The notes below the pieces were generated by a model that saw nothing but the letters and a program-made list of their open reading frames with translations, ran no database searches and was not told where the DNA came from. DNA of 36,252 nucleotides from Lachnospiraceae bacterium (GTDB lineage Bacteria; Bacillota; Clostridia; Lachnospirales; Lachnospiraceae): positions 1 through 36,252 of the forward strand of contig JAQXFO010000042.1 of assembly GCA_029005135.1 (NCBI GenBank), in the 5' to 3' direction. Shown one piece after another: positions 1 to 36,252 of the stretch. The position numbers and the translations under genes were made by a program. Position 1 is the stretch's first letter. Each line of letters starts with the position of its first letter.

Positions 1-16
1 ACGGTAGGAGCGCCGC

Positions 17-103
17 CTTGCTTCGCAAGTTTCCGCGCAGGCGTCGTCACAAACGCTACTATCGTGACGTAAGCCTGCGCGAATGAAACCGACGCGAAGC
101 AAG
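17..103. repeat. Long imperfect palindrome (REP-like intergenic repeat)
   Basis: Four nested stem segments pair in order: 17-26 with 94-103 (10 bp, CTTGCTTCGC/GCGAAGCAAG), 29-33 with 85-89, 35-42 with 73-80 (8 bp, GCGCAGGC/GCCTGCGC), and 45-50 with 64-69, closing a 13-nt loop. It lies just downstream of the glmS stop on the minus strand. There is no T-tract on either side, so a simple intrinsic terminator is unlikely. The structure resembles dispersed palindromic repeats, but copy number cannot be judged from one window. Confidence 0.6.
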
Positions 104-150
104 AGCAGAGCGACGTGTTAACCGCAGTCCATCACCGCGTAGTCATCTAT

Positions 151-2001
<1,851 letters not shown>

Positions 2002-2042
2002 AGGATGTTTCCTTTCGTACAGATAAGTCAAAGGTTATGTCA

Positions 2043-2071
2043 ATTTTACAATTTGACCGGTGATAAGTCAA
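2043..2071 (-). promoter_or_regulatory. glmS promoter
   Basis: On the minus strand, -35 TTGACT (2066-2071) and -10 TAAAAT (2043-2048) are separated by 17 bp. The 11-mer GATAAGTCAAA occurs twice, at 2062-2072 (overlapping the -35) and at 2022-2032 (near the expected transcript start), exactly 40 bp apart; the pair could be a repeated operator half-site. Confidence 0.65.
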
Positions 2072-2103
2072 ACCGTGAAACCCGGACCCCGGAGAGTCGA
2101 TGC

Positions 2104-2132
2104 TTGCCGTCCCGCCGGGCCTCAAGTACAAT
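2104..2132 (+). promoter_or_regulatory. Promoter of the HAD hydrolase gene
   Basis: -35 TTGCCG (2104-2109), 17-bp spacer, -10 TACAAT (2127-2132), 27 bp before the start codon. A TTGCC-type -35 recurs before metG and before the gene at 32434. Confidence 0.55.
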
Positions 2133-2159
2133 AGTCGGTAGCGGACATAAAGGAGAACG

Positions 2160-2774
2160 ATGATGATTCAAAATCTGATATTTGACGTAGGGGAAGTGCT
2201 GGTCGGTTACCGCTGGGAGGAAATGCTGACAATGCATGGCCTTTCTCCGGAGAGAGCGGCTCAGGTCTATGATTCGTGCTTTGATACGCTGGACTGGCTG
2301 GATTATGACAAGGGGCTGGTGACACTGGAGGAAGTGATCCGGCGGGCGAAGGCGGGTCATCCCGATGCGGCTGAGGATCTGGAATGGTTTCTCAACAATC
2401 CTGAAATGATGGTCGTGCCGCGGCCCCGGATCTGGCAGCGCCTCTGCGAGCTCCATGACAAGGGCATGGGCATTTACATCCTGTCAAATTATTCGCGGGA
2501 GTATTTTAACCGGGCCATACGGGGTTTCCATTTTTTCAGAGCTGTCGACGGCTGTCTTGTCTCTTATGAGGTGGGGCTGGCCAAACCCGATCCGGCCATT
2601 TACACCTGCCTCCTGGAGCGTTTCCGGCTGAAGGCGGAGACGTGTCTTTTTCTGGATGATCGTCTCGAAAATGTGGAAGCCGCACGGCAGCTGGGTATCG
2701 CCGGTTATCATGTCACCGGGGAAGAGGCACTGGCGGACTATCTGTCCGGCTTATTCCGGAATTTACCCGGATGA
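2160..2774 (+). CDS. HAD-superfamily hydrolase, subfamily IA (YihX-like)
   Basis: Probable phosphatase of small phosphorylated metabolites; the substrate is unknown. Motif I is FDVGEVL near the N-terminus (nucleophile Asp; the +2 position is Gly as in the YihX/FDxGNVL branch). Motif II is ILSNYS, motif III the Lys of GLAKPDPAIY, and motif IV FLDDRLENV. At 204 aa it has the size of a compact IA enzyme with a helical cap. SD AAAGGAG lies at 2149-2155; the first ATG (2160) is only 4 bases away and the second (2163) 7 bases, so translation may begin at 2163. YihX is a glucose-1-phosphate phosphatase in E. coli, but sequence alone cannot settle the substrate here. Confidence 0.85.
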   Translation: MMIQNLIFDVGEVLVGYRWEEMLTMHGLSPERAAQVYDSCFDTLDWLDYDKGLVTLEEVIRRAKAGHPDAAEDLEWFLNNPEMMVVPRPRIWQRLCELHDKGMGIYILSNYSREYFNRAIRGFHFFRAVDGCLVSYEVGLAKPDPAIYTCLLERFRLKAETCLFLDDRLENVEAARQLGIAGYHVTGEEALADYLSGLFRNLPG

Positions 2775-2852
2775 GGCCCTTCCGGCTAAGGCAAAGCCCT
2801 TTTGGCTGCGATGGATTCAGTCGCTCGGCGAAGATCATGTAAACAGCAACAA

Positions 2853-2884
2853 AAAAATCGCTTGTCATCTGACAAGCGATTTTT
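2853..2884 (-). terminator. Intrinsic terminator of tRNA-Ala, probably bidirectional
   Basis: A 14-bp stem (2853-2866 with 2871-2884) contains AATCGCTTGTC and its complement, with a 4-nt loop. It is followed on the minus strand by a run of seven T. On the plus strand it also ends in TTTTT, so it can stop transcription from the HAD gene as well. Confidence 0.85.
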
Positions 2885-2885
2885 A

Positions 2886-2958
2886 TGGAGCATATGGGAT
2901 TCGAACCCATGACCTCCACAATGCCATTGTGGCGCGCTCCCAACTGCGCTAATCCCCC
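2886..2958 (-). tRNA. tRNA-Ala (anticodon GGC)
   Basis: A 73-nt cloverleaf on the minus strand: acceptor GGGGGAT/ATGCTCC, D stem GCGC/GCGC, anticodon stem CCACA/TGTGG with loop ATGGCAT (anticodon GGC, decoding GCC/GCU), T stem ATGGG/CCCAT with loop TTCGAAT, discriminator A. The G3:U70 pair that identifies tRNA-Ala is present. Position 5:68 is a G-G mismatch, which is unusual. The 3' CCA is not encoded and must be added by the CCA-adding enzyme. A promoter lies just upstream and a strong terminator starts 2 nt after the gene. Confidence 0.95.
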
Positions 2959-2970
2959 GTACGAGTGTTT

Positions 2971-2998
2971 ATTATAGCAGCGCCTCGGGATAATGCAA
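2971..2998 (-). promoter_or_regulatory. tRNA-Ala promoter
   Basis: Minus strand: -35 TTGCAT (2993-2998), 16-bp spacer, perfect -10 TATAAT (2971-2976), 12 bp before the mature tRNA 5' end. The -35 hexamer and the TATAATAAAC context match those of the tRNA-Lys promoter at 35618. Confidence 0.8.
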
Positions 2999-3097
2999 GA
3001 GGTTTTTTGGAATTTTTTGAAAAAAATTCGGATGTTCCGGTTCTCCCGGCGGCGCCGCGCGGGTCCGCCGGTGCGCGGGGCCTCCGCGATCCCGGCC

Positions 3098-3649
3098 TCA
3101 GCCAAGGGTCAGGGTATGATAGATCTCGCCGGTCATCACATCGCGCCAGGTGAAGGTGTCATTTTCCCACATCATATAGCTGTGGCAGCTGCCGGCTTTC
3201 GGGATGGCGACGGAGCCTGGGTTGAGATATAGAAAACCGGGGTGCTCGGTCCAGGCAGGCACGTGAGTGTGGCCGTTCAGCAGGATGCCGCCTTCAGGTA
3301 AGGGCGGCGGGGTCATTTCCCCAAAATGATGACCGTGGGTGGCCAGAACATCCCGCCCGCTGAGGCTCAGCCAGGCGTAATCGGCCATGATCGGGAAATC
3401 CAGCACCATCTGGTCGACTTCGCCGTCGCAGTTGCCGCGGACACAGAGGAGACGGCTGCGCAGGCTGTTCAGCATCGGGATCACCGCCTTTGGGGCATAG
3501 TCCCGGGGCAGGTCGTTGCGGGGACCGTGATACAGAAGATCGCCCAGCAGGACGATCCGGTCGGGGGAGGCGGCCTCGATGCGCGCCATCAGTGCTTCGG
3601 CGTAATAGGCGGAGCCATGGATATCGGAAGCAATAAGAACAGATGTCAT
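3098..3649 (-). CDS. yfcE: YfcE/MJ0936-family metallophosphodiesterase
   Basis: A two-metal calcineurin-like phosphodiesterase of 183 aa, the standard size of the YfcE family, acting on phosphodiesters in the cytosol; the natural substrate is not known from the family. All metal-binding motifs are visible: SDIHG (D9, H11), LLGDLLYHGP (D37), RGNCDGE (N73, D75), THGH (H105, H107), NGHTH (H127, H129) and LNPGS. An AGAGGT SD lies about 7 bases before the ATG. The gene is divergent from the exonuclease gene and may end in the G+C-rich stretch before the tRNA-Ala promoter. Confidence 0.92.
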   Translation of the reverse strand: MTSVLIASDIHGSAYYAEALMARIEAASPDRIVLLGDLLYHGPRNDLPRDYAPKAVIPMLNSLRSRLLCVRGNCDGEVDQMVLDFPIMADYAWLSLSGRDVLATHGHHFGEMTPPPLPEGGILLNGHTHVPAWTEHPGFLYLNPGSVAIPKAGSCHSYMMWENDTFTWRDVMTGEIYHTLTLG

Positions 3650-3705
3650 AATGATACCTCTTTGAACGGGTACGGACCCGGAAATAGGGCAATCTTGCCG
3701 TTGTC

Positions 3706-3714
3706 ACTATAACA
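3706..3714 (-). promoter_or_regulatory. Possible extended -10 promoter of yfcE
   Basis: Minus strand TGTTATAGT: a TGn extension followed by TATAGT. No good -35 is seen at the expected distance. It lies about 57 bp upstream of the yfcE start. Confidence 0.4.
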
Positions 3715-3726
3715 CGAGCCGGCTTA

Positions 3727-3755
3727 TTGCGAAAGTCACAGCCGGATGTTATGCT
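3727..3755 (+). promoter_or_regulatory. Promoter of the exonuclease gene, very close to its start
   Basis: -35 TTGCGA (3727-3732), 17-bp spacer, -10 TATGCT (3750-3755) preceded by TG at 3748-3749... the -10 is thus roughly of the extended type (TGT then TATGCT). The expected transcript start is about 3762, only one or two bases before the ATG at 3764, so the mRNA may be leaderless. Confidence 0.45.
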
Positions 3756-3763
3756 TAATTATT

Positions 3764-4711
3764 ATGAACTATATTGTATTTGACCTTGAATGGAATCAGT
3801 GCCCCTATGGGAAGGAGCAGGAAAATGCCCGCCTCCCCTTTGAGATCATTGAGATCGGGGCTGTTAAACTGAATGAAGAGAAGGCTGTTCTGGATACCTT
3901 CCATACCTATATCAAACCGGTTGTCTACCGCAAGATCCATTATCGGACTCACGAGGTGATTGGTTTAAATATAGAAGATCTTGATGAAGGACTGCCCTTC
4001 CGTGAGGCGGCGGAACGATTCCTGGCCTTCTGCGGCAGTGATTATCGCTTCTGCACCTGGGGCTCGCTGGATTTGACGGAGCTCCAGCGCAATCTGCGTT
4101 ACTATCATATGAATCAGCGTCTGGCGATACCGCTCTTTTTTGAAGATGTCCAGAAGCTGTTTGCGCTGACCTATGAGACGAAGCATGAGAGACGCTCACT
4201 GTCATATGCCGCGGAGTATCTGAACATTGCGGAGGAGGGACATTTTCATCATGCTCTGGACGATGCCCTGTATACCGCCAGGATCCTTCAGACGATCGAT
4301 GACCGAATGATCCGGGAGAATTTCTCCGTGGACACCTTCCATGTGCCGGGCTGCCGCAAGGAGGAATACGCGATCCGCTATCCGGATTATGTGAAATTCA
4401 TCTCCTGCGGATTCGATAACCGTGAAGATATGCTCGCCGACCGGGTCGTTGCCGCGGTAATCTGCCCCGAGTGCGGTCGGCCGCTCAGACGCCGCATTCA
4501 GTGGTTTGCGACGGGCGGCAAGGTCTATCAGGCCATAGGCCTCTGTCATACTCATGGCTACGTCAAAAGCAAGATCCATGTAAAAAAGACGGACGACAAT
4601 GAAACCTACGCGATCCGGACCACCAAGATGGTAAGCGAGGACATTTACCTTCAGCTCCTTGACAAAAAGCAAAACAGGAAAAAGAAGAAATATCAGAAGG
4701 AAGAGCCGTGA
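3764..4711 (+). CDS. DEDDh-type 3'-5' exonuclease with C-terminal Cys/His cluster
   Basis: Predicted nuclease of the DnaQ-like/ExoX group (315 aa). ExoI motif FDLEWN supplies D7 and E9, ExoII lies around CTWGSLDLTELQRN, and ExoIII is HHALDDALYTA, giving the DEDDh catalytic set in about the first 180 residues. The C-terminal third carries CPECGRPLRRR and, some 20 residues on, LCHTHG, which could form a small zinc ribbon, followed by a very basic end (KKQNRKKKKYQK) suited to nucleic-acid binding. The frame opens at 3746, but that ATG falls inside the predicted promoter spacer; ATG 3764 begins the conserved MNYIVFDLEW. No SD precedes either start. DNA or RNA as substrate cannot be decided; some relatives are annotated as KapD-like or inhibitor-of-KinA exonucleases. 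Confidence 0.85.
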   Translation: MNYIVFDLEWNQCPYGKEQENARLPFEIIEIGAVKLNEEKAVLDTFHTYIKPVVYRKIHYRTHEVIGLNIEDLDEGLPFREAAERFLAFCGSDYRFCTWGSLDLTELQRNLRYYHMNQRLAIPLFFEDVQKLFALTYETKHERRSLSYAAEYLNIAEEGHFHHALDDALYTARILQTIDDRMIRENFSVDTFHVPGCRKEEYAIRYPDYVKFISCGFDNREDMLADRVVAAVICPECGRPLRRRIQWFATGGKVYQAIGLCHTHGYVKSKIHVKKTDDNETYAIRTTKMVSEDIYLQLLDKKQNRKKKKYQKEEP

Positions 4712-4731
4712 CATCAGTTGTCACGGCTTTT
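4704..4731 (+). terminator. Terminator of the exonuclease gene
   Basis: A 10-bp stem (AGCCGTGACA at 4704-4713 with 4719-4728) has loop TCAGT and is followed by a short T-run. It overlaps the stop codon at 4709-4711. Confidence 0.75.
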
Positions 4732-4776
4732 ATGTTATGATGAATGCCACCACAATCTCGGGAAAGGAGATCAGGG

Positions 4777-5697
4777 ATGATCAAACGCTCATTATGGCCA
4801 GTATATCTGGGTGCGATGCTGTCGGCTGCTGTCTGGACAGCACCGGAGGAGGTGTGCGCCGGAACGGAAGAGATGACGGAGGAAGGCCGCTCCGCGGAAG
4901 ACGGCGTTGAGGTAGTGCCCTCGGCTGCGGCAGCGGAGACCGCCATGAGAGAAGAGTCTGAGGCTGCGGCAGTGACCGACCCTGAAGCCGAGGAAGGCGA
5001 AGTAAAAGAGGCGGCAGAGGGCAAAGAGGCTGCCGTCAGCATAGATGACACAGACGAGAACGCATCGGAGCCCGCGCCCGGGTCCGAACCGGGGCCTGAG
5101 CCCGAGCCGACGCCCGGCCCGGGACTTGCTCCGGAACCTGTGACCGAGCCCGCACCCGAGCCGGGTCTTACTCCGGAACCAGAGCCTGAACCGGAGCCAG
5201 AGCCCGAACCGGAATCTGAGCCCGAACCGGAACCTGAGTCCGCACCGGAACACGTGTCCGATTCAGATCCGGTATCCGAGCCGGCCCCTGTATCGGCGGA
5301 AGAGCCGTCTCAGAGCGATCCCCCGGTTTCCGAGCCGGCACCGGCCGCGAGGCCGTCGGCCGTGCCTCGTACGGCAGCGGTCACGGCTTCACCGGCCGGC
5401 CTCGCCGCCGCTGCAGCTGCGGATCATGCCGCAGCGATGACGACCGCGGCACAGTCGGCGCAGAACTCCCGGACGTATACGATGGCGAAGCGTGACAGGA
5501 CAGCGGAGGCAGCTTCCGAAGAAGCCGGCTATTTTATGATACGCCGCGTCAGCGGACTGCCGTCGGTCAATATCAGCGGCGGCATCCTGCCTGTTTTCGA
5601 GTCGAAAGCGGATGATGCCCGGGCAGCGGGATACCTGGCTTTCGGCGGCAGCGCGGTGATCCTGGAGGATGTGGGCGACGGCTGGGCCTATGTGTAA
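4777..5697 (+). CDS. N-terminal part of wall hydrolase: signal peptide, Pro/Glu linker, partial SH3 domain
   Basis: 306 aa up to the TAA. The start at 4777 is chosen because SD GGAAAGGAG sits seven bases upstream and [19 protein letters not shown] begins a signal peptide likely cleaved near VCAG; the frame runs 11 codons further up without support. Residues about 30-95 are acidic and Ala-rich. Residues about 98-190 are a Pro-Glu repeat (PEPEPEP), typical of wall-spanning spacers. Residues about 250-306 begin a bacterial SH3 domain ([18 protein letters not shown] ... DGWAYV). By itself this product would be exported but have no catalytic domain. It is followed in frame by the rest of the hydrolase, so it should be read with the entry for 4777-6675. 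Confidence 0.7.
5068..5352 (+). repeat. Degenerate tandem repeat encoding a Pro-Glu spacer
   Basis: The six-base period GAGCCC/GAACCG with variants encodes PE dipeptides. The low complexity also creates a spurious Phe/Arg/Leu-rich frame on the opposite strand. Confidence 0.8.
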
Positions 5698-5781
5698 TCC
5701 GGTGACGTCCGCGGGTTTGCCCGCCGACGTTATCTTTCCGATGAAAAGGCGGCACCGTATCAGCGCGAGGGGGTTACTGCT

Positions 5782-6675
5782 GTGCCCGCCCTGCCGCTTT
5801 GTGAGAATGAGGCCTTTTTCTACTGCCCGATGACTCATCGGGACGCCGAAGAGTTTGCCCGTCTGTGCGGCACTGTTTTATCCGAAATGGCAGCCGGCTA
5901 TATCGGCAGCCCTTATGTCTGGGGCGGCACCAGCCTGACGGAGGGCTGTGACTGTTCGGGTTTTGTGCTGCGCCTCTATGAAAACCTCGGCATCACGCTG
6001 CCCCGGGTGTCCCGTCAGCAGGCTCTGGCGGGATGGGAGGTCCCGGCGGATGAGATCCGGCCAGGAGATCTGATTTTCTATGAGACGGACGGCACGGTCA
6101 CCCATGTGCTCCTGGCTTCGGGCAGCCAGCTGGCCGTCAATGCCGCCGGAGCGGCCAGCGGCATCGTGATGTCGGAGATCGAGACGGCGAGGATCGCCGC
6201 AGTCCGGCGTTTTATCCTGACGGAAGAGGAATTCGAAGCCGTGAAGGCGGCCAAAAGGCAGGCCGAAGAGGCGGCTCAGGACGCACAGGCCGCCGCAGAC
6301 CGGGAAGCGGCTTATGCGGCGGAGGCGGTGCATGAGGAACTGATCTGGGCGATCGTGGCCCAGGAAGACGATACCTCCTATGAGGGCGCCCTCGGTGTCA
6401 TCACCTGCGCCGTCAACCGCGCGGCACAGAACTACGGCGGCTACGGCACAACGGCGTACGCTCAGTTGACAGCCCCGGGCCAGTTCTGCTATTCCCCCGA
6501 GATATCGGATCCCTCCCTGTGGCAGTCCCGCCTGGGCGGCAGGGTACCGGACTATGTCAAAGCGGCCGTGGAGGACTGCCTGTATCGGGGTATTCGCAAT
6601 CACGATTTTCTGAACTTCCGGAGCAGCCGCGGAACGAGTCTGCGAATACAGATCGGGAGTAATTGGTACTTTTGA
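5782..6675 (+). CDS. C-terminal part of wall hydrolase: NlpC/P60 and SleB-like domains
   Basis: Frame from the possible GTG at 5782, 297 aa. It has no signal peptide of its own. The NlpC/P60 domain spans YIGSPYVWGGTS, GCDCSGFVLRLY (catalytic Cys at 5953-5955) and TVTHVLLASG (catalytic His at 6103-6105); this family cleaves peptidoglycan stem-peptide bonds such as D-iGlu-mDap. After an Ala/Glu-rich helix comes a SleB/CwlJ-like hydrolase domain, LIWAIVAQEDDTSYEGALG, VITCAVNRA and a C-terminal end in NWYF, a family known from spore-cortex lytic enzymes. A GAGGGGG stretch eight bases before the GTG could allow internal initiation, but a cytoplasmic wall hydrolase would make little sense, so this is best viewed as the second half of the gene at 4777-6675. 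Confidence 0.7.
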   Translation: MPALPLCENEAFFYCPMTHRDAEEFARLCGTVLSEMAAGYIGSPYVWGGTSLTEGCDCSGFVLRLYENLGITLPRVSRQQALAGWEVPADEIRPGDLIFYETDGTVTHVLLASGSQLAVNAAGAASGIVMSEIETARIAAVRRFILTEEEFEAVKAAKRQAEEAAQDAQAAADREAAYAAEAVHEELIWAIVAQEDDTSYEGALGVITCAVNRAAQNYGGYGTTAYAQLTAPGQFCYSPEISDPSLWQSRLGGRVPDYVKAAVEDCLYRGIRNHDFLNFRSSRGTSLRIQIGSNWYF

Positions 6676-6747
6676 CGAAATGCTGACGGCAGCGCTGCTG
6701 ACCTCCGGAATGAAAATGCCGCAAACGCCTGAAAACAGCGCGTTTTC

Positions 6748-6777
6748 TTGACAAACGCAGAGTCAAAAACATATAAT
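6748..6777 (+). promoter_or_regulatory. ileS promoter
   Basis: Perfect -35 TTGACA (6748-6753), 18-bp spacer, perfect -10 TATAAT (6772-6777). A small hairpin (GAAAAC 6731-6736 with GTTTTC 6742-6747) abuts the -35 and may be a weak stop for the upstream gene. The leader is about 20 nt, too short for a T-box. Confidence 0.85.
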
Positions 6778-6803
6778 GATGAGTACTTTGGAGGTTTGTG
6801 GCT

Positions 6804-9800
6804 ATGTATAAAAAGGTAGATACGAATTTAAACTTTGTTGATCGTGAAAAAGAGGTCAGTCAGTTCTGGCGTGATCACGACATTTTCAAAAAGAGTATTC
6901 ATCATCGTGAAGGCTGTCCGACCTATATGTTTTATGACGGCCCGCCGACAGCCAACGGCAAACCGCATATCGGTCATGTCCTGACACGTGTTATTAAAGA
7001 TACGATTCCGCGTTACCACACCATGAAGGGTGAGATGGTGCCGCGTAAAGCCGGCTGGGATACCCACGGCCTGCCGGTGGAGATCGAGGTGGAGAAGCTC
7101 CTGGGTCTGGACGGCAAGGAACAGATCGAGGAATACGGCATTGCCCCCTTCATCGAAAAGTGCAAGGATTCCGTCTGGAAATATGAAGGTATGTGGCGCA
7201 CCTTCTCCGATAAGGTCGGCTTCTGGGCTGACATGGACGATCCCTATGTCACCTATGACAACAATTTCATTGAATCCGAGTGGTGGGCTCTCAAGCAGAT
7301 CTATGACAAGAATCTGCTGTATCAGGGCTATAAGGTTGTCCCCTATTGCCCGCGCTGCGGCACACCGCTGTCCTCCCATGAGGTAGCTCAGGGGTATAAG
7401 GAGGTTAAGGAGCGCTCTGCCGTTGTCCGTTTCCGCGTCAAGGGTGAGGATGCCTATTTCCTGGCCTGGACAACCACACCCTGGACTCTTCCCTCCAATG
7501 TCGCACTCTGCGTGAATCCGAAGGAAACCTATGTCAAGGCGGTTTCCCGCGGTGAGACCTACTACATGGCGGAAGCTCTGGTCGGTGCGGTCCTGGGCGA
7601 CGAAGCCGAGATCAGGGAGACTTATCTGGGTAAGGATCTGGAATACCGTGAATATGAGCCGTTGTTTGAATGCACGGCCAAAGCGGCTGCCGATAAGAAG
7701 AAAAAAGCCCATTACATTGTCTGCGACAGTTATGTCACGATGTCCGACGGTACCGGTATCGTTCATATCGCACCGGCTTTCGGCGAAGACGATGCCAATG
7801 TCGGCCGCAAATACGACCTGCCGCTGGTTCAGCTCGTTGACGAGCAGGGCAATCTGCGCGGCGGCACACCGTGGGATGGTGTCTTTGTCAAGAAGGCCGA
7901 TCCGATGGTGTTGGATTATCTGAAGGAACAGGGAACACTGTTCGCCGCCCCGGAATTCACCCATGATTATCCTCACTGCTGGCGCTGCGGCACACCGCTG
8001 CTCTACTATGCCCGCGAGTCCTGGTTCATCAAGATGACCGCTGTCAAGGATCGTCTTGTTGAGAACAACAAGAAAATCAACTGGATCCCGGCCAGTATTG
8101 GCGAAGGCCGTTTCGGTGCCTGGCTTGAAAATGTCCAGGACTGGGCTCTGTCCAGAAACCGTTACTGGGGCACTCCGCTGCCGATCTGGGTCTGTGACGG
8201 CTGCGGCGAGAAGACCGCCATCGGCTCCATCGAGGAACTGAAGGCACGCTCCGAAAACTGCCCGGACAACATTGAACTTCATAAGCCCTACATCGATGCC
8301 GTGACGCTGAAGTGCCCGTGCTGCGGCGGTCAGATGCATCGTGTGCCGGAGGTCATCGACTGCTGGTTCGATTCAGGCTCCATGCCGTTCGCCCAGCACC
8401 ATTATCCCTTTGAGAATAAGGAACTGTTTGAGAAGCAGTTCCCGGCCAGCTTCATTTCCGAGGCTGTCGATCAGACACGCGGCTGGTTCTATTCTCTGCA
8501 TGCGATTTCCACACTGATCTTCGATAAGCCCTGTTTTGAGAACTGCATCATCCTTGGCCTTGTGCTCGATGAAAACGGCCAGAAGATGTCTAAGTCCAAG
8601 GGCAACGCCGTTGACCCGATGGAAGCTCTCGAAGCCTACGGCGCTGACGCGATCCGCTGGTATTTCACCGTGAATTCCGCACCGTGGCTGCCGTCCCGCT
8701 TCTATAAAGAAGCGGTTCAGGAAGGCCAGAGAAAGTTCCTGGGCACACTGTGGAACACTTATGCCTTCTATGTGCTGTATGCCGAGATCGATCAGTTCGA
8801 TCCGACAAAATACACACTGGATTACAACAGTCTGCCGGTCATGGATAAATGGGTTCTGTCCCGTCTGAATTCCTGCATCCGGGATGTGGACGGCTATATG
8901 AGCAATTACCGCGTGACGGAAGCCGGCAAGGCGCTCAATGATTTCGTTGACGAGCTGTCCAACTGGTATGTCCGCCGCTGCCGTGACCGTTTCTGGGCCA
9001 AAGGCATGGAACAGGATAAGATCAACGCCTATATGACGCTGTATACCGCCATTGTGACGGTCAGCAAGCTGGCGGCACCGATCATCCCGTTCATGACGGA
9101 AGCGATCTATCAGAATCTGGTGGTCGGCCTTGATCCGACAGCACCGGAATCCATCCATCTGTGCGATTATCCGACGGTGGACGAGTCTATGATCGACAAG
9201 ACCATGGAAGAGAACATGGATCATCTGCTGGAGGTGGTCGTTCTCGGCCGTGCTGCCAGAAACGAAGCCGCCATCAAGAACCGCCAGCCGATTGCCCGGA
9301 TGATGGTGAAGGCCGATTTCGCTCTGCCGGAATTCTACCAGAAGATCATTCTTGACGAACTGAATGTCAAGACACTGGAACAGGTGGATTCCGTCGACGG
9401 CTTTATCAGCTACAATTTCAAACCGCAGCTCAAAACGGTGGGTCCGAAGTACGGCAAGCTTCTGGGCGGCATCCGGACGGCTCTGTCATCGCTGGATGGT
9501 GCGGCGGCCATGGCTGAACTCAGGAATCAGGGCAGCCTGACCTTTGATATCAACGGTTCGGAAGTGGTTCTGGGCGAAGAGGATCTGCTGATCGAGACGG
9601 CTCAGAATGAGGCTTACGAAACACAGAGCGACAACAATATCACCGTCGTTCTTGACAAAACACTGACGCCGGAACTGATCGAGGAAGGCTTTGTGCGTGA
9701 GATCATTTCCAAGGTTCAGACTATGCGTAAGGAAGCCGGCTTCGAAGTGACAGACCGCATCGTGGTCTATGCCTCGGGCAACGATAAACTGCGCGGCATT

Positions 9801-9932
9801 ATGGAAAAGAACAATGATGCCATCAAGCATGATGTTCTTGCTGACGATCTGGTCTATGAGACAACGGACGGTTATGTCAAAGACTGGAAGATCAACGGGG
9901 AATCTGTGACAATGGCGGTGAAAAAGAGCTGA
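6804..9932 (+). CDS. ileS: Isoleucine--tRNA ligase, type 2 (eukaryote-like)
   Basis: Charges tRNA-Ile with isoleucine; class I synthetase with an editing domain that clears Val-tRNA. HIGH is at residues 55-58 (GKPHIGHVLTRV) and KMSKS at 594-598. The CP1 editing insert lies between them (LAWTTTPWTLPSN, then GTGIVHIAPAFGEDD). The anticodon-binding part follows with VLSRLNS and FVDELSNWYVRR. The length of 1042 aa and GWDTHGLPVE are features of type 2 IleRS, the eukaryote-like group that includes mupirocin-insensitive enzymes; that assignment is inferred. ATG 6804 is preferred over GTG 6798 because GGAGG at 6790-6794 is nine bases before the ATG but only three before the GTG. It is read from a strong consensus promoter with no T-box leader. 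Confidence 0.97.
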   Translation: MYKKVDTNLNFVDREKEVSQFWRDHDIFKKSIHHREGCPTYMFYDGPPTANGKPHIGHVLTRVIKDTIPRYHTMKGEMVPRKAGWDTHGLPVEIEVEKLLGLDGKEQIEEYGIAPFIEKCKDSVWKYEGMWRTFSDKVGFWADMDDPYVTYDNNFIESEWWALKQIYDKNLLYQGYKVVPYCPRCGTPLSSHEVAQGYKEVKERSAVVRFRVKGEDAYFLAWTTTPWTLPSNVALCVNPKETYVKAVSRGETYYMAEALVGAVLGDEAEIRETYLGKDLEYREYEPLFECTAKAAADKKKKAHYIVCDSYVTMSDGTGIVHIAPAFGEDDANVGRKYDLPLVQLVDEQGNLRGGTPWDGVFVKKADPMVLDYLKEQGTLFAAPEFTHDYPHCWRCGTPLLYYARESWFIKMTAVKDRLVENNKKINWIPASIGEGRFGAWLENVQDWALSRNRYWGTPLPIWVCDGCGEKTAIGSIEELKARSENCPDNIELHKPYIDAVTLKCPCCGGQMHRVPEVIDCWFDSGSMPFAQHHYPFENKELFEKQFPASFISEAVDQTRGWFYSLHAISTLIFDKPCFENCIILGLVLDENGQKMSKSKGNAVDPMEALEAYGADAIRWYFTVNSAPWLPSRFYKEAVQEGQRKFLGTLWNTYAFYVLYAEIDQFDPTKYTLDYNSLPVMDKWVLSRLNSCIRDVDGYMSNYRVTEAGKALNDFVDELSNWYVRRCRDRFWAKGMEQDKINAYMTLYTAIVTVSKLAAPIIPFMTEAIYQNLVVGLDPTAPESIHLCDYPTVDESMIDKTMEENMDHLLEVVVLGRAARNEAAIKNRQPIARMMVKADFALPEFYQKIILDELNVKTLEQVDSVDGFISYNFKPQLKTVGPKYGKLLGGIRTALSSLDGAAAMAELRNQGSLTFDINGSEVVLGEEDLLIETAQNEAYETQSDNNITVVLDKTLTPELIEEGFVREIISKVQTMRKEAGFEVTDRIVVYASGNDKLRGIMEKNNDAIKHDVLADDLVYETTDGYVKDWKINGESVTMAVKKS

Positions 9933-9945
9933 AAAGCTCTTTTTT
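9921..9945 (+). terminator. ileS terminator
   Basis: AAAAAGAGC (9921-9929) pairs with GCTCTTTTT (9936-9944) around loop TGAAAA. The hairpin overlaps the stop codon, and the T-run is part of the 3' arm. glgP starts only 35 bases later, so some readthrough into glgP is likely. Confidence 0.7.
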
Positions 9946-9979
9946 GCCCCTTAAAAGATAAACTTTGGGGAAGGGAAAT

Positions 9980-12448
9980 ATGAGTACAATTTTAGACACC
10001 ATGGGGATGGATAAGGACAGTTTCAAAGAGGCTGTCGAGAGACAGGTTCGTGTCCTGTTTCGGAAAAACAAGGATGAGGCCTCCGAGGAAGAACTGTTCC
10101 AGGCGGTGGGCTCTGTTATTGAAAATGTGGTTATCAATAAGTGGATGGATTCCTGTGAGGCCTACAAGACCCAAAAACCGAAGACCGTCTACTATTTGTC
10201 GATGGAATTCCTGATGGGACGGGCCATGGGCAACGACCTTATCAACCTCGGCGCCTATGATGATGTCCGTGAAGCGCTGGACGAACTTGGACTGAATCTG
10301 AATGCGCTGGAGGACTGCGAACCGGATCCGGCTCTGGGCAACGGCGGTCTCGGCCGTCTGGCGGCCTGCTTCCTGGATTCTCTGGCGTCGCTGGGCTATT
10401 CCGCCTACGGCTGCGGTATCCGCTATCATTACGGTATGTTTAAGCAGGAGATCAGCGACGGTTTCCAGAAGGAAGTGCCGGATAACTGGCTCAAGAACAA
10501 TTATCCTTTCGAACTGAAGCGTCCGGAGCATGCCAAAGAAGTGCGTTTCGGCGGCAACACCCGCATCGAATTCGACCCGGTGCTCCAGAAAAACCGCTAT
10601 ATGCACGAGAACTATGCTTCCGTCCGTGCGGTGCCGTATGATGTGCCGATCCTCGGTTACAAAAACAACGTCGTCGATACGCTGCGTATCTGGGATGCCG
10701 AGCCGATCGTTGATTTTGAACTGTCCAGTTTTGATCAGGGCGATTACGCCAAGGCCGTTGAACAGCAGAATCTGGCCCGTACGATCACAGAGGTTCTGTA
10801 TCCGAATGACAATCATCGCGCCGGCAAGGAACTGCGCCTGAAACAGCAGTATTTCTTTGTTTCGGCTTCTGTTCAGGAGGCCGTGCGCAAATATGTGGAG
10901 ATGTTCGGCGATCTGAGCCATATGCCGGAAAAGGTGGCTTTCCAGATGAACGACACCCATCCGACGGTGGCGGTACCGGAACTGATGCGCGTTCTGATGG
11001 ATGACTACGGACTGGAGTGGGACAAGGCCTGGGATATTACCACGAGAACCTGTGCTTACACCAACCATACCATCATGCAGGAAGCCCTGGAGAAATGGCC
11101 CATCGACCTCTTCCGTACACTGCTGCCGCGTGTCTACCAGATCGTGGAAGAAATCAATCGCCGTTTCGAAAATGAGGTTCGCGCCAAATATCCGAATGAT
11201 GAATCCAAACTCAGAAATATGATGCCGCTCTATGACGGTCAGGTTCGCATGGCCTATCTGGCCATCGTGGGCAGCCACTCTGTCAACGGCGTGGCTGAGC
11301 TGCACACCGAGATCCTCAAGAACAATGTTCTGAAGGATTTCTATGAGATGATGCCGGAAAAATTCAACAATAAGACAAATGGTGTCACCCAGAGACGTTT
11401 CCTGCTCAAGGGCAATCCGAAGCTGGCCGCCTTCATTACGGATAAGATCGGCGAAGGCTGGATCACGGATCTGTCTCAGCTGTCCGGACTGAAGGAACTG
11501 GCCGATGATCCGGAAGCCAGGGAGGCTTTCATGGCTATCAAGAAAGACAACAAGGTTCGTCTGGCTGCCTATATCAAGGCCCATAACGGCATTGATGTCG
11601 ATCCGGATTCCATTTTCGATGTCCAGGTCAAACGTCTCCACGAGTACAAGCGTCAGCTGCTCAATATCCTTCATGTGATGTACCTCTACAAGGAACTGAA
11701 GGAGAATCCGGGCATGCCCTTCTATCCGAGGACCTTTATCTTCGGCGCCAAGGCTTCTGCCGGTTACCGGATCGCCAAGCTGATCATCAAGCTCATCAAT
11801 TCCGTAGCGGATGTGGTAAACCATGACGAATCCCTCCAGGGCCGTCTGAAGGTCGTTTTCATCGAAGATTACAAGGTCAGCAGCGGCGAGATCATTTTCG
11901 CGGCCGCCGATGTCTCCGAACAGATCTCGACAGCCTCCAAGGAAGCTTCCGGTACCGGCAACATGAAGTTCATGATGAACGGTGCGCCGACGCTGGGCAC
12001 CATGGACGGTGCCAATGTGGAGATCGTCCGCGAGGTGGGAGCCGAGAACGCCTTCATCTTCGGTCTGAGCTCCGACGAGGTTATCAATTTTGAAAAGAAC
12101 GGCGGTTACAACGCCCGTGATATCTACGAGAAGGATCCGACGATCCATTGCATCCTGGATCAGCTGATCGACGGCACCTTCTCCGACGATAAGGAACTGT
12201 TCCGTCCGATTTACGATTCTCTTCTGAACGGCCAGTATGGCGGCCGTCCGGATCCGTACTTCATCCTGGCTGACTTCTGGTCTTATGTCAATGCCCAGAA
12301 GGCAGTCGAGAAGGCTTATCGTGACAGAGACGGCTGGGCACGCAAGGCCCTTCTCAACACCGCCTGTGCCGGCAAGTTCTCCTCTGACAGAACGATCCGG
12401 GAATATGCCGAAGAGATCTGGCATCTCGAGCCGATCACCGTCGGTTGA
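9980..12448 (+). CDS. glgP: Glycogen/alpha-glucan phosphorylase
   Basis: Phosphorolyses alpha-1,4-glucan chains to glucose-1-phosphate (GT35 family, PLP-dependent; cytosol). The protein is 822 aa, the usual length. YLSMEFLMGRAMGNDL and GNGGLGRLAACFLDSLASLG form the active-site front, VQFxRLHEYKRQ is present as VQVKRLHEYKRQLLN, and the PLP-binding Lys is K663 in EASGTGNMKFMMNG. The start is ATG 9980, with SD GGGGAAGGGA; a TTG five codons upstream is in frame but would fall on top of that SD. No distinct promoter is seen in the short gap after ileS. It ends in a strong terminator. No glgC or glgA is in this window; glgB is 11 kb downstream in its own unit. Confidence 0.96.
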   Translation: MSTILDTMGMDKDSFKEAVERQVRVLFRKNKDEASEEELFQAVGSVIENVVINKWMDSCEAYKTQKPKTVYYLSMEFLMGRAMGNDLINLGAYDDVREALDELGLNLNALEDCEPDPALGNGGLGRLAACFLDSLASLGYSAYGCGIRYHYGMFKQEISDGFQKEVPDNWLKNNYPFELKRPEHAKEVRFGGNTRIEFDPVLQKNRYMHENYASVRAVPYDVPILGYKNNVVDTLRIWDAEPIVDFELSSFDQGDYAKAVEQQNLARTITEVLYPNDNHRAGKELRLKQQYFFVSASVQEAVRKYVEMFGDLSHMPEKVAFQMNDTHPTVAVPELMRVLMDDYGLEWDKAWDITTRTCAYTNHTIMQEALEKWPIDLFRTLLPRVYQIVEEINRRFENEVRAKYPNDESKLRNMMPLYDGQVRMAYLAIVGSHSVNGVAELHTEILKNNVLKDFYEMMPEKFNNKTNGVTQRRFLLKGNPKLAAFITDKIGEGWITDLSQLSGLKELADDPEAREAFMAIKKDNKVRLAAYIKAHNGIDVDPDSIFDVQVKRLHEYKRQLLNILHVMYLYKELKENPGMPFYPRTFIFGAKASAGYRIAKLIIKLINSVADVVNHDESLQGRLKVVFIEDYKVSSGEIIFAAADVSEQISTASKEASGTGNMKFMMNGAPTLGTMDGANVEIVREVGAENAFIFGLSSDEVINFEKNGGYNARDIYEKDPTIHCILDQLIDGTFSDDKELFRPIYDSLLNGQYGGRPDPYFILADFWSYVNAQKAVEKAYRDRDGWARKALLNTACAGKFSSDRTIREYAEEIWHLEPITVG

Positions 12449-12470
12449 TCCGTAATAACGTACCACTCTG

Positions 12471-12500
12471 CCGCTCCCCGCTGCCCGGGGAGCGGTTTTT
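12471..12500 (+). terminator. glgP terminator
   Basis: A 10-bp G+C-rich stem (CCGCTCCCCG 12471-12480 with 12486-12495), loop CTGCC, then TTTTT. Confidence 0.9.
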
Positions 12501-12588
12501 CTGTTTTCGGGGCCCGTCAGCCGCTCCGGAGATGGTCGCCGGTGCGGCGCCGTTCGTCCCGGCGCGGCGTCGAAAGTGGCCCCGCGGC

Positions 12589-12615
12589 TTTACACTGGCG
12601 GCGGATTCTGATAAT
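12589..12615 (+). promoter_or_regulatory. Possible promoter of the TPR-AAA+ gene
   Basis: TTTACA (12589-12594) and GATAAT (12610-12615) are separated by 15 bp, slightly short. The rest of the 230-bp gap is a G+C-rich stretch followed by an AT-rich one with no other recognisable site. Confidence 0.4.
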
Positions 12616-12680
12616 ATTTGAATGAATATGGGTTTTTATAGGCTTCTGTCAATATGACGAAGTTAACGAGGTGACGAATA

Positions 12681-15245
12681 GTGGATAAAGCTGAATATAA
12701 AGAAAAGCTTGATGAGATCAACCGTCTGGCTGAAGAAGGCGATTTTGCCGGTGCCGCTGCGATCGTTGATGATATCGACTGGCGCCATGTCAAAAGCGTC
12801 CGGACTCTCTGCATTGTCGGGGAGATCTATGAAGCCAACAAGCGCTATGACGATGCGATCCGCGTCCTGAAGTATGCCTATAAGCGTTCTTCGGTCAGTA
12901 AGACCGTGCTGTATCGTCTGGCGGAGCTTTCGGCCAGGACAGGGGATGCGGAATCAGCCAGAGCCTATGCCGGGGAATTCCGTGAGGTCTCACCGAACGA
13001 TTCTTCCAACTATATTCTGGATTATAAGATCAGCCGTGTGGAGGGCCGTCCCCTGGAGGACCAGATCCGCATTCTGGAGGACCTCAAGGAACGCGAATAC
13101 AGCGAGCGCTGGGCCTATGAGTTGGCACGGCTGTATTTCCGCAGCGGACAGGAGGATAAGTGCGTCGACGAGTGCGATGATATGATCCTCTGGTTCTCGG
13201 AGGGCCGCTATGTGACGAAGGCGATGGAACTGAAGATGCAGATCCGTCCGCTGACACCGGCTCAGCAGAAAAAATATGCCATGAGAGACCGGCAGCTGAC
13301 GGCAGCGATGACCGCCGCGCCGGCTCCCGCACCGGCCAGAAGTGCTGCCGAAGAGCGCGCGGTGTCTCCGGTTGAGACAGCGGCACCGGCCTCTGTCAGC
13401 CAGGCCGCGCCGGCCGCCCCGGCTCCTGTCCTTCCGGAAGAAGCTGCGGCACCTTCCGATACCATGGCCGAGAGACGCCAGGCCATTTCCTCCGATAATC
13501 AGATCCAGACCCGTCTGGCCGATTCGATCCGGGCTGTTCTGGCCGGATCACGGGCCGCGGAAGCTGCCCGCCTGTCGGATGACGATTACAGCATGGACGC
13601 CGAGTCCTACTCCGACGAGGATGTTCGCGATTATGTCCGCTCCAACACCCGGGCGGTGCCCTTTAATGTTCGCAGCCTCGAAGCGGAAGCCGACGGTGAC
13701 GCCGGCGAGACATCGGCAGAGGATGGCCAGATGACCATCGATGATTTCCGCGAACCGCAGGAGCTGGATCTCAAGGCCTTGTTCAATGAGACGACGGCCA
13801 ATCTGGCCAGCGCCATCGCCAGCGGCGATTTTGAGAAGACAGATACCGTCCGCAATGAAGACGAACCGGCTGTCGAGGAAACGCCGGCTGCGGAGGAAGC
13901 GCCGGTTAACGAGAAAGCCGCGGCTGTCGAGGAAACACCGGCTGCCGACGAAGCGCCGGTTATCGAGGAAGCGCCGGCTGTCGAGGAAACGCCGGCTGCC
14001 GAAGAAGCCCCGGCTGCCGAGGAAATGCCGGCTGCCGAGGAAGCGCCGGCTGCCGAAGAAGCGCCGGCTGCCGAGGAAGCCCCGGCTGTCGAAGAAGCGC
14101 CGGCTGCCGAAGAAACGCCAGTTATCGAAGAAGCCCTGGTTTCGGCGGAAGAACCGCCTCTGGGGCTGACCCGGGAGTTTAATTTCAGTGAAGAACTTCG
14201 CAAGGCGATGGACAGCGGCGAAAGCATGGCTGAGGCCGCCAGAAGCGTCAGCGCCAGAGCCTCCGAGGAAGCCGCTGCCGCGACGGAAGACCTGATGCCT
14301 CGGGTGCCGGCTGAATCCGAGATCCCGGCTGAGCTTTTTGCTGATGAACCGGAAGAGAAGGCAGCACCGAAGCTGGCCGATCTGTCCCTTCTGACCGATG
14401 ATTTCGATGCGGTGGAAGAGAGCCGTGCGATCATTGACGATATTATGGAAAAACCGGAGAGCCTTTCCCGTCTTGAGATCGAGCCGCGCCGCTTCAATGA
14501 GGTGGAGACCAAGGTCTTCAGCTATTTTGCACCTATTCCGGGTGTGGCGGCTCAGGTCACTCAGGCGTTGGCCGATGTCCATAACAATGCCGGCGACAAG
14601 ACCTCCCGCAGCGGTAATATTATCGTTGTCGGCCGTCAGAGTTCGGGCAAGACCCGTCTGGCCGACGCCATGATCCTGGCTATTTGCCATGATCTGAAGA
14701 TCGAAGGCGCGAAGATCGCCCATATTATCGCGGAGGATCTCAACAAAAAGGATCCTGTGGAAGTGGTGGCCCGCATGGCTGGCGGCTTCCTCGTGATCGA
14801 AGGCGCCGGTGCCCTGTCGGAGAAAACGGTCGGGCAGCTGAATCGGGCGATGGACTTCAGAACCGACGATCTGGTCATTTTCCTGGAAGACGAGAAGGCG
14901 GATATGAACCGCCTGCTGGAGAAATATCCGGAGTTTGCCGCCAAATTCACATCCCGTGTCGTCGTGCCTGTCTTCACCAACGATGAACTGGTTACCTTTG
15001 CCAGAACCTATTGCAAGGAACTGGGCTACAAGATGGATGAGATGGCAATCCTGGCCCTTTACACCATGATCGGTGACAATCAGAAGGACCGTGAGCCGGT
15101 GACCGTCGGCCGTGTCCAGGATATGATCGATACCGCGATTCTCCGGGCTGACAAGGCCGCCCGCCGTTTCGGCCGCAAGCTGGGCCGCCGCGACATCGAT
15201 GACTCCGGCCGCATCATGCTTCACGAAAAAGATTTCAATTTCTGA
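12681..15245 (+). CDS. TPR protein with C-terminal CbbX/SpoVK-like degenerate AAA+ domain
   Basis: 854 aa, function unknown. Residues 1-210 form TPR-like helical repeats (GEIYEANKRYDDAIRVLKYA, LYRLAELSARTGDAESARAYA, YELARLYFRSGQEDKCVDEC). Residues about 220-600 are a long, acidic, Ala/Pro/Glu-rich linker with 15 copies of a hexapeptide repeat. Residues about 630-830 align by eye with CbbX/SpoVK-type AAA+ ATPases: Walker A GRQSSGKT (651-658), the Walker B position FLVIEGAGAL (703-711 region), then DDLVIFLEDE, LLEKYPEFAAKFTSRV and a lid region. Family Walker B reads LFIDEA; here Asp is Glu707 and the catalytic Glu is Gly708, so nucleotide may be bound but poorly hydrolysed. The start is GTG with SD GAGGTGA six bases upstream. 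rsmA follows after 42 bp and is probably co-transcribed. No signal peptide or membrane segment is seen, so a cytosolic scaffold is plausible. Confidence 0.75.
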   Translation: MDKAEYKEKLDEINRLAEEGDFAGAAAIVDDIDWRHVKSVRTLCIVGEIYEANKRYDDAIRVLKYAYKRSSVSKTVLYRLAELSARTGDAESARAYAGEFREVSPNDSSNYILDYKISRVEGRPLEDQIRILEDLKEREYSERWAYELARLYFRSGQEDKCVDECDDMILWFSEGRYVTKAMELKMQIRPLTPAQQKKYAMRDRQLTAAMTAAPAPAPARSAAEERAVSPVETAAPASVSQAAPAAPAPVLPEEAAAPSDTMAERRQAISSDNQIQTRLADSIRAVLAGSRAAEAARLSDDDYSMDAESYSDEDVRDYVRSNTRAVPFNVRSLEAEADGDAGETSAEDGQMTIDDFREPQELDLKALFNETTANLASAIASGDFEKTDTVRNEDEPAVEETPAAEEAPVNEKAAAVEETPAADEAPVIEEAPAVEETPAAEEAPAAEEMPAAEEAPAAEEAPAAEEAPAVEEAPAAEETPVIEEALVSAEEPPLGLTREFNFSEELRKAMDSGESMAEAARSVSARASEEAAAATEDLMPRVPAESEIPAELFADEPEEKAAPKLADLSLLTDDFDAVEESRAIIDDIMEKPESLSRLEIEPRRFNEVETKVFSYFAPIPGVAAQVTQALADVHNNAGDKTSRSGNIIVVGRQSSGKTRLADAMILAICHDLKIEGAKIAHIIAEDLNKKDPVEVVARMAGGFLVIEGAGALSEKTVGQLNRAMDFRTDDLVIFLEDEKADMNRLLEKYPEFAAKFTSRVVVPVFTNDELVTFARTYCKELGYKMDEMAILALYTMIGDNQKDREPVTVGRVQDMIDTAILRADKAARRFGRKLGRRDIDDSGRIMLHEKDFNF
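13869..14138 (+). repeat. Fifteen tandem 18-bp units encoding a hexapeptide repeat
   Basis: Units read [A/V][A/V/I]EE[A/T/M]P with a few variants (VNEKAA, AADEAP, VIEEAL), giving residues 397-486 of the TPR-AAA+ protein. Near-identical 18-bp DNA units make copy-number change by slippage likely. The reverse strand shows a spurious repetitive frame. Confidence 0.85.
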
Positions 15246-15287
15246 TAATGACGGATCAACAACCGGAAATAAAGGCAGAATAGAGCT

Positions 15288-16160
15288 ATGGCAGAACCAT
15301 ATTTGGGTAATCCGCTGCGCTGCGAGACCGTACTTCGAAAGTTCGGTTTTTCGTTCCGCAAGAAGTTCGGACAGAATTTCCTGATAGACAGTGATGTTCT
15401 GGAGGGAATCGTGGACGCTGCGGCCGTCGATGAGGAGGATGTCGTCCTGGAGATCGGCCCGGGCATCGGGTCGCTGACTCAGTATCTGGCAAGCCGGGCC
15501 CGCCGGGTCATCTCCGTCGAGATCGACAGGGCGCTGCTGCCGATCCTTGATTATACGCTGGCGGACTGGGACAATGTCAGGATCATCAACAACGATATCC
15601 TTAAGACGGATATCCGGGCGATCGCCGGGGAGGAAAACGGCGGCCGTCCGCTGAAGGTTATCGCCAATCTGCCTTACTACATCACGACACCGATCATCAT
15701 GAAGCTGTTTGAAAACGGTGCCCCCATCAGTTCGGTTACGGTCATGGTTCAGAAGGAGGTGGCTGACCGCCTGGCGGCGAAGCCCGGCAGCAAGGCCTAC
15801 GGGGCCATCACGCTGGCGGTGCAGTATTACGCATCGGTGGAACCGGTGATTGAAGTCGGACCGGAAAGCTTTATCCCCGCACCGAAGGTGTCTTCCGCCG
15901 TTATCCGTCTGAATCGCTATGAGGAAAAGCCGGTCACCGCGGCCCATGAGGACATCCTTTTCAAGCTGATCCGCGGCTCCTTCAATCAGCGCCGCAAGAC
16001 CTTTGTTAACGGCGCTGCCAATTTCGAGGGCCTGTCCTATACCAAGGATGATATCCGTGCCGCTCTGGCTCACGCCGGCCTCCCGGAATCGATTCGGGGC
16101 GAAGTCATGTCACTGGCGGAATTTGCCGCCGTCGCCGATTATCTGGGCGAAAACAGCTGA
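15288..16160 (+). CDS. rsmA: 16S rRNA (adenine1518-N6/adenine1519-N6)-dimethyltransferase
   Basis: Dimethylates two adjacent adenines in the 3' helix of 16S rRNA with SAM during 30S maturation (synonym ksgA). 290 aa, the family length. FGQNFLID near the N-terminus, SAM-binding EIGPGIGSLT (55-64), acidic VEIDRAL (78-83) and the catalytic NLPYY motif (127-131) are all intact; the C-terminal domain contains GSFNQRRKTF. The upstream AAAGG is about 14 bases from the ATG, a weak SD, which fits reliance on the preceding TPR-AAA+ gene for expression. A strong GAAA-loop terminator follows. Confidence 0.97.
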   Translation: MAEPYLGNPLRCETVLRKFGFSFRKKFGQNFLIDSDVLEGIVDAAAVDEEDVVLEIGPGIGSLTQYLASRARRVISVEIDRALLPILDYTLADWDNVRIINNDILKTDIRAIAGEENGGRPLKVIANLPYYITTPIIMKLFENGAPISSVTVMVQKEVADRLAAKPGSKAYGAITLAVQYYASVEPVIEVGPESFIPAPKVSSAVIRLNRYEEKPVTAAHEDILFKLIRGSFNQRRKTFVNGAANFEGLSYTKDDIRAALAHAGLPESIRGEVMSLAEFAAVADYLGENS

Positions 16161-16191
16161 TATTTCAGAGACAACAAGCACAAACACAGGG

Positions 16192-16229
16192 AAACCGCCG
16201 CCTTCCGGAAACGGAAGGGGCGGTTTTTT
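16192..16229 (+). terminator. rsmA terminator
   Basis: The stem pairs AAACCGCC and CCTTCCG (one bulged G) with CGGAAGG and GGCGGTTT around a GAAA tetraloop, followed by six T. Confidence 0.92.
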
Positions 16230-16288
16230 CAGGATGTTCCGCAGAGAGATTTAAGAATATTTTCATACAATGAACACAAGGGGTGGGG

Positions 16289-16294
16289 TATAAT
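16289..16294 (+). promoter_or_regulatory. -10 box of the DUF1002 gene
   Basis: A perfect TATAAT stands after a G-rich spacer (GGGGTGGGG). The -35 at 17 bp is TACAAT, a weak match, so an activator or another sigma factor may be involved. Confidence 0.5.
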
Positions 16295-16358
16295 GTCGCC
16301 ATTGGCCGGGATTTACGGATGCGGCCCTGATTAAGAATATTTAAGGAGGAAAAGATAG

Positions 16359-17264
16359 ATGAAAAAGACAATAGCGGCTCTTCTGAGCCTGGTTATTCTG
16401 ATTACGGCTCTGGCGGTGCCCTCAGCCGTTCTGGCAGCGGATAAAACCTATGTGGCCCTGGGTGAGAATCTGAATGCGGATGAAAGGGCGATCGTCCTTG
16501 AACTTCTGGGCCTGACCGAGGAATCGCTGGCCGGGGATACGACTCTGACCGTTTCCAATGCCGAGGAGCATCAGTATCTGGATGCCTATCTGGACGCGTC
16601 GGTGATCGGGACCCGCGCCCTGTCATCCTGCAAGGTCACGACCCGGGAGGAGGGCAGCGGCATCACCGTCGAGACCCATAATATTACCTACTGCACACCG
16701 GCCATGTATGAAAATGCGCTGGCGACAGCCGGCCTCAAGAATGCGGACATCGTCGTGGCCGGACCCGTCGGTATCTCCGGTACCGCCGCCCTGGTCGGTG
16801 CCATGAAGGCCTATTCGGCCATGACCGGAGCCGAGATCACCCCGGAACTGGTGGACGCCGCTACCAATGAACTGATCACCACCAGCGAGGTGGCTGAGAA
16901 TGTGGGTGACAGTGAGAAGGTTGCTCAGCTGATCGCGGCGGTCAAGGAGATCATTCTGAGTCATGATTATGAGACGGATGAAGATATTGACGCCGCGATT
17001 CGGGAAGTGGCGGCTCAGCTCGGCCTCACCTTGTCCGATGAGGATGTTGCCGAGATCCGTGAATTGATGAAGAAGATCGCCGCTGCCGATGTTACGGCGG
17101 AATCGCTGACGGAGCAGGCCAAAAATGTTTATCAGGATCTGAAAAACAGCGGCTTTGATCTGTCGCAGTACGGGATCTCCGCCGAGGATGTCAACGGCTT
17201 TATGGCGAAGTTCGGTCAGCTGCTGGCGGACATCATCAACTGGTTCAAGGCCTTTTTCAACTGA
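16359..17264 (+). CDS. DUF1002 family secreted protein (YpuA-like)
   Basis: 301 aa, exported; function unknown for the family. A clear signal peptide (MKKTIAALLSLVILITALAV, cleavage likely after AVLA) precedes the DUF1002 body: YVALGENLNADERAIVLELLG, the central GTRALSSCKV segment and VVAGPVGISGTAALVGAMKAY, the most recognisable family motif. The C-terminal third is helical and acidic and ends in WFKAFFN. AAGGAGG gives a strong SD. B. subtilis YpuA belongs to the same family. It stands alone between two terminators and converges on the rubrerythrin gene. Confidence 0.88.
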   Translation: MKKTIAALLSLVILITALAVPSAVLAADKTYVALGENLNADERAIVLELLGLTEESLAGDTTLTVSNAEEHQYLDAYLDASVIGTRALSSCKVTTREEGSGITVETHNITYCTPAMYENALATAGLKNADIVVAGPVGISGTAALVGAMKAYSAMTGAEITPELVDAATNELITTSEVAENVGDSEKVAQLIAAVKEIILSHDYETDEDIDAAIREVAAQLGLTLSDEDVAEIRELMKKIAAADVTAESLTEQAKNVYQDLKNSGFDLSQYGISAEDVNGFMAKFGQLLADIINWFKAFFN

Positions 17265-17278
17265 CAGATGACAGCAAA

Positions 17279-17310
17279 AAAGGGGGCCCGGCTTATGCCG
17301 GGCCCCTTTT
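17279..17310. terminator. Bidirectional terminator between DUF1002 and rubrerythrin genes
   Basis: A long G+C-rich stem (GGGGCCCGGC with GCCGGGCCCC, loop TTAT) is flanked by A-run and T-run on both sides: TTTT on plus and six T on minus. It serves both convergent genes. Confidence 0.92.
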
Positions 17311-17323
17311 GATTGTCGGGGAA

Positions 17324-17911
17324 TTACTTGAAATATCTGTCCAGAAGACCCTTCAGAGCTTTGCCGTGACGGGCTTCGTCGCGGGCCATTTCATGAACGG
17401 TGTCATGGATGGCATCCAGGTTGTTCTTCTTGGCGCATTTGGCCAGATCGAACTTGCCCTGTGTGGCGCCGAATTCGCAGTCAACACGCCAGGCGAGGTT
17501 GTCCTTAGTTGTCGCCTTCATGTTCGGCTCAAGATCTTCGCCGAGCAGTTCGGCGAACTTGGCGGCATGTTCGGCTTCTTCATAAGCGGCTTTTTCCCAG
17601 TACAGACCGATCTCCGGATAGCCTTCACGGTGAGCGATGCGGGCCATGCACAGGTACATACCGACTTCTGAGCATTCGCCGTTGAAGTTGGCCATCAGCT
17701 GATCAAAGATGTATTTCTTGTCTTCTTCGCTGATATCCGGGTTGTTTTTCACTGTCTTGGCATAGATGCCGTATTCATGTTCAGCGGCCAGAACCAGTTC
17801 GCCTTCGACTTTGGTGAATTTATCGCTGCTGACTTTGCAGACCGGGCACTGTGCCGGAGCGGCATCGCCTTCATAAACATAACCACAAACGCTGCATACC
17901 CATTTTGCCAT
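17324..17911 (-). CDS. Rubrerythrin with N-terminal rubredoxin domain (reverse rubrerythrin)
   Basis: Reduces hydrogen peroxide to water with electrons from NAD(P)H via redox carriers; cytosolic peroxide defence in anaerobes. 195 aa. The rubredoxin iron site is at the N-terminus (C6, C9, C22, C25), the reverse of classical rubrerythrin. A four-helix ferritin-like diiron domain follows with [19 protein letters not shown] and DEARH. SD AAAGGAG precedes the ATG. It lies 112 bp downstream of perR on the same strand, so the two probably form one peroxide-responsive unit read from the perR promoter. Confidence 0.93.
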
Positions 17912-18023
17912 AATTGTTTTCTCCTTTTCTTAGCCCCGCCTTGGCGGGAAATCATAGACAGTGTCAGTTGGTGCGGGCGGGCGTCGCAGGGACGTGCCGC
18001 CATAGAACCTCAAAGAGATGATG

Positions 18024-18419
18024 TCAGGTCGGTGTATCCTCAGATGCCTTCAGACAGTCAGGGCAGACGCCGATGTAAATGACCGATTGCTGTTCGATCC
18101 TGCCGGCAAAGCCGGGTATTGACAAGGGCGGTGTGTCCGCGCGGAAGATATCGGATATCCTGCCGCACAGTCGGCAGCGGAAATGATTATGGGGCTCGAG
18201 AGTCCCGTCGTAATGCTCGCGTCCGTCGCCGGCGATGACTTTTCTGATTTCGCCGATCTCAGACAGTAGAGAGAGGTTCCGGTAGACGGTTCCCAGAGAA
18301 ATATGGGGGTCGGTCTCGCGGATCTCCCGGTAGATCTCGTCTGCTGTCGGATGATCAGAGCGGCGGCACAGGGCGTCTTTGATCGCATCTCTTTGGCGGC
18401 TGTGCTTCAGCTTGATCAT
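18024..18419 (-). CDS. perR: PerR-type peroxide-sensing Fur-family repressor
   Basis: DNA-binding metal-dependent repressor of peroxide-stress genes. 131 aa: N-terminal winged helix (HPTADEIYREI, SLGTVYRNLSLL) and C-terminal dimerisation domain with the structural zinc site C82-x2-C85 and C119-x2-C122. The five regulatory metal ligands of B. subtilis PerR (H37, D85, H91, H93, D104) correspond with a constant offset of 14 to H23, D71, H77, H79 and D90 here, so PerR rather than Fur or Zur is favoured. The frame extends 50 codons upstream, but that stretch contains the promoter; ATG 18419 has SD AAGGAG. A palindrome covers the predicted transcript start, suggesting autoregulation. Rubrerythrin follows. 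Confidence 0.9.
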   Translation of the reverse strand: MIKLKHSRQRDAIKDALCRRSDHPTADEIYREIRETDPHISLGTVYRNLSLLSEIGEIRKVIAGDGREHYDGTLEPHNHFRCRLCGRISDIFRADTPPLSIPGFAGRIEQQSVIYIGVCPDCLKASEDTPT

Positions 18420-18440
18420 GGCTCTCCTTAAGTCAAAATC

Positions 18441-18453
18441 AGTAATTGTTACT
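18441..18453 (-). promoter_or_regulatory. Operator-like palindrome, possible PerR box
   Basis: AGTAATTGTTACT is a perfect 5-3-5 inverted repeat located at the expected +1 of the perR transcript. It resembles, but does not match exactly, the PerR/Fur box TTATAATnATTATAA. Autoregulation is inferred. Confidence 0.5.
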
Positions 18454-18459
18454 AAAATT

Positions 18460-18488
18460 AATATAGTCCAGGTTTTTCCGCCTGTCAA
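18460..18488 (-). promoter_or_regulatory. perR(-rbr) promoter
   Basis: Minus strand: perfect -35 TTGACA (18483-18488), 17-bp spacer, -10 TATATT (18460-18465). Confidence 0.85.
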
Positions 18489-18552
18489 GATATTTTTGAT
18501 CAGGAATCGTGAGGGATACACACCGGGGGTTCGGGCCATCGGCGGCTCTTCG

Positions 18553-18561
18553 TGGTATAAT
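18553..18561 (+). promoter_or_regulatory. Extended -10 promoter of the DUF2298 gene
   Basis: TGGTATAAT: a TGn extension and perfect TATAAT (18556-18561). No -35 consensus is seen. A start near 18568 excludes the upstream in-frame ATG at 18509 and supports ATG 18596. Confidence 0.6.
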
Positions 18562-18595
18562 AGCGGCACGATCTTGGATGCGAGGAGTGATAGTT

Positions 18596-20782
18596 ATGCT
18601 TGATATTGTCGCCTGGTACGGCGTTCTGCTTCTTCTGGGGCTGGCAGCTCTGCCGCTTACGCGGCTTATCTTCTGCCGTGCCGATGACGGCGGGTGGCTG
18701 TTTTCACGGGTGACAGGCTGGTTTCTGGCCGGCTTGCTTATGTGGCTGGCCAATGTGACGCAGCGGCTTCCCTTTACGGCAGCGGGCTGTTTTTTCACCG
18801 CAGCGGCGGTCCTGTCGCTGAGTCTTATCATTTTGATCGTCAAAGGCCGCCGCGGCAGTCTTTTCCGGGACGTATCCCCGAAGGTGATGCTGACGGAGGA
18901 ACTGATCTTTGCGGGGATTTTTGCCGGGGCCGTGTATCTCATCGGCTTCCGTCCCGAGGCCTTCGGCACGGAAAAGCTGATGGACTACGCTTTTATCACC
19001 GCCTGTCTGCGCAGCGATACGATGCCCTTCATCGATCCCTGGTACAGCGGCTGTCCTGTCAACTATTATTACGGCGGCCAGTATATGACGGCCTATCTTA
19101 TCCGGCTTGCGGGCACCACGGCCGGTATGGGCTACAATCTGATGCGTGCCACGCTCTGGGCCATGAGCCTGACACTGCCCTTCAGCCTTGTGCGTATGAT
19201 GAAGATCCGCGCCGGGGGCGGCCGGGCCGGAGCAGCCGGTGTGCTGTCGGGGCTGGCGGTCGGCGCCTGTGCCAACGGCCACTATTTGGTCTTCGGCCTG
19301 GTGATACCGCTGCTTGACAGATTGACGGGCGGGCGTGTGTCGGCCGCCGTCGGTCTTGACGGCGGGAGCGGCAGCTATCACTACTGGTTTCCGTCTTCTA
19401 CGCGCTACATAGGCTATTTTCCGGAGACGTCGGATAAGACGATCCATGAGTTTCCGGCTTATTCTTCGGTTCTCGGGGATCTGCATGCCCATTACATCGA
19501 CCTGATCTTCGTACTTACCGCGGCGGCGATTCTCTATGCCTATGCCGTCCGGCGGGAGGAAATGTCTCCGTCGCCGCATCCGACGCTCCGCTGTCTTCTC
19601 CGGGAGGCCCTGGCGGATCCGGCCCTTATCCTGGCCGGCGTCATGATCGGTGCCTTCCGGTGGACAAATTACTGGGATTACCCGATCTATACCGTTATCG
19701 CCGCGGCGGTGATCATTTTCGTTCAGCTGAAAAAGCATCGCCGGGATATCCTGCGGTTTCTTGTTAATACGGTGACCGCGCTGGCCTTTTTGTGGGGAAT
19801 CGGCTATCTGGTTTCGCTGCCCTTTACGAGTCGTTTCACCATGATTGCTTCACAGATCAGCCGGGTATCGGCCTCGACGCCCTTCTATCAGCTTATGATC
19901 CTCTGGGGTGTGCCGGCGCTGATGGTGATCGGCCTTTTCGTGCTGATGCTTGGTGATTACCGGGAGAGCCGCGCGGCGGCCGCGGAGGGTGTCGGAAAAG
20001 TCAGAAGGCGGGGGGCCTTTCTGCGCCTGCTGGCACAGGTTAAGACGGAAGACCTGACGGTTCTGATCTTCGGCGCCGGGGCTCTGGGCCTTATCCTTAT
20101 CCCGGAACTTGTCTATGTCAAGGATATCTACGGCAGCGAGTACGCGCGGGCCAATACCATGTTTAAGCTGACCTATCAGTCTTTTATCCTGCTGGGCATC
20201 GTGACCGGCTATGTGCTGATGCGGGCTTTTGATAAGAGAGGCCGCCTGCGCCGGGTGATGGCCGGCTTCGGTATCGGCTATGTGCTTCTGACGGCCCTTT
20301 ACACGGGAAATGCCGTCAACAGCTGGTTCCGGCCTCTGGATACGGAACGTACCGGCACCGATGCCTCGGTATTCATCGACGGGGATTTTGCGTCGGACTA
20401 CGGCGCCGTGAACTATTTGAATACCTATGCGGAAGACCGAAGTGTTGTTCTGGAGGCACCGGGGGACAGTTACAGTGGGTACGGCCGGGTCTCGGCGGCC
20501 ACGGGCCTGCCGACGGTGCTGGGCTGGTATGTTCACGAATGGCTGTGGCGGGGGGATACGGCGGACCTCAATGCCCGGGCGGCAGATATCGAAGCGATCT
20601 ATACCTCGCAGGACGCGGCAGAGGTCAGGGCACTGATTGAAAAGTATCACATTTCCTATATCTACATCGGCGCCCTCGAACGGCAGAAGTACCCTCTTCT
20701 TAATGATAAGCTGCTGCAGTCTCTCGGCAGCGTGGCTTATTCGGATGGGGTGACGACGTATATTATGAAAATGGACGGCTGA
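18596..20782 (+). CDS. DUF2298 (YYY-motif) polytopic membrane protein
   Basis: 728 aa with more than ten hydrophobic segments. Family motifs are present: EAFGTEKLMDYAFI, then NYYYGGQ (the YYY motif), HEFPAYSSVLGDLHAHYIDLIF, TNYWDYPIY, and ARANTMFKLTYQ, with an acidic residue cluster in the first extracytoplasmic loop as in GT-C glycosyltransferases. The C-terminal 150 residues are soluble (LNTYAEDRSVVLEAPGD ... YIYIGALERQKYP), as in related mannosyl- and oligosaccharyl-transferase-like proteins. The family has no established function that I know of; a lipid-linked sugar transferase is inferred. SD GAGGAG precedes ATG 18596 by eight bases. It is divergent from perR and has no obvious terminator before metG. 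It is unusual in Firmicutes compared with archaea and Chloroflexi, to my knowledge. Confidence 0.85.
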   Translation: MLDIVAWYGVLLLLGLAALPLTRLIFCRADDGGWLFSRVTGWFLAGLLMWLANVTQRLPFTAAGCFFTAAAVLSLSLIILIVKGRRGSLFRDVSPKVMLTEELIFAGIFAGAVYLIGFRPEAFGTEKLMDYAFITACLRSDTMPFIDPWYSGCPVNYYYGGQYMTAYLIRLAGTTAGMGYNLMRATLWAMSLTLPFSLVRMMKIRAGGGRAGAAGVLSGLAVGACANGHYLVFGLVIPLLDRLTGGRVSAAVGLDGGSGSYHYWFPSSTRYIGYFPETSDKTIHEFPAYSSVLGDLHAHYIDLIFVLTAAAILYAYAVRREEMSPSPHPTLRCLLREALADPALILAGVMIGAFRWTNYWDYPIYTVIAAAVIIFVQLKKHRRDILRFLVNTVTALAFLWGIGYLVSLPFTSRFTMIASQISRVSASTPFYQLMILWGVPALMVIGLFVLMLGDYRESRAAAAEGVGKVRRRGAFLRLLAQVKTEDLTVLIFGAGALGLILIPELVYVKDIYGSEYARANTMFKLTYQSFILLGIVTGYVLMRAFDKRGRLRRVMAGFGIGYVLLTALYTGNAVNSWFRPLDTERTGTDASVFIDGDFASDYGAVNYLNTYAEDRSVVLEAPGDSYSGYGRVSAATGLPTVLGWYVHEWLWRGDTADLNARAADIEAIYTSQDAAEVRALIEKYHISYIYIGALERQKYPLLNDKLLQSLGSVAYSDGVTTYIMKMDG

Positions 20783-20809
20783 GGCGGCCTCCGCTGCGGA
20801 AAACAGACG

Positions 20810-20838
20810 TTGCCCCGACAGGGGAAAAAGTGTATGAT
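20810..20838 (+). promoter_or_regulatory. metG promoter
   Basis: -35 TTGCCC (20810-20815), 17-bp spacer, -10 TATGAT (20833-20838). Confidence 0.65.
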
Positions 20839-20851
20839 GAAATTTAGCATC

Positions 20852-20869
20852 ATGCAAAGGAGATTGCAT
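20852..20869 (+). promoter_or_regulatory. metG SD displayed in a hairpin loop
   Basis: ATGCAA (20852-20857) pairs perfectly with TTGCAT (20864-20869), leaving AGGAGA, the core of the SD, as the hexaloop, three bases before the ATG at 20872. It could tune ribosome access; no S-box or T-box is present. Confidence 0.45.
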
Positions 20870-20871
20870 TT

Positions 20872-22884
20872 ATGGCAAACAAAGGCAAGTATTATATCAC
20901 GACGGCGATTGCCTATGCTTCGGGAAAACCGCATATCGGCAATACGTATGAAATCGTGCTGGCTGATGCCATCGCACGTTATAAACGTCTGGAGGGCTAT
21001 GATGTCTTTTTCCAGACAGGTACCGACGAACACGGTCAGAAGATCGAGATGAAAGCGGCGGATGCCGGCATGACGCCGCAGGATTTTGTTGACAAGACGG
21101 CCGGCGAGATCAAGCGCATCTGGGACCTGATGAACACCTCCTACGATAAGTTCATCCGCACGACGGACGATTATCATGAGAAGGAAGTTCAGAAGATATT
21201 CAAAAAGCTCTACGATCAGGGCGATATCTACAAGGGGTATTACGAGGGCTGGTACTGCACGCCCTGCGAATCCTTCTTCACGGAATCTCAGCTTGTGGAC
21301 GGCAAGTGCCCGGACTGCGGGCGCCCGGTGACTCAGGCCAGAGAGGATGCGTATTTCTTCAAAATGAGCAAGTACGCCCCCCGTCTGATCGAGCATATCA
21401 ACACCCATCCCGAATTCATTCAGCCGGTCTCCCGCAAGAATGAGATGATGAACAATTTCCTGCTGCCGGGCCTTCAGGATCTGTGCGTCTCCCGGACTTC
21501 CTTCAAATGGGGCATTCCGGTGGATTTTGATCCCGATCATGTGGTCTATGTCTGGCTTGATGCCCTGACCAACTACATCACCGGCATTGGCTATCACTGC
21601 GGAGGCGAAAGCACGGAGCAGTACAAGAAGAACTGGCCCGCCGATCTGCATCTGATCGGCAAGGATATCATCCGTTTCCATACCATTTACTGGCCGATCT
21701 TCCTGATGGCCCTGGGAGAGGAACTGCCGAAGCAGGTCTTTGGTCATCCGTGGCTGATTCAGGCCGACGGCAAGATGAGCAAATCCCGGGGCAACGTGAT
21801 CTATGCCGACGATCTGGTGGATCTGTTCGGTGTCGACGCGGTGCGTTATTTCGTGCTTCATGAGATGCCCTTTGAAAATGACGGCGTCATTTCCTGGGAA
21901 CTGATGGTAGAGCGTATGAACTCCGAGCTGGCTAACAAGCTGGGCAATCTGGTCAACCGAACGATTGCCATGAGCAACAAGTATTTCGGCGGCGCCGTGA
22001 CCCGCACCGGCGACAACGGCGGCCAGCAGGCTGTCGATGACGATCTGAAGGCGGTGGTGACCGGTACGGTGGGCCGTGTCGAAGCCAAGATGGCGGAGCT
22101 GAGAGTGGCGGATGCGCTGACGGAGATCTTTGCCCTGTTCAGCCGCTGCAACAAATATATCGATGAAACAGAACCGTGGAAGCTGGCGAAGGATGAGACG
22201 AAACAGGCCCGTCTGCAGGAGGTTCTCTATAATCTGCTGGAAGGCATCACCATCGGTGCCTCTCTGCTGGAGCCTTTCATGCCGGAGACAACAGAGCGCA
22301 TCCTGTCCCAGATTCATGCCGACAGGGTGCCCTACGATACGCTGAGCAGCTGGGGTCATTATCCGGCGGAAGGCAGCTCCGTGACAGCGGCGCCGGAGAT
22401 CCTCTTCGCCCGTATGGATGTCAAGGAGGTTCTGGCCAGGGTGATGCCGGCGGCTGCCGATGAGGCTGCTAAAGCCGGCGGCAAGGACGCCAAAGCCGAT
22501 AAGAAGGCCGCCAAAAAGGCGGAAAAGGCTGACGCGCCTGCCGCTGAGGGCTGTGCTGCGATCACCTATGAGGACTTTGCCCGATGCCGTTTTGTCGTCG
22601 GTGAGATCCTGGAATGCCGTATCGTGGAGAATTCCCGCAAGCTCCTCTGCTCCCGGGTCAAGGTGGGCGATGACGTGCTTCAGATCTGCAGCGGTATTCG
22701 TCCGTGGTATTCCCCGGAGACGATGGTCGGCAAGAAGGTCATGGTTCTGACGAATCTCAAACCGCGCAGGATGGCCGGTCTGGAATCCCAGGGCATGCTG
22801 CTGTGTGCAGAAGACGCCGAGGGCAATATCTGCCTGATGACGCCGGAAAATGCCGCTATCCCGGCCGGATCGGAGATCAGCTGA
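20872..22884 (+). CDS. metG: Methionine--tRNA ligase with C-terminal tRNA-binding domain
   Basis: Charges elongator and initiator tRNA-Met. 670 aa. The class I signature is PHIGN (20-24) and KMSKS is at 301-305. Zinc-knuckle cysteines are C129, C132, C146 and C149 (YCTPC, KCPDCG). An anticodon-binding helical domain follows, then a Lys/Ala-rich linker (about 530-560, KADKKAAKKAEKAD) and a Trbp111-like OB-fold domain (YEDFARCRFVVGEIL to the end) that dimerises and helps bind tRNA. The SD AAAGGAG is partly looped in a small hairpin. The stop overlaps the tatD ATG by one base, pointing to translational coupling. Confidence 0.97.
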   Translation: MANKGKYYITTAIAYASGKPHIGNTYEIVLADAIARYKRLEGYDVFFQTGTDEHGQKIEMKAADAGMTPQDFVDKTAGEIKRIWDLMNTSYDKFIRTTDDYHEKEVQKIFKKLYDQGDIYKGYYEGWYCTPCESFFTESQLVDGKCPDCGRPVTQAREDAYFFKMSKYAPRLIEHINTHPEFIQPVSRKNEMMNNFLLPGLQDLCVSRTSFKWGIPVDFDPDHVVYVWLDALTNYITGIGYHCGGESTEQYKKNWPADLHLIGKDIIRFHTIYWPIFLMALGEELPKQVFGHPWLIQADGKMSKSRGNVIYADDLVDLFGVDAVRYFVLHEMPFENDGVISWELMVERMNSELANKLGNLVNRTIAMSNKYFGGAVTRTGDNGGQQAVDDDLKAVVTGTVGRVEAKMAELRVADALTEIFALFSRCNKYIDETEPWKLAKDETKQARLQEVLYNLLEGITIGASLLEPFMPETTERILSQIHADRVPYDTLSSWGHYPAEGSSVTAAPEILFARMDVKEVLARVMPAAADEAAKAGGKDAKADKKAAKKAEKADAPAAEGCAAITYEDFARCRFVVGEILECRIVENSRKLLCSRVKVGDDVLQICSGIRPWYSPETMVGKKVMVLTNLKPRRMAGLESQGMLLCAEDAEGNICLMTPENAAIPAGSEIS

Positions 22885-23663
22885 TGATCTTTGACACTCA
22901 TGCCCATTATGATGATAAGCAATTTGACAGTGACAGAGAGGCTCATCTGGCCTCTCTGTCTTCTTCTGGCGTCACCGCGGTCGTCGATGTCTGTGCCTGT
23001 ACCGATTCCATCGCGCCGGTTATGAAGCTGGCGGAGACGCATCCCTATGTGTATGCCGCCGTCGGGATCCATCCCGATGAGGTCGGCGGCATCACGCCGG
23101 CGGTGCTTAAGGCGATGGAGACGGCCCTTGACAGCCCGCGCTGTGTCGCGGTCGGCGAGATCGGCCTCGATTATTACTGGGATAAGGAAAGCCATGAGGT
23201 TCAGGCGTTATGGTTCCGCCGCCAGATCGAAATGGCCCTGGCTCATGAGAAGCCCATCATCGTGCATTCCCGGGCCGCAGCCGAGGACACGCTCCGTATC
23301 ATCACCGCTTTGTACGGCAGCCATCCGATCCCGAATCCGGGGATCATCCACTGTTATGCTTATTCCACGGAAATGGCCCGCCTCTATACGGCCATGGGCT
23401 TCTGCCTCGGCATCGGCGGGGTGCTGACTTATCAGAATTCCCGCAAACTTAAAAAGGTCGTTAAGAATATCTCTCTCGATTATCTGGTTCTGGAGACGGA
23501 CTGTCCTTATCTGGCACCGGAGCCGCACCGGGGCAGCCGGAATACCTCGGCTTATCTGGGCTATGTGGCGGAAGCGATAGCCGCTATCAAGGGCATCGCG
23601 CGGGAAGAAGTGGAGGCCGCGACGCTGGCTAATGCCCGCCGGGTGTTTCGCCTGGAGGAATGA
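22884..23663 (+). CDS. tatD: TatD-family metal-dependent deoxyribonuclease
   Basis: Amidohydrolase-fold nuclease (YcfH/TatD family), 259 aa. Metal-site motifs: FDTHAHYDD (HxH), GEIGLDYYWD (Glu), IVHSRAA (His), IIHCY (His) and LETDCPYLAP (Asp). Members have 3'-5' exonuclease activity on DNA and RNA and are linked to DNA repair; the same fold also includes D-aminoacyl-tRNA deacylase-like activity in some members. The frame extends upstream into metG, but ATG 22884 starts the conserved domain and overlaps the metG stop (TGATG). metG-tatD adjacency is common in Firmicutes. Confidence 0.93.
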   Translation: MIFDTHAHYDDKQFDSDREAHLASLSSSGVTAVVDVCACTDSIAPVMKLAETHPYVYAAVGIHPDEVGGITPAVLKAMETALDSPRCVAVGEIGLDYYWDKESHEVQALWFRRQIEMALAHEKPIIVHSRAAAEDTLRIITALYGSHPIPNPGIIHCYAYSTEMARLYTAMGFCLGIGGVLTYQNSRKLKKVVKNISLDYLVLETDCPYLAPEPHRGSRNTSAYLGYVAEAIAAIKGIAREEVEAATLANARRVFRLEE

Positions 23664-23684
23664 GAGGAAAAGCCGGTGCACATT

Positions 23685-23713
23685 TTCATAGAAGAGGGCT
23701 TCTGTGCTATAAT
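23685..23713 (+). promoter_or_regulatory. glgB promoter
   Basis: -35 TTCATA (23685-23690), 17-bp spacer ending in TGC, perfect -10 TATAAT (23708-23713), i.e. also of the extended -10 type. Confidence 0.7.
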
Positions 23714-23781
23714 CAGATAAAAGACGGTTTCCGGCAGCGGAGGCCGCGTTGGACACCTTCATCAGGAAAAGGGGACGTGTC

Positions 23782-25815
23782 ATGAGAACATTTTCAGAAG
23801 TTGAATTCACGGAATATGACCAGTATCTCTTCGGGCAGGGTACGCATTACGCTGTGCACCGCAAGCTGGGCGCCCATCCGGCGGAAAAGGATGGCAGGAC
23901 AGGGGTGTATTTTGCGGTATGGGCACCCCATGCCGCCTATGTGTCGGTTGTCGGCAGCTTCAATGACTGGGACCGCGACAGGCATCCGATGTTCTGCGAT
24001 CTGTCGATCGGCGTCTGGACGGCCTTCATCCCGGAAGCCAAAGCCGGTGATCTGTATAAATATCTGATCGTGGCGCCGGATGGCCGGGAACTCTACAAAG
24101 CCGATCCCTATGCTGCCTATGCCGAGATGAGGCCCGGCACGGCTTCGATCGTGTGGGATACGGACGAATCGGCGTGGACTGACGACAAATGGCTGAAAAA
24201 GCGCACCGACTTTGACATTGACAGGGAACCGATGGTCATCTACGAGTGTCATATCGGTTCCTGGATGAAGCACCCGGAAGCGGACGGCCGTGAACAGGGG
24301 TTCTATAATTACCGCGAATTCGCGGAACGGATCGCCGATTACCTCCTGGATATGCAGTATACCCATCTGGAACTTCTGGGCATCGCCGAGCATCCTTTTG
24401 ACGGCTCCTGGGGTTATCAGGTCACCGGCTATTTTGCACCGACCTCACGGTACGGTACGCCGGATGACTTCCGCTATATGATCGATTATCTGCACAATAA
24501 GGGAATCGGCGTTATTCTTGACTGGGTGCCGGCGCATTTCCCACGGGATATGGCGGGTCTGGCCGAGTTCGACGGCACCTGCCTGTATGAGCATCCGGAT
24601 CCCCGTCTTGGCGAGCATCCGGACTGGGGTACCAAGATATTCAATTACGGCTGCCCGGAGGTCAGCAATTTCCTGATCGCCAGCGCTTTGCACTGGATCG
24701 AGGATTATCATATCGACGGTCTGCGGGTGGATGCCGTTGCCTCCATGCTGTATCTGGATTACGGCCGCCGGGATGGCGCCTGGGTTCCGAACATTTACGG
24801 AGAAAATAAGAATCTTGAGGCCATTGAGTTTTTCCGCCACCTCAATTCTCTGCTGATGGGCCGCCATAAGGGTGTCGTGATGATCGCAGAGGAATCCACC
24901 GCCTGGCCGCAGGTCACCGGCGATGTGACCAACGGCTCCCTCGGCTTTGCCCTCAAGTGGAATATGGGCTGGATGAATGATTTTCTGGAGTACATGAAGC
25001 TGGATCCGTATTTCAGAAAATACAATCACCACAAGATGACCTTTTCTACCTCCTACGCCTACAGCGAGAAATATGTCCTTGTGCTTTCCCATGACGAGGT
25101 GGTTCATCTGAAATGCTCGATGCTGGAGAAGATGCCCGGCCTTGACGGTGACAAGTTCGCCAATCTTCGCGCCGCCTATCTCTACATGCTGGGCCATCCG
25201 GGCAAAAAGCTGCTGTTCATGGGCCAGGAATTTGCTCAGAGACGCGAGTGGTCCGAGGAGAGGGAACTGGACTGGTATCTGCTGTCGGAGCCGCTTCACG
25301 CCGGCATGAAGGACTATGTGCGTGAACTGTGGCGTCTCTACCGCAAATACCCGGCTCTCTATGCGACGGATTATGATCCGCAGGGCTTCGAGTGGATCAA
25401 TGCCGATGACTGCGACCGCAGTATTTACAGCTTTATGCGGAAGACGGAAAAGGGAAAGAATCTGCTCTTTGTTCTCAATATGACGCCGGTCCGGCGGGAG
25501 GATTACCGCGTCGGCGTGCCGCATGAGGGCATTTACCGCCTGATCCTGAATGCCCAGGATCCGAAGTTCGGCGGCAGTCATTATGTCCGCCGCAAGACCT
25601 ACCATGCCGCTTTGGGCGAGTGTGACCGCCGGCCGTACTATCTGGCCTATGATCTGCCGCCCTATGGCTGTGCCGTCTTCGAATTCGATGCCGAAGCGCC
25701 CACCGCTGCCGGGGAAGCCGCGTCGCCGGCTGTGAAAAAACCGGCGGCAAAAAAGGCAAAGAAGCCGGCTGCGAAGAAAACGACGACAAAAAAGGCGGCT
25801 GGCCCGAAAAAGTAA
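23782..25815 (+). CDS. glgB: 1,4-alpha-glucan branching enzyme with Lys/Ala-rich C-terminal tail
   Basis: Introduces alpha-1,6 branches into glycogen (GH13). 677 aa: N-terminal CBM48 (about 40-140, VYFAVWAPHAAYVSVVGSFNDW split here as VGSFNDWDRD), catalytic barrel with nucleophile D317 (GLRVDAVASM), acid/base E370 (MIAEEST) and D438 (LSHDEVVH), then the C-terminal beta domain. The last 26 residues are KPAAKK-type repeats with more than ten lysines, reminiscent of histone H1 or bacterial histone-like tails and not part of the normal enzyme. ATG 23782 has AAGGGGA upstream; a TTG eleven codons earlier is less likely. It is monocistronic, between its own promoter and a bidirectional terminator. 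Confidence 0.95.
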   Translation: MRTFSEVEFTEYDQYLFGQGTHYAVHRKLGAHPAEKDGRTGVYFAVWAPHAAYVSVVGSFNDWDRDRHPMFCDLSIGVWTAFIPEAKAGDLYKYLIVAPDGRELYKADPYAAYAEMRPGTASIVWDTDESAWTDDKWLKKRTDFDIDREPMVIYECHIGSWMKHPEADGREQGFYNYREFAERIADYLLDMQYTHLELLGIAEHPFDGSWGYQVTGYFAPTSRYGTPDDFRYMIDYLHNKGIGVILDWVPAHFPRDMAGLAEFDGTCLYEHPDPRLGEHPDWGTKIFNYGCPEVSNFLIASALHWIEDYHIDGLRVDAVASMLYLDYGRRDGAWVPNIYGENKNLEAIEFFRHLNSLLMGRHKGVVMIAEESTAWPQVTGDVTNGSLGFALKWNMGWMNDFLEYMKLDPYFRKYNHHKMTFSTSYAYSEKYVLVLSHDEVVHLKCSMLEKMPGLDGDKFANLRAAYLYMLGHPGKKLLFMGQEFAQRREWSEERELDWYLLSEPLHAGMKDYVRELWRLYRKYPALYATDYDPQGFEWINADDCDRSIYSFMRKTEKGKNLLFVLNMTPVRREDYRVGVPHEGIYRLILNAQDPKFGGSHYVRRKTYHAALGECDRRPYYLAYDLPPYGCAVFEFDAEAPTAAGEAASPAVKKPAAKKAKKPAAKKTTTKKAAGPKK

Positions 25816-25881
25816 GGCGTAACGGGCCGGAAAAAAAGACATCATACAGGCGGCCCGGACTGTGACGGCCGCCTGCCATAG

Positions 25882-25925
25882 AAAAGACCTCCTGTCGGAA
25901 CCGGTGTCCGGCAGGAGGTCTTTTT
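25882..25925. terminator. Bidirectional terminator between glgB and the P-type ATPase gene
   Basis: A 17-bp stem (AAAAGACCTCCTGTCGG with its complement, one G-T pair), 9-nt loop, TTTTT on plus and TTTT on minus. Two further perfect inverted repeats precede it after glgB: 25801-25806 with 25823-25828, and 25847-25855 with 25867-25875. Confidence 0.9.
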
Positions 25926-25926
25926 C

Positions 25927-28305
25927 TTATCGCAGGCGTTTTTTCCACTTCTTACGAAGCGCTGTCAGCCGGGCTGTGAGAGGCGCCTGCAGGCGGTTCA
26001 TCAGCCGGGCGTAGACCGTGATGAGATAGAGGGTCAGAGCCCCCAGCGGGATCAGCAGGAGTGACCACCACATGAACAGACTGTGGATATCGTAAAAACC
26101 GGGCAAGAGCAGCACGGCGAACCAGAAGATAACAAGGCTGCCGGTCAGAATGATCTTGCGGTACTTTGTCAGGGGCCACATGACCTCGAGGACGACCAGA
26201 AGCCCCACCAGACCGCCGATCACCAGATCAAAGGTGCCAAGGACGGGCAGATCCCATTGGAACAGGAATTTCAGGAGCTGAACCAGGAGGATCATCGTCG
26301 TCATGGTCAGGGCCGAGGGGGCGGCCACCTTCAGCACGTGCTGAAGGAAACCGTGAGCCGGCGGATCATCCGGCTTCTCCAGCGTCAGAAGGAAGCTCGG
26401 CAGTCCGATGCAGCAGATGTTGATGAGGCCGAGCTGCAATGTCGTCCAGGGATAGGTCTGCCGCAGGCCGATGAAGATCAGACACAAGAGGATCGAATAG
26501 ATCGTCTTGGTCAGGTAGAGAGAGCTGGAACGCTCCACATTGGCGATGATTGTGCGGCCCTCCGCCACGATATCCTTCATGGAGGCGAAATCGGAGTCGA
26601 GCAGCACGATGTGGGCGGCCTGCTTGGCGGCCTCGGAGCCGGCGGCCATGGCAATGCCGCAGTCGGCATCCTTAATCGCCAGAACGTCATTGACACCGTC
26701 GCCGACCATGGCGACGGTCTCGCCGTTCATCTGCCAGGCTTTGACGAAGAGCTGCTTCTGCTCCGGTTTGACGCGTCCGAAGACGGTGTACCGGCCGATG
26801 ACCCGGCGCAGTTCCTCGGGGCGGGACGGCAGTTCCGAGGCGTCGATCTGGTTTTCGGCACCTTCGATACCGGCCTTGCGGGCTATGGCGGAGACGGTGA
26901 GCGGATTGTCGCCGGAGAGGACTTTGATCGCGACGCCCGCTTCCGCAAAGCTTCGGAAGGTGTCGATGGCATTTTCCTTAATCACATCGGCGATCATGAT
27001 GGCAGCCAGGGGTATCGTCGTGCCGATGCTGTCATCCCGGGAAGAGATATGATCGGTACGGCAGAGAAGAAGGACGCGATATCCCTGTTCGGAATACCGG
27101 CTGAGGGTTTCAAGCAGCGCCTCCCTGCCGGCGGCCAGGTATTCCGGCGCACCGAGGACGTAGGCGCCGTGGCCGGCAAAGCTGACAGCCCGGAATTTGC
27201 GGGAGGAGGAGAAGGCGATCTTATCCTCTATCCCCCAGCCGGAAGTATGACCGAAGCGGCGGATCAGCGCATCCTGAGTGCTGTTGGTATCGGAGAAGGC
27301 GGCGTTGATGCGGGCCATCACGTCGCTGACGGCCTCTTCGGTCTCTTCGCCCAGCGGAACCACTTCGGAGACCTGAAGCTCGCCGGTGGTGATGGTGCCG
27401 GTCTTATCGGTGCAGAGAACGGAGTCCCGGGCCAGAGCTTCGATGGATTCCATCTCCTGAACCAGGGCCTTTTTGGCAGCCAGACGGCCGACGCCGATGA
27501 TGAAGGAGACGGAGGTCAGCAGTACCAATCCCTCCGGGATCATGCCGACGATGCCGCTGACGGTGCGGACGATGGCTGTGGCGGAGTCGCTGCCGGCAGC
27601 GGAACGCTGACTGAAATAGAGCAGGATACCGATGGGAATGATTGCCACGGAGACGACCTTGATCACGCGGCCGATGGTGCGCTGCATTTCTGAGGAGGCC
27701 CGGTGCCGGCTGCGGGCTTTGCGGACGAGACGGGAGGCATAGCAGCTGCTGCCGACCCGGGTGATCTTCTGATAACCGGTTCCGGCGGCGATAAAGCTGC
27801 CGGAGAGAAGCTCGTCACCGATCTCCTTGCGCACCGGGCGGGCTTCGCCGGTTAGCAGGGCTTCGTTGACCTCCAGTCCGTCGGAGCCGATCACCAGTCC
27901 GTCACAGGCCAGCTGCTCGCCGGGCCGCAGAACGACCACGTCATCAATCACCAGCTCCCGGGTGCCGATCTCGCGCCGGCGGCCGTCGCGGATGACGGTG
28001 CAGCGGGTGGCAGTGACCACGGACAGCTTGTCGATCATCTGCTTGACCTTCAGTTCCTGCACGATGCCGATGACCGCGTTGCAGATGACGACGCCGAGGA
28101 ACAGCAGATTTTTGAACTGCCCCGTCGTGATGATCAGAACACCGAGAAACAGGTTGATAAAGTTGAAATAGGTCAGGGTATGGGAAAGGACGATGCTTTT
28201 GACCGTCCGGGTACCTTCGGGCACGGTGTTGTTGCCTTTGCCCTCCACGGCTCGCCGGGCGGCTTCCTCTTCGGTCAGCCCGTCACTGGGATATTTGCTT
28301 TTCAT
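25927..28305 (-). CDS. CtpE-like cation-transporting P-type ATPase
   Basis: 792 aa membrane pump. Actuator loop LLTGEA (151-155), PEGL in the ion-binding helix (257-260, GMIPEGLVLL), phosphorylation site D300 in DKTGTITTGE, nucleotide-domain residues, and hinge GDGVND (535-540) are all intact. The hydrophobic pattern gives two helices before the actuator, two around PEGL and six at the C-terminus. The N-terminal LTEEEAARRAVEGKGN and TGQFKNLLFLGVVICNAVIGIVQE resemble mycobacterial CtpE, which is a Ca2+ importer, more than SERCA-type pumps; calcium as substrate is an inference. There is no N-terminal heavy-metal domain. GAAGAG precedes the ATG. It is a single gene on minus, divergent from pth. 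Confidence 0.88.
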   Translation of the reverse strand: MKSKYPSDGLTEEEAARRAVEGKGNNTVPEGTRTVKSIVLSHTLTYFNFINLFLGVLIITTGQFKNLLFLGVVICNAVIGIVQELKVKQMIDKLSVVTATRCTVIRDGRRREIGTRELVIDDVVVLRPGEQLACDGLVIGSDGLEVNEALLTGEARPVRKEIGDELLSGSFIAAGTGYQKITRVGSSCYASRLVRKARSRHRASSEMQRTIGRVIKVVSVAIIPIGILLYFSQRSAAGSDSATAIVRTVSGIVGMIPEGLVLLTSVSFIIGVGRLAAKKALVQEMESIEALARDSVLCTDKTGTITTGELQVSEVVPLGEETEEAVSDVMARINAAFSDTNSTQDALIRRFGHTSGWGIEDKIAFSSSRKFRAVSFAGHGAYVLGAPEYLAAGREALLETLSRYSEQGYRVLLLCRTDHISSRDDSIGTTIPLAAIMIADVIKENAIDTFRSFAEAGVAIKVLSGDNPLTVSAIARKAGIEGAENQIDASELPSRPEELRRVIGRYTVFGRVKPEQKQLFVKAWQMNGETVAMVGDGVNDVLAIKDADCGIAMAAGSEAAKQAAHIVLLDSDFASMKDIVAEGRTIIANVERSSSLYLTKTIYSILLCLIFIGLRQTYPWTTLQLGLINICCIGLPSFLLTLEKPDDPPAHGFLQHVLKVAAPSALTMTTMILLVQLLKFLFQWDLPVLGTFDLVIGGLVGLLVVLEVMWPLTKYRKIILTGSLVIFWFAVLLLPGFYDIHSLFMWWSLLLIPLGALTLYLITVYARLMNRLQAPLTARLTALRKKWKKRLR

Positions 28306-28417
28306 AACGGCATCTCTTCTTTTTATACAAATGAATACAGGGGATCCCTCATCAGGATCGCTTGCGATGAATTATAAGGACAGTTGCCAAAAAAATCAAT
28401 CATGGGCAAAGCTTCTA

Positions 28418-28426
28418 TGTTATAAT
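28418..28426 (+). promoter_or_regulatory. pth promoter (extended -10)
   Basis: TGTTATAAT: TGn plus perfect TATAAT at 28421-28426. No convincing -35. It lies 45 bp before the pth start and would also serve mfd. Confidence 0.6.
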
Positions 28427-28471
28427 GGGCCGCAGGCTTTTCAATGAAGATAATGAAGGAGACAGGACAGC

Positions 28472-29059
28472 ATGTACGTCGTTGCAGGACTTGGCAATCC
28501 GGGCCGCCGCTATGAGGGAACCCGGCACAATATGGGCTTTGAGACGGTGGATATCCTGAGCCGGAAGACGGGTATCCCTGTCGGAACCGATAAGATGCGC
28601 GCCCTGATGGGCACCGGCTTTGTCGGGAATGAGAAGGTCATACTCGTTAAGCCGCAGACGTATATGAACCTTAGCGGTACGGCAGTGGCGCCGATTGTGA
28701 AATTTTACAAGGCCGATCCCGCCGGTCAGCTGATCGTCGTCAGTGATGACATCGACCTGCCGGCAGGCCATCTGCGGATCCGCAAGAGCGGTTCCGCCGG
28801 CGGGCACAACGGCCTGAAGGATCTGATCGCCTGTCTCGGCACCCAGGACTTTATACGCGTCCGCATCGGTGTCGGCCGGAAGCCGGAGGGCTGGGATCTG
28901 GCCGATTATGTTCTGTCCCGTTTTACCCCGGCCGAGCGGCGCTGCATCGATGAGGCGGAGGCGGCAGCGGCCGAGGCGGTCCTTATGATCATGAAGGAAG
29001 GTGTCGATGCGGCGATGAACCGCTACAACGCCTTCCGTCCCTCCTCCGAAGCCCGGTGA
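28472..29059 (+). CDS. pth: Peptidyl-tRNA hydrolase
   Basis: Recycles peptidyl-tRNA dropped from the ribosome by cleaving the ester bond. 195 aa, the usual length. GLGNPGRRYEGTRHNMGF contains the catalytic-site Asn and His; KPQTYMNLSG, VVSDDIDLP and SGSAGGHNGLKDL complete the active site. SD AAGGAG is ten bases before ATG. mfd starts 14 bases after the stop, so pth-mfd form a transcription unit, a conserved neighbourhood in Firmicutes. Confidence 0.97.
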   Translation: MYVVAGLGNPGRRYEGTRHNMGFETVDILSRKTGIPVGTDKMRALMGTGFVGNEKVILVKPQTYMNLSGTAVAPIVKFYKADPAGQLIVVSDDIDLPAGHLRIRKSGSAGGHNGLKDLIACLGTQDFIRVRIGVGRKPEGWDLADYVLSRFTPAERRCIDEAEAAAAEAVLMIMKEGVDAAMNRYNAFRPSSEAR

Positions 29060-29073
29060 GGGAAGAGGTGAGC

Positions 29074-32000
29074 ATGCAGACATTTATCAAACCCCTGGAA
29101 GAACTGGCAGAGTACCGGGAGATACGGGAACTCATGAAGCGGCACCACGGCATCATAGCCCTGTCGGGCTGCCTGGAAGCACAAAGAGCGCATATGACCT
29201 ATGGGCTCTCTTTTGATGTGCCCTGCGTGGTGATCATCACGGAAAACGAGCTGGCGGCCCGGGATTTCTATGATAATATCCGCTTTTTTGAACCGGGCGC
29301 CCGGTTGTACCCTGCCCGGGATCTGCTGTTTTACGATGCCGATGTCAAGGGCAATCTGCTGGACCGGCAGAGGATCGAAGCCCTGGAGACCCTGACCGGC
29401 GGCGGTCACCGTGTCGTCGTCATGCCGGCGGCGGCCCTGATGGACAAGGTTACCACCCGGCAGGTCTATCTGGCCCGGCGGCTGACTTTCGGCAGCGGTG
29501 AGGAATGGGATCTGAGCGATGTGGCCGAAGCTCTGGCGGCCATGGGTTATCGCCGGGAAGCCGCGGCGGAGGCACCGGGACAATTTTCGATCCGGGGCGA
29601 TATTCTTGACATCTGGAACATCACCGCAGAGCAGCCGGTCCGCCTGGAGTTTTTCGGCGATGAGATCGACACGATCCGCCTTATTGACACAGAAACGCAG
29701 CGTTCCGTCCGGACGCTGAAGGAGACGACGATCCTGCCGGCCAACGATCCGAAACCGGAGGAAACCGATACCCTGTTGTCCTGGTTTGACGACAGCGAGA
29801 CGGTCTTTTTCCTGGTGGAGCCCAACCGTGCCATGGATGCCGTGAAGGCAGCGGAGGAGGAATTCGCCGTCAGTATCAAAAACCGCATTGAGCAGGGCAG
29901 CTATGAGGCTGCCGATGTGCCCGATGTGACGGGGGCTGACAGCATCGCGGCCTCCCTTGAACGCCGGCGGGTAATCGCGCTGTCAGCGCTGGATCTGCCG
30001 GGACGGTATTTTCATCCGGCACATAGCTTCGGCACGACAAGCCAGGCGGTCTCAGCTTACAACAGCAGCTTTGATTTTCTGGTGAAGGATCTGGCTTCTT
30101 ATCAGAAAAAGGGCTACCGCACGATCCTGATGACGGGTTCCGATACCCGCGCCAGGCGCCTGGCGGAGGATCTGGAGAACCTGGGGGTTCGGGCCTTTTA
30201 TTCGGACAATGATGACAGGGTTCTGGCAAAAGGGGAGATCATGGTCCGCTGCGGCCACATCAGCCGCGGTTACGAGTACCCGATGATCCGGCTGGCCGTG
30301 ATATCCGAGACAGACATCTTCGGCCGCAGGCAAAAGAAACGCCGCAAGGCCGGCACCGCCTACCGGGGCGAGCGCATCGCCGGTTTCTCGGAGCTGGCGG
30401 TGGGGGACTACGTGGTTCACGAGGACCATGGCCTCGGCATATACAAGGGGATTGAGAAGGTCAACGTCGAAGGCGTGATGAAGGATTATATCAAGATCCA
30501 GTACCGCGACAGCAACCTCTATATTCTGGCGACTCAGCTGGATCTTCTGCAGAAATATGCCGGCGGCGACGCGAAACCGCCGCATCTTAACAAGATCGGC
30601 GGCACGGAATGGAAGAAGACCCGATCCCGGGTCAAAAAGGCCGTCAGCGGCATTGCGAAGGAGCTGGTGGAGCTCTATGCCGCCCGTCAGCAGGAGACCG
30701 GCTACTGTTATCCGCCGGACACACCCTGGCAGAGGGAATTCGAGGAGCTCTTCCCCTATGAGGAGACGGATGACCAGCTGGCGGCCATCGAGGACACGAA
30801 GCGTGACATGGAGAGCCGCAAGATCATGGATCGTCTGATCTGCGGTGATGTGGGCTACGGCAAGACCGAGGTGGCGCTGCGGGCGGCCTTCAAGGCTGTT
30901 CAGGAGAACCGCCAGGTGGTCGTGCTGGTGCCGACCACGATACTGGCCCAGCAGCATTTTAATACCTTTACCCAGCGCATGAAGGATTTCCCGGTCCGGA
31001 TCGATCTGCTGTGCCGTTTCCGCACGGCGGCTCAGCAGCAGAAGACGATCGACGACCTCAAAAACGGCCAGACGGATATCGTCATCGGCACCCATCGCTT
31101 GCTGTCAAAGGATATCGTCTACAAGAATCTGGGCCTCCTGGTTATCGATGAAGAACAGCGCTTCGGCGTTACTCATAAGGAACGCATCAAGGAAATGCGG
31201 AAAAATGTGGATGTGCTGACACTGACGGCCACTCCGATCCCGCGGACCCTGCATATGAGCCTGATCGGCATCCGGGACATGTCCGTGCTCGAGGAGCCGC
31301 CCCAGGACCGCGTGCCGATCCAGACCTACGTGCTGGAATTCAATCCCGAGCTGGTTCGCGAGGCTGTCTGCCGGGAACTCAACCGGCATGGGCAGGTGTA
31401 TTTTGTTCATAACCGCGTCCGCGATATCGCCGACACGGCCCGCCGTATTCAGCTGATGGTGCCGGAAGCGACGGTGGCCTTCGCTGACGGACAGATGAAC
31501 GACACCGAGCTTGAAAATATCATGGTCGATTTCATTAACGGCGAGATCGATGTGCTGGTGACAACGACGATTATCGAGACGGGGCTGGACATCGCCAATG
31601 TCAACACCATGATCATTCAGGATGCTGACCGGATGGGGCTGTCCCAGCTTTACCAGCTGCGGGGCCGCATCGGCCGCTCCAACCGCATCGCCTATGCGTA
31701 TTTCATGTACCGTCGCGACAAGGTTCTTAAGGAGACGGCGGAGAAGCGTCTGGCCGCCATTCGTGAGTTCACCGAACTGGGGTCGGGCATCAAGATCGCC
31801 ATGAGGGATCTGGAGATCCGGGGCGCCGGCAATCTGCTGGGCGCCGAGCAGAGCGGTCATATGGCTTCCGTCGGTTATGACCTCTACTGTAAAATGCTCT
31901 CCGAAGCTGTGAGACGGGCCAAGGGAGAGGAGGAAGTTCCGGAATTTGAGACGGTGGTGGATCTTAGCGTCAACGCCTTCATTCCGGACAGTTATATTGT

Positions 32001-32394
32001 CGACAGCTATCAGAAGATCGATATTTACAAGCGCATTGCGCTGATTGCCGACGCGCATGACCGGGACGACATGGCCGATGAGCTGCAGGATCGTTTCGGG
32101 AAAATGCCGCGAAGCGTCAGCAATCTGCTCAGTATTGCCGAGATCAAGGCCTATGCTCACCGGGGCAGCCTGACAGAGATCAAGGAGACGCCGGCGGAGA
32201 TCCGCCTGAGCATTTTACCGGAGCCGACTTTCAATGTCGGCAGGCTGCCGGAGCTTCTGGCGAAGTGGAAGGGGCAGTTTTCCTTCCATCGCTACAGCAC
32301 CGGGCCCTGCTTTGTCTATCAGGGCAGCCGCGAGGAGGGGAAAATGCTGACAAACCTCAGGAGGTTTACGGCGGCTCTTGCCCAATTAAAGTAA
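29074..32394 (+). CDS. mfd: Transcription-repair coupling factor
   Basis: ATP-driven translocase that removes stalled RNA polymerase at DNA lesions and recruits UvrA. 1106 aa. The N-terminal UvrB-homology region is followed by the CarD-like RNA-polymerase-interacting domain (about 440-500, [19 protein letters not shown]), the RecG-like SF2 motor with Walker A GDVGYGKT (591-598), DEEQ (692-695), [19 protein letters not shown] and [17 protein letters not shown], and the C-terminal TRCF domain. ATG 29074 ([11 protein letters not shown]) aligns with other Mfd starts and has GAGGTG five bases upstream; GTG codons at 29056 and 29068 are alternatives. The promoter of the next gene lies inside the 3' end. 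Confidence 0.96.
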
Positions 32395-32406
32395 AACGCT
32401 TATAAT
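32378..32406 (+). promoter_or_regulatory. Promoter of the lipoprotein gene, starting within mfd
   Basis: -35 TTGCCC (32378-32383), 17-bp spacer, perfect -10 TATAAT (32401-32406). The -35 is inside the last codons of mfd, so the gene can be expressed independently. Confidence 0.75.
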
Positions 32407-32433
32407 GTATTAAGTTTTTCAGGAGGTAAGGTT

Positions 32434-33474
32434 ATGAAAATGACAAAGAGAGCGGTATCGGCCGCCCTGGCCCTGATCACAGCCGCCGCGCTTCTGACCG
32501 GCTGCAGCAAGACGCTGGACGGGACGGAAACCGTCTGTACGGTCAATGATGATGTTATTACCATGGGGGAATATTCCTTCTATGCCCGCTATGAACAGGG
32601 CATGATGCACGCCACCTACACATCCATGTTCGGGGCGGCCGACGGCCTGTTTGACACGGTTCAGGATGATGAGACCGGCGATACTGTCGGTGACAAGCTG
32701 GTGCAGGATGCCCTTGATACGCTGATCCGCGATACAGCCATCGCCCAGCATGCTGCCGATTACGGCGTTTCTCTTGATGATGAGGAACTGGCCGAGATCG
32801 ATCGTGTGGCCCAGGCCTACATCGATGAAAATGATGAGGCGGCCCGCAGCAAGGTCGCGGCGAGCAAGGAGGATGTTGTCAATGTCCTTAAGCTGATCAC
32901 GCTGAGCAGCAAGATGCGGGAGCCGATGACGGCGGATATGGACACGGAAGTGACGGACGAAGAAGCCGCTCAGACAAAGCTGTCGATCTGCCGCATCAAG
33001 ACCAACCAGGACGAGACTGCCGAAGAGGCGCTGACCAATGCCGAGAAGATTCTGGCTGCCCTGCAGAACGAGAAGGATCCGGCAGCGGCGGATATCGAGA
33101 CGATCGCCAAGGGTATCGATGAGAACGCTTCCGTGACGACCAGCACCTTCTCCACCAATGACCCGAGCGACAGCATTCTCAACGATACGATCATGAGCGC
33201 CCTGGACGGCGTGGATGAAGGGGAATTCGTGGATTACGTTATCGATGACGCCGATGCCAATTCCTATGTCATCATTCGTGTGGACACTTACTTCGATGAG
33301 GATGCCACAGAACGCAAGAAGACCTCGATCCTCAATACACGCCGCGGTGATCTGTACAGCAGCATTGCCGAAGGCTGGGTGGCGGACTCGGCTGTGGAAC
33401 GCCATGAGAAGGCGATTGCCAAAATTGAGATCAACGACAGGGACGCGTATACGCTGGTGGAGGATGCCGGCTGA
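32434..33474 (+). CDS. SurA/PrsA-like lipoprotein, probable foldase without recognisable parvulin domain
   Basis: 346 aa. Lipoprotein signal peptide with lipobox LLTGC (Cys24), so anchored to the outer face of the membrane. After TVCTVNDDVITMGEYSFYAR, the typical N-terminal segment of SurA/PrsA-type chaperones, come long helices (DALDTLIRDTAIAQHAADYGVSLDDEEL). The region where parvulin would sit (about 185-300, LSICRIKTNQDETAEEALTNA ... VDYVIDD) keeps the parvulin-like layout but lacks the GGDLG core, so isomerase activity is doubtful. Strong SD AGGAGG. Such a gene right after mfd is a recurrent arrangement in Clostridia. It ends at a strong terminator. Confidence 0.75.
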   Translation: MKMTKRAVSAALALITAAALLTGCSKTLDGTETVCTVNDDVITMGEYSFYARYEQGMMHATYTSMFGAADGLFDTVQDDETGDTVGDKLVQDALDTLIRDTAIAQHAADYGVSLDDEELAEIDRVAQAYIDENDEAARSKVAASKEDVVNVLKLITLSSKMREPMTADMDTEVTDEEAAQTKLSICRIKTNQDETAEEALTNAEKILAALQNEKDPAAADIETIAKGIDENASVTTSTFSTNDPSDSILNDTIMSALDGVDEGEFVDYVIDDADANSYVIIRVDTYFDEDATERKKTSILNTRRGDLYSSIAEGWVADSAVERHEKAIAKIEINDRDAYTLVEDAG

Positions 33475-33500
33475 GACGGTAACCGGTTTCTGTGCCGATA

Positions 33501-33536
33501 AAAAAAGCCATTGATGAAAAATCAATGGCTTTTTTG
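33501..33536 (+). terminator. Terminator after the lipoprotein gene
   Basis: A 15-bp stem (AAAAAAGCCATTGAT with its complement), loop GAAAA, and a T-run. The A-run on the 5' side would also allow termination on minus. Confidence 0.93.
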
Positions 33537-33621
33537 TTTATTATTGCTGAAAACATTGAAAGACATCACAGGACATTTAGAAATATTTCATAATATCAAC
33601 GGCCGCGCAGGTGCCTTCACA

Positions 33622-33630
33622 TGTTATACT
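33622..33630 (+). promoter_or_regulatory. Extended -10 promoter of the TrxB-like gene
   Basis: TGTTATACT: TGn then TATACT (33625-33630); no clear -35. Confidence 0.5.
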
Positions 33631-33671
33631 GAATAGGGTTGACATGATTCAAAACGGGAGGAAAAACCTGT

Positions 33672-34589
33672 ATGCATGATCTTATCGTGATCGGCGGCGG
33701 ACCGGCCGGTCTGACGGCTGCGATCTACGCGGCACGTGCCTGTCTTGATGTGCTGGTCGTGGAGGAGAGTTTTATGAGCGGCGGCCAGCTGCTGAACAAT
33801 AACGAAGTCAACAATTATCCGGCCCTTCCCGGCATATCGGGGATGGACCTGGGCATCAAAATGCGTGAACACGCCGAGAAGCTGGCGATTCCCATCGTGA
33901 AGGAGCGGGTTCTCGAGGTCAATTTTGAAAACCGGAATAAGCTGGTCATGACGGACGGCGGCACCTATGAGGCCCGATGCGTGGTCCTGGCCACCGGCTG
34001 TGAGCCCAAAAAGCTCGGGGTGCCGGGAGAGGCGGAGCTTCTGGGACACGGCGTCTCCTACAGCGCGGTCTGCGACGGGCCGTATCTGCGCAATGCGGAG
34101 GCGGTCGTCATCGGCGGCGGCGACGCGTCGGCTGTCAGTGCTCTGTATTTAGCGGGAATATGCAAAAAGGTCTATGTTCTCTATCGGGCCAGGCGGATGC
34201 GGGCAGCGGCCATTCTCCGCCGGAGGCTGGAGGCCTGCGATAATGTCGAGATGATCGGCTCGCTTCTGACCGACGCCATTGCCGGTGAAAACCACGTGGG
34301 TGCCATCTGGCTCCATGATGTGGATACGATGGAAAAACGCTGCATCCACGCCGATGCGGTTTTTGTGGCCATCGGCACCTCGCCGCGCACCGAGTATCTC
34401 AACCAGCAGGTCTATACCAACGATGAAGGTTATGTGGTAGCGGGGGAGGATTGCCGGACCACTGTGCCGGGCGTCTTTGCCGTGGGCGATATCCGCACAA
34501 AGCCTCTCCGGCAGATCATCACGGCCTGCGCGGACGGAGCCAATGCCATTGAATCTGTCAAGAGCTATCTGGCGTCGATAGCAGAATAA
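33672..34589 (+). CDS. Thioredoxin reductase-like FAD/NAD(P) oxidoreductase with SAVC instead of CxxC
   Basis: 305 aa, the length of low-Mr thioredoxin reductase. The FAD motif is VIGGGPAGLTAAIYAAR (N-terminus), then SGGQLLNNNEVNNYPA, a pyridine-nucleotide motif VVIGGGDASAVSALYLA, and the C-terminal FAD motif VFAVGDIRTKPLRQI. In place of the redox-active CATC, the sequence at 131-134 is Ser-Ala-Val-Cys within GVSYSAVCDG. Without the first Cys the usual dithiol relay cannot form. The NADPH-phosphate motif HRRxxxR reads YRARRMR, also altered. So it descends from TrxB but may not reduce thioredoxin by the standard mechanism; a flavin reductase or single-Cys enzyme is possible. A GGGAGG SD lies ten bases before the ATG. 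It is monocistronic and precedes the DnaA-box gap. Confidence 0.85.
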   Translation: MHDLIVIGGGPAGLTAAIYAARACLDVLVVEESFMSGGQLLNNNEVNNYPALPGISGMDLGIKMREHAEKLAIPIVKERVLEVNFENRNKLVMTDGGTYEARCVVLATGCEPKKLGVPGEAELLGHGVSYSAVCDGPYLRNAEAVVIGGGDASAVSALYLAGICKKVYVLYRARRMRAAAILRRRLEACDNVEMIGSLLTDAIAGENHVGAIWLHDVDTMEKRCIHADAVFVAIGTSPRTEYLNQQVYTNDEGYVVAGEDCRTTVPGVFAVGDIRTKPLRQIITACADGANAIESVKSYLASIAE

Positions 34590-34640
34590 AATCTTAATAT
34601 TTTTGTTACAAATGGCAAAATATTATGTAAACAAAAGGAT
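34588..34640. other. AT-rich stretch left of the DnaA boxes
   Basis: Almost pure A/T runs with TTAATATTTTTG and AAAATATTATG, next to a DnaA-box cluster, as in a duplex-unwinding element. Activity as such is inferred only. Confidence 0.4.
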
Positions 34641-34665
34641 GGGTTTACCGTAATATCACTCCGTT

Positions 34666-34758
34666 TGTGGATAAGTATCCACAACTCCGCAGCGAAAAAA
34701 GTGGCTAAAAACAAGTTATTCACGGGTTTGTCCACACTATCCACATGGACTATCCACT
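34666..34758. promoter_or_regulatory. Cluster of six DnaA boxes
   Basis: Within 93 bp: a perfect box on minus, TTATCCACA (34666-34674), immediately abutted by GTATCCACA on plus (34675-34683), making the palindrome TGTGGATAAGTATCCACA. On plus follow TTATTCACG (34716-34724), TTGTCCACA (34728-34736), CTATCCACA (34737-34745) and CTATCCACT (34750-34758), each one or two bases from consensus. DnaA binding is strongly suggested. The neighbouring genes to the left mostly point toward the cluster, which is unlike an oriC, so a DnaA-titration or regulatory cluster is preferred. Confidence 0.75.
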
Positions 34759-34831
34759 TTTTTACGTTAACCGTTTGTAAAATGTGAACTGAAAATATTT
34801 GTGAAAAGTGACGGTTTTTCATATTTTCAGC

Positions 34832-34861
34832 TTTTCAAAGGCCGTCCGTCTCGTCTATAAT
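34832..34861 (+). promoter_or_regulatory. trmB promoter abutting the start codon
   Basis: A perfect -10 TATAAT (34856-34861) with a weak -35 TTTTCA (34832-34837, 18-bp spacer). The expected +1 is about 34868, next to the ATG at 34869; no SD exists. Confidence 0.55.
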
Positions 34862-34868
34862 GGCACCT

Positions 34869-35528
34869 ATGAGACTGAAATTTGTACCGGAAGCAGAGGG
34901 CATTGTGAACGGCAGCCCGTCTGTGATCCATGACACACCGCCGTTCGAAAAATCAATCGGAAGCTATTTTGAGAAGGCAGCGCCCATCCATGTCGAGATC
35001 GGAACGGGCAAGGGCGGGTTTATCGTCGAGCTGGCCCGCCGCCATCCGGAGATCAATTATATCGGTGTGGAACGCTACGAGAGCGTACTTTACCGCGCCT
35101 GTGAGAAGGTGGACGGCATGCCGGAGGAGGACCGCCTTCGAAACCTTCTGTTCCTCAGCTGCGACGCCCGTGAGCTGCCGCAGATCTTCCGGAAGGATGA
35201 GGTGGATCGTCTCTATCTGAATTTCAGCGATCCGTGGCCGAAGAAGCGTCATGCCAAGCGACGCCTGACCTCCGCCGGTTTCCTGGATCTCTACGAGACC
35301 TTTCTTAAGCCGGACGGCATCCTGGAATTCAAGACAGACAACCGGGCTCTCTTCGACTTTTCCCTGGAGGAGATCGGCGCAGCGCCTCACTGGCATCTGG
35401 AGGCGGTGACTTTTAATCTGCACCGCGATGAAGAACTGGGCCGCGGCAATATCATGACCGAGTATGAGCGCAAGTTCTCGGCCCTCGGCACGCCAATCAA
35501 CAAACTGATTGCCAGACGTTGTCCCTGA
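34869..35528 (+). CDS. trmB: tRNA (guanine46-N7)-methyltransferase
   Basis: Forms m7G46 in the tRNA variable loop with SAM. 219 aa. SAM site HVEIGTGKGGFIVELARRHP and IGVERYESVL, catalytic/substrate motif LNFSDPWPKKRHAKRRLT, and TDN (FKTDNRALF) near the C-terminus are all intact. The start MRLKFVPEA matches the family start (MRxR/K..P); an ATG three codons earlier at 34860 overlaps the -10 box and is unlikely. No SD precedes the start, consistent with a leaderless mRNA or with an upstream promoter. tRNA-Lys follows from its own promoter; I see no convincing terminator in between. Confidence 0.94.
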   Translation: MRLKFVPEAEGIVNGSPSVIHDTPPFEKSIGSYFEKAAPIHVEIGTGKGGFIVELARRHPEINYIGVERYESVLYRACEKVDGMPEEDRLRNLLFLSCDARELPQIFRKDEVDRLYLNFSDPWPKKRHAKRRLTSAGFLDLYETFLKPDGILEFKTDNRALFDFSLEEIGAAPHWHLEAVTFNLHRDEELGRGNIMTEYERKFSALGTPINKLIARRCP

Positions 35529-35617
35529 ACCCGGACAGCAGGCGGCGGCTCTTCTCAGAGGATCGGAGCGGGCCTCCCCGGAGGGAACAACTTTTTTTGA
35601 AAAAACGAAAAAAGTGC

Positions 35618-35646
35618 TTGCATTTATCAGAGGCTGTGGGTATAAT
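35618..35646 (+). promoter_or_regulatory. tRNA-Lys promoter
   Basis: -35 TTGCAT (35618-35623), 17-bp spacer, perfect -10 TATAAT (35641-35646); an A/T-rich stretch lies upstream. The same hexamers are used by tRNA-Ala at 2971. Confidence 0.85.
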
Positions 35647-35673
35647 AAACCTTGCTTTTCGGAAAAAGCCTAC

Positions 35674-35746
35674 GCGCTGCTAGCTCAGTTGGTAGAGCAC
35701 CTGACTCTTAATCAGGGTGTCCAGGGTTCGAGTCCCTGGCGGCGCA
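35674..35746 (+). tRNA. tRNA-Lys (anticodon CTT)
   Basis: A 73-nt cloverleaf: acceptor GCGCTGC/GCGGCGC, D stem GCTC/GAGC, anticodon stem CCTGA/TCAGG with loop CTCTTAA (anticodon CTT, decoding AAG), T stem CAGGG/CCCTG with loop TTCGAGT, discriminator A. The CCA end is not encoded. A terminator starts 2 nt after it. Confidence 0.96.
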
Positions 35747-35747
35747 T

Positions 35748-35778
35748 AAAGACATCGCTTTCAGCGATGTCTTTTTTT
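35748..35778 (+). terminator. tRNA-Lys terminator
   Basis: An 11-bp stem (AAAGACATCGC with GCGATGTCTTT), loop TTTCA, and a run of seven T. Confidence 0.93.
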
Positions 35779-35952
35779 GTGCCGCGCCGCGGCGGGAAGA
35801 AAGTTACGCCTTAACCGCTGTCCGTTTCTTTCTATTTTATAGAAGGGACACAAGATTTGGTGGCGGTCGGAAGCAGAAAAGACATATCTTGGTTTGCTGG
35901 TGGAGCCCGTCAAAAACATGTAAAAAGCGGCGCAAAAAATCGAAAAAAAGCC
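35779..35952. other. Intergenic spacer, nothing recognised
   Basis: Between the tRNA-Lys terminator and the first rRNA-type promoter. No frame with coding character or SD is seen. The right end carries A-tracts (AAAAAATCGAAAAAAAG) directly before the P1 -35, suggestive of an UP element. Confidence 0.5.
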
Positions 35953-35981
35953 TTGATTATTCAGTTTAGGTTTGGTAATAT
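35953..35981 (+). promoter_or_regulatory. rRNA operon promoter P1
   Basis: -35 TTGATT (35953-35958), 17-bp spacer, -10 TAATAT (35976-35981), preceded by A-tracts. The context TTTGGTAAtAT before and in the -10 is repeated in P2. Confidence 0.6.
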
Positions 35982-36057
35982 TTGATTCACCGCCGAAAAC
36001 GAGCCGCTGATCCAACGAGAGGACAGATGAAGAACGTTTCTCCGGCAAAAAAAGTCC

Positions 36058-36086
36058 TTGACAACAACAAAGACTTTTGGTAAATT
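36058..36086 (+). promoter_or_regulatory. rRNA operon promoter P2
   Basis: Perfect -35 TTGACA (36058-36063), 17-bp spacer, -10 TAAATT (36081-36086) in the context TTTGGTAAATT. An A-tract (AAAAAAA) is just upstream of the -35. It sits 105 bp after P1. Confidence 0.75.
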
Positions 36087-36092
36087 AAATAA

Positions 36093-36252
36093 GCTGTTTG
36101 TTGCAAAAAAACGGCGGCACACAGCGAAGGCAGCACCTTGATAACTGAACAGTGAAACACATACTGACTCTGAAATTCCTGTAAATCAAGTTTCGGAAAA
36201 CGAAACACACTTCAAACGGAAATGCAGAAAGTCTTTCAAAGAAACGAAAGGC
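36093..36252 (+). other. rRNA leader region (16S gene expected beyond the window edge)
   Basis: No coding frame. CCTTGATAACTGAACAG (36137-36153) resembles the boxA-containing leader and spacer sequences of Firmicute rRNA operons. Two small hairpins follow: GTTTCG/CGAAAC (36190-36195 with 36201-36206, loop GAAAA) and GTCTTTC/GAAAGGC (36231-36237 with 36246-36252), the last cut by the window end. The rRNA identity rests on this leader and the tandem promoters only. Confidence 0.6.

Follow-up and report, generated by a model that had tools for sequence, protein, structure and literature searches.

A TPR–acidic linker–AAA+-like protein of the Lachnospiraceae and its putative origin from the CbbX/SpoVK/EccA clade

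The AAA+ proteins CbbX, SpoVK and EccA are chaperones of one clade, each with a single target or context (Rubisco, MurG and secretion, respectively), as set out in the consulted part of PMC10659427. The same part of that paper defines the clade by a GY in sensor 1, an Asn placed 4 residues ahead of the first Arg finger, and a second Arg finger/sensor 2. A case of motif erosion is PcdA of Staphylococcus aureus, which the excerpt of PMC10602043 presents as a degenerate AAA+ protein turned assembly/localisation factor that hydrolyses slowly and needs hydrolysis.

We analysed a window of 36,252 nucleotides (contig JAQXFO010000042.1) from a Lachnospiraceae bacterium, in which one ORF joins TPRs to an AAA+-like module. 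The protein shares the AAA+ module, the motif order and a small C-terminal part with the Rubisco activase CbbX and with SpoVK, the chaperone of MurG. Unlike them, it carries a long TPR-linker extension before the module and lacks the pore loop, the Walker B D-E and the sensor-1 Tyr; the window sequence is also without the first Arg finger. PcdA, according to the same excerpt, differs in being a McrB-family protein with EVE domains, and its likeness to our protein is limited to the AAA+ fold class and the type of alteration. The literature searched, with partial coverage, contained no description of the protein, no Pfam or NCBIfam model covered it over its full length, and no Pfam family matched its C-terminal 259 residues at E 0.01.

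Domain architecture and kinship

As shown in Table 1, the ORF encodes an N-terminal TPR domain, an acidic linker and a divergent AAA+ module. A TPR array followed by a nearly 400-residue acidic linker had been proposed in the preliminary description, and we confirmed both, the linker measuring about 408 residues. The TPRs span residues ~43–108; TPR_19 (2.9e-7 at residues 52–107), TPR_2 and TPR_14 exceeded their Pfam cut-offs. Identity to the window ranged from 35 to 60% for the TPR end (44 relatives) and from 21 to 53% for the AAA part (48 relatives), and by these alignments the TPR end is the more evenly conserved part. A chance ORF was ruled out, as the AAA regions are ~52% identical in other genera. 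On the minus strand, opposite the gene and rsmA, an 841-aa open frame (13548–16073) probably arises as a side effect of codon usage and of the tandem repeat.

Table 1. Coordinates of the features described in the window
Feature	Position	Strand	Basis or remark
glgP, alpha-glucan phosphorylase	9965..12448	+	TIGR02093, 1170.8 bits
Terminator-like hairpin, strong (11 pairs, 9 of them G-C), following glgP	12470..12496	+	pattern only
Promoter-like site before the ORF, 9 of 12	12589..12617	+	pattern only
Whole ORF, TPR–acidic linker–AAA+-like module	12681..15245	+	GTG start, 854 aa
N-terminal TPR domain, conserved KCxEECDxxILWFxEGxYVxKAxELK stretch at its end	12681..13268	+	Pfam, alignment
Acidic linker, residues 200-607, presumably disordered	13278..14501	+	composition
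Probable remnant of linker motif, GQMTIDDF, residues 344-367	13710..13781	+	matrix score
Tandem repeat, 18/54-bp, within linker	13866..14136	+	
Divergent AAA+ module of the CbbX/SpoVK/EccA kind	14466..15242	+	profiles
Walker A GRQSSGKT, residues 651-658	14631..14654	+	sequence
Walker B position FLVIEGAG, residues 703-710	14787..14810	+	sequence, alignment
rsmA, 42 bp downstream of the ORF	15288..16160	+	TIGR00755, 261.7 bits
Terminator-like site after rsmA	16201-16218		pattern
glgB, branching enzyme, 8.5 kb downstream	23749..25815	+	TIGR01515, 821.9 bits

For comparisons we used the window together with 54 of the 60 fetched loci, hereafter the 55 family rows, and 80 named near relatives, the best 80 of 564 candidates, 65 of which entered the motif counts; 120 sequences were thus aligned to CbbX. 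As the fetched loci were chosen along the match ranking of a single-sequence search, fractions of 55 are not family-wide rates. Six loci stand outside the 55 rows (L074, L085, L087, L088, L090 and L091); they were missed by tblastn at 1e-3 and later seen by profile.

The linker (408 aa) contains 24.5% D/E and 7.8% K/R. Its length varies from 272 to 1184 aa in the family rows and reaches 1442 in the named set, and no additional domain was found in the linkers of four long homologues. In the window it carries the probable remnant of a motif that is fuller in other clades (consensus EEQITGQMSIEDILAEWE); a short motif, EKQITGQMNIEDVMKEWE, stands within the otherwise drifting linker, for example in L078 from residue 748. 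The GQMTIDDF stretch of the window scored 25.4 against a shuffle threshold of 3.9, with a matrix trained on the same set, and 46 of 114 linkers (55 family, 59 named) passed this matrix, built from 27 seeds of that set. In 40 genomes, all 16 matches to the consensus lay inside the target ORF, as assigned by contig and ORF size, and a pattern search of neighbour ORFs gave none. The motif was set aside as the basis for a reading, since the majority of the window's named near relatives do not show it and a simple pattern detects it in 1 of 20 sequences of the L226–L245 set.

Results of the profile comparisons place the module by sequence kinship in the CbbX/SpoVK/EccA higher-order AAA+ clade. The protein matched the models of SpoVK (TIGR02881, 4.7e-9), EccA (TIGR03922, 6.8e-8) and CbbX (TIGR02880, 1.4e-7) weakly, missing the curated cut-offs in each case (35.7 vs. 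422.95, 31.5 vs. 466.65 and 31.1 vs. 459.25 bits, respectively), while a 49-row profile of the module reached CbbX (3zuh, 3syk) at 1.3e-20 and EccA1 at 1.2e-10. The proposed likeness of the C-terminal domain to CbbX and SpoVK thus held. A structural match to a characterised family would have spoken against the preliminary description; at the sequence level such a match exists for CbbX, though without conservation of the defining residues. EccA of type VII secretion has TPRs before its AAA+ module, as the available part of PMC10659427 describes and as in our protein; unlike EccA, the latter has a very long linker and a degenerate module, and scores far below the model's cut-off. No secretion genes were seen among the annotated ORFs of the window. 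The own genome also encodes an intact paralogue (L246, SpoVK/CbbX-like, 490 aa), to which hhalign aligned the module with a probability of 96.7. As this paralogue keeps GNPGTGKT, YVGQT, FIDEAY, AGY, NPGLKSRF and NAR, the motif losses are specific to the target protein.

Loss of catalytic residues and decay of the module

Walker A is intact in the window, as had been stated, and its Lys is found in 44 of the 55 family rows and in all 65 near relatives. The Lys and Thr/Ser are both present in 43/55; nucleotide binding, perhaps with slow turnover, therefore seems to be selected there. In the remaining 12/55 the Lys or Thr is lost, with at least three changes on the tree, which is unrooted. At Walker B we confirmed the replacement of Asp-Glu by Glu-Gly in the window (IEGAG at 706–710). 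This pair is not conserved across orthologues, however: the first position is Glu in 47/55 and 58/65 and Asp in 3/55 and 3/65 (6/120), while the second varies, with Gly in 3/55 and 15/65 and otherwise Lys, Arg, Asn, His, Asp and others. The catalytic Glu itself stands in 5/55 and 1/65 (L156), that is 6/120. An orthologue with D and E together, which if joined with ATPase activity would have counted against the preliminary description, was found once among the 120 sequences (L084), and E-E five times (L040, L043, L057, L083 and L156).

The remaining elements of the motor are altered as well, in line with the earlier remark on the sensor/arginine-finger region. The columns of the CbbX pore loop are gaps in 120/120, and the sensor-1 Tyr was found in 0/120, the window having E-D-E at the place of A-G-Y. 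The first Arg finger is Arg in 11/55 and 0/65, with Ala in 50/65, and is absent in the window. The Asn 4 residues before it is kept in 24/55 and 4/65 (Tyr in the window), and where CbbX has the Arg of NAR the window has Gly, though the alignment is weak at this second Arg finger/sensor 2.

Decay has gone further in one group of 16 loci (L226–L241). None of the 12 alignments that cover the P-loop showed G-K-T/S, the other four starting after it; the stretch at the Walker B position is still recognisable, often as GxDLIIExAG, and 13 of the 16 carry more than 40 residues of extra sequence between the two AAA subdomains. In L242–L244 the TPR part is present and no AAA match was obtained. In L088 and L091 the TPR and AAA parts form two adjacent ORFs; L090 looks likewise split, though a gap of N falls at the break (L090 and L234 contain runs of N), and in L085 both parts lie in one ORF. 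Long EARRKAEEEA-type repeats were observed in the AAA half of L088 and L091, and of L090 with its N gap. None of the trees is rooted, and branch support is by SH-aLRT only; we read the changes as losses and not gains because of the kinship to intact AAA+ proteins.

These data favour, with somewhat better than even confidence, a pseudo-ATPase adaptor that does not hydrolyse ATP and descends from a CbbX/SpoVK/EccA-clade AAA+ chaperone. The ancestral chaperone would have lost its ATP-hydrolysing and substrate-threading parts, and the module would now serve as a folded head for binding or self-association, in whatever oligomeric state it may adopt. The TPR end would dock a partner, and the linker, if disordered as its composition suggests, would act as a flexible tether that tolerates changes in length. 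A head with a surviving Walker A, as in the window, may still bind nucleotide as a switch; this is plausible because PcdA, in the part of its description cited above, still needs slow hydrolysis. The loss of the motor from a protein that was itself kept points to a scaffold. Against this reading stand the widely intact Walker A, the slow hydrolysis that PcdA still needs, the D-E of L084, the five E-E sequences and the 11/55 rows with an Arg finger, and all residue losses depend on the alignment. Of the scaffold-like NTP-binding protein suggested at the outset, the scaffold-like part stood, with hydrolysis probably absent; NTP binding is unlikely in groups without Walker A.

Distribution across the family

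With a single sequence as query, the AAA part was detected in 164 of the 200 genomes searched in the same family, and the AAA profile at 1e-20 matched 172/200, mostly with one match each among the matches listed. Of these 172, 157 exceed in strength the best hit that the order search gave outside the family (2.2e-27); the other 15 do not and are doubtful (G019, G033, G046, G048, G055, G059, G063, G068, G075, G108, G119, G132, G134, G172 and G192) and may be ordinary paralogues. The 41 matches of the order search outside the family were provisionally taken for SpoVK/CbbX-type proteins. Within the family, the TPR profile was run on the 28 genomes failing the AAA profile at 1e-20 and matched 24 of them, all at 1.4e-33 or better. 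Together, 181–196 of the 200 genomes, which are drafts with contig breaks, therefore hold at least one end of the protein.

In the class sample, the TPR profile at 1e-12 matched 11 of 291 genomes, 10 of them in the family. The sole exception (L245 of G641) is a weak TPR match preceding four AAA+ domains in a protein from a genome of another family, the last three of these domains having intact-looking motifs. The 80 named relatives (best 80 of 564) bear titles such as Lachnospiraceae, Blautia, Fusicatenibacter and Eubacterium, some only Clostridia, Clostridiales, Eubacteriales or Firmicutes.

A multi-copy mobile gene was ruled out: the whole protein has a single match in its own genome, and among the matches listed there is mostly one per genome elsewhere. 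A defence gene was likewise rejected, as none of the PADLOC families matched the protein at 0.001. The special system next to rsmA that had been suspected was not supported either, for the gene is family-wide, mostly with one match per genome, and its neighbours differ by clade.

Gene neighbourhood and candidate roles

In the window the gene probably shares an operon with rsmA and not with glgP. The former is the likelier partner because a terminator-like hairpin follows glgP and rsmA starts 42 bp past the gene; the hairpin also led us to reject glgP in the window as proof of an operon. Other ORFs of the window include a DUF1002 protein after rsmA (16359–17261), whose cluster lies downstream of the gene in 10/55 rows, a DUF2298/Chlor_Arch_YYY membrane protein (18509–20779; 486.5 bits) and a protein with a long PEPEPE-type repeat (4744–5694; Pfam match below cut-off only). 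The neighbourhood survey of the 55 rows, 80 near relatives and 19 further loci revealed neighbours that differ between clades.

Glycogen is the commonest neighbour theme, and storage-glucan metabolism is, tentatively, the first candidate for the process served. As a special case of the adaptor, the protein could serve GlgB and further alpha-glucan enzymes as an adaptor or regulator, a role we regard as possible and in keeping with the service of CbbX to Rubisco and of SpoVK to MurG described in the part of PMC10659427 cited above. In 28/55 loci glgB lies directly downstream on the same strand, with gaps of −8 to 443 bp (≤33 bp in 18 loci); this adjacency occurs in three distinct clades with good support. 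Furthermore, glgP, glgB or a GH13 amylase occurs in 41/55 loci, always on the same strand; anywhere in the locus, glgP was found in 8 rows, an amylase in 5 and JetC in 8. Among the near relatives (best 80 of 564), glgP is upstream in 40/80, not all contigs being long enough to reveal it. GlgA and GlgP are both present in each of the five nearly complete genomes that lack a TIGR01515 match, the GlgP of G089 being a fragment below cut-off.

Several observations weigh against the glycogen link. The glgB adjacency changes four times on the unrooted tree, and L086 and L089 have the order jet genes–target–amylase–glgB, which suggests one old cluster broken in different ways; the link may therefore go back to a single ancient adjacency and not to repeated gains. 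Between glgP and the gene in the window lies the strong terminator-like hairpin, and neither glgB nor glgP was found in the 19 loci L226–L244 (8–18 kb). The 86% complete G186 retains the gene, while glgA, glgB and glgP were not found there. Of nine genomes without a TIGR01515 match, seven have an AAA match (among the matches listed), G075 being doubtful and G006 having glgB at a contig edge after all; the GlgB genome search missed one such glgB (L195). Conversely, G162, G175 and G183 have glgB and neither end of the protein among the matches listed. Co-occurrence says little in any case, as GlgB is in 191/200 genomes (among the matches listed).

An unlikely alternative makes the protein a partner of a JetABC-kind SMC complex without JetD. 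Jet-type SMC genes were observed upstream of the target in L070 (2–6721) and in L055, L069, L071, L082, L083, L086 and L089; those of L070 match the JetA3, JetB3 and JetC3 models. Of the 200 genomes, 30 have a strong JetC3 match, and in 20 of these the target follows on the same strand at a distance of up to 3 kb (among the matches listed). Another 16 JetC rows are weaker; for the 14 with a listed target place, a comparison by eye put JetC and the target on different contigs. JetD_C is absent from six of eight genomes with Jet-type loci and on other contigs in two. Moreover, all 16 loci L226–L241 lie behind dnaX, most with ybaB- and recR-like genes; over L226–L244 we counted dnaX in 16 of 19 loci, a recR-like cluster in 14 and a CvpA-like membrane protein in 11, the RecR, YbaB and CvpA names being assigned by eye. 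Yet no JetC match at 1e-30 was obtained in 156/200 genomes, the own genome included (among the matches listed), and most of these have the gene. In 10 of the 30 strong-JetC3 genomes the two are not adjacent (nine on other contigs, three of these by single-sequence search only, and one at 7.7 kb), and the assignment of JetA and JetB comes from models in one locus (L070) and from similarity in eight loci.

Broader still, and improbable, is a family-wide core adaptor with a stepwise dismantled AAA+ engine that would take the place of JetD in JetD-less JetABC lineages and couple the SMC complex there, and glycogen enzymes in other lineages, to its TPR platform. Equally improbable is a still functional AAA+ ATPase whose Walker B is unusual: the intact Walker A of the window and its near relatives and a Glu at the Asp position in 105/120 would fit it, but the second acidic position varies, Ala prevails at the first Arg finger, the pore loop is missing and whole groups have no Walker A. 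A ribosome-related factor linked with RsmA is very improbable, since rsmA, although directly downstream in 77/80 near relatives (best 80 of 564), upstream in a second clade and probably in the same operon in the window, is a housekeeping gene found in only 20/55 loci across the family.

For the pseudo-ATPase adaptor, the neighbours name GlgB, GlgP, RsmA and JetABC as candidate partners. With the TPR end conserved and the nucleotide pocket ranging from an intact Walker A to a missing P-loop, the family offers a natural experiment in the conversion of an ATPase to a scaffold. Most genomes sampled from this dominant gut family keep the protein, and the class sample gave one occurrence outside; a basic role in the family is therefore likely.
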